DNA of 64,000 nucleotides, taken from the NCBI GenBank assembly GCA_025774935.1, contig JALGZK010000005.1:62001-126000 (forward strand). The letters run 5' to 3'. Each line of letters begins with the position of its first letter. Within the stretch, counting starts at the first letter, position 1. Both the position numbers and the translations under genes were made by a program. Shown one piece after another: positions 1 to 64,000 of the stretch. This stretch comes from a bacterium. GTDB taxonomy: Bacteria > Joyebacterota > Joyebacteria > Joyebacterales > Joyebacteraceae. The notes beneath the pieces are model-generated. The model was not told the DNA's origin. It did no database searches and saw nothing but the letters and a program-made list of their open reading frames with translations.

Positions 1-994
1 CGGCATTCCCCGCCCCTCTCACGAGGTCGTACACGAGGAGGCTCACCGTCGGGACCGGAGGCATCCCCCTGCGGATGTCCATGTCAGCACGGTAGAACCG
101 TTCGACGCCGGCGGCGTACTCCCGCGAGCTCCTGACCCGAGCCAGCTCGCGGACGTCCGGGACCCCCGACAGCAGTCCCCCCTGTCGCCAGCCACCGTAC
201 CCGCCACCTCCCCTCCCGCCGCCCCGCGCGATCCAGAGGGAGACCCACAGGCCGTGGAGCTGCGAGACGAGCTGCGCGGGTTCCATCCCTCCGTCGACCA
301 GCTCCTCGAGGAGGGCGAGGGCGTCGCCGGCCTCCCGCGACGCGATCGCGACGGCGAGGTCCCGAAGCGTCGACGCGCGCGCGCCGACCGCCTGTTCGAC
401 GTCGTCGAGCGTGATGGAGGTCCTCTCCTCGAGAAAGCACGCCAGCTTGTCGAGCTCGTTCGCGATCCGGTTCAGGCTGCCCTCGGTCCAGTCGACGAGC
501 GCCTCGAGAGCGTCCTGCTCGAGCGTCTTGCCTCTCTCCTTCGCCATCTTCGCCACAAGCTGGCCGAGGATCTCCGGCGCGGGCCTCGCGCACTCGACGA
601 CCGCGGCCGTCGAGAGGATCGTCCGTTCGAACTTGTTCTTGCCCGACAGTCGCTCGAAGCTCACGAGCGCCAGGCAGGAATTCTCGACCGGGTCCGCCGC
701 GTAGTCGAGGAGCTTCGAGCGCTCGGAGGGGTTCATCCGCTCGAACTCGTAGACGACCGTGAGGCGGCGTGGGGAGAGCATCGGGGCCGTTGCCGCGTGG
801 GCGGCCACCGTGTCGGCAGTGGCCTCCCGTCCGGCGAGGCTCACGAAGTCGAAGGCCTCGCTCCCGGGCGCGAGCACGTGCTTCTTCAGGAGGTCGACCC
901 CGAGGCGCGCGAGGAACGGCTCCTCGCCGTGAAGGACGAGGACGGGCGGGACGGAATCGTCTTTGAGGGCAACCTGGAACTCGGCGAAGGTCAT
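1..994 (-). CDS. holA: DNA polymerase III delta subunit, 3' end cut by window edge
   Basis: The delta subunit of the clamp loader opens and loads the beta sliding clamp. About 331 codons are visible, close to the family's usual 330-345, so only the last residues are missing. The N-terminus has the family pattern of a short helix followed by a P-loop-like strand reading LVLHGEEPFL near residue 20, then the AAA+-like fold and the helical collar domain. The ATG at 994 places this motif where holA proteins normally have it. It lies 133 bp downstream of lptE, a common lptE-holA neighbourhood. The Gly-rich insert near residue 280 is unusual but does not break the frame. Confidence 0.85.
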   Translation of the reverse strand, partial: MTFAEFQVALKDDSVPPVLVLHGEEPFLARLGVDLLKKHVLAPGSEAFDFVSLAGREATADTVAAHAATAPMLSPRRLTVVYEFERMNPSERSKLLDYAADPVENSCLALVSFERLSGKNKFERTILSTAAVVECARPAPEILGQLVAKMAKERGKTLEQDALEALVDWTEGSLNRIANELDKLACFLEERTSITLDDVEQAVGARASTLRDLAVAIASREAGDALALLEELVDGGMEPAQLVSQLHGLWVSLWIARGGGRGGGGYGGWRQGGLLSGVPDVRELARVRSSREYAAGVERFYRADMDIRRGMPPVPTVSLLVYDLVRGAGNA

Positions 995-1127
995 CGTCTC
1001 GGGATCGCTGTCCGTCCCGGTGGTGGGACGGGCTCGGATGTCGGTTCGGGCCCGATTCTCGCCACGGGCCTGGGCTCGCTCTGCTTCTGGATCAGGGTTC
1101 CGTCGGGGCCGGCCCGGCGCCGGCGCG

Positions 1128-1649
1128 TCACCACCCCTGCACGGTCTTGCTGAGGAAAGACTGGGACAGGTTCAGGATCGCGGCCGCCCTCGCCTCCCCC
1201 TCCGTCGAGAATTCCCCCGTCTCCGGATCGACGTTGTAGACGGCCCATCCCTCGACGTCGCCCTCCCACTCCGTCTCCTTGCTCCGGAGATTGACGTAGG
1301 AGAGCCGGGCGACCACGCGGACCTTGTACTCCTTGGGATTCCCCTGCGCGTCGTAGGAGACCACCGGGCGCTCGTAGCTGACGACCGCCCCCCTCACGAT
1401 GGTGTCGGCCTCCTCCTCCCCCACCACCCGCAGCGTCGCGTTGTCCTGGAACTCCCGGATGATCGCGTCGGTCACATCCTGCTCGAGGCCGAAGTCGAGC
1501 GTCTGGTTCTCGAGGATCGGGACGGCCACGGTCGACGCGCCTTTCGGACCTCGTCCGCCACCCGTCGCCGAGAAGCTGTAGTTGGAGCAGCCGCACGCAC
1601 AGACGATCAGGGCGCACACGACTGTTCCGACCAGGACCGACGTCCTCAT
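1128..1649 (-). CDS. lptE: LPS-assembly lipoprotein LptE
   Basis: LptE plugs the LptD barrel and helps deliver lipopolysaccharide to the outer leaflet of the outer membrane. The 173-residue protein starts with a lipoprotein signal: basic MRTS, a hydrophobic run, and a lipobox ending at Cys near residue 20 (CACGC). After it come the short NYSFS motif and VAVPILENQT, typical of bacterial LptE, and a beta-rich body. The ATG overlaps the stop of the upstream regulator gene by 4 nt (ATGA), so the two are translationally coupled. holA follows. Its presence implies an LPS-bearing outer membrane. Confidence 0.85.
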   Translation of the reverse strand: MRTSVLVGTVVCALIVCACGCSNYSFSATGGGRGPKGASTVAVPILENQTLDFGLEQDVTDAIIREFQDNATLRVVGEEEADTIVRGAVVSYERPVVSYDAQGNPKEYKVRVVARLSYVNLRSKETEWEGDVEGWAVYNVDPETGEFSTEGEARAAAILNLSQSFLSKTVQGW

Positions 1650-3043
1650 TGCGTCTTGCCTCTGAGTCTCTTGCGGAGTGTGTTCCTGCTGATGCCGAGC
1701 AGCTTCGCCGCCTGGACCTGGTTCCCGCCCGACCTCTCGAGCGCCTCCTCGGCGAGCACCCTCTCGACCTCGGAGACGATCGTCTCGTCCACGTCCACGG
1801 AGCCCGCCGTGGCGTGCTTCCGGAAGGCGCTCCGGACGCTCGCAGCGAGGTCACCGGTCATCGGCGCCTCCGTCTCCTCCCACTCCGGCCCGTCGCCCTC
1901 GAAGATGTCGAAGTCCTCGGGGGCGAGAACTCCGGTGCGGTTCAGGGCGACCGCCCGCTGGATGGCGTGCTCGAGCTCGCGGACGTTCCCGGGCCACGGG
2001 TACTCGTTCAGGAGGTCGACGACGTCCGGCGACATCCCGTCGATGTCGCGCTGCATGTCGGACTTGGCGCGCTCGAGGAAGTGCTCGGCGAGGAACTGGA
2101 TATCGGGTTTCCTGTCCCTGAGCGGCGGGATGAAGACCGAGACGACCTTCAGGCGGTAGAAGAGGTCGACCCGGAACTGCCCCTCCTTCATCAGCTGGAC
2201 CAGGCTTCTGTCGGTCGCGGCGACGACGCGGACGTCGACGCGCGCCTTCGACCTCGCCTTCGGCCGCTCGAACTCGCCGCTCTCGAGGACCGAGAGGATG
2301 CGGCTTTGCGTTGGGAGGCTCGCCTGGTCGATCTGGTCGATGAAGACGGTGCCCTTGTTGGCCTGCTCGAACCGCCCTGCGCCGAACTCCCCTCCTCCGG
2401 AGGACCACCCGAAGAGCTCCGCGCCGAGCGCTTCGTCGGGAAGAACCGAGCAGTTGACCGCGAGGAAGGGTCTGTCACGACGGTCGCTGTTGTAGTGGAT
2501 GGCTCGTGCGATGAGTTCCTTGCCGGTTCCGGGCTCGCCCTGGATGAGGACCGCGGCGTCGGTCGCCGCGAGCTGGCCGATCAGCTTGTGGATCTCGACC
2601 ATCTCAGGCGTCCTGCCGACGATCGCGCCGAGGTCGTCGACGTCGCCGGGTCCGGGGGACCCGATCGTGCGGATGACGCGGCCGTCCGACGAGAGCGCCC
2701 GCCTCGCGGCGTCCTCGAGACCGCCGGGCAGCGTCTCGCGCGGGAGGTAGTCGTAGGCGCCCTCCCGCATCGACTCGATGGCCCCCTGGCTGCTCGTCCT
2801 CTCCGCGACGACGACGATCGGCAGGCGCCTCTCGATCTCCTTGATCGCGCGGAGCATCTCGACCGCCTTGGCCTCCTCGATGCCGTGCTCGAGCACGACG
2901 AGATCCGGTTTCGCCTCCCCGAACGCCTCGAGGAACTCGCCCGGGTCCGACCAGACGTCGACGTGGTACGCGAGCGACGGCAGGGCGCGGACGAGCTCCC
3001 TCGCCTCTTCCTTGGTCCTGTCGAGAATCCACACGTTCTTCAA
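1646..3043 (-). CDS. NtrC-like sigma-54 activator homologue with degenerate receiver and AAA+ motifs
   Basis: Three domains are seen over 465 residues: a receiver-like domain (1-115), an NtrC-type AAA+ domain (140-375) and a Fis-type helix-turn-helix (about 425-462). The Walker A GEPGTGKE (169-176) is intact. Other signatures are not. The usual phosphoacceptor Asp is Glu52 and the receiver Lys is Arg102. The ELFG-to-GRFE interval (209-226) is shortened and lacks GAFTGA, the loop that contacts sigma-54. Walker B reads FIDQID (234-239), with Gln where Glu is normal. Start: TTG at 3043, preceded by GGAG about 7 nt away; a longer reading from 3136 would run into the upstream epimerase gene. It sits between sugar-nucleotide genes and lptE. 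It may be a DNA-binding regulator that no longer activates sigma-54 classically. Confidence 0.85.
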   Translation of the reverse strand: MKNVWILDRTKEEARELVRALPSLAYHVDVWSDPGEFLEAFGEAKPDLVVLEHGIEEAKAVEMLRAIKEIERRLPIVVVAERTSSQGAIESMREGAYDYLPRETLPGGLEDAARRALSSDGRVIRTIGSPGPGDVDDLGAIVGRTPEMVEIHKLIGQLAATDAAVLIQGEPGTGKELIARAIHYNSDRRDRPFLAVNCSVLPDEALGAELFGWSSGGGEFGAGRFEQANKGTVFIDQIDQASLPTQSRILSVLESGEFERPKARSKARVDVRVVAATDRSLVQLMKEGQFRVDLFYRLKVVSVFIPPLRDRKPDIQFLAEHFLERAKSDMQRDIDGMSPDVVDLLNEYPWPGNVRELEHAIQRAVALNRTGVLAPEDFDIFEGDGPEWEETEAPMTGDLAASVRSAFRKHATAGSVDVDETIVSEVERVLAEEALERSGGNQVQAAKLLGISRNTLRKRLRGKTQ

Positions 3044-3108
3044 GGGACCACTCCGGCATTCAAGCAGGTCGACTCGGACGGCGCCGGTGTCGGGGCCGCC
3101 GGGCGCCG

Positions 3109-4050
3109 TCAGCTGCCGCCCGACTCCCTGAACCACGCGACGGTCCGCTCGAGACCGTCGTCGAACGACACGGCGGGCTCGAAGCCGAGGAGCTTGCGGG
3201 CCCTCGCGATGTCGGCGAAGGAGTGCTTGACGTCGCCCGGCCTGGGCGACTCGTAGTTCGCCTCGATCGAGCTGCCCATGAGCCTGCTGAGCCTCGCGTA
3301 CAGCTCGTTGACGGTCACGGTCGACCCGCAGGCGATGTTCATCACTTCGCCGATGCCTTCGCTCGTCTCCGACGCCAGGAGGTTCGCGTCGACGACGTTC
3401 TCGACGTAGGTGAAGTCCCTCGACTGCTCGCCGTCACCGTAGATGATCGGCGCCCCGCCGTTCAGGAGAGCCGAGACGAAGATCGGGACCACGGCCGCGT
3501 ACTGCGACGACGGGTCCTGTCTGGGCCCGAAGACGTTGAAGTAGCGGAGCGGCACGCATGGGAGACCGTAGAGCCTGGAGAACACCTGGCAGTAGTACTC
3601 GCCCGCGAGCTTCGCCACAGCGTATGGCGAGGCGGGCGCGGGCGGCATCGTCTCCGCCTTCGGGAGAACGGGCGTGTCGCCGTAGATGGACGACGAGCTC
3701 GCGTAGATGACCCGGCGCACGCCGGCGTCGCGGCTCGCCACGAGCACGTTCAAGGTCCCGCCGACGTTGACCTCGTTGCTCGTGACCGGGTCGTCGACGG
3801 AACGGGGAACGGACGCGAGGGCGGCCTGGTGGAAGACGACGTCGACTCCGTCGACGGCCCTCCTGACGGCGTCGAGGCTTCTGATGTCCGCCTCGTGGAG
3901 CTCCATCGAACCGGAGAAGGCCGCGATGTTCGACCGCCGCCCCGTCGAGAAGTTGTCGATGACGCGGACCCCGTGTCCGAGCTCGAGCAGTCGCTCGACG
4001 ATGTGCGAGCCGATGAACCCGGCGCCGCCTGTCACGAGATACTGGGACAT
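3109..4050 (-). CDS. NAD-dependent sugar-nucleotide epimerase, WbpP/GalE-like
   Basis: This extended short-chain dehydrogenase probably epimerises C4 of a UDP-hexose derivative. Its 313 residues show the Rossmann motif TGGAGFIGS (7-15), the catalytic set SSS...Y-x3-K (SPYAVAKLAGEYY, about 166-178), and the C-terminal RPGDVKHSFAD typical of UDP-GlcNAc or UDP-GlcNAcA 4-epimerases such as WbpP. The next gene upstream encodes a UDP-GlcNAc 6-dehydrogenase-like protein 18 bp away, so UDP-GalNAcA synthesis is the likely joint task. Substrate assignment is an inference from context; ordinary GalE activity is possible. Confidence 0.82.
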   Translation of the reverse strand: MSQYLVTGGAGFIGSHIVERLLELGHGVRVIDNFSTGRRSNIAAFSGSMELHEADIRSLDAVRRAVDGVDVVFHQAALASVPRSVDDPVTSNEVNVGGTLNVLVASRDAGVRRVIYASSSSIYGDTPVLPKAETMPPAPASPYAVAKLAGEYYCQVFSRLYGLPCVPLRYFNVFGPRQDPSSQYAAVVPIFVSALLNGGAPIIYGDGEQSRDFTYVENVVDANLLASETSEGIGEVMNIACGSTVTVNELYARLSRLMGSSIEANYESPRPGDVKHSFADIARARKLLGFEPAVSFDDGLERTVAWFRESGGS

Positions 4051-4068
4051 TGAGCACTCCCCGCCGAG

Positions 4069-5361
4069 CTAGAGCTTCCAGATCTGGTCGCCGTTCAGCC
4101 CCTTGAACGCGTTCCGCGTGTCGACGATCGGCGTCCCCGACGCCACGACCGCCTCGTAGTCGAACGCCGAGTGCGCCGTCGTCACGACGATCACGTCTGC
4201 GTTCGAGAGGAGCTCCGGCGTGAAGTCCTGATTCGTGAGCTCGATCCCGGCCTCCGAGACCTTCGCGACGTGCGGGTCAGAGTAACACAGGTCGGCGCCC
4301 CTGTCCTGAAGAAGCTTGATGATGTCCAGCGCCGGGGCCTCGCGGATGTCGTCGATGTCCCTCTTGTACGCCACTCCCAGGACGAGGACCTTCGATCCCC
4401 TGACGGGCTTCCCGTGGGCGTTCAGGCAGTCCGCGACCTTCGTCACCACGTGGTGCGGCATGCTTCCGTTGATCACTCCGGCGAGTTCGATGAAGCGCGC
4501 CTCGAACCCGCTCTCCTTCGCCTTCCACGAGAGGTAGAACGGATCGATCGGGATGCAGTGGCCGCCGAGCCCCGGACCCGGATAGAACGGCATGAAGCCG
4601 AAGGGCTTCGTGGCGGCGGCGTCGATGACCTCCCAGACGTCGATGCCCATTCGGTCGCTCATGAGCGCGAGCTCATTCACGAGGCCTATGTTCACGCTGC
4701 GGAACGTGTTCTCGAGGAGCTTCACCATCTCCGCGACCTTGGTCGAACTGACCGGCACGACCGGCCCGAGGGTCTGCTGGTAGAGGAGCGCGGCGTGCTC
4801 GGTGCACGCGGGCGTCACGCCTCCGACGACCTTCGGGATGTTCTTCGTCGTCCACTCCTCGTTGCCTGGGTCGACGCGCTCGGGCGAGAACGCGAGGTAG
4901 AAGTCCTCCCCGACCTTGAGGCCGGTCTGTTCGAATCGGGCCAGGATCACCTCGTCGGTCGTCCCCGGGTAGGTGGTGCTGTCGAGGATCACCAGCATGT
5001 CCGGGTGAAGGTACTTGACGATCTCCTGCACGGCCGACCGCACGTACGAGATGTCGGGGTCGCGCGTCTTCCTGAGCGGTGTCGGCACGCAGATGTCGAC
5101 GGTGTCGAGATCGGCGAGCACCGCGAAGTCCGTCGTCGCCTTGAAGCTTCCGGCGTCCACCGCCTCCCGGACCCACTCACTCGGGACGTCGGCGATGTAC
5201 GACTCCCCAGCCATCAGCCTGCGGACCTTCTCCCCGTCGGTGTCGATGCCGACCACGTTGAACCCCGCTCTCGCGAACTCCATCGAGAGCGGAAGCCCGA
5301 CGTAGCCGAGCCCTATCACGCCCAGCCGTGCTTCCTTCGACTGGAGCTTCTCCTTGAGCAC
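4069..5361 (-). CDS. Nucleotide sugar 6-dehydrogenase, WbpA/WecC type
   Basis: It oxidises C6 of a UDP-sugar, most likely UDP-GlcNAc to UDP-GlcNAcA, with two NAD+. The 430 residues contain an N-terminal Rossmann motif GLGYVGLPLS, the active-site Cys in GLGGHCIPIDPFYLSW, and the C-terminal UDP-binding domain beginning VLVLGVAYKRDIDDIRE. The GGHCIPIDPFYL form favours the WecC/WbpA/TviB group over UDP-glucose dehydrogenase, whose motif is usually GGSCFPKD. It precedes a WbpP-like epimerase, making a two-step UDP-GalNAcA module for surface polysaccharide. Confidence 0.87.
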   Translation of the reverse strand: MLKEKLQSKEARLGVIGLGYVGLPLSMEFARAGFNVVGIDTDGEKVRRLMAGESYIADVPSEWVREAVDAGSFKATTDFAVLADLDTVDICVPTPLRKTRDPDISYVRSAVQEIVKYLHPDMLVILDSTTYPGTTDEVILARFEQTGLKVGEDFYLAFSPERVDPGNEEWTTKNIPKVVGGVTPACTEHAALLYQQTLGPVVPVSSTKVAEMVKLLENTFRSVNIGLVNELALMSDRMGIDVWEVIDAAATKPFGFMPFYPGPGLGGHCIPIDPFYLSWKAKESGFEARFIELAGVINGSMPHHVVTKVADCLNAHGKPVRGSKVLVLGVAYKRDIDDIREAPALDIIKLLQDRGADLCYSDPHVAKVSEAGIELTNQDFTPELLSNADVIVVTTAHSAFDYEAVVASGTPIVDTRNAFKGLNGDQIWKL

Positions 5362-5428
5362 GTCCCCTCCTTGGAAGTTCCGTTGTCCCGGCTCGGAGAC
5401 GGACGTCTCCGCGGGCTCCGGCGTCTGG

Positions 5429-6691
5429 TCAGAGACCCAGAGCCAGCGCGACCGTCCCGGCGGTGGCCACAGGCAGCAACAGGTTGTCGGCCGCCCCGAG
5501 AGGCAGCGATTCGAGCACGCTGGCTACCGCCCCGACCGCAAGCGCCCAGGGCAGCGGAACATAGAACATAGCAATAATCACGCCCACGGCGAAGACAGTA
5601 AGCGACCCCACCAGAGTCTTTCCGGGATTATGGGGCAGAGAGGTCGTCCCGAAGGCCTTCCCTGTGAGGCTCGCAGCACTGTCTCCTATGGCAAGAATCA
5701 GGATCCCCGCAGTCGAGGACGGAGGATCGAAGAGAGCGACGGTCAGCCAGATCCCGGCGCCGAAGAGAAGAGGCCCCCACAGGAGCCCCCGCGGCTCCGA
5801 CGCCCGCATCGCCCGCCACGTCAGGTTCGAGAACCCGGGGAGCGCGACCCCCTTGAGACGGAGGAACTCGGACCCCAGGTAGACGACGGTGATCACTCCC
5901 ACGAGCCACAGGGCGAACCTCTCGGACCACGACGCGATCCCCGGCACGAGGACGGCGCCAGCGTGGATGACCTTCCGGAGAAGCTCGTGTCTGACGGCGA
6001 TGTGCTGGGGGGTGATGCCGAACCGGGCGCCCTCGGGGAAGAACTCGAGGATCTCCCTGAGGTCCCGCGTGTGGAGGACGAAGCTCGCCTTCCTGAGGAC
6101 CTTCCACTCCGGGTTGAGCCCGATGCTCCGCCACGCGGCCTCCACGATGTCGACGTTGCTGTCGTCGTCGACGATGACCGTCGCGTCGGTCCACGATAGC
6201 CCGCGCTGCCTGAGCAGGCCCTCGAGCCCGGCGCGCTTCCCGTGGGACGAGTGCCGCTCCCCCACCATCCGACCGGTGAGAACACCGTCGTTCTCCTCGA
6301 GCACGACGCCGTACGCGCCGTCAGCGCCGACCTTCGACGCGATGTGCTCGACGACCTGCTGCGGGACACCGGCGCTCACGAGAACGACGTCGTACCCGGC
6401 CTTCTTGAGGGCGCCGCAGACCTCGGGCGCTCCCCGGGTCAGCCTGACCGACTCGGCGGCCCGTAGGACGTGGTCTATGCTCGCGCCCCTCTGAAACCGG
6501 TACGCCCGCTCGACCGCCTGTCGGACCGTGATGATCCCGGTCTTCAACCGGAACCCGAGCCAGAGATGGCGGATCCAGACCCACGCGCTCGTCATCCACG
6601 CGAGCCGCGAGAGGAAGAGCCCCCTCAACAGCACGCCGTCGACGTCGAAGGCGACGAGCCCCTTGCGCCTTGTGCCCACGCTAACTCCCAC
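5429..6691 (-). CDS. HAD phosphatase fused to dolichol/phytol-kinase-like membrane domain
   Basis: Residues 1-215 are a HAD-superfamily phosphatase: motif I DVDGV (16-20), motif II Ser106, motif III Lys152 and motif IV VDDDSN (174-179), resembling SerB-like HAD-IB enzymes. Residues about 240-420 form a multi-spanning domain of the CTP-dependent dolichol/phytol kinase and CDP-DAG-related family, with GDSAASLTGKAFG (336-348), NPGKTLVGSL (355-364) and ESLPLGAADNLLLP (394-407). One chain therefore joins a soluble phosphohydrolase to a membrane lipid or isoprenoid-alcohol kinase. GTG at 6691 has GGAGG about 10 nt upstream; a second GTG at 6679 with GGAG is also possible. Substrates are unknown. 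The next gene downstream is the UDP-sugar dehydrogenase. Confidence 0.75.
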   Translation of the reverse strand: MGVSVGTRRKGLVAFDVDGVLLRGLFLSRLAWMTSAWVWIRHLWLGFRLKTGIITVRQAVERAYRFQRGASIDHVLRAAESVRLTRGAPEVCGALKKAGYDVVLVSAGVPQQVVEHIASKVGADGAYGVVLEENDGVLTGRMVGERHSSHGKRAGLEGLLRQRGLSWTDATVIVDDDSNVDIVEAAWRSIGLNPEWKVLRKASFVLHTRDLREILEFFPEGARFGITPQHIAVRHELLRKVIHAGAVLVPGIASWSERFALWLVGVITVVYLGSEFLRLKGVALPGFSNLTWRAMRASEPRGLLWGPLLFGAGIWLTVALFDPPSSTAGILILAIGDSAASLTGKAFGTTSLPHNPGKTLVGSLTVFAVGVIIAMFYVPLPWALAVGAVASVLESLPLGAADNLLLPVATAGTVALALGL

Positions 6692-7013
6692 GCGCGGAGG
6701 ACCTCCCGGTCAGAACAAGAACGCCGCGGACGACCATCCAGCAGGCGACCGCGGCCATCAGTATCGGAACGTAGGCGAACTGGTGTCCGTACCGCGGCGT
6801 GATGAGCGCCGCGAAGCGCCTGATCCCGTAGACGAGCATGGCCGCGAGCCCGAAGTTCGCCGCGGCCACCGACACCCGGAAGACGAGAGGGCGCCGCGGG
6901 GGGCGCTCCCCCGCGGTCCCGTCGGACGCCCGGTCCGCGGCGTGGTCGCCGGAACGCTCCGCGCGGCTCCCTCCCGCGGGGTCCTCTGTCGACGGCATCG
7001 GGTTCTCCGTCAT
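6681..7013 (-). CDS. Small two-helix membrane protein, unknown function
   Basis: I do not recognise a family. The 110 residues begin with a charged, Pro/Gly/Asp-rich segment (1-42), followed by two hydrophobic helices (about 45-66 and 78-102) separated by the polar loop RYGHQFAYVP. The stop overlaps the start of the phosphatase-kinase fusion gene by 11 nt, and the M28 peptidase stop lies 9 bp upstream, so it sits in a continuous transcription unit. Spacing and overlaps support a real gene. It may assist the neighbouring membrane kinase, but that is a guess. Confidence 0.55.
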   Translation of the reverse strand: MTENPMPSTEDPAGGSRAERSGDHAADRASDGTAGERPPRRPLVFRVSVAAANFGLAAMLVYGIRRFAALITPRYGHQFAYVPILMAAVACWMVVRGVLVLTGRSSARGS

Positions 7014-7022
7014 CTCCGACCG

Positions 7023-9149
7023 TTATCGAACGATCGCGAATCTGCCCATCTCGGTGGCCGTCGCGTCGGTCGCCCCCTCGCCGTAGCAGCGAAGGCGGTA
7101 GACGTAGAAGCCGCTCGCGAGCTCGGACGCGCTGCCGGTGAAGTCCTCCCAGGGGATGGTGTTCCACCCGGCGTTCGTGCCCTCGTTGTCCTCCTCAGAG
7201 CCGGAGGGGCTTCTGTACTTGGTGCAGGTTCCGAGCGCCTGGCCCGTCACGTCGTAGACGTCGAGCACGGCGGACTCCGACTCCCGCGACAGCTCGTAGC
7301 GGAAGTTGAGCTCGTCCATCGCGTTCGCCGGGTTCGGGTACGTGAAGTGGTTCAGCACGAAGAGGCTCGGGGCGTTCACGCGGACGACGACCGACGCCTC
7401 GTTGTCCGAGAGCGTCAGCTCGTCGGTCCCCTCGGCGATGACGCGGGCGGTCACGACGTGATCCCCCACGTCGCTCTCGCCGAACTCCCAGTCGAACTCG
7501 TGGGTCACGACCTCTCCCCCGCCCATCACGCGCTCCTCCTCGAAGCTCGAGAGGAGCTCGCCCTCGTCCGGTTCGCCGTCCCAGACCTCGAGCACGAGGT
7601 CGACCGACTCCTCCGGCCCGAAGACGTGGACGTCGACCCTGACGGTCGTCTCGCCGGTCGTGATGAGATCGTCCGGCGTGAACCGGAAGTCCTCGGGGAA
7701 GACCGCGAGGTTGATGAGCGAGTCGGGGTCCAGGAGGCGGGCGGTCGCTCCCGCGACCATCTTCGCGACGTTCGTGACCTGCGACGGCGAGACGTTCTCG
7801 AACGTGTCGCAGACGGTGTGGTAGCACGGGAACCTGTCGCGCGGGTTCCAGTTCTCGATCGCCACCAGCGCGTCGTAGCCCGCGATCCAGAACGGGGCGT
7901 GGTCGCTGTACGCGAGGGCCCTGTCGATCCGGTGGGCGTAGAAGTCATCGAACTGGGGAGCGTACACGGTCTCGGCCGTGTCGACGAGCCAGTCCGCGAG
8001 CCAGCGGGTCCCCTTGTTGGTGACGATGTGGCTCGTGTCGGGGTACGCCGCGTCGAGCTTGTAGCCGATCATGTCGACGTTGATGACCCCGTAGATGGTG
8101 TCTCCCCGCGCCACGGCGGAGTCGACGAAGGCGTTGCTTCCGTAGAGGCCCTGCTCCTCGGCGTCGAAGAGAACGAAGTGGAGATCGAACGCGAACTCGA
8201 CGTCCGCCAGAACACGGGCGGCCTCGAGGACGGTCGCCACACCGGTGCCGTTGTCATTCGCACCCGGCGCCGGGTTGTCGCACCACCACAGCGGATCGCC
8301 CTCGAATTCCGGAGTGCTCACCGCCGTGGCGTCGTAGTGACCGCAGATGATGTAGTAGCCGCCAAGGCGTCCCGAACCCGGGAGGACCCCGACGATGTTC
8401 TGCATCGTGTACGGCTCGATCAGCTGCGTCGTGTCGCCGCAGACGAACCCGTTCAGTTCGAAGTTCTGGGTGTCGACGACGGCGCCTGCCGGCAGGTATG
8501 CGTCGAGCGCGTCCATCAGATAGGGCACGATCTCGGTCCGCTGTTCCGACCGGTAGGCGTAGCGCCCCCTGAGCTCGCCGTCGGGGTACTCGCTCAGTCG
8601 CTCGACGTGCGCCATCAGGGAGTCAGTCGATACCGCTTCGATTACGTCGTCGACGAGCCCCCGAACGCGGCGCTCGTCGCGCTCCATCGCGACCCTCAGC
8701 GGAGGCGGCGGCGTGTCGTCGAACCAGGAGGCAACGGCGACGGACGCCGGAAGCGGATACGCCATGAACGACGCGCGCCGGATCTCGAAGGCCGCGCCCG
8801 GGGACGCGCCGACGAGAACGGCGCCGTCGGGCTCGATCCACAGGACCTCGCCCGCGCGGGCGAGCTCGTCCAGGCCCGCCGCGGGGTAGCAGAGGTAGAG
8901 GTCCTCCCAGCGTCCCAGCTCGACGACCCGCTCGACGATGCGACCGCGCGCCCGAAGCTCGCCGCCGAGCCTCGCGTCGCCCTCGATGAGCGCCTCCGAT
9001 GTGCCGATGTGGCGCACGACGACCCCCTCCGCCTCGAGGGAGACGAGGGAGCCCGCGTCCGAGTACGCGATCGAGTAGACCACCTGCGCGGCCGCCGGAG
9101 CGACGGGGAGCGTGAGACACAGCGCAGCCACCACGATCGGGGTCTTCAT
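7023..9149 (-). CDS. Secreted M28-family zinc peptidase with C-terminal sorting-like domain
   Basis: This is a probable extracytoplasmic metallo-aminopeptidase. A signal peptide (1-21, cleavage after PAAA) leads into a pro-region and a catalytic domain carrying the M28 metal set: His271 (GHYDA), Asp299 (NDNGTG), Glu331-Glu332 (AEEQG), Asp359 (NVDMIG) and His444 in PCYHTVCDT. A CARDB-like beta domain follows (about 490-600), then a C-terminal FlgD-Ig/T9SS-like module with YPNPANAMDELNF and a final FYVYRLR strand. That module usually marks proteins for export or surface attachment in FCB-type bacteria. At 708 residues it is complete. No secretion machinery is visible in the window. Confidence 0.88.
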   Translation of the reverse strand: MKTPIVVAALCLTLPVAPAAAQVVYSIAYSDAGSLVSLEAEGVVVRHIGTSEALIEGDARLGGELRARGRIVERVVELGRWEDLYLCYPAAGLDELARAGEVLWIEPDGAVLVGASPGAAFEIRRASFMAYPLPASVAVASWFDDTPPPPLRVAMERDERRVRGLVDDVIEAVSTDSLMAHVERLSEYPDGELRGRYAYRSEQRTEIVPYLMDALDAYLPAGAVVDTQNFELNGFVCGDTTQLIEPYTMQNIVGVLPGSGRLGGYYIICGHYDATAVSTPEFEGDPLWWCDNPAPGANDNGTGVATVLEAARVLADVEFAFDLHFVLFDAEEQGLYGSNAFVDSAVARGDTIYGVINVDMIGYKLDAAYPDTSHIVTNKGTRWLADWLVDTAETVYAPQFDDFYAHRIDRALAYSDHAPFWIAGYDALVAIENWNPRDRFPCYHTVCDTFENVSPSQVTNVAKMVAGATARLLDPDSLINLAVFPEDFRFTPDDLITTGETTVRVDVHVFGPEESVDLVLEVWDGEPDEGELLSSFEEERVMGGGEVVTHEFDWEFGESDVGDHVVTARVIAEGTDELTLSDNEASVVVRVNAPSLFVLNHFTYPNPANAMDELNFRYELSRESESAVLDVYDVTGQALGTCTKYRSPSGSEEDNEGTNAGWNTIPWEDFTGSASELASGFYVYRLRCYGEGATDATATEMGRFAIVR

Positions 9150-9221
9150 GCCTGCCTCCTGGGTTTCCGGAACGCGCTCGTCTCGCGAGCGCGGCCGGCA
9201 CGCCGGAGCCTGATGGGTGCG

Positions 9222-9246
9222 GGCCGGCGGCGCATCGCCGCCGGCC
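9222..9246 (-). terminator. Perfect 11-bp hairpin downstream of tRNA-Arg
   Basis: An 11-bp perfect inverted repeat with a 3-nt loop (arms 9222-9232 and 9236-9246) lies just past the tRNA-Arg 3' end and before the M28 peptidase gene. It could stop or slow transcription of the dxs-to-tRNA operon or protect the tRNA precursor end. There is no U-tract, so intrinsic termination is uncertain. Confidence 0.45.
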
Positions 9247-9256
9247 GCCCCGTCAG

Positions 9257-9333
9257 TGGTACGCCCGAGAGGATTCGAACCTCCGACACCTGGAACCGGA
9301 ATCCAGTGCTCTATCCAACTGAGCTACGGGCGC
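9257..9333 (-). tRNA. tRNA-Arg (anticodon CCG)
   Basis: A full cloverleaf is readable: acceptor GCGCCCG pairs with CGGGCGT (first pair G-U), D arm GCTC/GAGC, anticodon stem CTGGA/TCCAG around loop TTCCGGT, and T arm with TTCGAAT. The anticodon CCG reads arginine CGG codons, frequent in this GC-rich sequence. The CCA end is encoded. The first 23 nt lie inside the 3' end of the upstream DUF362 gene, so RNase processing of a shared transcript is implied. Confidence 0.93.
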
Positions 9334-10477
9334 TTTCGTCGATCTCTATCAGAGTGTAGTCCCGGGTTCCGACACCGAGCTCTTCACCGTACCTGAGCTG
9401 CACGGAGGGGTCAACATCGGGGTGAAGGTCCCGGAACTTGTCTCCTCCGCTGCGGTAGCCGTCGCTCAGGCTGCTGTTCCTGGTCGCTGGCGCCTCGTTC
9501 ACGAGGTCGTACGAGGCCTGGTCGATCGCGATCGGGTCGAGCGAGACAAGGACGCCCACGTCCTCGACGATCGGCACCTTCGGCGTTCCGTAGCAGTCAC
9601 AGAGCGGATGGACGTCCGTGACGAAGTTCACGTACCCTATCCGCCCGCGCTTCGCGTCCGAGATGGCCTTCACGTATTCTACCATCTTCTTCTGGAAGAC
9701 GTCAGTGCTTTCGTCCCAGCGGATCCCCACGGCCTTCTCGGGACACACGGCGATGCACTCTCCGCAGCCGATGCACTTCTCCGGGTCGATCTCCGCGGCC
9801 TCGGTCACGCGGATCGCGTCGACCGGGCACCACGACGCGCACGTCCCGCACGCGATGCAGTTCGTACGCACGTAGGGCTTCGTGGTCGAGTGCATCTCGA
9901 GCTTCCCGGACCGCGAGGCCCCGCCCATCCCCAGGTTCTTGATCGCCCCTCCAAAGCCCGAGAGCTCGTGCCCCTTGAAATGACTGACGGAGAGGATGCT
10001 GTCCGTCTTCACCAGCTCCGCGCCGAAAGCGGCCTCCTTGAGCATCCCGCCCGAGACGGGGAGCTTCGTCTCCGCCGTTCCCCGGAGCCCGTCGGCGATC
10101 AGCACTGGAGCGGCGACGGCCGAGAACGTGAAGCCGTGCTCGAGCGCCGTCCTCAGGTGCTGCACCGAATCGCTCCTGCTCCCCCGATAGAGAGTGTTCG
10201 TGTCGGTCAGGAAGGGCCTCGTGCCCCTCTTCGCGAGCCACGCGACGATGCGGCGAACGAAACGCGGCTTCACGTGACCCGTCTCGACGCTCTCTCCGAA
10301 GTGCATCTTGACGGCCACCGTCTCGGCGGTCGATGCGATATCTCCGACGCCGCTCCTGTCGAGCAGCAGGTCGAGCCTGGCCGCGATCTCGTCGGTCCCG
10401 CCGTCGTACAGGCGGAGCAGGAAGACCTTGCTTCTCGGCGGACCCTCTCCCACGATTCCCTCCCCCGTTCCTCGCAT
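9311..10477 (-). CDS. DUF362 domain protein with two [4Fe-4S] ferredoxin motifs
   Basis: The 388-residue protein has a DUF362 fold (residues about 15-200 and 270-360) split by a bacterial ferredoxin insert with two C-x2-C-x2-C-x3-C clusters: CIACGTCASWC-P and CIGCGECIAVC-P, giving two predicted [4Fe-4S] centres. Motifs such as HFKGHELSGFGGAIKNLGMG are typical of the family. The function of DUF362 ferredoxins is largely unknown; electron transfer is likely. There is no signal peptide, so it is probably cytoplasmic. pgsA ends 5 bp upstream. The stop codon lies inside the D-arm of tRNA-Arg, an unusual overlap. Confidence 0.85.
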   Translation of the reverse strand: MRGTGEGIVGEGPPRSKVFLLRLYDGGTDEIAARLDLLLDRSGVGDIASTAETVAVKMHFGESVETGHVKPRFVRRIVAWLAKRGTRPFLTDTNTLYRGSRSDSVQHLRTALEHGFTFSAVAAPVLIADGLRGTAETKLPVSGGMLKEAAFGAELVKTDSILSVSHFKGHELSGFGGAIKNLGMGGASRSGKLEMHSTTKPYVRTNCIACGTCASWCPVDAIRVTEAAEIDPEKCIGCGECIAVCPEKAVGIRWDESTDVFQKKMVEYVKAISDAKRGRIGYVNFVTDVHPLCDCYGTPKVPIVEDVGVLVSLDPIAIDQASYDLVNEAPATRNSSLSDGYRSGGDKFRDLHPDVDPSVQLRYGEELGVGTRDYTLIEIDESARSSVG

Positions 10478-10482
10478 CGACC

Positions 10483-11046
10483 TCAGGAGTTCGCGAGCCG
10501 CGCCGCCGCGACTGCTCGGCGCGCCTCGACTGCGTAGATGATGCCCGAGGCGACCGCGAGCGTCACGCCCGCGATCATGAGCGGCACCTCGAGCGGGGCG
10601 AAGTCGGCCACGTACGCGACCAGCATCGCCGACAGCACGACGAACCCGATCTTCCCCACGCGGTTCGCGGCGAGAACGGCGGGGAGTCTCCTCGAGACCA
10701 CGACCGCGCCGACGAGCCCCGCCACGTCACGCACGACGAACAGCACCACAGCGCCCACAGGGAACTCTCCCCTGGCGGCGAGGAAGATCAGCACCGAGTC
10801 TATCGCTATCTTGTCCGCGACCGGGTCGAGGACCTTTCCGAGATCCGTGACTCTCCCGGTCCTCCGCGCGAGGTACCCGTCGAGACCGTCGCTCGCCAGC
10901 ATGATCAGAATGACGACGAGCGCCGCGAGACGCCGCTCGGACGCGAGGAGGCTCAGGGCCACCGGCACGAGAGCGATCCTGGCAAGCGTCACCAGGTTCG
11001 GAGGCGTCAACAGGTCGCGCGCCGAGAAGCGCCCTTCCCCCCTCAT
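10483..11046 (-). CDS. pgsA: CDP-alcohol phosphatidyltransferase, PgsA-like
   Basis: It probably makes phosphatidylglycerol phosphate from CDP-diacylglycerol and glycerol-3-phosphate in the inner membrane. The 187 residues have several hydrophobic helices and the full family signature D-x2-D-G-x2-A-R-x8-G-x3-D-x3-D, seen as DGLDGYLARR followed by G-K-V-L-D-P-V-A-D (about residues 53-79). The N-terminal PNLVTLARI is also typical of PgsA. Length matches the family. It lies 3 bp after nadK, in the dxs-nadK-pgsA-DUF362 run. Another CDP-alcohol transferase specificity cannot be excluded. Confidence 0.8.
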   Translation of the reverse strand: MRGEGRFSARDLLTPPNLVTLARIALVPVALSLLASERRLAALVVILIMLASDGLDGYLARRTGRVTDLGKVLDPVADKIAIDSVLIFLAARGEFPVGAVVLFVVRDVAGLVGAVVVSRRLPAVLAANRVGKIGFVVLSAMLVAYVADFAPLEVPLMIAGVTLAVASGIIYAVEARRAVAAARLANS

Positions 11047-11049
11047 CCC

Positions 11050-11916
11050 CTACCTTTCTCTCACCCGGCCGGCCCACCGCATCTTCCTGCGGAGGATCTC
11101 GTAGTACGAGTGCTCCGCGATCTCGACGAGCCTCGCCCTGGTGTCGGCGGTCCTCACGACGACCACGTCCTCCTGGCCGATCCCGAAGACCTTGTGGCCG
11201 TCGGCCGTCACGATCGTCGCGTCGTCGCTCGAGAGCATCTGGATCTCGATCTCGACGGTCGGCGGAACCACGAGCGGCCTCAGGCTCAGCGTGTGCGGGC
11301 AGATCGGCGCGAGGATGATCGCCTCGACGTTCGGCGCCACGACCGGACCTCCGGCCGAGAGGGCGTGCGCGGTGGAGCCGGTCGGCGTCGCCAGGATGAG
11401 TCCGTCCGCGGCGTATCGCGTCACGAGCTCGCCGTCGACGCGCGCCTCGAACGACAGCATCCTGGACTCCGCGGCCTTGGTGATCACGACGTCGTTCAGC
11501 GCCACGTCGGTCCCGTCGCGCCCGGAGAGCCCTACGGAGAGCATCATCCGGTCGCTCACCGGGAGCTCGGCCGGATCGAGGGCCGCGAGGACGGTCCCGA
11601 GCTCGTCCCCCGCGATCTGCGTGAGGAAGCCCAGGCTCCCCATGTTCACCCCGAAGATCGGCGTCTCGCGCCCGCCGGCGGCGACCTCGCGTGCGGCGAA
11701 GAGAAGAGCCCCGTCGCCGCCGAACGCGAAGATGAGGTCGGCGCGCGCGACTACCTCGCTCGACGGAACGCACCTTACCGACGAGGGTGCGGCGTCGCGG
11801 TTCCGGTCATCGACGATGAGCTCGAGCGCCTGGCTCTCGCACCAGTCCGCCACGAGCTCGATGGCCCCTCCTATCCCCTCCTTCAGGGGATTGGCCAGGA
11901 TGCCGACGCTCTTCAT
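11050..11916 (-). CDS. nadK: NAD kinase
   Basis: NAD kinase phosphorylates NAD+ to NADP+ using ATP or polyphosphate. The 288-residue protein has the catalytic GGDG loop (FAFGGDGALL, about 64-73), the NE/D motif equivalent ALNDVVI and the substrate-binding segment ATPTGSTAHALSAGGP. Length and motif order match bacterial PpnK. The ATG at 11916 has an excellent AGGAGG about 7 nt upstream. It lies 14 bp after dxs, so NADP+ supply for isoprenoid synthesis is co-expressed with that pathway. Confidence 0.93.
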   Translation of the reverse strand: MKSVGILANPLKEGIGGAIELVADWCESQALELIVDDRNRDAAPSSVRCVPSSEVVARADLIFAFGGDGALLFAAREVAAGGRETPIFGVNMGSLGFLTQIAGDELGTVLAALDPAELPVSDRMMLSVGLSGRDGTDVALNDVVITKAAESRMLSFEARVDGELVTRYAADGLILATPTGSTAHALSAGGPVVAPNVEAIILAPICPHTLSLRPLVVPPTVEIEIQMLSSDDATIVTADGHKVFGIGQEDVVVVRTADTRARLVEIAEHSYYEILRRKMRWAGRVRER

Positions 11917-11930
11917 GCCGGGTACCTCCT

Positions 11931-13820
11931 CTAGCGACCGCGCTTCCCCTCGTGAAGGGCGCGCGCCGCGGCAACGATGTCGCTCTGCGCGAGACAGCAG
12001 TCCTCGAGCAGCCTCCCCCGCGAGCCGTGCGTGACGAACTCGTCCGGGAGCGCCATGATCCTCGTCGCGACGTCGTGGATGCCCTCGGCCTGCAGAAGCT
12101 CGAGGACGGCCGCCCCGAACCCGCCCGCTGCCACGTTCTCCTCGACGGTCACGACCTTCTTCGTCGTTGCCGCCTCCTCAAGGATGAGTTCCCGGTCCAG
12201 GGGCTTCACGAAGCGCGCGTTGACGACGGACGCCGACACGCCCTCGCGCTCGAGCTCCTCCGCCGCGAGCTCCGCAGGGTGCACCATCGAACCGATGGCG
12301 ATGAGGCTGACGTCGGTCCCGGCCCTGAGCCGCTCGCCCTTCCCGATGGGGATCGGCGGCGGGTCGAAGTCCATCCGGACGCCCAACCCGGCGCCCCTCG
12401 GGTATCTGACGGCGATCGGGCCCTCGTCGTGCTCGATCGCGGTGCGCACCATCGAGCCGAGCTCGTTCTCGTCTTTCGGCGACATGAGGATCAGGTTGGG
12501 AACGGCCCTCAGGAATGACAGGTCGAAGACGCCGTGGTGCGTCGGTCCGTCGTCACCCACCACCCCGCCGCGGTCGATCATGAACCTGACCGGCAGGTTC
12601 TGGAGGCAGACATCGTGGATGATCTGGTCGTAGGCGCGCTGGATGAACGACGAGTAGATGGCGACGACTGGCTTTACGCCGCTCGCGGCGAGCCCCGCCG
12701 CGAACGTCACGGCGTGCTGCTCCGCGATGCCGACGTCGAAGAACCGGTCCGGGTAGTGTTTGGCGAAGTGCACGAGCCCCGTGCCGGCCGGCATCGCGGC
12801 CGTCACCGCGACGATCTCCTCGTCGTCCTCGGCGAGCGTGACGAGGGTCCGGCCGAACGCCTCGGTGTAGGAGACGGCGGTCGGCTTCTTCTTGAGTGTG
12901 CCGGTCGTCTTGTCGAACGCCCCGATCCCGTGGAACCGGGAGGCGTCCTCCTCGGCGGGCGCGAAGCCCTTCCCCTTCGTCGTGATCACGTGGACGAGGA
13001 GTGGCCCCTCGGTGTGTTTGAGGCGCTCGAAGGCGTGGACGAGCAGCTCGACATCGTGACCGTCGAGCGGTCCGAAGTACTTGAACCCGAGTTCCTCGAA
13101 GAGGATGCCGGGCACGAAGATGCCGCGGATGCCCTCGAGGGCTCGGCTCGTCAGTTCGCGCGCCCGCTCTCCGACGGCCGGGATCTTCCCCATGATGTCC
13201 CAGACCTCGGACTCGAGCCGCTGGTAGGTCGGCGCGGTGAGCATCCTCGTGAGGTACTGCGAGAGCGCGCCCACGTTCTTCGAGATCGACATGCGGTTGT
13301 CGTTCACGACGACCATGAGGTTCTTCTTGAGGTGTCCCGCCTGGTTCAGGCCCTCGAAGGCGAGCCCGGCGGTCAGCGACCCGTCGCCGATCACGGCGAT
13401 CACCCGGAAGTCCTTCTCGAGGAGGTCCCGGGCGCTGGCCATGCCGAGCGCGGCGGAGATCGACGTGCTCGCGTGGCCGGTGTTGAAGGCGTCGTGCGGG
13501 CTCTCTTCCCTGCGGGGGAACCCGGCGATGCCGCCGTACTGGCGGATGGTCTCGAACGAGTCCCTGCGGCCCGTGACGAGCTTGTGCGCGTAGCTCTGGT
13601 GGCCGACGTCCCAGACGATCCTGTCGGCGGGCGAGTCGAAGACGCGATGCAGAGCGAGCGTGAGCTCTACGACGCCCAGGCTCGGCGCCAGGTGCCCGCC
13701 GTACTTCGACACCACCCGTACGATCTCCTCGCGCAGCTCCTCGGCGAGTTCCGGAAGCTGCTCGAGCTCGAGCGCCTTCACGTCCTCGGGGGAGTCGATC
13801 GTGTCGAGAATCCGTCCCAT
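11931..13820 (-). CDS. dxs: 1-deoxy-D-xylulose-5-phosphate synthase
   Basis: The first enzyme of the non-mevalonate isoprenoid pathway condenses pyruvate and glyceraldehyde 3-phosphate using thiamine diphosphate. The 629 residues show the transketolase-like order: ThDP/Mg motif GDGSLTAG...N (about 151-175), GPLDGHD, the pyrimidine domain with the catalytic Glu in DVGIAEQHAV, DRGGVVGDDGPTHHG, and a C-terminal transketolase domain. ispA lies 7 bp upstream, and xseB and xseA precede it, the widespread xseAB-ispA-dxs operon. Confidence 0.96.
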   Translation of the reverse strand: MGRILDTIDSPEDVKALELEQLPELAEELREEIVRVVSKYGGHLAPSLGVVELTLALHRVFDSPADRIVWDVGHQSYAHKLVTGRRDSFETIRQYGGIAGFPRREESPHDAFNTGHASTSISAALGMASARDLLEKDFRVIAVIGDGSLTAGLAFEGLNQAGHLKKNLMVVVNDNRMSISKNVGALSQYLTRMLTAPTYQRLESEVWDIMGKIPAVGERARELTSRALEGIRGIFVPGILFEELGFKYFGPLDGHDVELLVHAFERLKHTEGPLLVHVITTKGKGFAPAEEDASRFHGIGAFDKTTGTLKKKPTAVSYTEAFGRTLVTLAEDDEEIVAVTAAMPAGTGLVHFAKHYPDRFFDVGIAEQHAVTFAAGLAASGVKPVVAIYSSFIQRAYDQIIHDVCLQNLPVRFMIDRGGVVGDDGPTHHGVFDLSFLRAVPNLILMSPKDENELGSMVRTAIEHDEGPIAVRYPRGAGLGVRMDFDPPPIPIGKGERLRAGTDVSLIAIGSMVHPAELAAEELEREGVSASVVNARFVKPLDRELILEEAATTKKVVTVEENVAAGGFGAAVLELLQAEGIHDVATRIMALPDEFVTHGSRGRLLEDCCLAQSDIVAAARALHEGKRGR

Positions 13821-13827
13821 CGTATCC

Positions 13828-14712
13828 TCAGTTCCGCCTGTCCACTATGAACCGCGCGATCTCCCGGAGCGGCCACGCCTCGTCACCGAACGGCGCGAGA
13901 GCCGCGATCGCCTCGTCGACGAGATCGCGCGCCCGGGCCTCCGCGGCGTCGATCCCGACGACTCCCGGGTACGTGAGCTTGCCCTTCCCGCGGTCCTTCC
14001 CGACGGCCTTCCCCATCTCCTCGGCCGTGCCGCGCTCGTCGAGGAGGTCGTCCGCGATCTGGAACGAGAGTCCCACGGCCCCACCGTACGCGCGGAGCGC
14101 CGCGAGCGTCTCGTCGCCGGCCCCCGCCGCGAGCGCGCCGATTGCGACCGCCGCCTCGATCGGGAGCGCCGTCTTCCGCCTGTGGATGAACGACACTCCC
14201 TCCAGCGTGGGCTCGGCGCACTCCCCCTCCATGTCGGCGACCTGTCCGCCCACCATCCCGGACGGGCCGTTCGCCCGCGCGAGCTCCCGCGCGATCGCGA
14301 CGCGGCGTTCCGGCGGGAGCGTCTCCTCGCGCGCCACCACGTCGAACGCGAGGGTAAGGAGACCGTCTCCTGCGAGGATTGCGGTCGCCTCTCCGTACAC
14401 CTTGTGGCAGGTCGGGCGTCCGCGCCTCAGGTCGTCGTCGTCCATCGCCGGTAGGTCGTCGTGGATGAGCGAGTACGTGTGCACGATCTCCGTGGCACAC
14501 GCCGGAGCCATGACTGCTTCTCCCTCGCCTCCCGCGATCTCGAACGCGGCGATCGCCAGGATCGGGCGGAGGCGCTTCCCTCCCGAGAAGACGCTGTATC
14601 GCATCGCTTCGTGGAGCGTCCCGGGGGGCGTGCCCGCAGGGGGCAGGAACCGGTCGAGCGCCCGCTCGACCGCCTCCCGCTTCCCCGCCAGGTACGACTC
14701 GAGCGACGTCAC
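13828..14712 (-). CDS. ispA: Polyprenyl (farnesyl/geranylgeranyl) diphosphate synthase
   Basis: This trans-prenyltransferase elongates DMAPP with IPP to C15 or C20. It has the first Asp-rich motif HDDLPAMDDDDLRRG (DDxxxxD form), the GGQ motif and the second motif FQIADDLLD, plus the N-terminal GGKRLRP. GTG at 14712 is chosen because it starts 4 bp after the xseB stop and gives 294 residues, the usual IspA length; an extension to 14751 would run through xseB. Chain length (C15 versus C20) cannot be fixed by eye. Confidence 0.92.
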   Translation of the reverse strand: MTSLESYLAGKREAVERALDRFLPPAGTPPGTLHEAMRYSVFSGGKRLRPILAIAAFEIAGGEGEAVMAPACATEIVHTYSLIHDDLPAMDDDDLRRGRPTCHKVYGEATAILAGDGLLTLAFDVVAREETLPPERRVAIARELARANGPSGMVGGQVADMEGECAEPTLEGVSFIHRRKTALPIEAAVAIGALAAGAGDETLAALRAYGGAVGLSFQIADDLLDERGTAEEMGKAVGKDRGKGKLTYPGVVGIDAAEARARDLVDEAIAALAPFGDEAWPLREIARFIVDRRN

Positions 14713-14716
14713 GCCG

Positions 14717-14959
14717 CTAGCTCTCCTCCTCGACGTCGTCGTCGAACCCATCGAGTGAGATCTGTCCTTCCTCGTCCTTCGAAAGCGTGAGGACGCGCTG
14801 TTGAGCCTTGTCGAGCACCTTGGTCAGCTTCTTCACGATCTTCATGCCCTCCTCGAAGGCCTCGAGCGACTCCTCGAGCCCGAGCTCGCTCTCCTCTAGC
14901 GTAGCGACAAGCTCCTCGAGACGGGCCATGTCGTCCTCGAACGTCTGCTTCTTGCTCAC
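14717..14959 (-). CDS. xseB: Exonuclease VII small subunit
   Basis: XseB is a short helical protein that wraps the catalytic XseA subunit of exonuclease VII, which degrades single-stranded DNA in both directions. The 80 residues show the family signature FEDDMARLEELVATLEESEL and LEESLEAFEEGM, followed by an acidic tail. It overlaps xseA by 4 nt and precedes ispA by 4 bp, so translation of all three is likely coupled. Confidence 0.93.
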   Translation of the reverse strand: MSKKQTFEDDMARLEELVATLEESELGLEESLEAFEEGMKIVKKLTKVLDKAQQRVLTLSKDEEGQISLDGFDDDVEEES

Positions 14960-16215
14960 TTCTTCCTCCGCGATCCAGGGGAACCGGAGCCACGGGCCAC
15001 GCCCGTCACCGTTCCGTCGAACGAACCGTCCGTCAGTGTCACCCGGACGCCCCCTCCCTCAGCCACGTCGGCGACGGAGCGCACGGGGGTCAGACCGGGG
15101 AGCGCGACCACCGCGGCGAAACCGCGCGCGAGGATGTGCGACGGGTTCGCCAGTTCCAGCTCGGACGCGAACCGCTCGAGCCGCGCCGCCTCAGCGGCGA
15201 GGCGGACCCTGAGCGTACCCGCGACCCTTCGCGCGAGATCGTCCGTCCTCTGCGCGAGCCTCTCGACGAGCTCCCGCGGGAGCCTGAAGGCGTAGGCCCT
15301 CCGTGCCCGCTCAAGGCGGTCGGCGTGCACCCGGAGCGTCGCCCTCATCGCCGCGACCCGGCGAGCGTCGAGCGAGCGAATCGCCCTCGCGACCTCGGTG
15401 CTGTCGGGGACCGCGTGCTCTCCGGCGTGAGAAGGGGTAGCGGCCCGCGCGTCCGCGACGAAGTCCGCGATCGTGTAGTCGACCTCGTGCCCGACGGCCG
15501 AGACGATGGGCGTCCGGGCCGCGAAGATCGCTCTCGCCACGACCTCCTCGTTGAACGCCCACAGGTCCTCGAGCGACCCTCCTCCCCGCCCGACGATGGC
15601 GACGTCGGCGCCTCCCCACTCGTCGACGAGCTCGATCGCCCGCACGATTCCAGGGGCGGCGTCCGCCCCCTGGACGGGCGTCGGAACGACGACGATCCTG
15701 GTCGACGGCGCGCGCTTCCTGACGACGCGGATCACGTCCCGGACCGCCGCTCCCGTTGGAGAGGTCACGACCGCAACCGTTCCCGGCGAGGGAGGGAGCT
15801 CCTGCTTCGCCTCCTCCTCGAAGAGCCCCTCGGCGGCCAGCTTCTTCTTGAGCGCCTCGAACGCGGCCGCGAGCGCCCCGAGGCCCGAGGGCTTCATGCG
15901 CTCGACGTACAGCTGGTAGCGCCCGGAGGGCTCGTAGACCTTGATGCGTCCCCAGGCGAGCACCTTCGCGCCGTCCTTGGGCCTGAACGAGAGCTTCGCG
16001 TTCTTGAACTTGAACATCACGCACCCGAGGGTGCTACGCTCGTCTTTGAGGGTGAAGTACATGTGGCCGGAGGAGTGGTGCTTGAAGTTCGAGATCTCCC
16101 CTTCCACCCAGAAGAGCGGCAGGGACGTCTCCAGGACCTCCTTCACCTGGGCCGTGACCTCGCTCACCGTGTAGATGCGTTCTTCCGCTCCGCGTCCCAC
16201 AGGACCTTCCTCCAC
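14956..16215 (-). CDS. xseA: Exonuclease VII large subunit
   Basis: The catalytic subunit carries an N-terminal OB-fold (about 10-110; VSEVTAQVKEVLE, LFWVEGEISNFK) and the exonuclease VII domain with TSPTGAAVRDVIRV, the Gly-rich VGRGGGSLEDLWAFN and SAVGHEVDYTIADFVAD motifs. At 419 residues it is within family range. GTG at 16215 is taken as the start; an in-frame GTG five codons on is also possible. It is the first gene of xseA-xseB-ispA-dxs, 37 bp after folD. Confidence 0.94.
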   Translation of the reverse strand: MEEGPVGRGAEERIYTVSEVTAQVKEVLETSLPLFWVEGEISNFKHHSSGHMYFTLKDERSTLGCVMFKFKNAKLSFRPKDGAKVLAWGRIKVYEPSGRYQLYVERMKPSGLGALAAAFEALKKKLAAEGLFEEEAKQELPPSPGTVAVVTSPTGAAVRDVIRVVRKRAPSTRIVVVPTPVQGADAAPGIVRAIELVDEWGGADVAIVGRGGGSLEDLWAFNEEVVARAIFAARTPIVSAVGHEVDYTIADFVADARAATPSHAGEHAVPDSTEVARAIRSLDARRVAAMRATLRVHADRLERARRAYAFRLPRELVERLAQRTDDLARRVAGTLRVRLAAEAARLERFASELELANPSHILARGFAAVVALPGLTPVRSVADVAEGGGVRVTLTDGSFDGTVTGVARGSGSPGSRRKK

Positions 16216-16252
16216 GATGGGAAGAGGGGGATCGAACCGCGTGCCGTCCGGG

Positions 16253-17158
16253 CTACGCGCGCCCCCGGGACCGCTCCGCGGCCTCGACTGTGTTCCTGAG
16301 AAGGAGAGCCGTCGTCAGCGAACCCACGCCGCCCGGGACGGGCGTAACCGCCGACGCCTTCCCGAGCATCTCCTCGTAGGCTACGTCGCCGACCGTCCTC
16401 CCGCCCTTCTCGCTCGACGGGTCCTCGACCCAGTTCGTGCCGACGTCGACGACGACGGCGCCGTCGGCGATCATGTCGCCCCGAATCGCCTCGGTGCTCC
16501 CCATTGCCGCCACAACAATGTCGCCCCGGCGCGTGTGATCAGCGAGGTCGGGCGTGCCCGTGTGACAGACCGTGACCGTCGCGTTCGCCCGATCGCTCTT
16601 CCGGAGGAGCAGGTTCGCGAGCGGGCGCCCCACGACGGTGCTCCGCCCGACGATCACGACGTGCTGCCCGGAGATGGCGACGCCGGAGCCCGCGAGGATC
16701 TCGATCACGCCGAGCGCCGTGGCCGGCGCGAACGCCTCCCGGCCCGACATCAGAAGCCCCATCGAGATGGTCGTCGCTCCGTCGACGTCCTTCCAGGGCG
16801 AGATCTCCTCGACGACCGACGACGGGATCCCCTTCGGGAGGGGCTGCTGTACGATGATGCCGGAGACGTCAGGGCTCGACGACAGCCCGCGGATCGTGTG
16901 CGCGACCTCGTCGGCGCCCACCTCGACGGGGAGCGTCACCAGGTCCGCCTGAATCCCGACCTTCGTCGCCGCCTTCTGGATGCTCTTCGAGTACACCACC
17001 GACCCGTGATCGTCCCCGGCGAGCACGATCGCGAGTCTAACCGTGACACCCTCGCGACCGAGAGCCTCGACCCTCGCCGCCACGTCCTCCCTGATCCCCT
17101 GCGCGATCGGCTTCCCCTTCAGGACCCTCGTCTCCACTGCTACCTCTCCCATGTTCAC
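16253..17158 (-). CDS. folD: FolD-type methylene-THF dehydrogenase, cyclohydrolase lysine missing
   Basis: FolD normally oxidises 5,10-methylene-THF and hydrolyses methenyl-THF to 10-formyl-THF. Family motifs are present over 301 residues: IIVQQPLP, KDVDG, a VGRSTVVGRPLA nucleotide loop and TPVPGGVGSLT. The Y-x3-K catalytic pair is altered: Tyr56 is present, but position 60, the essential cyclohydrolase lysine (Lys54 in E. coli), is Ile; Lys62 matches E. coli Lys56. The stretch after KDVDG is also divergent. The enzyme may therefore be a dehydrogenase only. It overlaps ymdB by 4 nt. Confidence 0.86.
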   Translation of the reverse strand: MNMGEVAVETRVLKGKPIAQGIREDVAARVEALGREGVTVRLAIVLAGDDHGSVVYSKSIQKAATKVGIQADLVTLPVEVGADEVAHTIRGLSSSPDVSGIIVQQPLPKGIPSSVVEEISPWKDVDGATTISMGLLMSGREAFAPATALGVIEILAGSGVAISGQHVVIVGRSTVVGRPLANLLLRKSDRANATVTVCHTGTPDLADHTRRGDIVVAAMGSTEAIRGDMIADGAVVVDVGTNWVEDPSSEKGGRTVGDVAYEEMLGKASAVTPVPGGVGSLTTALLLRNTVEAAERSRGRA

Positions 17159-17964
17159 GTCCGGTCCTCCTCGGCGGCTGACTCATCCTCGTACTCGACG
17201 ACTCTCTCGATGCTCGACGCGGCGCCCGTCGCCGCGTCGACCTCGACCACCACGCCGTTCAGCATCCCCGCTCCTCCTGCCGCTTCGAACCGCTGCGGGA
17301 GCTGAGTCACGAACCGGGCGAGCGAGAGCTCGGTCCTGATTCCGATGACCGAGTCGACCGGACCGGTCATGCCGGCGTCGCTGAGATACGCGGTGTGCTT
17401 CTCGAGGATGCGCTCGTCCGAGGTCTGAACGTGCGTGTGCGTCCCGATGACGGCCGAGACGGTGCCGGCCAGGTGCCAGCCGAGCGCCACCTTCTCCGAG
17501 GTGGCCTCGGCGTGCATGTCCACGAACAGGACCGGGGTCTCGCTACGGAGCGCGCTCACGATGTCGGTCCCGATCCGGAACGGGCAGTCGATCTCCTGCA
17601 TGAAGACCCTGCCCTGGAGGTTGATGACGCCGACCCGAACGCCGTTCGCGGCCTCGACGACCGTCGCTCCGCGACCGGTGGCGCCCGGCGGGTAGTTGGC
17701 CGGCCTCACGATGCGATCGCACCGGGTCAGGAAGTCGACGACGTCGCGCTTGTCCCAGACGTGGTTCCCGCTCGTGAGGACGTCGATCCCGAGCCCGAGG
17801 AGCTCCTCGCCGATCTTCTCGGTCACGCCAATCCCGCCCGCGGCGTTCTCGCAGTTCGCGATCACGAGGTCGGGCCGGTGGCGCTCGCGGAGGACCGGAA
17901 GGAGCGACCGCGTGGTCCTCCGCCCGACTCGGCCGACGATGTCGCCGATGAAGAGTATCTTCAA
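17155..17964 (-). CDS. ymdB: YmdB-family metallophosphoesterase
   Basis: YmdB-family proteins are dinuclear-metal phosphodiesterases, known in Bacillus to hydrolyse 2',3'-cAMP and to affect biofilm and RNase Y-dependent RNA turnover. Metal-binding motifs are present: GDIVGRVGRR (Asp8), NCENAAGG, TSGNHVWDK, VDMHAEATSEK and GTHTHVQT. The 269 residues match the family with a short acidic C-terminal extension. rny lies 24 bp upstream and folD overlaps downstream. The rny-ymdB pair is widely conserved, supporting a shared role in RNA metabolism. Confidence 0.9.
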   Translation of the reverse strand: MKILFIGDIVGRVGRRTTRSLLPVLRERHRPDLVIANCENAAGGIGVTEKIGEELLGLGIDVLTSGNHVWDKRDVVDFLTRCDRIVRPANYPPGATGRGATVVEAANGVRVGVINLQGRVFMQEIDCPFRIGTDIVSALRSETPVLFVDMHAEATSEKVALGWHLAGTVSAVIGTHTHVQTSDERILEKHTAYLSDAGMTGPVDSVIGIRTELSLARFVTQLPQRFEAAGGAGMLNGVVVEVDAATGAASSIERVVEYEDESAAEEDRT

Positions 17965-17988
17965 AGAACGTCCCCCGTCCGCGGTGAC

Positions 17989-19554
17989 TTACTTCGCGTA
18001 GTCGACGGCGCGCGTCTCGCGAACGACGACGACCTTGATCTGCCCCGGGTACTTGAGCTCGGCCTCGATCTTCCTCGCGACGGCGGACGCGAGGACCTCG
18101 GCCCTGGCGTCGTCGATCTTCTTGTGCTGGACCATGATCCGGATCTCGCGGCCGGCCTGGATCGCGTACGACCGCTCGACTCCCTGGAACGAGCTCGCGA
18201 TCTGCTCGAGCTTCTCCAGACGCTTGATGTACGTCTCGAGGGTCTCGCGCCTGGCGCCCGGCCTCGCCCCGGAGACCGCGTCGGCAGCCTGGACCAGAAC
18301 GGCGATCATCGACTGAGGCTCCACGTCCTCGTGGTGCGCCTCGATCGCGTTGACGATGAGGTCCTCCTCGCCGTGGCGGCGCGCGAGATCTGCGCCGAGT
18401 CCGGCGTGCGTCCCTTCCATCGTGTGGTCGATCGACTTGCCTATGTCGTGCAGGAAGCCGGCTCGCTTCGCGAGAGCGACGTCGAACCCGAGTTCGCTCG
18501 CCATGAGCCCGCAGATGAGCGCGACCTCCTTGGAGTGCTGGAGCATGTTCTGTCCGTAGCTCGTGCGGTACCTGAGACGCCCAATGAGTTTGATCATCTC
18601 GGGCTTCAGGTCGTGAATCCCGATGTCGAGGCAGGCTCCCTCACCGAGTTCGACGATCTGTTCGTCGAGCTCCTTCGTCACCTTCTCGACCACCTCCTCG
18701 ATCCGGCCGGGGTGGATCCTGCCGTCGGTGATGAGACGCTCGAGCGCCAGCCGCGCGACCTCGCGGCGCACCGGGTCGAAACCCGAGAGGATGACGGCCT
18801 CCGGCGTGTCGTCGACGATGACGTCGATGCCGGTCGCGGTCTCGAAGGCCCGGATGTTCCGGCCCTCCCGCCCGATGATCCGGCCCTTCATCTCATCGCT
18901 CGGAAGGTTGACGACGGACACCGTCGACTCTACGACGTGGTCCGCGGCGCAGCGCTGGATGGCGAGGGTCAGGACCTTCTTCGCCTCCTTGTCGCCCTGG
19001 CGGCGCGCCTCGTCCTTGATGTCCTTGATCATCCGCGCCGCCTCGAGGCGGGCGTCGCTCTCCATGTTCTTGATGAGGAGCTTCTTCGCGTCGTCGCGGT
19101 TCATGCCCGCGATGCGCTCGAGGCGCTCGTTCTGCTCGTCGATGAGCCGGCTCAGCTTCTCCGAGCGCTCGTCGACCCCCTTCTCCTTCGCCTTGAGCCC
19201 CTCTTCCGTCCGCTGGATCTCCTGTTCCTTCTTGTCGATGAACTCGACCTTGCGGTTGAGGTTCTCCTCGCGCTTCTCGACCTGCCGCTGGCTCTTCTCG
19301 ACCTCGGATCTCGTCTGCTGCGTGTCCTCTTCGAACTTGGCCTTCGCCTTGTACCACTCGTCCTTTGCTTCGAGCACCGCCGCCTTCTTCTGCGTCTCGG
19401 CCTCTCGCTGGGCCTCGCGCACGATCTTGTCGGCCAGCTCCTCCGCGCTCACGATCTTGCTCCGGTCGACCAGCCGCCTGGCGAACCAGCCCGCCAGGAA
19501 GACGATGACTCCGACGAGGAACATGACGACCACTGGACCCCAGTTGATGTTCAT
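17989..19554 (-). CDS. rny: Ribonuclease Y
   Basis: RNase Y is a membrane-anchored endoribonuclease that starts mRNA decay in many bacteria lacking RNase E. It has an N-terminal transmembrane helix (about 5-23), a long coiled coil rich in Glu/Lys/Arg (about 30-200), a KH domain ([17 protein letters not shown]) and an HD domain with the metal motif LHDIGK and [13 protein letters not shown] at 19554 is preferred because GGGGGAG lies 5 nt upstream, giving 521 residues; an in-frame start six codons earlier is weaker. ymdB follows. Confidence 0.95.
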
Positions 19555-19618
19555 GGACTCTCCCCCTCCCATCTATGGTCATTGTGGTCCCTGGACGCCC
19601 TGGCCGGCGGAGCTTATG

Positions 19619-20959
19619 CTACTCGTCCTCGTCCACCGGCTCTGTGGGAGGAGCGCTGTCCCAGCGACGGAGGCGCTCCCGGACCTCCTTCTCATACCCT
19701 CGGTCGCCCGGGCGGTAGTAGCTCTTCTCACCCGGGATGTACTCCTGCGTCCTGCCGTGAGATTCGGACGACGGCATCTCGTAGCCGTCGCCGTGTCCGA
19801 GCCTTGAAGCGCCCCGGTAGCTCGCATCCCGGAGGTGATCCGGGACCTCGAACGCCTCGCCCCGCTCGACGTCTTCGACCGCGCGACCGACGGCGTCGGC
19901 GCACGTCCTCGACTTCGGAGCGGTCGCGAGATAGACCGTGGCCTCTGCGAGGGCGTACCTCGCCTCGGGCATGCCGACCATCTCGACGGCCCGGGCGGCC
20001 GCGACGGCCACCTCGAGCGCTCGGGGGTCAGCAAGCCCGACGTCCTCCGACGCGGAGATGACGATCCGGCGCGCGATGAACCTCGGGTCCTCGCCGCCTG
20101 CCATCATCCGCGCGAGCCAGTGGAGCGCCGCGTCCGGCGACGATCCCCTGATGCTCTTGATGAAAGCGGACGCGACGTCGTAGTGCGAGTCGCCGTCGCG
20201 GTCGTACCGGACGACGCGCTTCCTGAGGCACTCCGTCGCGACCTCGAGCCCGATCCGGATGACCCCGTTCCGGTCGGGAGAAGTCGACAGCGCCGCGAGC
20301 TCGAGGGCGGCGAGCGCCTTCCTCGCGTCGCCGAGCGAGTTCACGACGAGGTGCTCGAGAGCCTCGTCCGCGATGTCGATCTTGTAGTCGCCGATCCCCT
20401 TCTCGGGATCCTCGAGGGCCCTCCTCAGGATCGTCTCCACGCCGTCATCGACGAGCGGCCCGAGCTCGAAGACCTGCACGCGCGACAGGAGCGCCTGGTT
20501 CAGATAGAAGAACGGGTTCTCGACCGTGGCGCCGATCATCGTGACGACGTCGTCCTCGAGCGGCGCCAGGAGAACGTCCTGCTGTGCCTTGTTGAACCTG
20601 TGGACCTCGTCGATGAAGAGGATCGTGCGCCTCGGCGCCCGGAGCTTCGCCTGCTGGACGGCGCGCCTGAGGTCGGCCGCTCCTGCCTCGACCGCGTTCA
20701 GCATCACGAGGACCGAGCGCGTGGCGCCGGCCACGACGTGCCCGAGCGAGGTCTTGCCGCTCCCCGGCGGCCCGTAGAGGATCATCGAGAAGAGCCGGTC
20801 GCTCTCGACGGCCCGCCTGAGGAGCTTCCCCTCTCCCAGGACGTGGTCCTGCCCGACGTACTCCGAGAGCCTCGTCGGCCTCATCCGCCTGGCCAGCGGG
20901 ACGAGCACCTTCTCCTCCCGCTGGAACAGGGTCGGGGTTCCGTCCTGCAGGGTCTCCAC
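19619..20959 (-). CDS. rarA: Replication-associated recombination protein A (RarA/MgsA)
   Basis: RarA is a clamp-loader-like AAA+ ATPase acting at stalled replication forks. The 446-residue form has PLARRMRPTRLSEYVGQ, Walker A GPPGSGKTS, Walker B FIDEVHRFN, sensor 1 GATVENPFF and the C-terminal tetramerisation domain with DAALHWLARMMAGGEDP and YRYPGD-like YYRPGDRGYE. GTG at 20959 has GGAG about 9 nt upstream and gives the normal length; the upstream open reading is probably an artefact of GC-rich sequence. Confidence 0.94.
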   Translation of the reverse strand: METLQDGTPTLFQREEKVLVPLARRMRPTRLSEYVGQDHVLGEGKLLRRAVESDRLFSMILYGPPGSGKTSLGHVVAGATRSVLVMLNAVEAGAADLRRAVQQAKLRAPRRTILFIDEVHRFNKAQQDVLLAPLEDDVVTMIGATVENPFFYLNQALLSRVQVFELGPLVDDGVETILRRALEDPEKGIGDYKIDIADEALEHLVVNSLGDARKALAALELAALSTSPDRNGVIRIGLEVATECLRKRVVRYDRDGDSHYDVASAFIKSIRGSSPDAALHWLARMMAGGEDPRFIARRIVISASEDVGLADPRALEVAVAAARAVEMVGMPEARYALAEATVYLATAPKSRTCADAVGRAVEDVERGEAFEVPDHLRDASYRGASRLGHGDGYEMPSSESHGRTQEYIPGEKSYYRPGDRGYEKEVRERLRRWDSAPPTEPVDEDE

Positions 20960-21149
20960 GGGCCAGTTCTCCCGAGCGGCACGCGGGCGCACTGAGTGGC
21001 GCGGCGCGAACCGCCTCGCTCTGCGCGTTCGAGGGGTGTCGAACGGAACGGGAGTCCCTCCCCGATCGGGGAAGGCGCTCGGGAAGAGTGTCGGGAACGG
21101 GGGATGCCGCGTCTCAGCGAGCGCGCACTCGCCAGGCGTGGGGTGCGGC
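20960..21149 (-). other. Intergenic region zapA-rarA, no gene recognised
   Basis: This 190-bp gap holds a hairpin around CCCCGATCGGGG (8-bp stem with a wobble) and a second short GTTCG/CGAAC stem. No promoter of good quality or U-tract was seen. 6S RNA often lies beside zapA, but I could not build a 6S-like long duplex with a central bubble here. Confidence 0.3.
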
Positions 21150-21431
21150 TCAGTCGCCCAGTTCGGAATCGATTGCCTGCGTGAGCTCCTCTGCTCGCTC
21201 CTGCACCTGCGCGAGCAACTTGTTTCTGTCGTCGCGCTCTCCGAAGAGCTCACCTGCGATGTTCAACGCTGCGAGGATGGCGACCTTGAGCGAAGACCCG
21301 AGCGCGGTCTCGTTGGTCACCTCCTGCATCTTGCTGTCTACGTAGTGGGCGATCTCCTGGATACGCTCGGGCTCTGCGTCCCCGCGTATCCGGTACTCCG
21401 AACCGTATATCTCAACCTTGACGCTGTTCAT
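21150..21431 (-). CDS. zapA: Cell division protein ZapA
   Basis: ZapA binds and bundles FtsZ at the division ring. From the ATG at 21431 the protein has 93 residues with the family start VKVEIYGSEYRIRGD, the YVDSKMQEV motif and a C-terminal coiled coil (LLAQVQERAEELTQAID). The frame stays open upstream to 21620, but this start matches family alignments; the ribosome-binding site is weak, so an upstream GTG is possible. A ZapB-like coiled-coil gene lies just upstream, the usual pairing. Confidence 0.85.
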   Translation of the reverse strand: MNSVKVEIYGSEYRIRGDAEPERIQEIAHYVDSKMQEVTNETALGSSLKVAILAALNIAGELFGERDDRNKLLAQVQERAEELTQAIDSELGD

Positions 21432-21555
21432 GTCGCCGCTCTGGAGGGCGGCCTCAACCGCCTCCGTTGCGCCCACAAGGTCGTTTTTCTTGCGCGTCCG
21501 TCTCGTTCCCACTCTCGGTGCCTGCCGTTCTTCGTTCGACGGGCCCTGACGCGGC

Positions 21556-21789
21556 TCAGGCCAGCTTCCCAACGATCGACCTGAGCTTCGTCTCGATCCG
21601 CTTCCTCTTCCTGGAGTCAATCTTCTGGCCGGACCCGATCGCCTGGATCTGGTCGGCCAGGTCGTCCAGCTCCTTTCCTATAGCCCGGAATCGGTCGTCG
21701 AGCTGGGCGTTCTCGGTCCTGAGCCGACGGATCTCCTCGACGGCCTTCGCGACCGATGCTTCCAGTTCAGTCAACCCGGGCAGCTGCAT
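21556..21789 (-). CDS. Short coiled-coil protein, ZapB-like
   Basis: The 77-residue protein is almost entirely predicted coiled coil (about 8-50; LEASVAKAVEEIRRLRTEN) with a basic C-terminal tail. Size, composition and position directly before zapA suggest a ZapB-like partner of the division ring, as seen in many genomes with a zapB-zapA-rny arrangement. Sequence identity alone does not prove it, since coiled coils look alike. Confidence 0.6.
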   Translation of the reverse strand: MQLPGLTELEASVAKAVEEIRRLRTENAQLDDRFRAIGKELDDLADQIQAIGSGQKIDSRKRKRIETKLRSIVGKLA

Positions 21790-21810
21790 CAGTCAGTCAT
21801 CCTATCCACC

Positions 21811-21835
21811 GGAAACGGCGGGGAGTCGCCCCGCC
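21811..21835 (-). terminator. Terminator-like hairpin after pheT
   Basis: A 7-bp perfect G+C stem (21817-21823 with 21829-21835) with a 5-nt loop begins at the pheT stop codon and is followed by GTTTCC. The U-tract is short. It probably separates the pheST operon from the zapB-zapA unit. Confidence 0.5.
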
Positions 21836-24222
21836 TACTCCCGGAGCGACGCACCGAACCTCTCTACGAGGTGGGTCACGATGCGTCCCTGTGCTTCGTC
21901 CACCTCCGTGTCGGTGAGCGTACGCTCGCGCGACATGTAGGTGAGCGAGAATCCGAGACTCTTCTTGCCGGCGGGAAGCTGATCCCCGCGGTACATGTCG
22001 AACACCTGGACGTCCGTGAGGAGACGCTCGCCGAGTTCGCCGATCGCCTCGACGATGGCGCCCGCGGCGGTCCCCTCGTCCACGACGAGCGCGAGATCGC
22101 GGCGCGACTTCGGGTACTTCGGAGGCGCGTCGAACGTGCCCGTCGGAACACACAATTCTACCAGCGCATCAAGGTCAAGTTCGAAGACGAACACCTGCTG
22201 CGGAAGGTCCCACCTCTCGGCGACCTCCCGCGACAGCATCCCGAACGAGCCCACCCCGCGGTCCCCCAGGAGGAGCTCCGCAGCGTGGCCCCGCTCGAAG
22301 ACCGGGCAATCGTAGCAGGAGAGCCGAGGACTGTCAACCTCGAGCGCTTCGGCGAGGGCCCACAGGACGCCCTTCCCGTCGTAGAAATCGACGCTCCTCG
22401 CCTCCCTGTCCCAGCCGGGCCTTCCCGCGGTCCCGGCGACGGCGCCGGCGAGCATCCACCGCTCGGAGTGAGCCTTCGGGGGCCCCATGAAGACCTTCCC
22501 GATCTCGAAGACGCGCAGATCGGACTCCCCCACGTTCGCGTTACGCCTGACGACGTCCAGGATCGACGAGAGCATCGTCGTCCGGAGGAGCGGCATCTCC
22601 TTGTTGATCGGGTTGTCGAGCTCGATCGGTTCGCCGGCGGGCTTCATCCCGAGCCGTTCGACCGCGTCCCGCTCCATGAACGAGGGGGTCATGATCTCGT
22701 AGAACCCGAGCCCGACCATCGCCTCTCGGACCCCGTCCCTGGCCACCCTCGCGGGGTCCGTGGTGATCGCGAGGGACTGGAACGGAACCTCGTGGGCGAT
22801 CTTGTCGTAGCCGTCGATCCGCGCGACCTCCTCGATGAGGTCGGCCTCGACCCGGACGTCCGGGCGGAACGACGGTACTTCGACGGTGAGAAGACCGTCG
22901 GCCGCGGACTTCACGCCGAAGCCGAGGCTCGCGAGCTCCTCGGCCGCCTTCTCCTTCGGAGGACCGGGCGCGAGCATCGAACGGACCTTCTCCATGCGGA
23001 GCGAGAGCGTCACCGGCGGCGCCTCCCAGTCCCCCGCGTCGACCATCCCGCGCGCGACCTTCCCGGCGGCTAGCTCCGACATGAGCGAGCACGCCCGCGC
23101 GGCAACGGTCTCCATCGCGCGCGCGTCGACGCCGCGCTCGAAGCGCTGGCTCGCGTCAGTGCGGAGCCCCAGGCTCTGCGCCCCGCGCCGCACGATCACG
23201 GGGTCGAACCACGCGCACTCGAGAAGCACGTTCGTGGTCGCTTCCGAGACCTCGGTCTCGCCGCCGCCCATGACGCCGGCCACGGCGATCGCCCTCTCGC
23301 CGTCACAGATCAGGAGGTGCATCCCCGAGAGCTCGTGCTCGACGCCGTCGAGCGTCGTGAGCCGCTCGCCCTTCCGCGCCCTCCGGACCGCGATCCTGTG
23401 GCCCGCGAGCGTGTCATAGTCGAACGCGTGGATGGGATGGCCGTACTCGAGCATGACGAAGTTCGTGACGTCGACTACGTTACTGATGCTCCGGAGGCCC
23501 ACGCTCGCCAGCCTCGACGCGAGCCAGGCGGGCGACGGGCCGATCTCGACGTCCGAGATCACCCGCGCGATGTAGCGCGGGCAGTCGCTCGCGTCCTCGA
23601 TCTCGACTGAGCAGAGCTCGGAAGCCCCGGGGGCAACCTCGTTGAGGTCGATCTCGGGGAGCCTGAGCTCGGACCCGACGGCGACGGCCACCTCGCGTGC
23701 GATCCCGATCATCCCGAGACAGTCGGGACGGTTCGGCTGCTCGTCGACGTCCAGGACCTCGTCGTCGAGGCCGAGGATCCCGGCGACGTCGCTTCCGATC
23801 TCGGTGGCGGGGTCGAACTCAAGTATTCCCTCGGAGTTCTCCTCGAGCCCGAGCTCGGCGGCCGACACGAGCATCCCGTGCGACCTCCGTCCACGGAGCG
23901 TGACCTCCTCGATCTTCCTGCCGCCGGCGATGACCGCACCCGGGACCGCCAGGGCCGACACCATCCCGGCCCTCACGTTCGGCGCGCCACAGACGACCGT
24001 CGAGGAGCCCTCGCCCCAGTCGACGACGCACACCGAGAGCTTGTCGGCGTCGGGGTGCGGGTCGACCGTCACGACCTTCGCAGCGACGACGCCCCGGACC
24101 TCGGTGCTTGCCGTCTCGAGGACCTCGGTCTCAGTGAGCTGCTCGGTGAGCCGCCTCGCGAGGTCGGCAGCCGCGAGGTCGAAGTCGACGTAGTCCTTGA
24201 GCCACTTGAGGCTGACCTTCAT
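21835..24222 (-). CDS. pheT: Phenylalanyl-tRNA synthetase beta subunit
   Basis: PheT forms the alpha2-beta2 synthetase that charges tRNA-Phe. At 795 residues it has the full bacterial architecture: EMAP/OB tRNA-binding domain (about 40-150, VCGAPNVRAGM), B3/B4 editing domain, B5 domain (RPDVRVEADLIEEVARIDGYD), the catalytic-core-like domain with MTPSFM, and a C-terminal ferredoxin-fold anticodon-binding domain ending near LVERFGASLRE. pheS lies 42 bp upstream. Confidence 0.96.
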   Translation of the reverse strand: MKVSLKWLKDYVDFDLAAADLARRLTEQLTETEVLETASTEVRGVVAAKVVTVDPHPDADKLSVCVVDWGEGSSTVVCGAPNVRAGMVSALAVPGAVIAGGRKIEEVTLRGRRSHGMLVSAAELGLEENSEGILEFDPATEIGSDVAGILGLDDEVLDVDEQPNRPDCLGMIGIAREVAVAVGSELRLPEIDLNEVAPGASELCSVEIEDASDCPRYIARVISDVEIGPSPAWLASRLASVGLRSISNVVDVTNFVMLEYGHPIHAFDYDTLAGHRIAVRRARKGERLTTLDGVEHELSGMHLLICDGERAIAVAGVMGGGETEVSEATTNVLLECAWFDPVIVRRGAQSLGLRTDASQRFERGVDARAMETVAARACSLMSELAAGKVARGMVDAGDWEAPPVTLSLRMEKVRSMLAPGPPKEKAAEELASLGFGVKSAADGLLTVEVPSFRPDVRVEADLIEEVARIDGYDKIAHEVPFQSLAITTDPARVARDGVREAMVGLGFYEIMTPSFMERDAVERLGMKPAGEPIELDNPINKEMPLLRTTMLSSILDVVRRNANVGESDLRVFEIGKVFMGPPKAHSERWMLAGAVAGTAGRPGWDREARSVDFYDGKGVLWALAEALEVDSPRLSCYDCPVFERGHAAELLLGDRGVGSFGMLSREVAERWDLPQQVFVFELDLDALVELCVPTGTFDAPPKYPKSRRDLALVVDEGTAAGAIVEAIGELGERLLTDVQVFDMYRGDQLPAGKKSLGFSLTYMSRERTLTDTEVDEAQGRIVTHLVERFGASLRE

Positions 24223-24264
24223 GCTCGCCTTCCGTCCGACTCCTCCCGGCAGAGCCGGGTAGCG

Positions 24265-25275
24265 CTAGACCTGCCGGAGGAACCGGAGGTCGTTCTCGTG
24301 GTAGAGCCTGATGTCGCTGACGCCGCTCATCATCATCGCGATCCGGTCGATCCCGAGACCGAACGCGTAGCCGGTGTAGACGTCCGGGTCGTACCCGACC
24401 GCCTCGAAGACCCGCGGGTCGACCATGCCGGCGCCCAGGAGTTCGACCCAACCGGTGTTCTTGCAGACGCCGCACCCTTCTCCGCGGCAGATCCGGCACT
24501 CGATGTCGACCTCGGTCGAGGGCTCCGTGAACGGGAAGAAGCCCGGCCGGAACCTCACGACGACCTCCTGGCCGTACAGCTCGCCGAGGAACTTCTGGAG
24601 GACGCCCATCAGCTCGCCGAACCGGACGCCCTTGTCGATGTAGAGACCCTCGAGCTGGTAGAACTCGGACCCGTGCGACGCGTCGGGCGTCTCGTTGCGG
24701 TAGACCCTGCCCGGCGCGATGATCCTGATCGGCGGTTTCCTCGACTGCATCGTCCGGATCTGGACGGGCGACGTGTGCGTGCGAAGGAGCTTGTCGCCCT
24801 CGATGTAGAACGTGTCGTGCATGTCGCGCGCCGGGTGGTCGGCCGGGATGTTCAGGGCCTCGAAGTTGTGGAAGTCGTCCTCGATGTGAGGGCCCGTCGC
24901 CACCTCGAAGCCAAGGGTCGCGAAGATGGTCTCGAGACGCTCGAGCGTGCGGGTTATGGGGTGCTTCCTGCCGACCCAGGGGAGCCTCCCGGGCAGCGTC
25001 AGGTCGGGCTCCCCGGCGCCGCCTCCCGCGCCACCGGCGAGCCTCTCGGCCGCGGCTTCCAGCAGCGCCGACAGCTCCTGCTTGATCTCGTTGACGGCGC
25101 GCCCCGCGGCCCGTCGCTCGTCCTCCGGAAGCTTCCCGAGCCCCCGCGAGGCCTGATTGAGCTCACTCTTCCGCCCGAGATACCGGACGCGCGCCTCCTC
25201 GAGCTCGGAGGCACTGCTCGCGCCCTCGAACGCCGCCACGGCTTCGACCCTGAGCTCCTTCAGCCGTTCGATCAC
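24265..25275 (-). CDS. pheS: Phenylalanyl-tRNA synthetase alpha subunit
   Basis: The catalytic subunit has an N-terminal coiled-coil arm (1-90) and a class II core: motif 1 HPITRTLERLETIFATLGF, DDFHNFEALNIPADHPARDMHDTF read in pieces, motif 2 HTSPVQIRTM and GRVYRNETPDASHG, and motif 3 GLGIDRIAMM. At 336 residues it is the usual length. It sits in the classic infC-rpmI-rplT-pheS-pheT order, 24 bp after rplT. Confidence 0.96.
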   Translation of the reverse strand: MIERLKELRVEAVAAFEGASSASELEEARVRYLGRKSELNQASRGLGKLPEDERRAAGRAVNEIKQELSALLEAAAERLAGGAGGGAGEPDLTLPGRLPWVGRKHPITRTLERLETIFATLGFEVATGPHIEDDFHNFEALNIPADHPARDMHDTFYIEGDKLLRTHTSPVQIRTMQSRKPPIRIIAPGRVYRNETPDASHGSEFYQLEGLYIDKGVRFGELMGVLQKFLGELYGQEVVVRFRPGFFPFTEPSTEVDIECRICRGEGCGVCKNTGWVELLGAGMVDPRVFEAVGYDPDVYTGYAFGLGIDRIAMMMSGVSDIRLYHENDLRFLRQV

Positions 25276-25299
25276 GACCTGCCTCCCCGGATCAGCCGA

Positions 25300-25656
25300 C
25301 TAGTCGACGGTGCCCTTCGCGACGTCGACGAGCTTCGCGAACCCGTCGGCGTCGTTCGTCGCCATCTCGGCCAGCATCTTCCGGTCGATCTCGACGTTGG
25401 CCTCCTTGAGCCCGTGCATGAACCGGCTGTAGGAGAGCCCGTGCAGTCTCGCACCAGCGTTGATCCGGATAATCCACAACCTCCGCATCTCACCCTTGCG
25501 CGCCCTGCGGTCGCGGTACGCGTACTGCCCCGCCCGCTGGACGGTCTCCCGAGCCGTCCGGATCAGCTTGCTCCGGCCGCCGCGGTAACCCTTCGCGGCC
25601 TTCAGCACCTTCTTGCGGCGCCGTCTCGATGCCGGCGCTCCTCTCACCCTGGACAT
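25300..25656 (-). CDS. rplT: 50S ribosomal protein L20
   Basis: The 118-residue basic protein has the L20 hallmarks [36 protein letters not shown] and [17 protein letters not shown]20 binds 23S rRNA early in assembly and in several bacteria represses its own operon through the leader mRNA. It follows rpmI and precedes pheS. Confidence 0.97.
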
Positions 25657-25698
25657 CCCTCTTCGTCCTTTCCGTACGCTTGGTCCTGGTTCTGCGTC

Positions 25699-25893
25699 CT
25701 ACTTCGGCAGCAACCTCTCGATGCGCGGCTTGTCCGCCTTGTGGACGTACGCCGACTTCCGCAGGTTCCGCTTCTGGCCAGAGCTCTTGCGGATGAAGAA
25801 GTGACTCGTGTAGGCCTTGAACCTACGAATCTTGCCCTTCCCCGTCCGCTTGAACCTCTTCGCCGCTCCCCTGTGCGTCTTTATCTTCGGCAT
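25699..25893 (-). CDS. rpmI: 50S ribosomal protein L35
   Basis: The 64-residue protein has the L35 signature [22 protein letters not shown] and the conserved [13 protein letters not shown]. The ATG follows AGGAG about 8 nt upstream. Unusually, the first 71 nt lie inside the infC coding region in another frame, so infC translation passes over the rpmI start. Confidence 0.97.
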
Positions 25894-26437
25894 CCTTCGT
25901 GCTCCTGCTCTCCTTGGTCTTGTGACCCGGCTTCGGCGCGATGACCATCACCATCGCCCTGCCTTCGCTTCGGATCGACACCTCGACGTTTGCGATGTCG
26001 GAGAGATCCTCGATGGCTCTCTCCATGATGACCCGGCCGCGCTCCTTGTGGGCGAGCTCGCGACCCCTGAAGATCACCGTGATCTTTACCTTGTCGCCTT
26101 CTTCGAGGAACTCGCGGGCGTGGCGGATCTTGAAGTCGTAGTCGTGCTTCTCGATCTTCGGACGCATCTTCACTTCCTTGAGATGCGTCACGTGCTGGCG
26201 CTTCTTCGCTTCCTTCGCCCGCTTGTTCGCCTCGTACATGTACTTCCCGTAATCCATGATCTTGCAGACGGGCGGTCTCGCCTTCGGAGACACCTCGACG
26301 AGATCGAGCCCCCGCTCCTCTGCCAACGCGAGCGCCTCGGACGTCGGCAGGATCCCCACCTGGCTCCCGTCTGCATCTACCACCCGCACCTGAGGAATCC
26401 TGATCCTCCGGTTGATGCGCGGGGTCTGTATTGCCAC
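25823..26437 (-). CDS. infC: Translation initiation factor IF-3
   Basis: IF-3 controls start-codon selection and subunit dissociation. Both domains are present: N-domain [15 protein letters not shown] and C-domain [21 protein letters not shown] with [14 protein letters not shown]. The start is GTG at 26437, with AAGGAGG only 4 nt upstream, rather than the rare AUU used for autoregulation in E. coli. After the core ends at about residue 170, an acidic, Gly/Asp/Lys-rich tail extends the protein to 204 residues; its last 71 nt overlap rpmI. Confidence 0.95.
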
Positions 26438-26453
26438 CGTACCTCCTTCCCGT

Positions 26454-26544
26454 CGCCGGTGTCGCCACCGGCGGCCTGGAACGGAAAACGGGACGCACCG
26501 TCAGTGCACCCCGTTCTCCGAGCCGTCAGGAGACGACTCTCCTG
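26454..26544 (-). promoter_or_regulatory. infC leader with three consecutive hairpins
   Basis: Between tRNA-Val and infC the transcript would form three stems. In transcription order: a 7-bp stem (26527-26544), a 12-bp stem with two wobbles followed by TTTT-CC (26487-26515), and an 8-bp stem closed by a GCGA tetraloop (26454-26473) ending 17 nt before the start codon. The middle stem resembles a weak intrinsic terminator, suggesting attenuation, possibly by L20 or IF-3. This is an inference from structure and place. Confidence 0.5.
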
Positions 26545-26676
26545 AACCCTGTGTCGGAACCTCTTCGGGTCTCGTCAGAGCCCTCGAGGTGAGAAGCGGG
26601 ATGCTTCTGCTTCGTCCCTGTTCGAATGTGCCCCTCGCCGACCGTTTCGTCGCGACGGGTCCGCCTCCTTACGGAG

Positions 26677-26754
26677 TGGTGGGCGATACTGGACTCGAAC
26701 CAGTGACCTCTTGCATGTCAAGCAAGCACTCTAACCAAACTGAGCTAATCGCCC
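26677..26754 (-). tRNA. tRNA-Val (anticodon GAC)
   Basis: The cloverleaf is clear: acceptor GGGCGAT with ATCGCCC, D arm GCTC/GAGT, anticodon stem CTTGC/GCAAG around loop TTGACAT, T loop TTCGAGT and an encoded ACCA end. Anticodon GAC reads valine GUC and GUU. It sits just after a strong promoter and upstream of infC, so it may share a transcript with the infC-pheT operon. Confidence 0.94.
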
Positions 26755-26808
26755 AAGTACTGGACGGAGCCCTCCCGCGCGGAGGCCCCTATTCCTTCGA
26801 CCCACAAG

Positions 26809-26836
26809 AATATACGGGTTCTCGAGGGACTGTCAA
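26809..26836 (-). promoter_or_regulatory. Sigma-70 promoter for tRNA-Val and probably infC operon
   Basis: TTGACA (26831-26836 on the minus strand) is separated by 16 nt from TATATT (26809-26814). The predicted transcript start is near 26802, about 48 nt upstream of the mature tRNA. A CCTCC/GGAGG hairpin lies between start and tRNA. Confidence 0.72.
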
Positions 26837-26850
26837 GCGGGAAGTGCCTG

Positions 26851-28266
26851 CTAGCGCGCGGGTCCGCGTATCCCCACGACCCTGATCTCCGTCATCTCCT
26901 CGACGGCGAACTTCGGGCCCTCGCGGCCCAGACCGCTCTCCTTCTCCCCTCCGTAGGGCATGAGGTCGACCCGGAAGGTCGGGACGTCGTTCACCATGAC
27001 GCCCCCGCACCGGATCTCCCGGGCGGCCCGGAGGGCGTCGTCGAGCCGGTCTGTGTAGACCCCCGTCTGGAGGCCGTAGCGGGAGCGGTTCACGTGGTCG
27101 ATCGCCTCGTCGAGAGTCCCGAACGGCCGGACGGCGATCACGGGCGCGAACGCCTCGTCCTTCCACACGCGGGCCTCGTCGGGGACGCCGGTCAGGATCG
27201 TGGGCTCGAGGAGCGCGCCCTCGCGCCCTCCTCCGGCGACGAGAGACGCACCCATGCTCCTCGCCTCCTCGATCCAGCTCTCGGCGCGCTCGGCCTCACC
27301 CTCCTCGATCATCGGCCCGACGTCGGTCGCTTCGTCGAGCTGGTCTCCGAGCTCGAGCGACGCGGTCACGTTCGCCGCCGCCTCGAGGAACCGGTCGAGC
27401 ACCGTCTCCTCGACGAGCACGCGCTGGACCGAGATGCAGACCTGGCCGGCCAGCGCGTACCCGGCCCGAGCCGAGCGCTCCGCCGCCGCCCCGACGTCGC
27501 AGTTCGCGGTCACGATCACCGCTGAGTTCGAGCCGAGCTCCATAGCGGTCTTCTTGAGGCCGGCGCGAGACATGATCGCCTTCCCGATCTCCACGCTGCC
27601 GGTGAACGTCACCATCCTCGGGACCGGGCTCGAGACGAGTCTGTCCCCCACGGTGCTCCCGGAACCCGTGATCACGGAGAGCGCCTCGGGCGGGAGGCCG
27701 GCTTCGTACAGGATCTTCCCGAACGCGATGTCGGTGAGGGGCGTCACCGTAGCGGGCTTGAGTATCACGGCGTTTCCGGCCGCGAACGCCGGTGCGATCT
27801 TGTGCGCCGCGAGGTTCACGGGGAAGTTGAACGGAGTGATCGCGAGGACGACGCCGACCGGGACGCGGATGTAGAACCCGAATCGGTCCTTGCCGGTCGG
27901 GGCGCCGTCGAACGGGACGACCTCGCCCGCGAGCCTGCGAGCCTCCTCCGCGGAGACCGCGAGGGTCTGGACCGTCCGCGAAATCTCGCCCCGGGCCTCC
28001 CGGAGCGTCTTCCCCACCTCGGACGCCATCGTGAGCGCGAGCTCCTCGATCCGTTCGCCCACCATCCGGGACGCCCTGGCGAGGATCTCCGCTCTGTCGA
28101 AACGGCTCATGCGCTCCATGATGCGAGCGCCCTCGACCGCGGTCGAGAGCGCATGGTCAACCTGTTCCTCTGAGGCGGCGGGGACGGTGTCGATCTCGGA
28201 ACCGTCGAACGGGTTCAGGACGGGGATCGCGCGCTCGCCCTCGACCTCGCGCCCGCCGATCAGCAT
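26851..28266 (-). CDS. NAD(P)-dependent aldehyde dehydrogenase
   Basis: The 471 residues carry all ALDH catalytic positions: Asn147 in ITPFNFP, Lys170 in ILKPA, Glu243 in MELGSN and nucleophile Cys277 in GQVCISVQR. Overall it resembles the lactaldehyde/GapN-like branch; the substrate cannot be fixed from sequence. ATG at 28266 starts 2 bp after the ClpB-like gene's stop with GGAG nearby. A longer open reading through the upstream gene in another frame is spurious. It ends the cvpA-clpB-like-aldh unit. Confidence 0.88.
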   Translation of the reverse strand: MLIGGREVEGERAIPVLNPFDGSEIDTVPAASEEQVDHALSTAVEGARIMERMSRFDRAEILARASRMVGERIEELALTMASEVGKTLREARGEISRTVQTLAVSAEEARRLAGEVVPFDGAPTGKDRFGFYIRVPVGVVLAITPFNFPVNLAAHKIAPAFAAGNAVILKPATVTPLTDIAFGKILYEAGLPPEALSVITGSGSTVGDRLVSSPVPRMVTFTGSVEIGKAIMSRAGLKKTAMELGSNSAVIVTANCDVGAAAERSARAGYALAGQVCISVQRVLVEETVLDRFLEAAANVTASLELGDQLDEATDVGPMIEEGEAERAESWIEEARSMGASLVAGGGREGALLEPTILTGVPDEARVWKDEAFAPVIAVRPFGTLDEAIDHVNRSRYGLQTGVYTDRLDDALRAAREIRCGGVMVNDVPTFRVDLMPYGGEKESGLGREGPKFAVEEMTEIRVVGIRGPAR

Positions 28267-28268
28267 CC

Positions 28269-30296
28269 TCACTTCTTCTCCTCCGCGGGTGGCTCGTCCT
28301 TGAACGCGGGGATCGACGACGAGCTGCCGCTCCCCTCGCAGACCTCGATGTCCCCCTCGACGGCGCGCACCGTGACCTCGTCCACATCCCCGTGCGTTAT
28401 GAGGAACCGCGCTAAGGGCTTCAGGACGAGGCCCTCGACCGTCCGCCCGAGGTTCCTCGCACCGTACTCGCGGCTGTGTCCCTTCTCGACGATCACGGCG
28501 ACCGCGCCGTCGCTCACGTTGAGCCTGATGTCCCTGAGCGCCAGCCTCGCGCGGATGTCGTCGAGATGCACGTTGACCGAGAGCTGGTCGAAGAGCAGCA
28601 CCTCGTCGATCCCGGCCATGAACTCGGCCGGGAAGAACTCCTCGATCGCGTCGCGCGCCTCCTGGACGTGCCTCTCGTGCTGCTTCAGGTCGAAGCTCGC
28701 GAACCCCACCGCTCCCTCGTCGCGCATCCCGGGAACGATGTTCTCGGAGTTCGACGTCATGACGACGGTCGCGTTCGAGAAGTGGACCTTCGTCCCGCGG
28801 CCGTCCGTGATGAACCCGTGCCTGAACACCTGCATGAGCATCACGGCGACGTCGCGGTGGGCGCGCTCGATGTGGTCGAACACGATCACGCTGTGGGGGT
28901 GCGCCAGGACGGCGCTCGAGAGGTCGCCGGGGTAGTCGACCTCCCCGAGCTGGAGGCCCGTCAGACGCGCGAGCCCATCGTCGTCGCTGTACTGCACCAT
29001 GTTGAACTCGAACAGGAGCTCCTCGCTGCCGTAGACCTCCTTGGCGAGCGCCTGGGCGAGCTCCGACTTCCCGACGCCCGGAGGCCCAACGAACAGGAAG
29101 ACCCCGTTCGGGCGGGTCGGCCGCGCGTCGAGACCGAGCATCGACACGCGGATCGTGTCGGCGACCTTCTTGATGCAGTGGTCCTGCCCCTTCACGCGGA
29201 CCGAGAGGTGTTCCTCGAGCGAGAGGAGCTCCTCGCTTCCGCCGTCGGCGAGCTTCTCGGGCGGGACGCCGATCCAGTCGGCGAGCGCGTCGGCGACGTG
29301 CTCGTAGCGGAGGCTCGGGAGGTCCGCCTCGGCGTCCGCCGCGGCCGCGGCGCCGTCGGCCGACGTCGCGAGCTTCGACGCGGCCCGGTCGAGCAGCTCG
29401 AGGGCCTTCCCCGGGAGCACGCGCTCCGTCACGTGAGCCATCGAGAGGTCGACGACCGCCTCGACGGCCTCGGGCTCGATCCTGACGCCGTGGAAGTCCC
29501 CGAGCGCGTCGGCGCGGTGCTCGAGGATCCCGATCGTCGCCGTCCGTGACGGCTCCGGGATGTCGACGCGCGTGAGAACCTTCCCGCACCACGGCAGCGC
29601 CCGCGACGCCTCGAGGTAGAGGTCGGGAGCGGCGCTCCCCATGAGGTAGAGCCCGGGCTGCCGGCAGCCGAGCTCGATGGCGTACGCGGCGCTCATGAAT
29701 GACTTCTGCTGGCCCAGGACGCCCATGAAGCCCGTGATCTGACTCAGAAAGAGAATGACGCCGTCGTCCGCGGCGGCCTCGCGGAGCGCGGTGAACACGA
29801 TCCGCTCGAAGTCACCCGGCTCGCGGACGCTCCCGATCACGCGGTAGAACGGGAGCTCGATGATCCTGCGGCCCACGAGCCGCGGAGGGACCTTTCCCTC
29901 GGCGATGTGCTGTGCGAGGAGGAGAACGACGGCCTGCTTCCCGATGCCGTCGGGGCCGATCAGAACGGCGGCGTGTCCGTGCCGCCGCTGAAGGATCTCC
30001 TTGATCTGCGTGAGTTCGGAGTGCCAGAGGTCGCCGTCGGGCAGGTCGCCGCGGGACGCCGCGATCTCGGAGAGGTCGACGCCGAGCTGGCCGAGGACGG
30101 TGGTCCCTTCGGGAGGCGCGGCGTCGGGACCGACGCCGGCCGTTGCGGGCGAGTCACCCTCGGAGGACGCGGGCCCCGCGAGGACGCCTTCCGTTCCCTC
30201 GAGCCCCTCCCCGGAGCCGCCGGTCCCCACTCCGGATCCACCCTCCACCTCTCCCGGCGATCCCGTCGCTCCCGGAGCGTCCGGCTCGCGCGTCAT
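28269..30296 (-). CDS. ClpB/ClpA-like double AAA+ protein with degenerate catalytic motifs
   Basis: The 675 residues resemble Hsp100 proteins without an N-terminal Clp domain. A Gly/Pro/Ser-rich stretch (1-65) precedes the first AAA+ domain (about 85-345), a short linker, then the second (about 365-650). Domain 1 has Walker A GPDGIGKQ (114-121), but its Walker B reads LFLSQI: Ser185-Gln186 replace Asp-Glu. Domain 2 has a good Walker A GPPGVGKS (404-411) and sensor-1 Asn516, but Walker B is FDHIE with His475 in place of the catalytic Glu, and the pore loop GYVG is GEVD (451-454). It may bind ATP but hydrolyse and thread poorly. It lies between cvpA and an aldehyde dehydrogenase. The function is unknown. 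Confidence 0.82.
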   Translation of the reverse strand: MTREPDAPGATGSPGEVEGGSGVGTGGSGEGLEGTEGVLAGPASSEGDSPATAGVGPDAAPPEGTTVLGQLGVDLSEIAASRGDLPDGDLWHSELTQIKEILQRRHGHAAVLIGPDGIGKQAVVLLLAQHIAEGKVPPRLVGRRIIELPFYRVIGSVREPGDFERIVFTALREAAADDGVILFLSQITGFMGVLGQQKSFMSAAYAIELGCRQPGLYLMGSAAPDLYLEASRALPWCGKVLTRVDIPEPSRTATIGILEHRADALGDFHGVRIEPEAVEAVVDLSMAHVTERVLPGKALELLDRAASKLATSADGAAAAADAEADLPSLRYEHVADALADWIGVPPEKLADGGSEELLSLEEHLSVRVKGQDHCIKKVADTIRVSMLGLDARPTRPNGVFLFVGPPGVGKSELAQALAKEVYGSEELLFEFNMVQYSDDDGLARLTGLQLGEVDYPGDLSSAVLAHPHSVIVFDHIERAHRDVAVMLMQVFRHGFITDGRGTKVHFSNATVVMTSNSENIVPGMRDEGAVGFASFDLKQHERHVQEARDAIEEFFPAEFMAGIDEVLLFDQLSVNVHLDDIRARLALRDIRLNVSDGAVAVIVEKGHSREYGARNLGRTVEGLVLKPLARFLITHGDVDEVTVRAVEGDIEVCEGSGSSSSIPAFKDEPPAEEKK

Positions 30297-30367
30297 CGAT
30301 GCTCTCCTCTCGCTCGCGGGTGCGGCTCGCGCCGCTCAGCGGACACCAGCGCGCTGCGGGCGGGGCG

Positions 30368-31003
30368 TCAGGACCCGCCCTCAGACGCCACCCATGGTTC
30401 TCCGGCCCCGTCGGGCGGCTGGTTCGGCGGTTCCTCAGCCTCTTCCTGTTCGGCGGCCAGGGTCCGCGCCCTCTTCGCTCCGGCGTCCCTCCACTCCTTC
30501 CGGAGCTTCTCGTACTGCTCGTTGATCGTCTCGCGTGCGTCTTCCGGCAGGAGCGCGACGACCGCGTCGGTCACGAAGAGGACCTTCGGGGCGAGACGCG
30601 AGTCGACGATGAAGCCCTCCTCCCCGAACCCGGCCATCACGGTGAGCAGGATGATTACGCCGGAGATGATCGCGGCGATCACGAGCCCGAGGACTCCTCC
30701 GAGGAGCCCGTCGAACCACCCGAGCGCCGAGATCTTCACGGCCTTGGCGACGAAGCGGGACAGCAGGCCGACGAGGACGACCACGAGCGCGAAGATGATC
30801 AGGAACCCCGTGATCGCTCTGACGGCCTCGCCCGGGATGAATGTGAGGAAGGTCTCGCTGGCGAGTTCGTAGTAGCCGGAAGCGAGGACGATCCCGAGGA
30901 CGAGCCCGGCCAGGCCGAGAAGGCCCCGGACCAGCCCGCGGGCAAGCCCGCTCAGGAGCCCGATGAGGAGGATGATCGCGATGACAAGATCTGCGGCATT
31001 CAT
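30368..31003 (-). CDS. cvpA: CvpA family membrane protein
   Basis: CvpA-family proteins are small inner-membrane proteins linked to colicin V production and envelope homeostasis. From ATG 31003, preceded by GGAGG, the 211 residues contain four or so hydrophobic helices (about 2-22, 25-45, 62-85, 100-125) with the family pattern GLARGLVRGLLGLAGL and SALGWFDGLLGGVLGL. A charged Glu/Lys/Arg-rich cytoplasmic tail follows (about 150-211). It heads an operon with the ClpB-like gene. Confidence 0.82.
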   Translation of the reverse strand: MNAADLVIAIILLIGLLSGLARGLVRGLLGLAGLVLGIVLASGYYELASETFLTFIPGEAVRAITGFLIIFALVVVLVGLLSRFVAKAVKISALGWFDGLLGGVLGLVIAAIISGVIILLTVMAGFGEEGFIVDSRLAPKVLFVTDAVVALLPEDARETINEQYEKLRKEWRDAGAKRARTLAAEQEEAEEPPNQPPDGAGEPWVASEGGS

Positions 31004-31050
31004 GGCGCCTCCCACGCTCTTGTCCGGCGCGGACGGAATCGCGTCGCGTG

Positions 31051-31079
31051 ACGCTAGCACCGTCCGCAGGCGCTGTCAA
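31051..31079 (-). promoter_or_regulatory. Sigma-70 promoter for cvpA operon
   Basis: TTGACA (31074-31079, minus strand) is 17 nt from TAGCGT (31051-31056). The predicted start near 31044 gives a leader of about 40 nt to the cvpA ATG. Confidence 0.62.
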
Positions 31080-31163
31080 GACGGCTGTGCGCGTCGTCGA
31101 GCGGCCGTGTCGACGCGGGTTGTCAGGAACGATCGAGTCGTGGTCGTGCCGGGATCCCGTGGG

Positions 31164-33131
31164 CTAGTTGATGACGAGCAGCTTGTTGGTGAAGACCTCG
31201 CCGTCGACGGCGAGGGCGTAGAGATAGCAGCCTGACGCCACCCTGTTGCCTCCGCGGGAGGTGGCGTCCCAGTCGAAGTCGTGGCGCCCCGGGGGCAGCC
31301 TCGCATCGACGAGGTGCCGGACGACCCGGCCGGCGATGTCGTAGATGGTCAGCGAGACCGACGAGCTCCCGGCCCAGCGATCGTCGTCGGGGATGTCGAA
31401 CGAGATCGTCGTCCTCTCCCGGACGGGATGCGGGGAGCACGCGAGCCCGAGACCCGTTCTTCCCGTGAGGGTCAACCGCCCGCCACTCTCTTCGGCCCTT
31501 CGTTCGATAGGTCGGACGCTCCCCGGATCTATCGAAACCTCTACAGGACGAGACGGCTGACCCTCACATCCGTTGGCGTCGATCGGTGCGACCTGGTAGT
31601 AGTGCAGTTCGCGCCGGATCGTCTGCGTGTCGATGTACAGGGGCTCGTCGACCACGTCGAGGAGCTCCCTCTCACTCATCGTGCCGTTCCGTAACTCCCA
31701 GTGGTAGATCGCGTAGCCCGTCGCGTCGGGCAGCGCCTGCCACTCGATGCGAACGCCGCCCCGGTCTTCGAGCATCTCCGCAGTCACGAGGTCCTTCGGC
31801 ATCTCCAGAAGCCGCCCGGACCCCACGAGCACGGACCCGCTCTGCGGCGGCAGGACGAATTCGTCCACGGCGTCCTCGAGCGGATAGTATCTTCCGGTCC
31901 AGGACCGAGGCTCGTGATAGCGCGCGCCGAGCTGGATCGTCTGCGTGTAGGAGGACGGGTTGACGAGGGCGAGCCCTCCCGTGAATCGCCTGATCTTCAC
32001 CATCTCGCCCAGCTCGACCCAGGGGGCGTCCCCGGGGTCCGATGGCGGCGTCTCGGCGGCTCCCGTGGGCTGGCCGAGGTCGATGTCGTAGTACTCGTGC
32101 CACCAGCACTGGGAGTGCTCGGGAAGCCCCTCTCCCCCGTCGATCGAGAAGTACCCGTCGCCGAAGACGAGGGTGCTCGCGAACGCGAAGCCGAACTGCT
32201 GGTCGTACGACCCGTCCCTGATGGGTCCGTTCGGCCCCACGGCCCCGCGCCAGATGGCGTTCACGATGTTGACGGTCGGCCGCCGGTAGCGCTCGTCGAT
32301 CGACGCGTAGCCGTACTCGCGGTTCACGATGTTCTGATACCAGCCGCCGTGCATGTTCGGGAAGTCCTCGCGCGTCGAGCCGTTGCAGATCTCGAAGAAC
32401 GTGTTGTTCCCGTTCGTGGCGATGATGTAGTCGTCGCCGACGAGCTGCCGGAGCCCGGTGACGAGCATGTGCTGCCCGCCGCGCCACGCGGCGTCCAGGG
32501 CGAGCTCGCCGTCCGGCATGCCGTCGAGGTTCGAGTCGATGGGATCGGCCACGTACGCGTTCGCCCACTCGATCTTGTCCATGCAGTAGTCGAGGTAGAC
32601 CCCATCCCAGCATCCGCCGGGTCCGAGGTTCTCCGCGATGAACCCGGGCATCCACTCGCAGAGCCTCTGGCCCTGCGCGTTCTCGGGACACCAGAGCGTC
32701 TGGTTGAGGAGCGCCGAGCCGAACGGCATCATGACGCGCTCTCCCCTCGTGTCGTACATCCACCAGCCGTTCTGGTTGATGGCGTCGACGAGGAGCTCGT
32801 TGATCTCGGGGTCCGTCCAGTCGCCGCAGTACCCGATCGGCATGTGCACGAGGAACTTGATGTCGGGGTTCAGCTGACGGATGGCAACCATCTCGTCCTG
32901 ATACCACGCCTGCGCGCGCTTCGTCAGGACGACGACATCCCACCGCGAGAAGAGCTCGAGGTCCTGTCCGATCAGTGTCCCGAAGTAGATGTTCGCGAGT
33001 CGAGGATAGGTCTCCTCACCGGAGGCCGGAGATGGCCAGAGGAGGATGGCCGCCGTGAGAAGGAACGCCGTCGCCAGTATGAGGATCCTGACGTGCTGAC
33101 GGGCGCCCGTCGCTGCTTCGCCTCGATGCAT
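31164..33131 (-). CDS. Secreted putative glycoside hydrolase with C-terminal sorting-like domain
   Basis: After a signal peptide (about 14-38) the 655-residue protein has a probable TIM-barrel domain (45-400) similar to the hypothetical glycosyl hydrolase group GHL15/putative glycoside hydrolase: LFSRWDVVVL, PDIKFLVHMPIG, WDGVYLDYCMDKI and IATNGNNTFF mark successive strands. Acidic residues in YLDYCMDKIE could be catalytic. An Asp-rich segment DSNLDGMPDG resembles a calcium-binding repeat. A fibronectin-like domain (about 470-545) is followed by a FlgD-Ig/T9SS-like end with FDIPDDD, IYDIAGRVVR and SGCYLYALAVDG. It has its own sigma-54 promoter. The substrate is unknown; its neighbour is a polysaccharide locus. 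Confidence 0.72.
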   Translation of the reverse strand: MHRGEAATGARQHVRILILATAFLLTAAILLWPSPASGEETYPRLANIYFGTLIGQDLELFSRWDVVVLTKRAQAWYQDEMVAIRQLNPDIKFLVHMPIGYCGDWTDPEINELLVDAINQNGWWMYDTRGERVMMPFGSALLNQTLWCPENAQGQRLCEWMPGFIAENLGPGGCWDGVYLDYCMDKIEWANAYVADPIDSNLDGMPDGELALDAAWRGGQHMLVTGLRQLVGDDYIIATNGNNTFFEICNGSTREDFPNMHGGWYQNIVNREYGYASIDERYRRPTVNIVNAIWRGAVGPNGPIRDGSYDQQFGFAFASTLVFGDGYFSIDGGEGLPEHSQCWWHEYYDIDLGQPTGAAETPPSDPGDAPWVELGEMVKIRRFTGGLALVNPSSYTQTIQLGARYHEPRSWTGRYYPLEDAVDEFVLPPQSGSVLVGSGRLLEMPKDLVTAEMLEDRGGVRIEWQALPDATGYAIYHWELRNGTMSERELLDVVDEPLYIDTQTIRRELHYYQVAPIDANGCEGQPSRPVEVSIDPGSVRPIERRAEESGGRLTLTGRTGLGLACSPHPVRERTTISFDIPDDDRWAGSSSVSLTIYDIAGRVVRHLVDARLPPGRHDFDWDATSRGGNRVASGCYLYALAVDGEVFTNKLLVIN

Positions 33132-33206
33132 GTGCCCCGCTCCATGTTGCCGCCCACAGGATGCAACAGTACGCCATCCGGCCGCGCAGATTGCTCATGC
33201 CATATT

Positions 33207-33221
33207 GCAAGACGTGTGCCA
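33207..33221 (-). promoter_or_regulatory. Consensus sigma-54 (-24/-12) promoter
   Basis: On the minus strand TGGCAC (33216-33221), five bases, then TTGC (33207-33210), followed by A, match the TGGCAC-N5-TTGCW consensus at every position. The expected start near 33196 lies about 65 nt before the ATG of the secreted hydrolase. It is in an intergenic region right after a terminator, where a promoter is needed. Confidence 0.82.
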
Positions 33222-33254
33222 TGTGACGCGCTCCGGAGCTCCCTCGCCGCCCCT

Positions 33255-33286
33255 TTGGAACAACGGCCCCCGCTGGCACGGGGGCC
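33255..33286 (-). terminator. Terminator of the tRNA cluster
   Basis: An 8-bp perfect G+C stem (33265-33272 with 33279-33286, 6-nt loop) followed by GTTGTTCC lies 23 nt after the tRNA-Leu CCA end. It isolates the tRNA unit from the sigma-54-driven gene. Confidence 0.65.
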
Positions 33287-33308
33287 GGATGAGAGACCGT
33301 TCTGATGC

Positions 33309-33397
33309 TGGTGCCGGGGGCCGGACTCGAACCGGCATGAGGCCGAGGCCTCGACGGATTTTAAGTCCGATGCGTCTACCAGTTGCGCCACCCCGGC
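33309..33397 (-). tRNA. tRNA-Leu (anticodon TAA)
   Basis: A class II tRNA of 89 nt with a long variable arm (TCGAGGCCTCGGCCTCA region). Acceptor GCCGGGG pairs with CCCCGGC, the anticodon loop is TTAAAAT and the T loop is TTCGAGT. The CCA end is encoded. It reads UUA and UUG. It is the third gene in a Gly-Cys-Leu cluster. Confidence 0.94.
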
Positions 33398-33476
33398 CCT
33401 GAAAGACGCGACCGGCGGCCGGCGTGCGTTCCGAGGAACACCCGGCGCGCGGGCTCGGCCGTCGGTGATCGTCTGC

Positions 33477-33551
33477 TGGAGGCGGCGCCCGGATTCGAAC
33501 CGGGGATCAAGGATTTGCAGTCCTCTGCCTTAGCCACTTGGCTACGCCGCC
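33477..33551 (-). tRNA. tRNA-Cys (anticodon GCA)
   Basis: Acceptor GGCGGCG pairs with CGCCGCC; discriminator U, the identity base for tRNA-Cys, is followed by an encoded CCA. The anticodon loop is CTGCAAA. It is the middle gene of the three-tRNA cluster. Confidence 0.94.
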
Positions 33552-33612
33552 CTGCCTTCGTACATGAAAGAAGACAGGGGCTGTCCCGTGGATCGCCCCT
33601 GCCTCTACAGGC

Positions 33613-33687
33613 TGGAGCGGGAAACGGGGCTCGAACCCGCGACATCCACCTTGGCAAGGTGGCGCTCTACCACTGAGCTATTCCCGC
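33613..33687 (-). tRNA. tRNA-Gly (anticodon GCC)
   Basis: Acceptor GCGGGAA pairs with TTCCCGC, the anticodon stem CCACC/GGTGG closes loop TTGCCAA, and the discriminator U precedes an encoded CCA. It is the first gene of the cluster, about 20 nt downstream of the promoter's -10 box. Confidence 0.94.
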
Positions 33688-33707
33688 TCTTATCGACCGC
33701 AGGAGCC

Positions 33708-33736
33708 AGTATATTCGCCCGAGAGGGCTCTGTCAA
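33708..33736 (-). promoter_or_regulatory. Strong sigma-70 promoter for the Gly-Cys-Leu tRNA cluster
   Basis: TTGACA (33731-33736) with a 17-nt spacer to TATACT (33708-33713). The -35 box overlaps the stop codon of glgA, so the tRNA unit starts exactly where the polysaccharide operon ends. The predicted start is near 33701, 14 nt before the tRNA. Confidence 0.78.
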
Positions 33737-35244
33737 GATGTCAGCCGGGACGAGGGCCTCGTCGGGGCCGCCTCGCGGGCGCGCCCGTAGAGGTCGGCGT
33801 ACTTCTGCGCCGACGCCCGCCAGCTGTAGTCCAGGGCCATCGCCCGCGACATGATGCCGGCCCAGAGACCGGCCTGTCCGTAGGTCTCGACCGCCCGCCG
33901 GATCGCGCCCAGCATCGCGTTCGCGTCGTACTCCGCGAAGACGAAGCCGGTCCCGTCGTCCGCGTCGGGGTCGTAGTCCCGCACGGTGTCGGCTAAGCCC
34001 CCGGTCTCCCGCACGATCGGGACCGTACCGTAGCGCAGGCTGTACATCTGGTTCAGTCCGCACGGCTCATAGCGGGACGGCATGAGGAACATGTCCGACC
34101 CCGCCTCGATCCAGTGCGCGAGCTCGTTGTTGAACGTCAGATGCGCCGCCACCCTCCCGGCGTGGCGCTCCGCGAGCTTCTCGAGAAACTCGTGATACTC
34201 CAGCTGCCCCGTGCCGAGAACGACGATGTTGGCTCCGAGCGCGACGATGTCGTCGGCCACCTCGTGCACGAGGTCGAAGCCCTTCTGGTCGGCGAGCCTG
34301 GAGATCATCCCGATCAGGGGGACTGCGGGATCGTCCGAGAGCCCGGAGCGCTCCAGGAGGGCCGATTTGCACCGCGTCTTGCCCTCGAGATCGCCTGGCG
34401 CGTACTTCGCTGGTATGAGCTCGTCGATCGACGGGTCCCAGACCGAGTAGTCGACGCCGTTCAGGATGCCGAGGAGCCTCCCGTCGCGGCTTCTGTCCGC
34501 CAGGACGCTCTCGAGCCCGAGGCCGTACTCCGGCATGCTCGAGATCTCCTCCGCGTAGCGCTCGCTCACGGTGTTCACGTAGTCGGCGAGCTCGATCCCC
34601 ACCTTGATGGCGCTGACCCGTCCGTGGAACTCGAACGGGCTCCCCGGCATGCCCAGCTCATCCGACAGACCCATCTTCGGCAGGAGGCTCCTGTCGAAGA
34701 GCCCCTGGTAGCCGAGGTTGTGGATGCTGAACACGACTCCGGGCGATCCGATCTTCGGGTCGTCCTCGTGGAACTCCCGGAGGTACGCGGCGATCATCGC
34801 GGTGTGGTGGTCGTTCAGGTGGATGGCGTCGGGCTCGGGCGCGACCTCGGCGAGCCCGAGCAGGACCGCGCGGGAGAAGAGCGCGAACCTCATGGGTTCG
34901 TCGGGGTATCCCTCGCCCGTGTCAGGGTCGACGTAGATCCCCGGCCGCCCGAAGTAGCCGTCGTGCTCGACGAAGTAGACACGGACCGAATCGGCGCCGG
35001 GCATGCTGCACGAGTGGAGCGCGACCGACTCCGTCGCGTCGCCCATCGGCACCGAGAGCTTCCCGACCTCGCCCACCTCAGTGATCCCGAACTTCCCGGT
35101 GTCGATCGATCCGTAGAGCGGCAGGAACACCGAGACGTCGTGACCGAGCGCCGCCAGGTCCTTCGACAGCGCCCCCGCGACGTCGGACAGCCCGCCGACC
35201 CTCGCGAACGGCGCGACCTCTGCCGCTGCAAGCACGATTCTCAC
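33733..35244 (-). CDS. glgA: Glycogen/starch synthase, GT5
   Basis: GlgA transfers glucose from ADP-glucose (or UDP-glucose) to an alpha-1,4-glucan. The 503 residues have the GT5 order: N-terminal RVGGLSDV (Arg15 where many GlgA have the Lys of KTGGL), LNDHHTAM, FSIHNLGYQG, the ILNGVDYSVWDP loop, SRLADQKGFDL and the C-terminal MPSRYEPCGLNQMYSLRYGTVP box read in parts. GTG at 35244 overlaps the galT stop (GTGA), so the genes are coupled. It is the last gene of the polysaccharide locus, suggesting glycogen or an alpha-glucan is made under the same control. Confidence 0.9.
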   Translation of the reverse strand: MRIVLAAAEVAPFARVGGLSDVAGALSKDLAALGHDVSVFLPLYGSIDTGKFGITEVGEVGKLSVPMGDATESVALHSCSMPGADSVRVYFVEHDGYFGRPGIYVDPDTGEGYPDEPMRFALFSRAVLLGLAEVAPEPDAIHLNDHHTAMIAAYLREFHEDDPKIGSPGVVFSIHNLGYQGLFDRSLLPKMGLSDELGMPGSPFEFHGRVSAIKVGIELADYVNTVSERYAEEISSMPEYGLGLESVLADRSRDGRLLGILNGVDYSVWDPSIDELIPAKYAPGDLEGKTRCKSALLERSGLSDDPAVPLIGMISRLADQKGFDLVHEVADDIVALGANIVVLGTGQLEYHEFLEKLAERHAGRVAAHLTFNNELAHWIEAGSDMFLMPSRYEPCGLNQMYSLRYGTVPIVRETGGLADTVRDYDPDADDGTGFVFAEYDANAMLGAIRRAVETYGQAGLWAGIMSRAMALDYSWRASAQKYADLYGRAREAAPTRPSSRLTS

Positions 35245-36260
35245 TTGGCGTTCTCCTCTCCGGTGATGTCCACTTCCCTCAGGTAGTCCGCCGCTTCCTC
35301 CGGAGGCGTGGGGTTGATGTAGAAACCCGACCCCCACTCGAATCCGGCGACCTTCGTGAGCTTCGGCATGATCTCCATGTGCCAGTGGTAATACTTGAGA
35401 TCGCGCTCGCCGGCGGGGCTCGTGTGCACGATGAAGTTATACGGCGGGTTGTCGAGCGCGACGTTGATCCGGAGCAGGGTCTCCTTGAGGATCAGGGCGA
35501 AGTCGTGCCTCGCCTCTTCGTCCATGACCTCGAACGACGTGTGGTGGTAGCTCGGCATGATCCAGGTCTCGAACGGGAACCTCGCCGCGAAAGGCGCGAT
35601 CGTCACGAACCGGTCGTTCTCGCAGATGACCCTCGTCTTCGTCCACTTCTCTTGAGCGACGATGTCGCAGAAGACGCAGCGTTCCTTGTAGGCGTAGTAC
35701 TTCTGGCTGCCGGTGAGCTCTTCGGTGAGCCGCTTCGGCAGGATCGGGAGGGCGATGAGCTGGGAGTGCGGGTGCTCGAGCGACGCGCCCGCCGCGTTCC
35801 CGCGGTTCCGGAAGAGCTGGATGTAGCGGAAGCGGGTGTCGCCCTGGAGGTCGACCATGCGCTCCTGGGCCGCCTGGATGACGAGCTCCATGTGCTCGAG
35901 AGGGAGCTCGGCGAAGTTGGCGTCGTGGTCTGGTGTCTCGATGATGACCTCGTGCGCCCCTACGCCGTTCATCTTGTCATACATCCCCTCGCCGGCGCGG
36001 TCTACCTCACCCTCGATGGCCAGCGCGGGAAACTTGTTCGGGACGACCCTGACCTGCCAGCCGGGGCTGTCGGGGGCGGAGCCGTTCTCGCGGTACGCCA
36101 TCACCTCGGGAGGCGTCTTGTCCTCGTTCCCGAAGTCGAACGGGCAGAACCCGCCCTTCTTCGCCTCCGCCGCGTGCGCGAAGTCGGTCGGCCTCTTGCC
36201 CCGCTCGGTGGAGATGATGACCCACCGTCCGAGGACCGGGTCTTTCCTGAGCTGCGGCAT
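35241..36260 (-). CDS. galT: Galactose-1-phosphate uridylyltransferase
   Basis: GalT swaps UMP between UDP-glucose and galactose-1-phosphate; relatives act as nucleotidyltransferases on other sugar phosphates. The 339-residue protein has the active-site HPHSQ (163-167; predicted nucleophile His165) and a metal site near CVFC (195-198). The first metal motif is CPFD (39-42) instead of CPFC. An ATG with GAGGAGAG fits. It overlaps glgA and may supply UDP-galactose or UDP-glucose to the surrounding polymer genes. Confidence 0.88.
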   Translation of the reverse strand: MPQLRKDPVLGRWVIISTERGKRPTDFAHAAEAKKGGFCPFDFGNEDKTPPEVMAYRENGSAPDSPGWQVRVVPNKFPALAIEGEVDRAGEGMYDKMNGVGAHEVIIETPDHDANFAELPLEHMELVIQAAQERMVDLQGDTRFRYIQLFRNRGNAAGASLEHPHSQLIALPILPKRLTEELTGSQKYYAYKERCVFCDIVAQEKWTKTRVICENDRFVTIAPFAARFPFETWIMPSYHHTSFEVMDEEARHDFALILKETLLRINVALDNPPYNFIVHTSPAGERDLKYYHWHMEIMPKLTKVAGFEWGSGFYINPTPPEEAADYLREVDITGEENAK

Positions 36261-36374
36261 GTCTCTCCTCGCGTTGCGTGGGTCCCCGCCGGGGTCCGCC
36301 GCTTCACAGAAGCATAACGACTATCAGAATCGCAGGCGCGAGTCAAGGCGGCTCGACGGCCGCCTTGCGCCCCT

Positions 36375-37439
36375 CTATCCGCCCTCCGTGAGGCCCTTGC
36401 GCTTGAGCTCCTCGACGACGGCCCGCACGTCCCGCGCCCGGTCCTTCGGGCAGACGAGCGTCGCGCCCGCCGTCCTCGCGACGACGACGTCGCTGAGCCC
36501 GACGACCGCGACGAGCCCCTCCTCCGAGTAGACGACCGTGCCCTCGGAGTCCAGCACGATCGCCTGGCCCTCGACCACGTTCCCGGCCTCGTCCGTCGGC
36601 CAGATCCTCGAGAGCGCGGGCCACGCGCCCACGTCGTCCCAGCCGATCTCGCACGGGACCACGACGACATGGTCGGCCTTCTCCATGACGCCGTAGTCGA
36701 CCGAGACGGCCGGCGCCTCGCCGTAGAAGCGCTCGATTCCCGCCTCGAACCGGACGGTCCCCGGCTCGCCCTCGACGGCCTCGAGGGCCGCCGCGACCTC
36801 GGGCAGATGGCGTTCGACCTCGGCCAGGAAGACGTCCGCGCGCCAGATGAAGATGCCGCTGTTCCAGTGGTAGCCGCCGTCCAGGAGGTAGCGGCCCGCG
36901 GTCTCCCGGTCCGGCTTCTCGACGAAGCTCTCGACCTCGAAGACCCCGTCGGCGGCGCCAGGCGCCCCCGCCTTGATGTACCCGTACTCCGTCTCGGGCC
37001 TCGTCGGCCGGATCCCGAGCGTGACGAGAGCTCTCTCGGAGTCGGCCGCCTCGAAGGCCACCGCGAGCGCCCGTCTGAAGGCGTCGGTGTCGCGGATCAC
37101 GTGGTCCGCCGGGAGGACGACGAAGAGGGCGTCCGGGTCCTCGGCCGCGAGCACCCGAGCCGCGAGCGCGATGGCCGGCGCGGTGTTCCTTCCCACCGGC
37201 TCGCCTACGATCCGGGCCGGCGGGATCGGCTCGAGTTCCTCGATCATCCTGTCCCGGAGCGCGGCTCCCGTCAGGACGAGCGAGTCCTCGACCGACACGA
37301 GCGGCGCGACCCTGGCGAGCGTCTGCGCGACGAGCGAGCCCTCGCCAACGAGCTCGAGGAGCTGCTTCGGCCGCTCCCTCCTGCTCATCGGCCAGAGCCT
37401 CTCCCCCCACCCGCCGGCGAGGATCACGGCGTACTTCAT
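36375..37439 (-). CDS. manC: Mannose-1-phosphate guanylyltransferase
   Basis: ManC makes GDP-mannose from GTP and mannose-1-phosphate. The 354 residues cover the nucleotidyltransferase domain only: LAGGWGERLWPMSR (8-21), KQLL, NTAPAIALAA, the FVEKPD motif and WNSGIFIWRAD. The fused isomerase domain of long ManC/AlgA proteins is absent. With the AlgD-like dehydrogenase in the same cluster it gives the GDP-mannuronate route. Confidence 0.92.
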   Translation of the reverse strand: MKYAVILAGGWGERLWPMSRRERPKQLLELVGEGSLVAQTLARVAPLVSVEDSLVLTGAALRDRMIEELEPIPPARIVGEPVGRNTAPAIALAARVLAAEDPDALFVVLPADHVIRDTDAFRRALAVAFEAADSERALVTLGIRPTRPETEYGYIKAGAPGAADGVFEVESFVEKPDRETAGRYLLDGGYHWNSGIFIWRADVFLAEVERHLPEVAAALEAVEGEPGTVRFEAGIERFYGEAPAVSVDYGVMEKADHVVVVPCEIGWDDVGAWPALSRIWPTDEAGNVVEGQAIVLDSEGTVVYSEEGLVAVVGLSDVVVARTAGATLVCPKDRARDVRAVVEELKRKGLTEGG

Positions 37440-37533
37440 GGAACCTCCGCTCGACGCCCTGGCCGAGGCCCGGACCCGACCTCCTCGCGTCGCCGCAGGA
37501 GCGTCCGGGCCCGTCGCCTCCGGGGCGCCCGGT

Positions 37534-38631
37534 CTAGAACCCTCTCAGCATGGAGTAGTATATCGCCTCAGTGTGGAGCGTCACACCGTCCCAGTCGTAC
37601 GTCTCGAGGACGTGGCGCCTGGCGCGGTCGCCCATCGCGCGGCACTTCTCGGGAACGTCGAGGAGAGCCTTGAGCTCCGTTGCGAGGTCGTCCGGATCGC
37701 TTGCTTTGAACGTCGAGCCGCAATCGCCGATGACCTCCAGGTTCTCCGCGATGTCGCTCGTCAGACAGCAGTTGCCGAAGCTCATCGCCTCGAGGAGCGC
37801 GATCGGCAGCCCCTCGATGTCCGACGGAAGCACGAAGATCCGAGCGTTCGAGTAGAGCTCGTCGAGCAGGTCGCCGTAGACGTATCCGAGGAAGCGCACC
37901 TTGTCGCCGCCCTTCGCGTGGAGCTCTTCGACGTAGTCGGTCGAGAAGCTCGTGCCTCCGGCGATGATGAGCTCGGCATCGGTGTCGAGCTTCGCGTACG
38001 CGTCGAGGAGGTAGTGCGCGCCCTTCTCCGGAACGAGGCGTCCCACGAAGAGGATGTAGCTCCCCGGCTCGATCCCCATCTCGCGGATCTTCTGCGCGTC
38101 CCGGACGTTCGGGAGAACGGTCCCGTTCGGGATGTAGGTGACCTCGACGTCGCGGGTCCTTCGGAAGTAGTCCCTGAGCGCCTTCGAGACCACGATCGAT
38201 CTGTCCGGGAAGTTGACCGCCGTGTACTCGCACCTCCTCAGGATCCAGGTGGCGACGGTCCCCCACTTCTCCCTCTGCCAGTCGAGGCCGTGCACCGTCG
38301 CGACCGTCTTCTCGCCCGCGAACCTCGGTAGGTTCGCGAAGAGCGACGGACCGAGCGCGTGGAAGTGGACCACGTCGTAGTCCTTGCTCAGGATGTGCGG
38401 GATCGCGAGCGCGCAGTGCGTCGCCGTGTCGAGGTGCTTCGTCCGCACGCTCGGGATCTGGACGAGCTTGACGCCCCGGTACTCTCCCCGCATCTTCGTG
38501 TAGTACGGGCGGCAGTAGACGTAGACGTCGTGCCCGCGCTCCACGAGTCGCGTGGCGAGCTCCTCGACGTGACGCTCGATCCCGCCGTACGTGGCCGGGA
38601 TGCCCTTCTGGCCGAGCATCGCTATCTTCAC
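37534..38631 (-). CDS. GT4 glycosyltransferase
   Basis: A GT-B fold transferase of 365 residues. The N-domain starts KIAMLGQKGIPATYGGIERHV, matching the DUF1972/WcaL-like rhamnosyl or mannosyl transferases, and the C-domain has ILFVGRLVPEKGAHYL and the E-x7-E region SDIEGLPIALLEAM. GTG at 38631 overlaps the upstream gene by 4 nt; the longer open frame into that gene is spurious. It acts at the cytoplasmic face of the inner membrane on a lipid-linked sugar. Donor and acceptor are unknown. Confidence 0.88.
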   Translation of the reverse strand: MKIAMLGQKGIPATYGGIERHVEELATRLVERGHDVYVYCRPYYTKMRGEYRGVKLVQIPSVRTKHLDTATHCALAIPHILSKDYDVVHFHALGPSLFANLPRFAGEKTVATVHGLDWQREKWGTVATWILRRCEYTAVNFPDRSIVVSKALRDYFRRTRDVEVTYIPNGTVLPNVRDAQKIREMGIEPGSYILFVGRLVPEKGAHYLLDAYAKLDTDAELIIAGGTSFSTDYVEELHAKGGDKVRFLGYVYGDLLDELYSNARIFVLPSDIEGLPIALLEAMSFGNCCLTSDIAENLEVIGDCGSTFKASDPDDLATELKALLDVPEKCRAMGDRARRHVLETYDWDGVTLHTEAIYYSMLRGF

Positions 38632-39848
38632 TGGATGACCCTCTCGTATATCGCCCGGATCTTGTCGTAGTGGACGTCGGGCGCGTACTCCCTCTCCACC
38701 CTTGCCCTCGCAGCACGCCCCATCTCCACTGCCCGCGCCTGGTCGCCCCAGAGCTCCGTGAGCCGGTCTGCCAGCGCCACGTCGTCGCCCGGCTCGAAGA
38801 GCAGTCCCGTCTCGCCGTTCCCGACGAGCTCCGGAATACCCCCGATGATCGAGCCGACGACCGGCTTCCCCTGCGCGAACGCCTCGTACACGGTCAGCGG
38901 CGAGTTCTCGAAGCACTCCGACGGCACGACCACGAAGAGCGAGCCCCCGACCATCGACTTGAGTTCACTTCCGGTGAGATAACCCACGAACTCGGCGTTG
39001 TCAATCCCTTCCCTCGCGGCGCGCTCCTTGAGTTCGGGCGCGAAGGGACCGTCGCCCACGATCTTGAAGGGCACGCCTCTCGCCCTCGAGAGGGCCGACA
39101 TCAGGGTCTCGAGGCCCTTCCCCGTCGAGAGCCGGCCCACGTATACCGCGTATCCGTCGCTCCCGTAGCAGGGCTCGTACTCCTCGAGCGCTATCGAGTA
39201 AGGCAGATGGACCACCTTGTCCCTCGGGACGCCGTGCGCCACGACGCGCTCCAGAAGCTGACGGCTCGGCGCGATGAACAGGTCGACGTTCCGCGAGTAC
39301 GTTCCCAGGATCTTGTGGATGTACGCCTCGGCGCAGACGAGGGCGCTCGCGGCGAACGAGCCGCGCATGCAGCGGTGGACGCAGGCGCGGTAGTAGCGCC
39401 AGTGCCCGCAGCGCTCGCAGGTCTTGTCATAGACGAACATCTGGTAGTTCGGGCAGATGAGCTTGTAGTCGTGGAGCGTCTGGATGACGGGGACGCCCTT
39501 CGCCTTCAGGCCGACGAGGATCGAGGGCGAGAGCTGGTGGGCGATGTTGTGGAGGTGCGAGACGTCGGGTGCCGTCCTGTCGACGAGCGCCTCGATCTTC
39601 CGCCGCGCCTCCCGCGAGTAGATCACCCTGACGGCCGCCTTCATCCGCCCGACGGCCCCGCCGTCGCCGTCGAACGACTCGTGCGACACGAAGAGGTCGG
39701 AGTGCTCCGACGGGTCGTTCTGTTCGTGCTTCATCGCGAACGGGACGACCGAGTCACCCTTTCGTTCCAGGATGCGCGCGAGCTCGAACATGTAGCGCTC
39801 GGCCCCACCCTTGACGAAGTAGTACTTGTTCGCGACGAGTACCTTCAT
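38628..39848 (-). CDS. GT4 glycosyltransferase
   Basis: The 406-residue GT-B enzyme has the N-domain motif ANKYYFVKGGAERYM, a distinctive Cys-rich stretch (CERCGHWRYYRACVHRC, about 143-160) that could bind a metal, and the C-domain AVYVGRLSTGKGLETL with SECFENSPLTVYEAF. Such Cys motifs recur in a subset of exopolysaccharide GT4 proteins. It is translationally coupled to the next transferase. Confidence 0.88.
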   Translation of the reverse strand: MKVLVANKYYFVKGGAERYMFELARILERKGDSVVPFAMKHEQNDPSEHSDLFVSHESFDGDGGAVGRMKAAVRVIYSREARRKIEALVDRTAPDVSHLHNIAHQLSPSILVGLKAKGVPVIQTLHDYKLICPNYQMFVYDKTCERCGHWRYYRACVHRCMRGSFAASALVCAEAYIHKILGTYSRNVDLFIAPSRQLLERVVAHGVPRDKVVHLPYSIALEEYEPCYGSDGYAVYVGRLSTGKGLETLMSALSRARGVPFKIVGDGPFAPELKERAAREGIDNAEFVGYLTGSELKSMVGGSLFVVVPSECFENSPLTVYEAFAQGKPVVGSIIGGIPELVGNGETGLLFEPGDDVALADRLTELWGDQARAVEMGRAARARVEREYAPDVHYDKIRAIYERVIQ

Positions 39849-39911
39849 CGACCGTTCCCTCTTCCGCCCGGGTCCCGCACGCCCGCGCCCGGAGCCCCGC
39901 TCCGGGACCCA

Positions 39912-40892
39912 TCAGCGTCCGACCCGCGCGTTCCTTCCGAGGAGCTTCTCGCCCGCGATCCACGCGAGAGGCTTGAGCGGCCTCCTCCGCATCGGCGGAG
40001 AGACCGTGCAGATCATCCAGCACTGGGTCTTGCACCCGCAGACCGCCGGCGTGACGGTCCCTGCCGACCCTCTCGCGAGTTCCTCGAAGCTCCCGTCCCT
40101 CACGTTCCCCATCGGGACGCCCAGGATGTTGCACGGGTAGACGTCGCCCCACGGGTCTAGGTAGAAGAAGTCGATCCCCGCCCTGCAGAAGAGTCCCCTC
40201 GACTTCCCGCTCACGTAGTCGGCGAGCCCGCGCATGTAGTAGGCCTTCGCCCAGTCGCGGGGGTGCCGCGACGCCATCAGCTCCCGCGAGATCGAGTCGA
40301 TCTCCTCGACCGCGGCCTCCGAGTGCGGACGCTCCGTCTCGTGGCCTCCGAAGAAGATCGGAGAGCTGTGGACTGCGCTCGCGGAGAACTCGATCCCCAT
40401 CTCCTCGGCGACGGCCCGCACCCGCCGGAGCTCCCCCGGGTTCGTCTCGGTCGACGTCGCGGCGAGCCCGAGGTCGGCGACCCCCAGCTTCTGAAGCCTC
40501 TTCGTGGTCTCGATCGCGCGATCGTACGCGCCTTCGATCCCGCGCACCTCGTCGTGGAGCGGCCCCGCCGCGTCGACCGAGACCCTCACGGCGACGTCGC
40601 CCATCCGGGCGACCGTCTCCTCGATTCGAGAAGGCGTCAGACCGTTCGTCGAGACGACGATCCTCGCCCTCGGGCACGCCTCGCGCATGACCGCGACGAC
40701 CTCGACCAGATCGCCGCGGAGGAACGGTTCCCCACCGCTCACGTTGATCGAGCGGAGCGACGCCGGAAGCCAGCGGTAGTCCGACGGACCGAGCTCGTCG
40801 TGCGTCCTCGCGTCCTTCTGCCAGATGTCGCACATCCCGCATCTGGCGTTGCAGCTGTACGTCACCGCGACGACGCACCCGACGGGTCCCAT
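39912..40892 (-). CDS. Radical SAM protein with SPASM-like C-terminus
   Basis: The N-terminal CxxxCxxC motif (Cys14, Cys18, Cys21 in YSCNARCGMCDIW) binds the SAM-reducing [4Fe-4S] cluster. VSGGEPFLRGD is the SAM-binding GGE motif. A C-terminal set of cysteines (CRAGIDFFYLDPWGDVYPCN and CGCKTQCWMIC) suggests an extra SPASM or twitch cluster. The 326-residue protein may modify a sugar nucleotide, a lipid carrier or a small peptide; no precursor peptide was recognised nearby. The start overlaps the preceding stop by one base (TGATG). Confidence 0.85.
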   Translation of the reverse strand: MGPVGCVVAVTYSCNARCGMCDIWQKDARTHDELGPSDYRWLPASLRSINVSGGEPFLRGDLVEVVAVMREACPRARIVVSTNGLTPSRIEETVARMGDVAVRVSVDAAGPLHDEVRGIEGAYDRAIETTKRLQKLGVADLGLAATSTETNPGELRRVRAVAEEMGIEFSASAVHSSPIFFGGHETERPHSEAAVEEIDSISRELMASRHPRDWAKAYYMRGLADYVSGKSRGLFCRAGIDFFYLDPWGDVYPCNILGVPMGNVRDGSFEELARGSAGTVTPAVCGCKTQCWMICTVSPPMRRRPLKPLAWIAGEKLLGRNARVGR

Positions 40893-42142
40893 CACGCCGC
40901 GCCCTCCGCGCCCGCCTCCCCGGCCGGCGACCGGCCCTCGAAGAGGGAGCCGTACGCCTTCAGTAGCTCCTTGCTCGTGTGCTCCCAGCTGAGCTCGTTC
41001 TCGATCCGTTCGCGGTTCCTCTGCCCCATCTCTTGCCTGAGCCTCTCGTCGTCGAGAAGCTGGATGATCTTCTCTCCGAACTCGATCTCGTCGTTCGGGG
41101 CGGCGTAGAGCGCGCCGTCCTGCGCCGAGAAGCGGCTCTCCTTCAGGTCGAACGACACCATGGCCTTCCCGAACGTCATGTACTCGAGGACCTTGTTCAT
41201 GGTCGAGACGTTGTTGAGGGGGTTCCTCGGGTCCGGGCACACGCACAGGTCGGCCGTCGACAGGTAGCGCTCGACGTCCTCGTCCGGAACGCGGCCGGTC
41301 ATGTCCACCGCGCCCGTGAGCCCGAGATCGTCGCGGAGCCTCTTGACCGCCTCGAAGGAGTCGCCCGCGCCGATGAGCGCGAAGTGCACGTCCTTCCTCT
41401 TCACGACGTCGACGACGTGCCTGGCCGCTCGCAGCAGATAGTCGAGACCGTCCTGCGGCGCCATCACGCCCAGATAGCAGACCAGGAACTTCTTGCCCTT
41501 CTTGAGGGTCACGTCCGGCTCGACGGGGCTGAACCGTGAGAGCTTCGGCCCGCTTCTGACGACGAACGTGCGCTCGCCCGGGAAGTCCCCGATCTCCTCG
41601 GCGTGCTCGCGGTACGAGTCGTTCGTCGAGATGACCATGTCGGCGGCGTTGTAGGTGGCGCGCTCGAGCATCCGGAGGAGCCAGAAGTTCATGGCCCGAC
41701 TGCCTCCGAAGCGCGAGAGGTAGAGCTCGGGACAGAGGTCGTGCTGGTCGTAGACGAATTTGGTTCCCTTGAGCAGCTTGAAGATCAGCCCGATCATGTA
41801 GAACGTGTCTGGCGGATTGCACGCGTGGATCGCGTCGAAGCCCGTCTCTCTCGAGATCTTGAACGCGAGCGACAGGCTCTTCAGCCAGCAGTACGGAAAC
41901 TCCCACGCGTAGGAGAGCTTCGTCGTCGTCGGAGGAGGAGGCGGGTAGCGGTAGATCCTGATACCGTCGATCTCCTCGTACGGTTCCCGGTCGATCCCCA
42001 CGCCCTGCGGGCAGATTACCGAGACGTCGTACCCCGCGGCCCTGAGCGTCGTCGACTCCAGCCACACGCGCCTGTCGAACGGCACCGGCAGGTTCTCGAC
42101 GATGATGAGTATCCTCTTCCTGTCGTTCAAATGGTCCCCCAA
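40892..42142 (-). CDS. GT4 glycosyltransferase
   Basis: The 416-residue GT-B enzyme has N-domain VENLPVPFDRRVWLES, QHDLCPELYLSRFG, and C-domain VCYLGVMAPQDGLDYLL with CPDPRNPLNNVSTMNKVLEYM, the form typical of the WbuB/GT4 branch acting on uronate or N-acetyl sugars. It lies between algD and the radical SAM gene and is coupled to the latter. Confidence 0.88.
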   Translation of the reverse strand: MGDHLNDRKRILIIVENLPVPFDRRVWLESTTLRAAGYDVSVICPQGVGIDREPYEEIDGIRIYRYPPPPPTTTKLSYAWEFPYCWLKSLSLAFKISRETGFDAIHACNPPDTFYMIGLIFKLLKGTKFVYDQHDLCPELYLSRFGGSRAMNFWLLRMLERATYNAADMVISTNDSYREHAEEIGDFPGERTFVVRSGPKLSRFSPVEPDVTLKKGKKFLVCYLGVMAPQDGLDYLLRAARHVVDVVKRKDVHFALIGAGDSFEAVKRLRDDLGLTGAVDMTGRVPDEDVERYLSTADLCVCPDPRNPLNNVSTMNKVLEYMTFGKAMVSFDLKESRFSAQDGALYAAPNDEIEFGEKIIQLLDDERLRQEMGQRNRERIENELSWEHTSKELLKAYGSLFEGRSPAGEAGAEGAA

Positions 42143-42199
42143 TCCGTCTCGGCCGGCGACCCGGAGCGAAGAAGCGCGGGCCCGCGGAGATCACCACGA

Positions 42200-42215
42200 G
42201 CCCGGCGCGCCGGGC
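42200..42215 (-). terminator. 16-bp perfect palindrome after algD
   Basis: GCCCGGCGCGCCGGGC lies 8 nt past the algD stop. No U-tract follows, so it may be a processing or pausing hairpin inside the long operon rather than a terminator. Confidence 0.35.
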
Positions 42216-42222
42216 GGGACTC

Positions 42223-43548
42223 CTACCACGAGATCCCGACGTACTGGCCGTTCACCGTCGACGTGTCATCGACGATGCGCACGAGGTCGATCATGACCTG
42301 ATCCGGGCGCATCCTCCCCGGAACGTCCTTGAACTCCTCCGCCGCGTTCGCGACGACGAGGACTTCCGAGCGCTCCAGCACCTGGTCGACGGTCTCGGCC
42401 TTGAGACGCTGCGCGTAGGGCAGCTCGTGCTCGAGGAACCCGAGGTTCGAGCCCAGGAGCGCTTCCCACGAAATGTTCTTGTCGTAGATGGAAAGCTCGT
42501 AGCCCTTGCCGATGAGGGTGCTCACGACCTGGACGATCGGGCTCTCCCTCAGATCGTCCGTCCCCGCCTTGAAGCTCATGCCCAGGACCCCAACCTTCCG
42601 CTTCCCCGTGGCCCGTACACACTCGATCGCTCTCTCGATCTGGAGCTTGTTCGAAGGTATCGCGGCACGGAGGACCGGGCAGTCGACGCCCGTGTCCCGG
42701 CTCATGCGGACGATCGCACGCAGGTCCTTCGGCAGGCACGACCCTCCGAACGCGAAGCCCGGCTTCAGGTAGTAAGGAGAGAGGTTGAGCTGCGTGTCGA
42801 GGCAGAAGATCCTCATGACCTCGTGGCTGTCCGGCACGCCCATCGCCTTGCAGACGTTCCCGATCTCGTTCGCGAAGCACACCTTGATGGCGTGGAAGCA
42901 GTTGTCGGCGTACTTCACCATCTCCGCGATCTTGATCTGGGTCCTGACCGTCGGCGCGTCGATCGACTCGTAGAGCTTCGCGAGCGCGTCGCCCGCCCGG
43001 CTCCCCGGCTCGATCTCGCCGATTACGATCTTGGGAGGGTTGTAGAAGTCGGAGACGGCGGACGCCTCTCTCAGGAACTCGGGGTTGAAGCAGACCCCGA
43101 AGCCCTCGCCGACCTTCTTCCCGGACACCTCCTCGAGGATCGGGACCATCTCGGTCTCGACGGTCCCCGGAGGGATGGTGCTCCTGAAGATGATCGTGTG
43201 GAAGTCGTCCTTCTTCCTGATCACCTCTCCGATCTGCTGGCAGACCCGTCTGGTGTAGTCCAGGTTCGGGTTCCCGTCCTTCATCGATGGCGTCCCGACG
43301 CACACGAGCGAGATCTCGGTGCGCATCACGGCGTCCTCGTAGTCCTCGGTCGCCGTCAGCCTCCCCTCCGCCACTCCCCGGGCGATCAACTCGTCGAGAC
43401 CGGGCTCGACGATCGGGCTCCTGCCCGTCTTGATCGGCGTGAGCTTCTTCGGGTTGACGTCGAGACCGACGACGGTGTTCCCCATGTCGGCCAGGCACGC
43501 CGACGAGACGCACCCGACGTACCCGAGACCAAGCACGCTGACTCTCAT
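42223..43548 (-). CDS. algD: GDP-mannose 6-dehydrogenase, AlgD-like
   Basis: AlgD oxidises GDP-mannose to GDP-mannuronate, the committed precursor of alginate-type polymers. The 441 residues follow AlgD throughout: VLGLGYVGCVSSACL, SPIVEPGLDELI, VCVGTPSMKDGN, VCFNPEFLREASA, active-site Cys in FAFGGSCLPKDLRA, GMSFKAGTDDLRESP and LIGKGYELSIYDKN. The FNPEFLREA and LIGKGYEL forms favour GDP-mannose over UDP-glucose specificity. ATG at 43548 is preferred over an earlier GTG by family alignment. ManC is encoded 5 kb downstream in the same locus. Confidence 0.85.
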   Translation of the reverse strand: MRVSVLGLGYVGCVSSACLADMGNTVVGLDVNPKKLTPIKTGRSPIVEPGLDELIARGVAEGRLTATEDYEDAVMRTEISLVCVGTPSMKDGNPNLDYTRRVCQQIGEVIRKKDDFHTIIFRSTIPPGTVETEMVPILEEVSGKKVGEGFGVCFNPEFLREASAVSDFYNPPKIVIGEIEPGSRAGDALAKLYESIDAPTVRTQIKIAEMVKYADNCFHAIKVCFANEIGNVCKAMGVPDSHEVMRIFCLDTQLNLSPYYLKPGFAFGGSCLPKDLRAIVRMSRDTGVDCPVLRAAIPSNKLQIERAIECVRATGKRKVGVLGMSFKAGTDDLRESPIVQVVSTLIGKGYELSIYDKNISWEALLGSNLGFLEHELPYAQRLKAETVDQVLERSEVLVVANAAEEFKDVPGRMRPDQVMIDLVRIVDDTSTVNGQYVGISW

Positions 43549-43568
43549 GCCCAAGGCCCCTGCTCCTC

Positions 43569-45905
43569 TCACTCGGATCCGCCCGCGAGGCGGTTCCGGG
43601 CGGGCTCGAACTCTGAGTCCCGCTCTCCGTCAGACCAGTTCACTATGTCCAGACCGTACAGTCTCTTCTGTCCGTTCCGCTCGGCGACGAAGCCGAGCGC
43701 GCCTTCGAACGTCGCGCCCGCTGCCTCGACGCACGGCAGTCCGAGGAGGCACACGTCCCGCCCGCCGTCGAAGACCGTCTCGAGGACGGTCCCCTCGTTC
43801 GCCGCGCCCGTGGGACACTCGACCCCCACGTCCCGCGCCCCTTCGAAGGGCACGACGGTGAAGACGAGCGTCGCCGGGAGCCGCGCGCGTCCCGCGGCCA
43901 CGACTGCCGGCGCCGCCTCCTTCACCCCGAACGCCGGCGACACCCACCCGCCCGGCGGATCGTCCCGGCCCTCGACCGTCCCGATAGAGACCCCGGGAGG
44001 CAGCCACGCGCGGAGCCAGACCCCGCGCCCGCTCCCGTCCCTGAACGAGAGCGCGTCCTCGATCGCGGAATCCGCGCTCTCGTCGGGCCTCATTCCGGGG
44101 GCGAGCTGGAACGTCGCGGCGAGCTCGTGCTCACCCTCGCCCGTGAGGTCGTCGACGACGAGCCAGTATCCTCGCTTTCCGAAGACGATCCTCCTCCGAT
44201 GGCGCACGCCGAGCGACGTCAGGTACCCGTCGTGCGCTCCCTCGAAGAAGTCGAAGTGCTCCTCGGACGCCCAACGCAGCTGCTCGGGGCGGGCGCGCCT
44301 GCCCCAGATGAACGGCCCGAGCATCTCCGACTGGCTCGTCCCGTCCACCGTCACCGTGTTGTGCGCTTCCGTGCTCCTGAAGTGGTCGCGCCACCTGAGA
44401 TCGCGGTGGTAGCAGTAGGTCCCCGGGTCGACGACGACCCACTCGCCTCCCGCCGCGATCGAGAGCGACAGACAGTCCGCGTGCCCGTGGGCCGCGATCG
44501 ACGCGTAGCCCAGCGGGCCGCAGTCGATGACGCCGTGGTGTCCTCCGGCCGCGGGCACGAAGTACCCGCCGTCCGGGTACGCGCTCGACTCCGCGGCTCC
44601 GGGAGCCGCGTCGTCTCCCCGGCCCGCGAGCCACTCCCTGACCGCGGCCGGCCCGAAGAGCCAGAGCGCAGGCTCCAGGTCGGCCTCGCTGAGCTCCGCG
44701 GGGACGCCGCGACCGGACACGAGCGCCGCGCACGCGGCCGCCCGGGCGCACTGTCTTCCGCGCTCGTCGGCAAGATCGAAGGCCCTGCCCCCGTCCTCGT
44801 CGCCGATCGCGGGAGGCTCCCAGCGCGGCCCGCCCGTTCGCTCAAGGAACGTACCCATCCTGCCGACGCGGTCCGCGAGGACCGGCGACAGAGGGGCGCC
44901 GGAACCCAGCGCGGCCGCCTGTGCGGCCAGGCAGAACTCCAGCACGAATGCTTGATAGTGCAATGTCTGTTCCCGGCAGACGCCGTCCTTGCTCGTCTGG
45001 GCGAGAACGTCGCTCTCGAGGAGGGCCCGTCCCGTCCGCACCCACCTGGGGGCTCGAGAGAAGAACGGAAACACCGACCCGATCACAAAGAGCCCGGCCC
45101 CCTCGCCGATCAGGTGGTTGTTCCTGGATGAGGCGTAGATAGACAAATTATCACAGATGTGGCGCGCCTGCAACGCCGCGCTGGTGAGGAGATTCCGGGC
45201 GTCGCCGTCCCTCGCCCCGGTCGTCCCGACGAGGTCGACCGCCATCCCCCACGAAATGAGGCGGAGCCCAAGCTCGAGCGCGCTCGACCAGTTGATTCCA
45301 CGATACGGCGGGTTCTGCTCGACCCACGAGCGGATGTGATCCCAGACCGCCTCCGCGTAGCGCGGATCGCCCGAGAGAAAGTGCGCCCTCGCGAGCGTCA
45401 CCAGGTGGTGCTGGCGGTTGACCTCCCAGACGTGGCGCGGGTCGCCGATCTCGTCGTCGAACCGGTAGTCGACGTCCGCCCAGAAGACGTCGGGCCACCG
45501 CCTGCCCGTCTCGGGGTCCCGGTGCCAGTCGGGATCGCGGCCGATCTCGAACTCGGTGAAGCCGTACGCAGGCATCCACCCCGAGAGGATCCGGTCCGCT
45601 GCGGCAACGACGGTCTCGGGGGACCCACCGATGCCGGCGATGGCGCGACCGAGCGCATCGGGATCGCTCCCGCAGCGCAGGAGCCGGCCCCTCGCGGAGG
45701 CGACGAGCTCCTCCGCCGAGACTTCGGACCCGCCCCGCCCGCGGTCGAGCAGCGAACGGAGATCCGGCAGCTTCGCCCTGCCCGCGCCCCTCGTCGTTCT
45801 GTGGAAGGCGTTCCTGACCTCGCGCCTCGCCCTGACCGCGACCTCGGACGGCGTCATGGCCCGGGCCCTCAAGAGCATCCAGAGGATGCGCGACCGCTTC
45901 CTCAT
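43569..45905 (-). CDS. Heparinase II/III family protein (polysaccharide lyase-like)
   Basis: The 778 residues show an N-terminal helical toroid (about 80-400; WEVNRQHHLVTLARA, SRNNHLIGEGAGLF) and a C-terminal beta-sandwich with the signature GYASIAAHGHADCLSLSIAAG and YCYHRDLRWRDHFRSTEAHNT read in parts. Tyr and His residues in these motifs form the lyase site in relatives, which cleave uronic-acid polymers. No signal peptide is evident (MRKRSRILWMLL), so it may act on lipid-linked intermediates inside the cell or be exported otherwise. It overlaps the upstream transferase by 4 nt and sits next to algD, fitting a uronate polymer. Confidence 0.85.
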   Translation of the reverse strand: MRKRSRILWMLLRARAMTPSEVAVRARREVRNAFHRTTRGAGRAKLPDLRSLLDRGRGGSEVSAEELVASARGRLLRCGSDPDALGRAIAGIGGSPETVVAAADRILSGWMPAYGFTEFEIGRDPDWHRDPETGRRWPDVFWADVDYRFDDEIGDPRHVWEVNRQHHLVTLARAHFLSGDPRYAEAVWDHIRSWVEQNPPYRGINWSSALELGLRLISWGMAVDLVGTTGARDGDARNLLTSAALQARHICDNLSIYASSRNNHLIGEGAGLFVIGSVFPFFSRAPRWVRTGRALLESDVLAQTSKDGVCREQTLHYQAFVLEFCLAAQAAALGSGAPLSPVLADRVGRMGTFLERTGGPRWEPPAIGDEDGGRAFDLADERGRQCARAAACAALVSGRGVPAELSEADLEPALWLFGPAAVREWLAGRGDDAAPGAAESSAYPDGGYFVPAAGGHHGVIDCGPLGYASIAAHGHADCLSLSIAAGGEWVVVDPGTYCYHRDLRWRDHFRSTEAHNTVTVDGTSQSEMLGPFIWGRRARPEQLRWASEEHFDFFEGAHDGYLTSLGVRHRRRIVFGKRGYWLVVDDLTGEGEHELAATFQLAPGMRPDESADSAIEDALSFRDGSGRGVWLRAWLPPGVSIGTVEGRDDPPGGWVSPAFGVKEAAPAVVAAGRARLPATLVFTVVPFEGARDVGVECPTGAANEGTVLETVFDGGRDVCLLGLPCVEAAGATFEGALGFVAERNGQKRLYGLDIVNWSDGERDSEFEPARNRLAGGSE

Positions 45906-47143
45906 GGCCGCCCTCCGCTCGCGACGAGTTCGCCGAAGAGCTCCTCCATGGAGTCGACCGCGCGGTCCCAGCCGTACTTCTGCTCGACGTACGTCCGGCA
46001 GCGGGCGCGGAGCGCCCTGTTCGCGTCCTCATCCGAGAGCCACTCGAGCATGATCCGAATGCCCCGCCGGATCGCCTGCGCGTCGGCTCCCGCGAACAGG
46101 AGCTGAGGCGCGAGCGGCCGGAGAAGCTCGGGCGTCGCACCGATGGGGGTCCCTATGGCCGGCGTTCCGCACGCGAGCGCCTCGAGCGTCACCATTCCGA
46201 ACCCCTCGAAGGCGAGCGACGGGAGCACGAAGAGGTCGGCGGCCTGGTAGTGCCTCACCAGGTCGTCGTCGTCGACGAAACCTGCGAATCGGACGTGGTC
46301 GGCAAGCCCGAGAGACGCGGCCTGCTGCCTGAGCTCCCCCTCGAGCCTCCCCCGTCCCGCCACCACGAGGAGCGCTTCGGGGAACGTCCCCCTCACCTCC
46401 GCGAACGCGGCGATGAGGTTCTCGAGCCCCATCCTCGGAACGAGCCGTCGGGCGGTGAAGAGAACGGGCCGGTCGACCGGGAGGCCGAGTTCCCCTCTCA
46501 CGGCCTCGCGATCGGGCGCGGGGCGGAACCGCTCGAGGTCGACGCCGCCGGGGATCTTCTCGATCTTGTCCACGACGAACGGGTAGTAGCTCCTGAGCTG
46601 TTCGGTGGAGAAGTCCGAGAGAACGACGATGCGGTCGGCTCGGCCGAGCCCCGCCTTCTCGGTCCGCTTCGCGAACCCTCCGAAGAACAGGGACTCGAGC
46701 GGCTTCCCGATGCTCCGCTCGGCGCCCTCCAGGTGCAGCTCCTGCCAGTACGAGGCGTGGAACGTCATCACCTCGGGAATCCGCTTCCGCCGCGCGACGC
46801 CGAGGTAGGCGTAGTACGGGAAGTGATGGTGCGCGAGCGCGATGTCGAACACCTTCGTGGCGAGGAGCTTCGCAAGCACCGGACGCGAGCTCCGGATCGC
46901 GTCAGCCGTGCGCCCCCCGAACCGGCGTCTGCTCCCCGCGTCGCCGTAGCGGTGCACGGTGACGCCGTACATCTCCTCGACGTCGGCCGTGTCCGGCTTC
47001 GTCCTCTGCCCGACGAGATCAACGGCGTGGCCGCGCTCGGCGAGCCTGCGGATCGTCTCGTAGGCGACCGTCTCGACGCCCCCGAAGCTGTCTGGGAAGA
47101 AGAACTGGTTGATCACGAGGATCCTGAGGTTCCGGTCCGTCAT
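45902..47143 (-). CDS. GT4 glycosyltransferase
   Basis: From ATG 47143 the protein has 413 residues: N-domain INQFFFPDSFGGVETVAYE, C-domain VLFTARRLVPRMGLENLI, and the E-x7-E segment EGFGMVTLEALACG. The start overlaps the preceding stop (ATGA), the strongest support for this choice over longer readings. It is a typical mannosyl/glucosyl transferase of exopolysaccharide loci; specificity is unknown. Confidence 0.89.
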   Translation of the reverse strand: MTDRNLRILVINQFFFPDSFGGVETVAYETIRRLAERGHAVDLVGQRTKPDTADVEEMYGVTVHRYGDAGSRRRFGGRTADAIRSSRPVLAKLLATKVFDIALAHHHFPYYAYLGVARRKRIPEVMTFHASYWQELHLEGAERSIGKPLESLFFGGFAKRTEKAGLGRADRIVVLSDFSTEQLRSYYPFVVDKIEKIPGGVDLERFRPAPDREAVRGELGLPVDRPVLFTARRLVPRMGLENLIAAFAEVRGTFPEALLVVAGRGRLEGELRQQAASLGLADHVRFAGFVDDDDLVRHYQAADLFVLPSLAFEGFGMVTLEALACGTPAIGTPIGATPELLRPLAPQLLFAGADAQAIRRGIRIMLEWLSDEDANRALRARCRTYVEQKYGWDRAVDSMEELFGELVASGGRP

Positions 47144-48336
47144 CGGGCGCGTTCCTCCCCCCCACCCGTCCTCTCCCTCCACACGTCCTCGTAGACGGAG
47201 ACAACGGCGCGGATGCACGCGTCGATGCTGAACTCCGCCGCAACCTTCCGCCGACCCGCCTCTCCCATCGCGGCGCCGTGGTCGGGAGAGCCGAGGACCT
47301 TGACGGTGGCCTCGGCGAGCGCAGCGGCGTCGTGCGTCGGGATGAGGAAGCCCGTCACGCCCTCGTCGATCTCCTCGCTCACCCCGCCCACGTCAGTGGC
47401 GACGACCGGAAGGCCCGTCGCCATCGCTTCGAGGATCGTCAGCGGCAGGCACTCGTTGTCGGAAGGCAGGATCAGAAGGTCGGATGCCGCGAGGAGCGCC
47501 GGAACGTCGCGCCGGAACCCCGTGAAGACCACCGAGTCGAGGATCCCGAGCGACTCGGCCTCTGCCCTCACCTCGTCCTCGATCTCGCCCCAGCCGACGA
47601 ACAGGAGCTTGTAAGACGGGACCTCCTTCTTGACCGCGGCGAACGACTGGAGCGCGTAGGTGTGTCCCTTCCTCGGCGTGAGCCGTCCGACGAGCACGGC
47701 GACCAGGTCGTCGCCCGCGATTCCGAGCTCGGCGCGAACGCCAGCCCTGTCGTGGTCCAGCTGGAACGCCGGGACATCGACACCGTTCAGAATCGCCACG
47801 ATCTTCTCCGGCGGGACGTGGTAGTTCTCGATCTGCATGTCACGCGACAGATCCGAGACAGCGATCGTCCGGTCGACGAACAGGTTGCTGAACCTCACGA
47901 ACGCGGTGATGATCTGCCGGCCAAGAGGGAAGTTCGACTCGATCGCCCTCGCGAGATGCTCGGTGACGACGACGGCGCGCGCTCCGGCGGCCCGGGCGCC
48001 CACGACGTCGAGCAGTATCGTCCGCGGGTCGGTCTTGTTGAAGTGGACGAACTCGTAGCCGCGGAGGTGTTTCCATCCGACGAAGAACGCGAGCGGGTTG
48101 TACTCCTTCGTTGGCAGGAAGCGCGTCACGGTGAAGCCCCGCTCGCGCAGGTCGCCGACCCACGGGTCGACGATCCGCCGGTCGGCGGCGTAGACGTGCG
48201 GCTCGAAGCCCTCCCTCGCGAGACCCTCGACGAGTGCCGTGAGGTAGAACTCGGCGCCGCCCCAGCCGCGGGCGTCGGTATAGACGGCGATCTTCTTCGG
48301 AACCGCCTTCTGGAGGGAGGGAGCGGGGGCCGTCAT
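47140..48336 (-). CDS. GT4 glycosyltransferase
   Basis: The 398-residue GT-B enzyme has VYTDARGWGGAEFYLTALVEG in its N-domain (read in parts), VAVLVGRLTPRKGHTYAL and SDNECLPLTILEAMATGLP in its C-domain. It overlaps both neighbours by 4 nt, placing it firmly in the operon. Confidence 0.89.
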   Translation of the reverse strand: MTAPAPSLQKAVPKKIAVYTDARGWGGAEFYLTALVEGLAREGFEPHVYAADRRIVDPWVGDLRERGFTVTRFLPTKEYNPLAFFVGWKHLRGYEFVHFNKTDPRTILLDVVGARAAGARAVVVTEHLARAIESNFPLGRQIITAFVRFSNLFVDRTIAVSDLSRDMQIENYHVPPEKIVAILNGVDVPAFQLDHDRAGVRAELGIAGDDLVAVLVGRLTPRKGHTYALQSFAAVKKEVPSYKLLFVGWGEIEDEVRAEAESLGILDSVVFTGFRRDVPALLAASDLLILPSDNECLPLTILEAMATGLPVVATDVGGVSEEIDEGVTGFLIPTHDAAALAEATVKVLGSPDHGAAMGEAGRRKVAAEFSIDACIRAVVSVYEDVWRERTGGGEERAR

Positions 48337-49922
48337 GATTCGAGCCAGACCGCGCTGGGGACCGGAACGCGCCCGTACTCGTCGGGCTCCTTGGACGGAG
48401 GGAGCTTCCCCTCTTTGATCAGGCGGTTCATGACGACGACCATGGCCACGAGCGCGTAGTACGCGTACCCGACGTTCCGGTCGTTGAAGATGTGAACGAA
48501 GAACATCTGCGCGCTGATGGCGAGCATCGCCACGAACATCCCCTGTGCGAGGAAGCCGTAGCCCGGCACCCGCGAGACGGCCCGGAGATTCGAGACGGAC
48601 ATGGCGAAGATCCGGAGGGCGAGCACGATCCAGATGAGCATCGCCGGGAGACCCATCTCAGCGCCGAACGTCAGGAAGACGTTGTGCGCCTGCGCGAGGA
48701 ACCCGTGCGATCGCCACGAGGTGTCCGCGTGCCACGGGAACGCCCCGGGACCTACGCCCGTCAGCGGGTACCGCTTGATGAGCCCCATGGCGCTCTTGAA
48801 GATCTCCGGCCGCTCGGAGAAGCCGCTTCGGTTGAGCTGCTCGAAGCGGATGGAGATCATCTCGCCGAGGCTCATCCCGGCGTACATGAGCGACATCCCC
48901 TGGGCGACCACCAGGAAGAGCGCTGAGAAGAACACGATGCGGAGCAGCGCCCTTCTGTCCGCCATGCCCAGGATCGTGAATCCGGTCAGCGTGGAGATCC
49001 ACGAGCTCCTCGAGTACGTGAAGAGGAGCCCGAGGAAGCCGATGAGAACGGCCATGTTCGCGCCGAGCCTGCGCACGAACCCCTTCAGGTGGTCGACCGA
49101 GAAGAACCAGATGGGCATGGACATCAGGAGGAATGCGCCGAAGAAGTTCGGGTGCCCGAGACCGAGGAACCCGGCTCCGGCCGTCCGGCCTCCGACGACT
49201 CCGGCCTCCCACTGCTCCTCTGTCGCGACTACCGCCTCGACGGTGCCACTGAACCTGGAGTAGATGCCGACGCCCGCCACGAGGAGTCCGGACGCAGCGA
49301 AGACGAGCGCGAATCGCCGGAGGTCTGTCGCCGTCCGGAGGAGAGTCACGACGAAGTAGAACCAGGCGAAGTAGAGGAGCTGTTCCTTATAGTAGAGGAG
49401 CACGCGCATCTGCGGGTCGGCGTCGACGGGAACGTCTCCCGCGCGGAACGGGTTCACGTTCGTGTTGACGCCGATCAGGGTCGAGATCGTCACGAACAAC
49501 AGGAAGAGCCCGATGTTCAGGTCGAGCGGCGTTCGTCGGACGAGCGGTCCTTTCGCGGCCATCTCGAGGTCGATCGTGTACCGGAGGAGGTAGACGATCC
49601 ACACCGCGAGGACCGCGAAGTTGAAGCCGCTCACGTGGAACGTATTGAGCGCGCCGAAGCTCACGCCGGGACGCGTGAACGCGATCATCGCCGCGAGACC
49701 GAGCATGGCCCACTCGATCTTGACGACGGTGAGTGTGATGATGGCCGCCGCCATCGTATAGACGAGCAGGTGCATCGGAGACGGCAGCCTCACCCTCGTG
49801 AGGAGGACCCACGACGAGCCCGCGTAGAAGAAGATCGCGAGGGCCCAGAGCGGCCAGAGCTTGCCGAGCCGGTCCTCCGCCTTCTCGTACAGGTCGTAGA
49901 GTGTCTGCGCGATCCCGTTCAT
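48333..49922 (-). CDS. O-antigen ligase/Wzy-type polymerase
   Basis: This polytopic inner-membrane protein of 529 residues has about a dozen hydrophobic segments and a large periplasmic loop (about 340-410) with the ligase/polymerase pattern YPLTGVGPGAF and AHNVFLTFGAEMGLPAML. Such proteins polymerise lipid-linked repeat units (Wzy) or ligate them (WaaL). With Wza, Wzz and CpsD-like proteins alongside, Wzy-type polymerase is the better reading. Confidence 0.82.
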   Translation of the reverse strand: MNGIAQTLYDLYEKAEDRLGKLWPLWALAIFFYAGSSWVLLTRVRLPSPMHLLVYTMAAAIITLTVVKIEWAMLGLAAMIAFTRPGVSFGALNTFHVSGFNFAVLAVWIVYLLRYTIDLEMAAKGPLVRRTPLDLNIGLFLLFVTISTLIGVNTNVNPFRAGDVPVDADPQMRVLLYYKEQLLYFAWFYFVVTLLRTATDLRRFALVFAASGLLVAGVGIYSRFSGTVEAVVATEEQWEAGVVGGRTAGAGFLGLGHPNFFGAFLLMSMPIWFFSVDHLKGFVRRLGANMAVLIGFLGLLFTYSRSSWISTLTGFTILGMADRRALLRIVFFSALFLVVAQGMSLMYAGMSLGEMISIRFEQLNRSGFSERPEIFKSAMGLIKRYPLTGVGPGAFPWHADTSWRSHGFLAQAHNVFLTFGAEMGLPAMLIWIVLALRIFAMSVSNLRAVSRVPGYGFLAQGMFVAMLAISAQMFFVHIFNDRNVGYAYYALVAMVVVMNRLIKEGKLPPSKEPDEYGRVPVPSAVWLES

Positions 49923-50026
49923 GCCGTCGCTCCGAACACGGTGCCCCGCGGTCGCTTCACTGGTGCGTCGTCAGCCGGAAGTCTGCGAGTGCCGCCCGGG
50001 CGGGGCGCCGGGGTGACCTCCCGACG

Positions 50027-50776
50027 CTAGAGCCGGTCGTAGACGAACCTCGGGATGTAGAACCGGCGCCGGTTCAGCACGGACCCGAGGACCCTCGCTC
50101 CCGCGTCGTCGAGGAGAGCGAGGCCGTGCTGGATCAGCTCGCGCTTCGTGCGGCCGGACCGGATCACGATCACGACGCCGTCGACCCTCCGCGAGAGCTG
50201 GACTCCGTCCGAGAATGGAAGGAGCGGCGGAACGTCTACGACGACGCACCCGAACCTCCTGCGTAGCTCGGCGAGGAGCGCCTCCATCCTGGAGTGTCCG
50301 AGGACGCGCGGCGGTGAAACGACGGGCCTGCCCGCCGTCAGGAGCGTCAGGCGAGGGACGCCCGACTCCTTCAGGCAGTCCGACAGCGGGACGTCCGCGA
50401 GCACGTGGTCCGACAGTCCGGGGTCCCTGGCAGTGCGGAACACGTCGTGGACGGACGGCCGTCTCAGGTTCGCGTCGACCAGAAGCGTTTCGACCTCGCC
50501 CTGAGCGGCGAGCGATGCCGCGAACTCTCGCGCGACGAGGCTGGTTCCCTCGCCCGAGATCGAGGCCGCGAACATCACGCTCCTGGAGTCGCTCTGCGGA
50601 AGCGCGAGGAAGATCTCGGAGGCGAGCATCTGGTACTCCTCGACGTCCTGGAACACAATGCGGCTCGCCGCCGGTCGCGGCATCGAGCGCCGGCCTCCGT
50701 CCCGTTCGACTCCCGGGCCGGCGCGCTTCGCGCGCTCCTGCTTGGCCCTGTCCATCGCTTTCGAGATCTTGCTCAT
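50027..50776 (-). CDS. CpsD/Wzc-like P-loop protein lacking the Walker A lysine
   Basis: The 249-residue protein aligns with the cytoplasmic kinase half of bacterial tyrosine kinases that control Wzy-dependent polymer export. Walker A' LLVDANLRRP (98-107) and Walker B VVVDVPP (178-184) are present, but the P-loop reads SGEGTSL (74-80), so Thr78 replaces the lysine that holds ATP phosphates. The C-terminus has only two tyrosines (Tyr240, Tyr246), not a Tyr-rich cluster. A pseudokinase or regulator is likely. It follows the SPOR-ATPase gene by 27 bp. Confidence 0.82.
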   Translation of the reverse strand: MSKISKAMDRAKQERAKRAGPGVERDGGRRSMPRPAASRIVFQDVEEYQMLASEIFLALPQSDSRSVMFAASISGEGTSLVAREFAASLAAQGEVETLLVDANLRRPSVHDVFRTARDPGLSDHVLADVPLSDCLKESGVPRLTLLTAGRPVVSPPRVLGHSRMEALLAELRRRFGCVVVDVPPLLPFSDGVQLSRRVDGVVIVIRSGRTKRELIQHGLALLDDAGARVLGSVLNRRRFYIPRFVYDRL

Positions 50777-50803
50777 CGTTCCCGCACACCTCTCCCAACG
50801 GAC

Positions 50804-52648
50804 TCAGTTCCTCGTCACCCAGGAGCCGCCGAAGCCGGCCTCATCGAGGACCGCGGTCATCACTCGTGCGTCGTCGAGACTGGGGAAGCCGCCGTCGAGC
50901 ACGACCCTGTACCAGACTCCCTTGTCTCCCAGATCGACTCTCACCACGCCGACTCCGAACCCGGCGTCCAGGAGGTCGGCCGCCTCGGCCCAGCCACCCT
51001 CCTCGGTGGTGACTGACTTCACGACCACCTCGTACGGCCCACCGGGGCCGACGATCGTCCCTCCGCCCGATCCCAGCGGCTGCTCGTCGCCGTTGCCTTC
51101 GCCGGACGGGAGCTCGGCTACCATCGCGCCGGCGTCATCCGGTTCGCCGCCGACCGCGTCCCGAGCGTCGATCCCCGCCTCGTCGATCGACGCCTCCTCA
51201 GCGGTCTCTGCTCCCGGCGCGACAGGCACGGACCCGCCGTCCGAATCGGCCTCCTCGGCAGCTATCCCGGGCTCGACGACGACGTCGAGCAGGCTCGACT
51301 CGCCGTTCGACACGCCCATCTCGCTCTCCGTGAACGTGGACACCGGAGTGCTCCCAGTCGGATCCGGCCACCCGAAGAGCGACGGCTTGAGGATCCGGAG
51401 CGTGAAGACGCCGGCCGCGATGACGACGACGGTCGCCGCCACGAAGGCGGTGCGCCCGCGCCGCCGCGGGGCCGGCTCCTTCCATCCCACCACGTCCCCA
51501 CCCGGCCGCTCGTCTCTCCCGACGGGAGCGACTGCCGGTCCCGCCGGTTCCGAACCCGAGCCGGTCTCCTCGTCCTCGACGAACTGGTCCGGCTCGTCCC
51601 CACTCCCGGCGGCCTCCGGCCCGGGGAGCGACGACTCCGGCGGGGTGTCGGAGAGACCGCTCGCGACGATGGGCGCGTCGGTCGGTGGGACCGGGTCGGG
51701 CACGGCCCCCGTGGCGCCCGAGGGTGCGACGCCCGAGACCGCGGTGCCCGGGGCTGCGACGCCCGAGATCCCGGCGCCCGAGACCGCGGCGCCCGGCGCG
51801 GCCGCGGCGGCTGCCACGACGGCCGACTCCTCCTCGGTGGGAACGAGCCCCTCCATGGTGTCGATCGTCTCGCGCATGAGCCTCCGGCCGATGCGCCGCT
51901 TGTTCTCGGCGTAGCCTGCGAGGAGCGCCCTGTCGCACGCGATGTTGACGACCCTCGGCACGCCCTTGGAGTACTCGTAGACCATGTCGAGCGCCCCGGA
52001 GTCGAAGATCCCCGTCTCGGCTGCGCCGGCCACCGCGAGGCGGTGGGCGATATACTCGCCGGTCTCCGACCGCGAGAGCGGAACGAGGTGGTACCGAATG
52101 CCGATCCTCTGGCGAAGCTGGCGGAGCTCCTTCAGCTCGAGCTTCTCCCTGAGCTCCGGCTGTCCGGCGAGGACGATCTGAATGCTGTTGATGCCCATCG
52201 ACCGGAGGTTCGAGAGGAGCCTCACCTCCTCCAGGACGCCGAGGCCCAGGTTCTGCGCCTCGTCGACGACGAAGACCGCGTTCCTCCCGGCTCTCGTTCG
52301 CTCGTCGAGGAAGTCCGCGATGCGGCGTCTGATCTCGATCTTCGGACCGGTGAGGGGCTCCACGCCGAGCTCGCGGGCTAGCTCCCTGAGGAGGTCCTCC
52401 TCCCCGATCGTCGTGTAGGAGAGCCTGGCCACCTTGGTCGTGACGTCGAGCCCGTCCACGAGCGCGTCGAGCAGCGTCGTCTTCCCCGTGCCGACCTCTC
52501 CGGTCAGCTGCACGAAGCTCTTCCGCTCCTCGACGCCGTACGTCAGGTGGGCGAGCGCCTCACGATGGTGCGCGCTCAGGTAGAGGTACCTGAGGTCGGT
52601 CCCCAGCTCGAACGGCTTCTCAAGCAGGTTGTAGAAGCTGGTGTACAA
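50804..52648 (-). CDS. ExeA-type AAA+ ATPase with transmembrane helix and C-terminal SPOR domain
   Basis: Residues 1-270 form an ExeA/GspA-type ATPase (MYTSFYNLLEKPFEL, Walker A GEVGTGKTT at 50-58, Walker B VFVVDEAQNL). A low-complexity Ala/Gly/Pro/Ser linker (275-395) contains short repeats. A transmembrane helix (400-419) and a periplasmic acidic region follow, ending in a SPOR-like domain (about 545-614; YEVVVKSV, GVWYRVVLDGG). SPOR domains bind glycan strands of peptidoglycan, so the protein could link ATPase activity to the cell wall near the polysaccharide exporter. Similar ATPases accompany exosortase-type EPS loci. TTG at 52648 has GGGAG upstream. Confidence 0.85.
   Translation of the reverse strand: MYTSFYNLLEKPFELGTDLRYLYLSAHHREALAHLTYGVEERKSFVQLTGEVGTGKTTLLDALVDGLDVTTKVARLSYTTIGEEDLLRELARELGVEPLTGPKIEIRRRIADFLDERTRAGRNAVFVVDEAQNLGLGVLEEVRLLSNLRSMGINSIQIVLAGQPELREKLELKELRQLRQRIGIRYHLVPLSRSETGEYIAHRLAVAGAAETGIFDSGALDMVYEYSKGVPRVVNIACDRALLAGYAENKRRIGRRLMRETIDTMEGLVPTEEESAVVAAAAAAPGAAVSGAGISGVAAPGTAVSGVAPSGATGAVPDPVPPTDAPIVASGLSDTPPESSLPGPEAAGSGDEPDQFVEDEETGSGSEPAGPAVAPVGRDERPGGDVVGWKEPAPRRRGRTAFVAATVVVIAAGVFTLRILKPSLFGWPDPTGSTPVSTFTESEMGVSNGESSLLDVVVEPGIAAEEADSDGGSVPVAPGAETAEEASIDEAGIDARDAVGGEPDDAGAMVAELPSGEGNGDEQPLGSGGGTIVGPGGPYEVVVKSVTTEEGGWAEAADLLDAGFGVGVVRVDLGDKGVWYRVVLDGGFPSLDDARVMTAVLDEAGFGGSWVTRN
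51717..51797 (-). repeat. Imperfect short tandem repeats in the ATPase linker
   Basis: Three imperfect copies of a roughly 25-nt GC-rich unit (core GCGCCCGAGACCGCGG on the plus strand) encode the Ala-Pro-Gly-Ala-Val-Ser-Gly repeats in the linker. Copy number may vary between strains by replication slippage. Confidence 0.6.
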
Positions 52649-52690
52649 ACGGCACTCCCTATTCCCCTGGCGACGCGTCCGGCGACGGTC

Positions 52691-54049
52691 TTAGCGACGA
52701 TCCGGGATCGACGCGAGCACCTTCACCCCGAGGTGCTGCTGCACCTCCTCGCGCCGCTCCAGCGAGTGGTCTGTCTTCTCCAGTCCGAAGACCAGCATGA
52801 ACCCGAACAGGATCGTGAAGATCCCGACTACGACCTTCATGTTGACGGGCTGCTCCATCGGCCTCGCGGGCACCTGCGCGCGCGACACGATGCCGACGTT
52901 CAGGAGGTTCGGATCCGTCGCGGCCGTGATGCGGAACTGCTCCCGCCTGTCCATCACGATGGCGTACAGGTCCGCGCGGATCGAGAGTTCGTGCTCGAGC
53001 ATGCGGATGATCAGCTGCTCCTCCGAAATCTCCGGATCTCGGGAACGGAGCTGGTCGAGCGTGTTCTCGATCGCGCGCTCCTCCGCCTCCCACCCCGCAA
53101 GCTCCATCCGCTGCCTCTCGACGGCCTCCACCACCTCTCGGCGGAGGACCCGCTCGAGCTCCGTTACCTCCCGTTCCAGCCGCTCGATCTCCGGGTGTCC
53201 CGGCGCGTAGCGCGCACGCGAGTCCCCGAGCTCGTTCATCAGGCCGACCAGCTGTATCTTGGCTTCCCGGACCGTCGACATCTCGTAGATGTCGGCCGTC
53301 GGCACCTCCGACACGCCCGCGTCGGACGCGAGCCAGGCCTCCACAAGAGCCAGCTGACCGCGCCGCGTCTCGATGTTCGACTGGACGGTCAGGAGCTGGT
53401 TGTTGAAGCGGTCCGAGAGCCCCATGTGCTGGTGCGCGAGGACGTCCTGCAGGAGCTGTCCGCGGTCGCCGCCGAACTCGGCGATCTGCATTGCGATCGA
53501 GTCCCTCGCCGCCCGGAGCCGGTGGGCCTGCCCGTCGAGATACGTCACTGCCTCGACGTTCAGTGCGACGTTCTTGCGGATCTCGAGATACGCGTCGAGG
53601 GACGTGTTGACCACGAGCGCGGACATCTCCGCGTCCTTGTCCCGGTAGCTGATGTCGATGATGTCGGACTCCGGCAGAGCCTTCGCCTGGATCCTTCGCT
53701 CGAGCGAGTGGATCGCGAGCGAGCGGTCGCCCTCCCCGGCGAGTCCGAGGCGGTCGACGACGAGCTCCGCGACCGCCGAGCTCATGATGATCTGGAGCTC
53801 CGAGTTCACGACCTCGGATCGTCTCAGGACGGCGCGCGACTCGGTGGGCATGGCGTAGGCCTGTGCGACTCTCTTGATGAGCACCCTCGCCTTCGCCTGG
53901 TAGGTCGGGACGACGGTCATCGTACCGTACACGACGATCACGAGACCGACGACAAGGAGCGTGATGAGCACCGTCTTCCGCTTGAAGACCACGTACGCGA
54001 TGTCCCGAAGGAGCATCGGCTCAGGTGCGTATCCACGCTTCTCTGCCAC
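52691..54049 (-). CDS. Wzz/GumC-type chain-length determinant protein
   Basis: Two transmembrane helices (about 25-47 and 408-428) flank a long periplasmic coiled coil (170-370), the layout of polysaccharide co-polymerases. The proline-containing segment PARPMEQPVNMKVVVGI before the second helix is the classical Wzz signature. There is no fused kinase domain; the CpsD-like protein two genes on would be its partner. GTG at 54049 follows AAGGAAGG. The 452-residue length suits the GumC/Wzz class. Confidence 0.88.
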   Translation of the reverse strand: MAEKRGYAPEPMLLRDIAYVVFKRKTVLITLLVVGLVIVVYGTMTVVPTYQAKARVLIKRVAQAYAMPTESRAVLRRSEVVNSELQIIMSSAVAELVVDRLGLAGEGDRSLAIHSLERRIQAKALPESDIIDISYRDKDAEMSALVVNTSLDAYLEIRKNVALNVEAVTYLDGQAHRLRAARDSIAMQIAEFGGDRGQLLQDVLAHQHMGLSDRFNNQLLTVQSNIETRRGQLALVEAWLASDAGVSEVPTADIYEMSTVREAKIQLVGLMNELGDSRARYAPGHPEIERLEREVTELERVLRREVVEAVERQRMELAGWEAEERAIENTLDQLRSRDPEISEEQLIIRMLEHELSIRADLYAIVMDRREQFRITAATDPNLLNVGIVSRAQVPARPMEQPVNMKVVVGIFTILFGFMLVFGLEKTDHSLERREEVQQHLGVKVLASIPDRR

Positions 54050-54083
54050 GTTCGAGTCCTTCCTTCTCAGCCCACGGGCCGCC

Positions 54084-54842
54084 CTACTGCCACCACCACT
54101 TGATGCCGTCCGCCCTGAGAGCGATCTCGTACCCGTACAGCCAGAACTGCATCACAGGCAGCGTCTGATCGAAGAAGAGGTAGACGAACTCGTCGACCTT
54201 CCCGATGAACGACTTCGGCACGTAGACGACGTCGTTCCGGACGACCGACATGTCGCTCGAGAAGTCACTGCCGGTGAAGATGTCATCCATGTTGACCCTG
54301 AACGCCGTCGGCTCCTCCACGCCCACGGTCCGCACGAGCATGACGCTGCTCGGCTTCCCGCTCGACAGGAGTCCGCCCGCCTGGGAGAGGGCGCCCGTCA
54401 CCGTCATCCCGGCGTCCAGTTCGAACCTCCCCGGGTGCTTGACCTCGCCGATGACGTACACCCACTGCTTCGCGATCGAGCGGATGGCGACCGACGCCGT
54501 CGGGTCGAGGAGGTACTCGCCCATGTACTCCTCGATCTCCGCGCCGAGCTCGGTGACCGTCTTGCCCGAGGCGACGATCTCGCCGCTCATCGGGAGGGTC
54601 ACTGTGCCGCTCGGCGTAATCGGCGCGTCGTAGCTCAGTGCGTCGTCGGTCAGGAACACGACGCGCAGCTCGTCGCCGATCTGGAGTCTGTAGACCGGCG
54701 GCTTGAGCGCGACCGGCTCCTGCACGGGCTCGAATACGTCCGTCTCCGGAACGTCGCCGCCCGTCGAGGCGCAGCCACCCGCGACGAGGCAGACAGCCAC
54801 CCCGACAAGAACGAGTCTCGCCCTCGCCGTCATCGGTGCCAT
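54084..54842 (-). CDS. Outer-membrane polysaccharide export lipoprotein, Wza-like
   Basis: From ATG 54842 (GGGGG about 9 nt upstream) the 252-residue protein has a lipoprotein signal with lipobox LVAGGC at Cys24. The Poly_export domain follows (PPVYRLQIGDELRVVF, about 45-120), then a SLBB domain (WVYVIGEVKHPGRFELD). The C-terminal helix region resembles the Wza membrane-spanning helix and ends in the aromatic WWWQ. It forms the outer-membrane exit channel. It is the first gene of the exopolysaccharide operon behind a sigma-54 promoter. Confidence 0.87.
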   Translation of the reverse strand: MAPMTARARLVLVGVAVCLVAGGCASTGGDVPETDVFEPVQEPVALKPPVYRLQIGDELRVVFLTDDALSYDAPITPSGTVTLPMSGEIVASGKTVTELGAEIEEYMGEYLLDPTASVAIRSIAKQWVYVIGEVKHPGRFELDAGMTVTGALSQAGGLLSSGKPSSVMLVRTVGVEEPTAFRVNMDDIFTGSDFSSDMSVVRNDVVYVPKSFIGKVDEFVYLFFDQTLPVMQFWLYGYEIALRADGIKWWWQ

Positions 54843-54915
54843 GCTGGAAGTCCCCCTATCGTGCACCCCGGCGCCTCCCCGCCGTCCGCGGGGCGCGCCT
54901 CGAAGCCGTTCTAAA

Positions 54916-54930
54916 GCATAACTCGTGCCA
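54916..54930 (-). promoter_or_regulatory. Sigma-54 (-24/-12) promoter of the exopolysaccharide operon
   Basis: TGGCAC (54925-54930, minus strand), five bases, then ATGC (54916-54919): one mismatch to TGGCAC-N5-TTGC, with the essential GG and GC at the required spacing. The predicted start is near 54905, about 63 nt before wza. The rest of the gap to 55069 shows no other clear site. Confidence 0.68.
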
Positions 54931-55069
54931 CAGTTACGGCGTCTGAGGGCCGTCTCGAGGGCGCGGAAGGCCCCCGGAGCCCCCTGAGCGGGCATTCAGC
55001 CCTGACGGGGTCCCCAGGAGGTCTCGCGACCGTCCGCTTGGCTTCTCGAAACTTGCGAAACGCGGTTCG

Positions 55070-56683
55070 TCAGGGCCCCCCGACGGTCGCGGGCGGCTCG
55101 TCCGGGCCGTCCCCGGCGCGGTCCGTCAACCGGTACAGGACGACGCGGACCCCGTCGAAGCTCGTCTCGTCGACTCTCGCGAAGTGCTCGTCAAGGTAAG
55201 CGGGAACGCGGCGCGAGGGATCTGCGTGCCAGAGCCTCGAGTCCAGGAACCACAGCCGCCCGTGCCCCTCGATCGCGGCCTCGATCCGCTCCGAGACCTC
55301 CTCGTCGCTCGCTGCCTGTCCCGGGTAGATGATGAAGAGCCGGGCGTCTCCCCGGAAGTAGAAGTCGAACACGTCACCGACGACAGGCGCCAGCACGAGG
55401 TCCCGCGGCCGCTCCTGTTCCTCGACGTACCGGACGGCTCCCCGGACGTCTTCCCTTCGGTAGTCGCCGCGGTAGTAGTAGTTCGCAAGCGATACTACAC
55501 AGAATAAGGCGATGAACCCGCAAAGCAAAGCCGACCCGACCCGCCGCAGTGTCGCGATCCCGGCTGCGGCAAGGACTACGAGGACCGGCAGCATCACCGA
55601 GACGTACCGCGGGTTGAAGGGCTTGATGTTCAGGATCGCGAGAGCGGCCGCGCCCGCGAGTGGCACCACGACGATGGCCAGCACGAGCGCCAGCGCCCTC
55701 CGCGAGAGCAGCAGCCGCTTGAGACCGAGGAGCCACGCGGCGGCCATGAGAAGCACCGCCGGGGCGACGAGCGCGGCGTGGCGCATGTATGCGCGCGCCG
55801 GCGAGCCCGTGTGAAGCTCGCGGAGGCTCGGTCCGAACGTGCTGCCGTAGGCCATCGTGACGAACGAGTAAGGTATGGCCGCGGGCGTGAACGTCGTCTC
55901 CCCTCGCAGCAGCTCTTCATCGTCGGCCTGCGACGGCACGACCACCCGCTCGGAGACGCTGTCGACCCGAGCCCACCGGAGGAGCCCCAGGGCGGAGGGG
56001 ATGAGAAGCACGACGACCGCGGCGTACGCCGCGAGCCACTTGCCGAGGAGGCGGCGGTCCGAGAACGCCCGTCCGGCCGCGAACACGTTGTGCGCAACGA
56101 TGAGGAAGCCCGTGGCGAAGTTCGACAGGATCCCGAGGACGACGGTCACGACGTAGAGTGTCCAGCCGCGTCCGTTCTTCTCCACGATGCGCCAGACGAC
56201 GAGCGTCGAGACGGCCGAGAAGAACATCACGAACGAGTAATTCCTGAGCTCCTGCGAGTACCAGACCGAGAACGGCGAGATCGCAATGAGGAGCGCGGCG
56301 ATGAGCCCCGTCGTCCTGTCGACGAGCTCTTTGCCGAGGAGATAGGTCACCGGGATGAGTGCGACCCCGGCGACCGCCGACATGGACCTGAGGGCCACCT
56401 CGCCTGTCGAGACTCGCCCGACCAGGTTCACGAGGGTCGCGTGGAGCGGGCCCTGTATGTTCCAGAAGATCTCCGGGAAGCTCAGGCTCTCCCCAAGATC
56501 TGCCGCGTGGATGGTGAGGAGCTCGTCGATCCAGAAGCTCTGATACCCGAGGCGGTAGAAGCGGAGCACGGCGCCCACGGCGATGATGGCGAGGAGGACC
56601 CACGGGAAGCCGGTCCCCCGAGGTGCGACGGGCGCGGCCTGGCGGCCGCTCGGCTCGTGTGTAGCTGTCAATTCCTGACCCAC
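55070..56683 (-). CDS. GT39/ArnT-like membrane glycosyltransferase
   Basis: The 537-residue protein has about ten transmembrane segments and the GT-C hallmark Asp-Glu in the first periplasmic loop (YQSFWIDELLTIHAA, about 48-62). Relatives transfer sugars from polyprenyl phosphate to proteins or lipid A. A periplasmic C-terminal domain (about 430-537) follows. The GTG start has GGAG 8 nt upstream. It has its own promoter, between the initiating sugar transferase and the exopolysaccharide operon. Protein O-glycosylation and lipid A modification are both possible. Confidence 0.83.
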   Translation of the reverse strand: MGQELTATHEPSGRQAAPVAPRGTGFPWVLLAIIAVGAVLRFYRLGYQSFWIDELLTIHAADLGESLSFPEIFWNIQGPLHATLVNLVGRVSTGEVALRSMSAVAGVALIPVTYLLGKELVDRTTGLIAALLIAISPFSVWYSQELRNYSFVMFFSAVSTLVVWRIVEKNGRGWTLYVVTVVLGILSNFATGFLIVAHNVFAAGRAFSDRRLLGKWLAAYAAVVVLLIPSALGLLRWARVDSVSERVVVPSQADDEELLRGETTFTPAAIPYSFVTMAYGSTFGPSLRELHTGSPARAYMRHAALVAPAVLLMAAAWLLGLKRLLLSRRALALVLAIVVVPLAGAAALAILNIKPFNPRYVSVMLPVLVVLAAAGIATLRRVGSALLCGFIALFCVVSLANYYYRGDYRREDVRGAVRYVEEQERPRDLVLAPVVGDVFDFYFRGDARLFIIYPGQAASDEEVSERIEAAIEGHGRLWFLDSRLWHADPSRRVPAYLDEHFARVDETSFDGVRVVLYRLTDRAGDGPDEPPATVGGP

Positions 56684-56742
56684 CGCTCGTGCTCCGACCG
56701 GATTCCTCGCAATCCCGCGTGAACGGCCTACATACGCCTGCC

Positions 56743-56771
56743 AGACTAGTGAAACCCCATCCGGCTGTCAA
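56743..56771 (-). promoter_or_regulatory. Sigma-70 promoter for the GT39 gene
   Basis: TTGACA (56766-56771) and TAGTCT (56743-56748) with a 17-nt spacer, located just after the terminator of the sugar transferase gene. The predicted start near 56736 gives a leader of about 53 nt. Confidence 0.58.
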
Positions 56772-56793
56772 ACGAAACGACCGAGGGAGAACG

Positions 56794-56854
56794 TGAAAAT
56801 CCGGCAGCGTGCAGTGTGAGTGAGGGTTCGTTACTGCGCACCCGCTGCCGGATT
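56794..56854 (-). terminator. Large terminator after the sugar transferase gene
   Basis: A perfect 12-bp stem (56798-56809 with 56843-56854) encloses a 33-nt loop that can itself form a 5-bp GCAGT/ACTGC stem. TTTTC follows on the minus strand. It lies 55 nt past the stop codon and isolates the transferase gene from GT39. Confidence 0.65.
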
Positions 56855-56908
56855 CACAGGGCTTCGGTTTCGGTTGAGCCGCAGTCGCGGCCCTCAAGAG
56901 CACTTGAG

Positions 56909-57601
56909 CTAGTAGGCCCCCTTCCGGAGAACCACCGCCGGTAGCGTTCTGGCAAGGATCTTGACGTCGAGCGCGAGCGACTGCTTGCGGATGTACTCGA
57001 GATCGAGCCGAACCCACTCCGTGAAGCCGATGTGGTTCCTGCCGCTCACCTGCCACAGGCAGGTGATCCCAGGACAGACCGAGAGCCTCTCCCGCTGCCA
57101 CGACTCGTAGTTCGCGACCTCCGCGGGAAGCGGAGGACGCGGTCCGACCAGGCTCATCTCGCCTCGGAGGACGTTCACGAGCTGCGGGAGCTCATCGAGG
57201 CTGGTGCGTCTGAGGAACCTGCCGAGCTTCGTGATGCGCGGGTCCTCGCCGATCTTGAAGACCGGACCCTCCAGCTCGTTCAGATGCATCAGACTGTCCT
57301 TCAGGTCCTCGGCGTTCTCGATCATCGAGCGGAACTTGTAGAACCAGAATTCGTTCCCGTCCTTCCCGACCCGGCGCTGCTTGAACATCACCGGACCGGG
57401 CGAGTCGAGCTTGACGAGTACCGAGAGGAGAAGGAAGGCAGGTGAGAGAGCAACAAGACCGAACGCACTCGCCGCGGCATCGAAGGGTCGCTTCAGCCAG
57501 CGTCTGTAGGTTTCGCCTCGCAGGATCCCCTCCCGCTCCGCGGACGTGGCGGCGATCTCTTCGATCGTCCCGTATCCGAATCTCTCGTCGACGAAGTACA
57601 A
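56909..57601 (-). CDS. Undecaprenyl-phosphate sugar-1-phosphate transferase (WbaP/PssY type)
   Basis: This enzyme starts polysaccharide assembly by moving a sugar-1-phosphate from a UDP-sugar to undecaprenyl phosphate. The 230 residues are the minimal form: a cytoplasmic lead (1-38), one re-entrant membrane helix (42-65) and the catalytic domain with [31 protein letters not shown] (in parts), the Asp-Glu pair in TSLDELPQL and [10 protein letters not shown]. The start is TTG at 57601; an in-frame stop lies three codons upstream, so no longer form is possible. It has its own promoter, leader and flanking terminators, unlike the polymer genes. Confidence 0.9.
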
Positions 57602-57633
57602 GCCTCGTCACCCCGCTCTGCCGCCGGGCCCAC

Positions 57634-57671
57634 ACAAAAACAGCCGGGCTCGGCCTCAGGCCGCACCCGGC
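57634..57671 (-). terminator. Intrinsic terminator in the leader of the sugar transferase
   Basis: A two-part stem (57643-57648 with 57666-57671, and 57651-57655 with 57659-57663) is followed on the minus strand by TGTTTTTGTG (57633-57642). It ends 33 nt before the TTG start, after the promoter, so transcripts must read through it to express the gene. Confidence 0.72.
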
Positions 57672-57862
57672 ACCTCCCGTCCGCACCTGTTCTCCGCCAA
57701 GGGTGGGCCTGAATTCACAGCAATTGCTGAGCATACCGGTGCGTCCGGATGCGTCAGCGCACGCCATGTCAAGGCACTCTAGGAATCGAAGTCAACCCTT
57801 AGCAATGGGGCTATGCGAGTCCTTTCGGTGCGGATTCACGCTGTCTGGTCACTCACAGGGTT
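57672..57862 (-). promoter_or_regulatory. Structured leader RNA upstream of the sugar transferase, possible riboswitch or attenuated sRNA
   Basis: About 190 nt separate the predicted transcript start from the terminator, with no convincing reading frame. The RNA can form an outer stem AACCCT/AGGGTT (57857-57862 with about 57792-57797) enclosing TGTGAGT/ACTCGCA and a GAAA-containing loop, then a CAGCAATTGCTG palindrome (57718-57729) and CCGG/CCGG stems. A loose likeness to the c-di-GMP-I (GEMM) element is seen (ACCGAAAGGAC, CGCATAGCC), but conserved positions differ and I do not claim it. The 342-nt gap 57602-57943 holds only this leader, its promoter and its terminator. Confidence 0.5.
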
Positions 57863-57868
57863 AATCGT

Positions 57869-57897
57869 ATTGTATCACAAGCTTTCGCTCGTGTCAA
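57869..57897 (-). promoter_or_regulatory. Near-consensus sigma-70 promoter of the sugar transferase leader
   Basis: TTGACA (57892-57897) with a 17-nt spacer to TACAAT (57869-57874) on the minus strand. This is the strongest sigma-70 site in the window, in a locally AT-richer stretch just after the stop of the upstream gene. The predicted start is near 57862. Confidence 0.8.
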
Positions 57898-57943
57898 CAA
57901 TCGATGCGAGTCGCATCCCCCGGCCGCGGGCTTGCGAGGCCCC

Positions 57944-58897
57944 TCAGGCGCTGTCCACTCCTCTCCGAATCGCTGCCCAGAGCAGCGGGAAGAGGAGCTC
58001 GTGCCTGCCCCTAAGTGCAATGCCCATGCCAGATTGTGCCGTCGGCCGCCCGACCACGTTCAGCATCGCCCTGTAGGGCTCGTTCATGTCCATGCCGACG
58101 GCCGTGAAGCCGCCTGCGGCGCGGCCCAGGTTCCGGGCCACGGTGAGCGCCTTCAGGAATACCTCCGGGAGGACGACTGCCGACCCGACGTTGACCACCA
58201 CGCCGCCCCCGAGTCCGGCGACCACCTCCGCCAGGATCCTGAAGTCGGTGAGGCTCGTCTCCCCGATCGCCCCTCCGTCAGTGGCTGGATGCTGGTGGAT
58301 TATGTCGGTTCCGAGTGCGACGTGCACGGTGAGGGGGATTCCGAGCTCGTTTGCCCGCGCCGTGATGCTCGCGTCGCGGTGAGGCGCCTCTAACTCGGCG
58401 AGCTTCCGACCGAGCCCTTCGCCAAACCCGAGCCCGCCGTCCCGCGCTTCGACGACCGCGGCGTTCATGTGGTCCGCCGTCTCAGCGCACATGCCGAACG
58501 TTCCGTCCTCGAGCCCGGCCGCAACGTCTTCGGAGGTCCTCCCCCACATCGCGAGCTCGAAGTCGTGGATCGCCCCGGCGCCGTTCGTCGCGAGCGCGGT
58601 CACCACCTTCCTCTCCATGAGATCGATCAGGAGCCTCGACAGCCCGCACTTCACGAGGTGCGCCCCGAACATCACCAGCACCGCCCTCCCGCCCGCCGCC
58701 GCGCCCGCGATCGCGTCGACCGCCGATCTGAGATCGGTCCCCGCGAAGAGCCTGGGCACGACCCCCATGAACGCGTCCACCTCATCGCCGGGATCGTACG
58801 GGCGAACAAGGTCCTCGACCCGCACGGTCCCGCCGCGCTCGTCGATCGAGACCCGTCGCACACCCGACAGGTCCGCCTGCGCGAATCGCGACGCCAT
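57944..58897 (-). CDS. Deoxyhypusine synthase-like family protein
   Basis: The 317-residue protein looks like the bacterial deoxyhypusine-synthase-like group: an NAD-binding-type core with VLVMFGAHLVKCGLSRLL, ATNGAGAIHDFELA, GMCAETADHMN and HQHPATDGGAIGETSL. In eukaryotes and archaea the enzyme modifies eIF5A; bacterial relatives often act in polyamine metabolism or are uncharacterised. I did not locate the catalytic lysine with certainty. It ends the lipopolysaccharide-core style operon, 9 bp after the DUF3108 gene. Confidence 0.58.
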   Translation of the reverse strand: MASRFAQADLSGVRRVSIDERGGTVRVEDLVRPYDPGDEVDAFMGVVPRLFAGTDLRSAVDAIAGAAAGGRAVLVMFGAHLVKCGLSRLLIDLMERKVVTALATNGAGAIHDFELAMWGRTSEDVAAGLEDGTFGMCAETADHMNAAVVEARDGGLGFGEGLGRKLAELEAPHRDASITARANELGIPLTVHVALGTDIIHQHPATDGGAIGETSLTDFRILAEVVAGLGGGVVVNVGSAVVLPEVFLKALTVARNLGRAAGGFTAVGMDMNEPYRAMLNVVGRPTAQSGMGIALRGRHELLFPLLWAAIRRGVDSA

Positions 58898-58906
58898 AGT
58901 ACCCTC

Positions 58907-59737
58907 CTAGGGGAGACCCGAGACGGCCGTCTCCGCGTACGTGAGCTCCGAGAGCTCGGCCGAGATCGAACCGATGATGACCTTGCTCCGCATGAGCACG
59001 GGGATCTTGTGCTCGTCGTCCGTAAGCCAGACCGTGAGCTTGCCCTCGCTCTTGAAGATCCCCGAGGCCCGCAGGATCGGCTCGACCACGAAGCAGTCGA
59101 ACTTCCCGGCGGGGACGTCGATCGTCTCGCGTCGCAGCACCTTGATCTCGAGGGGGTAGTTCTTCCTGTCGGCGTGGTTCTCGATGAAGACCGACTTCCC
59201 GACCTCCAGCTCCATCATGCGAACGTAGTAGAGGGAAGAGAGGATGTCCTGGGCCTCGAGCGCGAGCGGGATGAGCTCGCCCTTCCGCTTCGGGTAGACG
59301 GCGATGTGCCGGTCATGGTCGAAGATGACGAGGTCCTCGGAGCGGTAGTTGCCCTCTCTGATGTGCTTCTCGAACCTCCGCGTAACGAGCTCGCGCGTGT
59401 CGAGGAACGACTCGACGACGTCCCGGACCTCGAAAAAGGCGGAGAAGAACGAGTTCGTCTCGGCGACTGAGACGATGTGATAGCAGAGGTGCCCGCGCTC
59501 GCGGACGACGTCGGGGATGCCCATGATCGCGGTGCCGGCGTTCACGAACCCGTAGCCGATCTCAAAGACGAGTCTCTCGCCGACGCCGAACGGCGGCACG
59601 GTCACCTCGCGGTCCGGTCCCAGGGCCGGGATCCCCTCGTCAGCGGTCGCACACGGGCAGGCGAGCGCGAGGGCGGCCACGGCGAGAGCGGCCGCCATCC
59701 ACATCATTGAGCGACGCGCGGTCACTCGTTCACTCAT
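58907..59737 (-). CDS. DUF3108 periplasmic protein
   Basis: ATG at 59737 follows GGAGG by 8 nt and overlaps the phosphatase stop. The 276 residues begin with a signal peptide (about 10-33, ending CATA) and continue as the DUF3108 beta-barrel-like domain: VGERLVFEIGYGFVNAGTA, VVESFLDT, YPLEIKVLRRETIDVPAGKFDCF (in parts), VEPILRASGIFKSEG and WLTDDEHKIPVLM. The family is frequent near LPS genes in Gram-negative bacteria; its biochemical role is unknown. Confidence 0.82.
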   Translation of the reverse strand: MSERVTARRSMMWMAAALAVAALALACPCATADEGIPALGPDREVTVPPFGVGERLVFEIGYGFVNAGTAIMGIPDVVRERGHLCYHIVSVAETNSFFSAFFEVRDVVESFLDTRELVTRRFEKHIREGNYRSEDLVIFDHDRHIAVYPKRKGELIPLALEAQDILSSLYYVRMMELEVGKSVFIENHADRKNYPLEIKVLRRETIDVPAGKFDCFVVEPILRASGIFKSEGKLTVWLTDDEHKIPVLMRSKVIIGSISAELSELTYAETAVSGLP

Positions 59738-60338
59738 CTGCCGCACCTCCACCGGCTCCCTCGCCGATCCGCTCCAGGATCCATGCGACCGCCTCCCTGA
59801 GGTCGCGGGCGACGTGGGCGATAGACAGATCTTCCCTCTCTGTCTCCGACCTCTCCTCCCGACCGTGGCCGGTCATGACGAGGACGGCCGTGAGCCCTGC
59901 CCGGTTGGCGAACTCGATGTCCGTCGAATGGTCGCCGACCATGAAGCTCGCTGCCACGTCGACGTCCAGATCGCGGGCGGCCTGCTCCAGCATCCCGGTC
60001 CGGGGCTTCCTGCATGAGGTGTCCCGCGTGAAGCGGTCCTCGGGCCCCTCCGAGTAGTTGGGGCAGTAGTAGGCGCCGTCGAGAACCGCACCCTCCGCGG
60101 CGAGGAGCTCCTCGAGCCGTTCGTGGACGCGCGCCATATCGTCCTCGCCCATGAGCCCCCTCGCGACACCCGACTGGTTGCTCACGAGCACGACGAGGAG
60201 GCCGGCTTCGTTCAGGGATCGCACGGCCGCTGCTGCCCCGTCGATGAGAACGAGGTCCTCCGGACGAGTGACGTACCCGCGCTCAATGTTGATCGTCCCG
60301 TCCCGGTCTAGAAACGCGGCCCTCCTCCCCTTCGTCAT
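59730..60338 (-). CDS. gmhB: HAD-IIIA phosphatase, GmhB-like
   Basis: GmhB removes the C7 phosphate of heptose 1,7-bisphosphate on the way to ADP-heptose for LPS core. The 202 residues have DRDGT (11-15, nucleophile Asp11), SNQSG (53-57), CRKP (109-112) and the motif VGDHSTDIEFA. The zinc loop is partly degenerate: Cys92 (YYCPNY) and Cys109 remain, but the usual His and third Cys are replaced. ATG at 60338 overlaps the ligase gene stop (ATGA). The heptosyltransferase-like gene in the operon supports a heptose role. Confidence 0.82.
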   Translation of the reverse strand: MTKGRRAAFLDRDGTINIERGYVTRPEDLVLIDGAAAAVRSLNEAGLLVVLVSNQSGVARGLMGEDDMARVHERLEELLAAEGAVLDGAYYCPNYSEGPEDRFTRDTSCRKPRTGMLEQAARDLDVDVAASFMVGDHSTDIEFANRAGLTAVLVMTGHGREERSETEREDLSIAHVARDLREAVAWILERIGEGAGGGAADE

Positions 60339-61552
60339 GACGAGGTCCCCTCCCCCGCGGCGGCTCCGATCGCGAGGAGCGCGAGCAGGAGCGTCCCGGT
60401 CTCGCCGCCCATCACGGTCGCCCCCAGCCCGGCGGCGATCAACACGACTGCGCCTCCGAGCGCTCCGCAGGACACGGCCCGCCACAGACGACGCCGCACG
60501 CTACGGACGGACCGAAGCACGTCTCTAATACCCAATACCAGAAACAGGGCCAGAGCGCCAGCACCGAGCAGTCCTGTCTCGGAGGCGGCCTGCAGCAAGT
60601 CGTTGTGGGCGTGCAGCTGGGGTTCGACGACCCGCTCGTCGCGGTAGACGATGCCGAAGAGGTCGAAGCTCCCGAGGCCGTGGCCGAGGACGGGCCTCTC
60701 GCCGACCTTCTCGATGGCTCCCTTCCATGCGACGAACCTCGCGTCGATCTGATACCGCGCGGTAATCACACGGGCTTCGGGGTGAGTCGCGACGAACACC
60801 CACGCGCCGACCGCCGCGACGACGAGGAGAGCGAGAGCGTATCGCCTGCGCGACAGGAGAGCCAGGAGGCACGCGAACCCGGCCGCGGCCCCGGCGAAGG
60901 CCCCCCGTGTCTTCGTCAGGACGAGCGCCCCCACCGTCGCTGCCGTCGAGAGCCAGAGGAGCGGGCCCGCCACACGAGCGCGCCACTCGAACCAGAGAAG
61001 CGCAGCTGCGACTACGGCGGCGGCCGCGAGGTACTCCCCGGCGGGAACGGCGTTCTCGATCGAAGGGAGCGCCAGGCGGTGGCGGACCTCGGCCCCGATG
61101 AAACCCGCGTACCCCATGACCGCGGCGACCGCGGCTCCCGCCACGATCGCCCACGCGAAGAGAAGCGTCCGGCTTCGGCGCTGGCAGGCGTCGAGGACGA
61201 GCGGGAACACCACGAGCACCAGCGCCCGGATGACGAGATCGAATGGCTTCCGGAGGGCGGGCTCTGCGAATGCGACCGACAGTGTGGCGATCAGGAACAG
61301 CGCTCCGAGCGCGACAACGGAGCCGCGTCGCCGGAAGGCCGGGGCCTTGCCGCACGCGAGCTTCCCGACGAAGCCGGCGATCGCCAGAGCGAGACCGATC
61401 GACTTGACCGACTCGCCCACCGGGAGCCCGAAGAGGAGGACGACGAGACCGAACGTCTGCAGCCCGTCGAAGGCGCCGGCGCACCTCCAGAGCCTCCGTC
61501 TCGTCGAGGAGTCATTCACCTGAGTTTTCCCGCGACTCGCCTCAGGGGCCAC
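60335..61552 (-). CDS. O-antigen ligase-like membrane protein
   Basis: About ten hydrophobic segments over 405 residues and the WaaL/Wzy signature GERPVLGHGLGSFDLF followed by QLHAHNDLLQAASETGLLG in the large periplasmic loop (read in parts). This favours ligation of O-chain or polymer to lipid A-core. GTG at 61552 is preferred because GGAGG lies 8 nt upstream; other GTG starts at 61561 and 61519 have poorer spacing. It overlaps the upstream transferase gene slightly. Confidence 0.82.
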   Translation of the reverse strand: MAPEASRGKTQVNDSSTRRRLWRCAGAFDGLQTFGLVVLLFGLPVGESVKSIGLALAIAGFVGKLACGKAPAFRRRGSVVALGALFLIATLSVAFAEPALRKPFDLVIRALVLVVFPLVLDACQRRSRTLLFAWAIVAGAAVAAVMGYAGFIGAEVRHRLALPSIENAVPAGEYLAAAAVVAAALLWFEWRARVAGPLLWLSTAATVGALVLTKTRGAFAGAAAGFACLLALLSRRRYALALLVVAAVGAWVFVATHPEARVITARYQIDARFVAWKGAIEKVGERPVLGHGLGSFDLFGIVYRDERVVEPQLHAHNDLLQAASETGLLGAGALALFLVLGIRDVLRSVRSVRRRLWRAVSCGALGGAVVLIAAGLGATVMGGETGTLLLALLAIGAAAGEGTSS

Positions 61553-62756
61553 CGCGAGCACCTCCCCGTCCCGGGTCGCCCTCGAGCGCCCCGGAGATGA
61601 GCTTGAGTGCCTGCTCAGCGCGGCCCTCCCAGGTGTTCGCGTAGCCGAAGCGCATCCGCTCGCGCCTCAGGGGCAGGTCGTCCGTCTCGCGAAGGGCTTC
61701 CTCGATCCCCGTGACGAAGCCGCCGACCGTGTCCGCCGTCCGGAGCAGGTCTCCCCTCTCGAGCGCCGCCGGGAACGGCGTCGCGACGACGGGCTTCCCA
61801 CATAGCAGGTACTCGTAGAGCACGATCGGGTCGCAGTGAGTCGCGAACGCCCCTTCCCGAAGTGGCTGGACGGCGACGTCGCACCGCGCGACGAAGGACG
61901 GGAACTCCGCGTAGCTCCTTCTTCCCGCCAACGTCACGTTGCCCGGAAGCGCGGATTCCCTGAGCGCACGCCCGGGCGGACCGACGACGACGAGGTTCCA
62001 TTCGGGTCTGGCGCGCGCGACGCCGAGGAAGAGCTCCTCGTCGAACCACCCGTAGGCCGCTCCGCCGTACATGATCACGGGCCCCTCGAGGCCAGCGAGT
62101 ACGGACGGCGCGCCCCGGCTCGCGGCGAGGGCGGCACCGAGCTCGTCGCGCGACGCTTCCGGATCGCCCGTGATCGCCTCGGCGAAGTGGCGCCTGTCGG
62201 CCGCGTTCGGGAGGCGGTGCGCTTTGCCCGAGTCCGCCTTCGCGTCGAGGAGCGCCTGCGAGACCACGAAGACGAGATCGGCCGCCTCGATCATGTCCCG
62301 CTCGATCGCAGACGTTGCCTCCGGATCGGCGCCGCTCGTCGCCGCGGGCTCGTCGGCGGCGTGGTAGACGACGAGCGACTCGCCGAGCGATCCCGCATAG
62401 GCAACGTGCTCCGGTGCGAACGCCCAGAGAACGGGGCGCTCGAGCCCCAGCGACGTCGCTGCCTTCGTCACGCGCCGGGCGTGCCGTCGGTGGAATTCGA
62501 GCCTCGACCGGGGACTCGACGGGTGCGACGGGACGACCGGCGACAGCACCCACAACCGCTCGTCGACGCGACGAAGGCCGAGGAGCTTCGGCCAGCGCCT
62601 CCGCCGTCCGACGACCGAGAAGACGTCGAGCGGCGGATCGACGTAGAGCACGCTCGCCGAGCGGGAGACGACCTGCATCAGGTGCTGCTTGCTCGTCGGC
62701 AGGCCGGTCCAGTGGTTCGCGGAGGCGCAGATGACGTCGGGCACCCGGTCGGTCAC
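61542..62756 (-). CDS. Glycosyltransferase, GT-B fold
   Basis: The 404-residue protein has a divergent N-domain with ICASANHWTGLPTSKQHLM, resembling GT4-type teichuronic or capsule transferases, ADEPAATSGAD, and a C-domain with VIMYGGAAYGWFDEEL, VQPLREGAFATHCDPIVLYEYL (in parts) and GKPVVATPFP. GTG at 62756 overlaps the GT9 stop; the longer frame is spurious. The donor sugar is unknown. Confidence 0.82.
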   Translation of the reverse strand: MTDRVPDVICASANHWTGLPTSKQHLMQVVSRSASVLYVDPPLDVFSVVGRRRRWPKLLGLRRVDERLWVLSPVVPSHPSSPRSRLEFHRRHARRVTKAATSLGLERPVLWAFAPEHVAYAGSLGESLVVYHAADEPAATSGADPEATSAIERDMIEAADLVFVVSQALLDAKADSGKAHRLPNAADRRHFAEAITGDPEASRDELGAALAASRGAPSVLAGLEGPVIMYGGAAYGWFDEELFLGVARARPEWNLVVVGPPGRALRESALPGNVTLAGRRSYAEFPSFVARCDVAVQPLREGAFATHCDPIVLYEYLLCGKPVVATPFPAALERGDLLRTADTVGGFVTGIEEALRETDDLPLRRERMRFGYANTWEGRAEQALKLISGALEGDPGRGGARGGP

Positions 62757-63814
62757 GCTCGCTTCCCTCCTGCGAACTCCGCGAGAGCCGTCATGACGTC
62801 CTCGACGCTCACGGCCTCGATGCAGGGATCGTCGGGGCGCTGACAGGGCGCCCTCTGGTCGCACGGGCTGCACGGGTAGCCGGCTGTCAGGAGACGGCGC
62901 TCCACGGCGCGCGGTCCCCACGTGTCCTGGGTCGTCGGTCCGAGGATGCCGACGATCGGCGTCTCCACGGCGGCGGCGACGTGGAGCGGCCCGCTGTCGT
63001 TCCCCACGAGGGCCACCGCGCCCGCGGCGACAGCGGCCAGCTCCCGAACGCTCGTGCGTCCGCCGAGGGACACCGCCGTGCCGTCCGACGCGGCGACGAC
63101 GTCCTCGACGAGCCCCTTGTCCTTCGGGGAGCCGGCGACGGCGGTCGAGAGCCCGAGCCGTTCCTTCGCGAGGGCGGCAACTTCCCCGAAGCGCTCCGCC
63201 GGCCAGACCCTGAGGGGTCCGCCGGCGCCGGGCGCGATCACGATGTAGTCCGAGTCCCGAGCGAGTCCGCTCTCCGCGAGAAGCTCCCGCGCGCTCCGGA
63301 GCTCGTCTGCCGACAGGTAGATGCGCGGAACCGGAGTCCCGGGGAGAGTCGCCCCGACCGTCTCGACGGCCGAGACGAAGTGGTCGGCGACGTGGCCGGA
63401 GGCGCGATAGGGAACGCTCCTGTCCAGGATGCGCCCGAGGCCGAAGCCCGCGTGGCTGAAGCCGACCGTGAACGAGGGCTCAGCGAAGAGCAGGAGGAGC
63501 GATGAGCGGTGGTCGCCGGTGAGGTCGACGGCGAGGTCGAATCGCCGGCGCCGGAGCTCGCGTGCGAGCTTCCACAGCCACACGGGGCTGTGGTAGTTCT
63601 CGACGGCATCGTAGACGATGATCTCGTCGATGTTCGGGTTGCCGGCGAGCACGTCTCGCGCGCGCCTCTTGACGAGGACTGAGACCTCCGCCTCGGGGAA
63701 CCTCCGCTTCAGCGCCTCGAAGACCGGGATCGAGACGACGACGTCGCCCAGAAAATACAGACGCACGACGAGGATCGATCGGACGCTCTCCGGGTGGAAC
63801 GGTCTCTCTCTCAT
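62753..63814 (-). CDS. GT9 family (heptosyltransferase-like) glycosyltransferase
   Basis: GT9 enzymes such as WaaC/WaaF add ADP-heptose to LPS core. The 353 residues show RLYFLGDVVVSIPVFEALKR, DLTGDHRSSLLL, PGAGGPLRVWPAERFGEVAAL (in parts) and GNDSGPLHVAAAVETPIVGILGPT (in parts), the nucleotide-binding signature. The C-terminal Cys motif CSPCDQRAPCQRPDDPC is common in this family. ATG at 63814 overlaps the preceding stop (ATGA). Confidence 0.9.
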   Translation of the reverse strand: MRERPFHPESVRSILVVRLYFLGDVVVSIPVFEALKRRFPEAEVSVLVKRRARDVLAGNPNIDEIIVYDAVENYHSPVWLWKLARELRRRRFDLAVDLTGDHRSSLLLLFAEPSFTVGFSHAGFGLGRILDRSVPYRASGHVADHFVSAVETVGATLPGTPVPRIYLSADELRSARELLAESGLARDSDYIVIAPGAGGPLRVWPAERFGEVAALAKERLGLSTAVAGSPKDKGLVEDVVAASDGTAVSLGGRTSVRELAAVAAGAVALVGNDSGPLHVAAAVETPIVGILGPTTQDTWGPRAVERRLLTAGYPCSPCDQRAPCQRPDDPCIEAVSVEDVMTALAEFAGGKRA

Positions 63815-64000
63815 GCGGCCTCCCGGGCTCCCCGGCGAGGAGCGGTCCTCGTCCCGCCCGCAGCGTCGATCTCCGCGGCGAAGCACTCCTCGACGCGGTC
63901 GATCATCGTGGTGAGCGAGAACTCGCCCGCAACTCGCTGCCTTGCCTCGGCGGCGAGTCTCGACGCGAGGTCCGGATCCGACAGAGCTCTGAGAATCGCG
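63811..64000 (-). CDS. Glycosyltransferase C-terminus, 5' part outside window
   Basis: Only the last 62 codons are visible. They read as the C-terminal helices of a GT4 enzyme (ILRALSDPDLASRLAAEARQ, then GEFSLTTMIDRVEECF) with a short Ala/Arg/Gly tail. The stop overlaps the GT9 start, so it belongs to the same operon. Confidence 0.7.
   Translation of the reverse strand, partial: AILRALSDPDLASRLAAEARQRVAGEFSLTTMIDRVEECFAAEIDAAGGTRTAPRRGAREAA

Follow-up and report, generated by a model that had tools for sequence, protein, structure and literature searches.

A conserved leader RNA predicted to attenuate, in cis, the transcription of an exopolysaccharide operon in Candidatus Effluviviacota

The stretch of DNA analysed here (64,000 nt in all; hereafter the window) comes from a member of the phylum Candidatus Effluviviacota (taxid 3232315), which was described from seep sediments in a paper that makes no mention of riboswitches (PMC11323493). 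On the minus strand it carries a gene for a polyprenyl-phosphate sugar-1-phosphate transferase, with further exopolysaccharide (EPS) genes downstream (Table 1). The preliminary description of this DNA had named the controlled gene as the initiating sugar transferase. The gene, which is the first of the EPS pathway and the committed step, encodes a short protein that matches PF02397 (E = 8.9e-66). The protein scores 291.8 bits against TIGR03025, slightly below the cut-off of 295.55; the match comprises the C-terminal catalytic half alone, without the N-terminal membrane domain. Its start codon is TTG or GTG at all 20 loci compared, and never ATG. Directly upstream of the leader described below, and in the same orientation, is a gene (57944-58897, minus strand) for a GSU2086 family protein (NF052581, 383.6 bits, over the cut-off) with a distant likeness to deoxyhypusine synthase, which stays before the leader wherever the contig extends. 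Where contigs allow, the conserved order is DUF3108, GSU2086 family, leader, sugar transferase, PMT, export, Wzz, ATPase and kinase. A second sugar transferase of the host (G000:C32:18733-19290; 44% identical over the shared part) is longer and lacks such a leader, because the leader's core1 occurs once in the genome even when up to 3 mismatches are allowed.

Table 1. Features of the leader and of the neighbouring genes, in window coordinates.
Feature	Position	Strand	Basis
Promoter: TTGACA, 17-nt spacer, TACAAT, extended -10 TG	57869..57897	-	11/12 matches
Approximate 5'UTR, from inferred start site to core1; sequence variable	57827..57862	-	start site inferred from -10 position; identity 0.40
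Core1 GAAAGGACTCGCATAGCCCCATTGCTAAGGG, nearly invariant in the phylum	57796..57826	-	identity 0.89
GAAAGGA, Shine-Dalgarno-like, 5 nt before AUA	57820..57826	-	sequence
Putative leader ORF AUA-GCC-CCA-UUG-CUA-AGG-GUU-GAC-UUC-GAU-UCC-UAG, 11 codons, non-canonical start inferred	57779..57814	-	ORF length and synonymous bias
Strand A TTGCTAAGGGT: 5' side of P1 and codons 4-7 of the putative ORF	57795..57805	-	pairing analysis
Variable arm inside P1	57704..57795	-	helices keep pairing via compensatory changes within genera
Core2 / strand B ACCCTTGGCGG: 3' side of P1 or 5' side of the predicted antiterminator	57694..57704	-	P1 97.1% of cells paired; antiterminator 93.1%
Terminator hairpin GCCGGGTGCGGCCTGAGGCCGAGCCCGGC	57643..57671	-	-24.2 kcal/mol
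Terminator 5' strand (strand C) GCCGGGTGC	57663-57671	-	able to pair with core2
U-rich tract TGTTTTTG after the terminator hairpin	57635..57642	-	sequence
Polyprenyl-phosphate sugar-1-phosphate transferase (Bac_transf), TTG start	56909..57601	-	PF02397 E 8.9e-66
Downstream EPS genes: PMT_2-type transferase, Poly_export/SLBB, Wzz, XrtA-associated ATPase, tyrosine kinase	50027..56683	-	profile matches; order kept in relatives

The leader, about 220 nt long, has the layout of an attenuator: a promoter, the leader itself and an intrinsic terminator before the gene, with no other promoter-like site found in between. The near-consensus sigma-70 promoter noted in the preliminary description holds up. 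It is the sole sigma-70-like site between 57000 and 58500 (1 found vs. 0.1 expected from shuffles), its pattern is single in the genome and present in 20/20 leaders, and its spacer, AAAGCTTGTGATA, is also conserved. The foldable RNA described there is likewise found: the 232-nt leader folds better than shuffled sequences (z = −2.46; 2 of 200 as good). The terminator had been placed 33 nt before the TTG start, a distance that applies from the end of the U-tract; from the end of the hairpin it is 41 nt, and relatives have 35-107 nt between terminator and start. The tract that follows the hairpin is U-rich in most homologues and weak in L016. Given this short gap, and since no promoter-like site was found in the window between terminator and TTG, expression of the sugar transferase probably requires read-through. 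Spacing along the leader is kept, with core1 starting 38-47 nt past the -10 element, an arm of 85-94 nt and a linker of 20-30 nt.

By DNA search the leader was recovered from 19 of 20 available genomes of the phylum (host included), and a search with the core pattern returned the same 19, including 13/13 of those with completeness of 90% or more and contamination of 5% or less. The resulting 20 homologous leaders each lie directly before the sugar transferase wherever the locus is covered, one copy per genome, with the exception of one incomplete bin. This bin (G012, 57% complete) has two leaders (L005 and L021, on G012:C291 and G012:C330) and two sugar transferases, one of them close to the window's genus; it is probably a mixed bin. 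The sole leader-free genome (73% complete) lacks the transferase ortholog and carries only a 43% identical paralog, so the leader occurs wherever the ortholog occurs. Across 84,980 species, matches to the core1 pattern were confined to 17 stretches bearing the same leader; the core pattern had no match in viral contigs, and a covariance model of the leader had none in 270 genomes outside the phylum. A cmscan with all 4227 Rfam families gave no credible match to the leader (E ≤ 10) or to 18 homologous loci (E ≤ 5), the weak microRNA and lncRNA matches being due to chance. Thus the earlier suspicion that the element is unclassified agrees with the Infernal/Rfam check, and the predicted leader RNA probably constitutes a family in no Rfam class, phylum-specific as far as scanned.

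Mean pairwise identity among ten representatives is high in the promoter (0.77), core1 (0.89), core2 (0.87) and terminator (0.73), and low in the 5'UTR (0.40), arm (0.42), linker (0.19) and post-terminator spacer (0.40). Such patchy conservation argues against simple recent descent. Within the phylum core1 reads GAAAGGACTCRYATMGCNNNAYTGCTAAGGGY and core2 reads RCCCTTGGCAG, both nearly invariant on either side of a diverged arm, and the end of core1 (TGCTAAGGGY; TGCTAAGGG in strand A) can pair across the arm with core2 in a helix of 9-11 bp, P1. The domain closed by P1 is more stable than dinucleotide shuffles in 20/20 leaders (mean z = −4.07). The helices of the arm differ among genera, and within one genus a single pair shows A-U, G-C and G-U.

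In P1 and the terminator stem together, 98.2% of cells are in standard pairs vs. 35-57% when the strands are slid, and three pairs show changes on both sides. None of 500 shuffles reached the covariation score or the count of cells with both-sided changes, and the numbers of pairs and of pair types were not above all 500. L008 was omitted from the pair counts, its terminator being misplaced in the MAFFT alignment. Of 11 pairs in P1, 6 never vary and are hence uninformative; covariation for the P1/antiterminator pairing itself is thin because most such pairs never vary.

The predicted antiterminator joins core2 (GCRCCC-UU-GGC) to the 5' strand of the terminator (GCC-GGGYGC). Here 93.1% of cells are paired vs. 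29-41% when slid (11 of 500 shuffles as high), the R/Y position is never A-C and changes from A-U to G-C within the host's genus, and in 18/20 leaders the duplex of core2 with strand C is stronger than with shuffled strand C (fraction <0.03). As predicted pairings, P1/terminator and antiterminator are mutually exclusive, and both are conserved. In every leader the antiterminator is less stable than P1 and terminator together, by 2.5-19.7 kcal/mol; the default state would therefore be off, and a trigger has to come into play while transcription is under way. In the switch that we infer, direction and in-cell use of the antiterminator included, pairing of strands A and B in P1 would leave strand C free, the terminator would form and transcription would stop, and occupation of strand A would let strand B pair with strand C, giving read-through into the sugar transferase. 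We regard it as very probable, from the layout and these conserved pairings, that the leader acts as a cis-acting transcription attenuator of the EPS operon.

What might occupy strand A is suggested by core1, whose GAAAGGA is complementary to the usual anti-Shine-Dalgarno tail, UCCUUUC. The putative ORF that follows starts with AUA in 15 leaders and AUC in 5, never AUG, and its frame reads I/M-A-x-L-L-R-V/A across strand A. It is exactly 11 codons long in 13/20 leaders, whose stops comprise TAG, TGA and TAA; in three further leaders its length is 8 or 12 codons, and in five (L009, L018-L021) it extends well beyond codon 12. Shared stops recur in frame 2 too, so the shared ORF stop may partly mirror sequence conservation. 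Synonymous changes make up 68% of the codon differences within codons 1-7 vs. 22% with permuted columns (p=0.002, by a test that ignores the clustering of conserved columns and phylogeny). The CUA on strand A is invariant, at a frequency of 0.8 per thousand codons in ten neighbourhood ORFs. Codon 3 has an invariant third base and variable first two, which is the wrong pattern for coding, and the position of the TTG/CTG Leu codon is explicable by P1 pairing as well. The putative codons include Leu and Arg, and no amino-acid gene is among the identified genes of the operon. A canonical upstream start was considered and rejected, such starts being present in some leaders only and not conserved. 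The 8-mer AAGGACTC has two copies in the window, one in core1 and one immediately upstream of the start codon, GTG, of Wzz, whose ribosome-binding region GGAAGGACTCGAAC-GTG (54049-54061, minus strand) has AAGGACTCG in common with core1.

According to this proposal, a ribosome loading or stalling over the GAAAGGA-AUA/AUC frame and the rare CUA would mask strand A and turn the operon on. We put the ribosome as trigger at slightly less than an even chance. The explanation as a whole, that of a phylum-conserved, cis-acting attenuator of the EPS operon whose strand A is most likely held by a ribosome, we judge to be about evenly poised between right and wrong. A more specific and rather speculative version would be a leader-peptide attenuator in which a poor AUA/AUC start and an invariant rare CUA couple the committed step of EPS synthesis to translation capacity, so that slime would be made once a ribosome starts or stalls on the leader; this we think distinctly less likely than its opposite.

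Other triggers would act on the same strands. A ligand riboswitch, in which core1 and P1 form the aptamer for an EPS-linked metabolite or signal and the ligand decides between P1 and antiterminator, would fit the succession of promoter, structured domain closed by P1 and terminator, the invariant unpaired residues of core1, the structured arm and the placement of the leader outside every Rfam family. However, nucleotide conservation does not go beyond the switching strands and the 5' box, and the arm, in which one would look for the aptamer core, is 42% identical and changes its fold among genera; moreover, the leader occurs once per genome before one gene, whereas many riboswitch classes precede several operons. 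We therefore retain from the attenuating-riboswitch layout of the preliminary description the conserved leader, promoter, terminator and attenuator placement, and not the metabolite aptamer, given the variable arm. Ribosome-mediated attenuation is favored over a ligand riboswitch, which we consider improbable, because core1 reads as a ribosome-binding site with a short frame. A T-box was also rejected: the GGGTG that precedes the terminator is reminiscent of the T-box sequence, yet the leader lacks UGGN and has no Rfam match. By eye, core1 does not contain a consensus RNA polymerase pause (G-10 Y-1 G+1).

To a protein-controlled attenuator, in which an RNA-binding protein recognizes core1, perhaps as a hairpin (P0), and prevents P1, we assign a similarly low probability. 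Core1 alone folds into P0 (GACUC-RYA-UAGC-NNNAYU-GCUA-A-GGGUU) in 15/20 leaders, P0 would hide strand A and is mutually exclusive with P1, and core1 is more invariant than pairing demands; yet L006 and L012-L015 have a disrupted P0, which led us to reject it as a universal core1 element (broken in 5/20 leaders), and no known antiterminator protein was found in the host. The BglG/LicT system resembles the leader in having AAAGGA followed by a hairpin of ~30 nt that is exclusive with the off-state pairing, but a CAT_RBD (BglG/LicT) protein was found in 0/20 genomes (controls positive), the hairpin is lost in 5/20 leaders, and it competes here with P1 rather than with the terminator. An ANTAR protein is present in 1/20 genomes (G013), and the host is without one. 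The least probable reading, in our view, is the stand-alone sRNA of the preliminary description (~220-230 nt), acting in trans with the sugar transferase expressed by constitutive leakage. Its own strong, conserved promoter and strong terminator would suit such an RNA, and the invariant unpaired box could serve as a seed region, but the complementarity of core2 and terminator would be left unexplained, as would the position of every copy directly before the same ortholog where the locus is covered, and its absence solely where that ortholog is missing.

Ribosome-mediated attenuation has precedents in the trp, his and leu leader-peptide attenuators, where, as proposed here, a short ORF overlaps one strand of alternative hairpins with a terminator/antiterminator outcome; a rare Leu codon (CUA) within the putative overlap would be a further likeness. 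Those systems control amino-acid genes, whereas this leader, known from sequence, precedes an EPS sugar transferase, has a putative AUA/AUC start and shows no run of a single amino acid. Polysaccharide operons have conserved leader elements that affect elongation, namely epsC/EAR (RF01735) and JUMPstart/ops (PMC2864571). The leader shares their position and has no Rfam match; it would act via its adjacent terminator and not by processive antitermination, as far as can be read from the DNA. An RfaH/LoaP-like NusG paralog was not seen in the 13 phylum genomes examined, which never have more than one NusG (one in 11, none found in two). The wcaG motif (RF01761), a candidate riboswitch of marine and cyanophage sequences (PMC2864571), also precedes EPS genes, and no Rfam match links it to the leader.

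The preliminary description had seen a loose resemblance to GEMM-I (RF01051), which is not supported. The likeness is that of a terminator leader before a biofilm-type gene, with a superficial GCANAGC similarity; neither the leader (E ≤ 10) nor the 18 homologous loci (E ≤ 5) matched the c-di-GMP-I model, though this model scores 65 bits in the same phylum. That match is a c-di-GMP-I riboswitch at G013:C42:826-899 (L061); G013 is alone in the phylum in carrying this and the ANTAR protein (G013:C154:3770-3925), which are either a recent acquisition or contamination.

We found no prior description of the leader in the literature searched, of which coverage was incomplete. The kind of mechanism is known; what is new is the RNA family, the gene that it probably controls and the possible AUA/AUC start. 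In a little-known, uncultured phylum that is widespread in seep sediments, a regulatory RNA family not described before marks every found copy of this EPS operon. Should the ribosome prove to be the trigger, leader-peptide attenuation, a mechanism of amino-acid and resistance genes, would reach surface polysaccharide as well, and slime formation in these bacteria would be linked to the state of translation.
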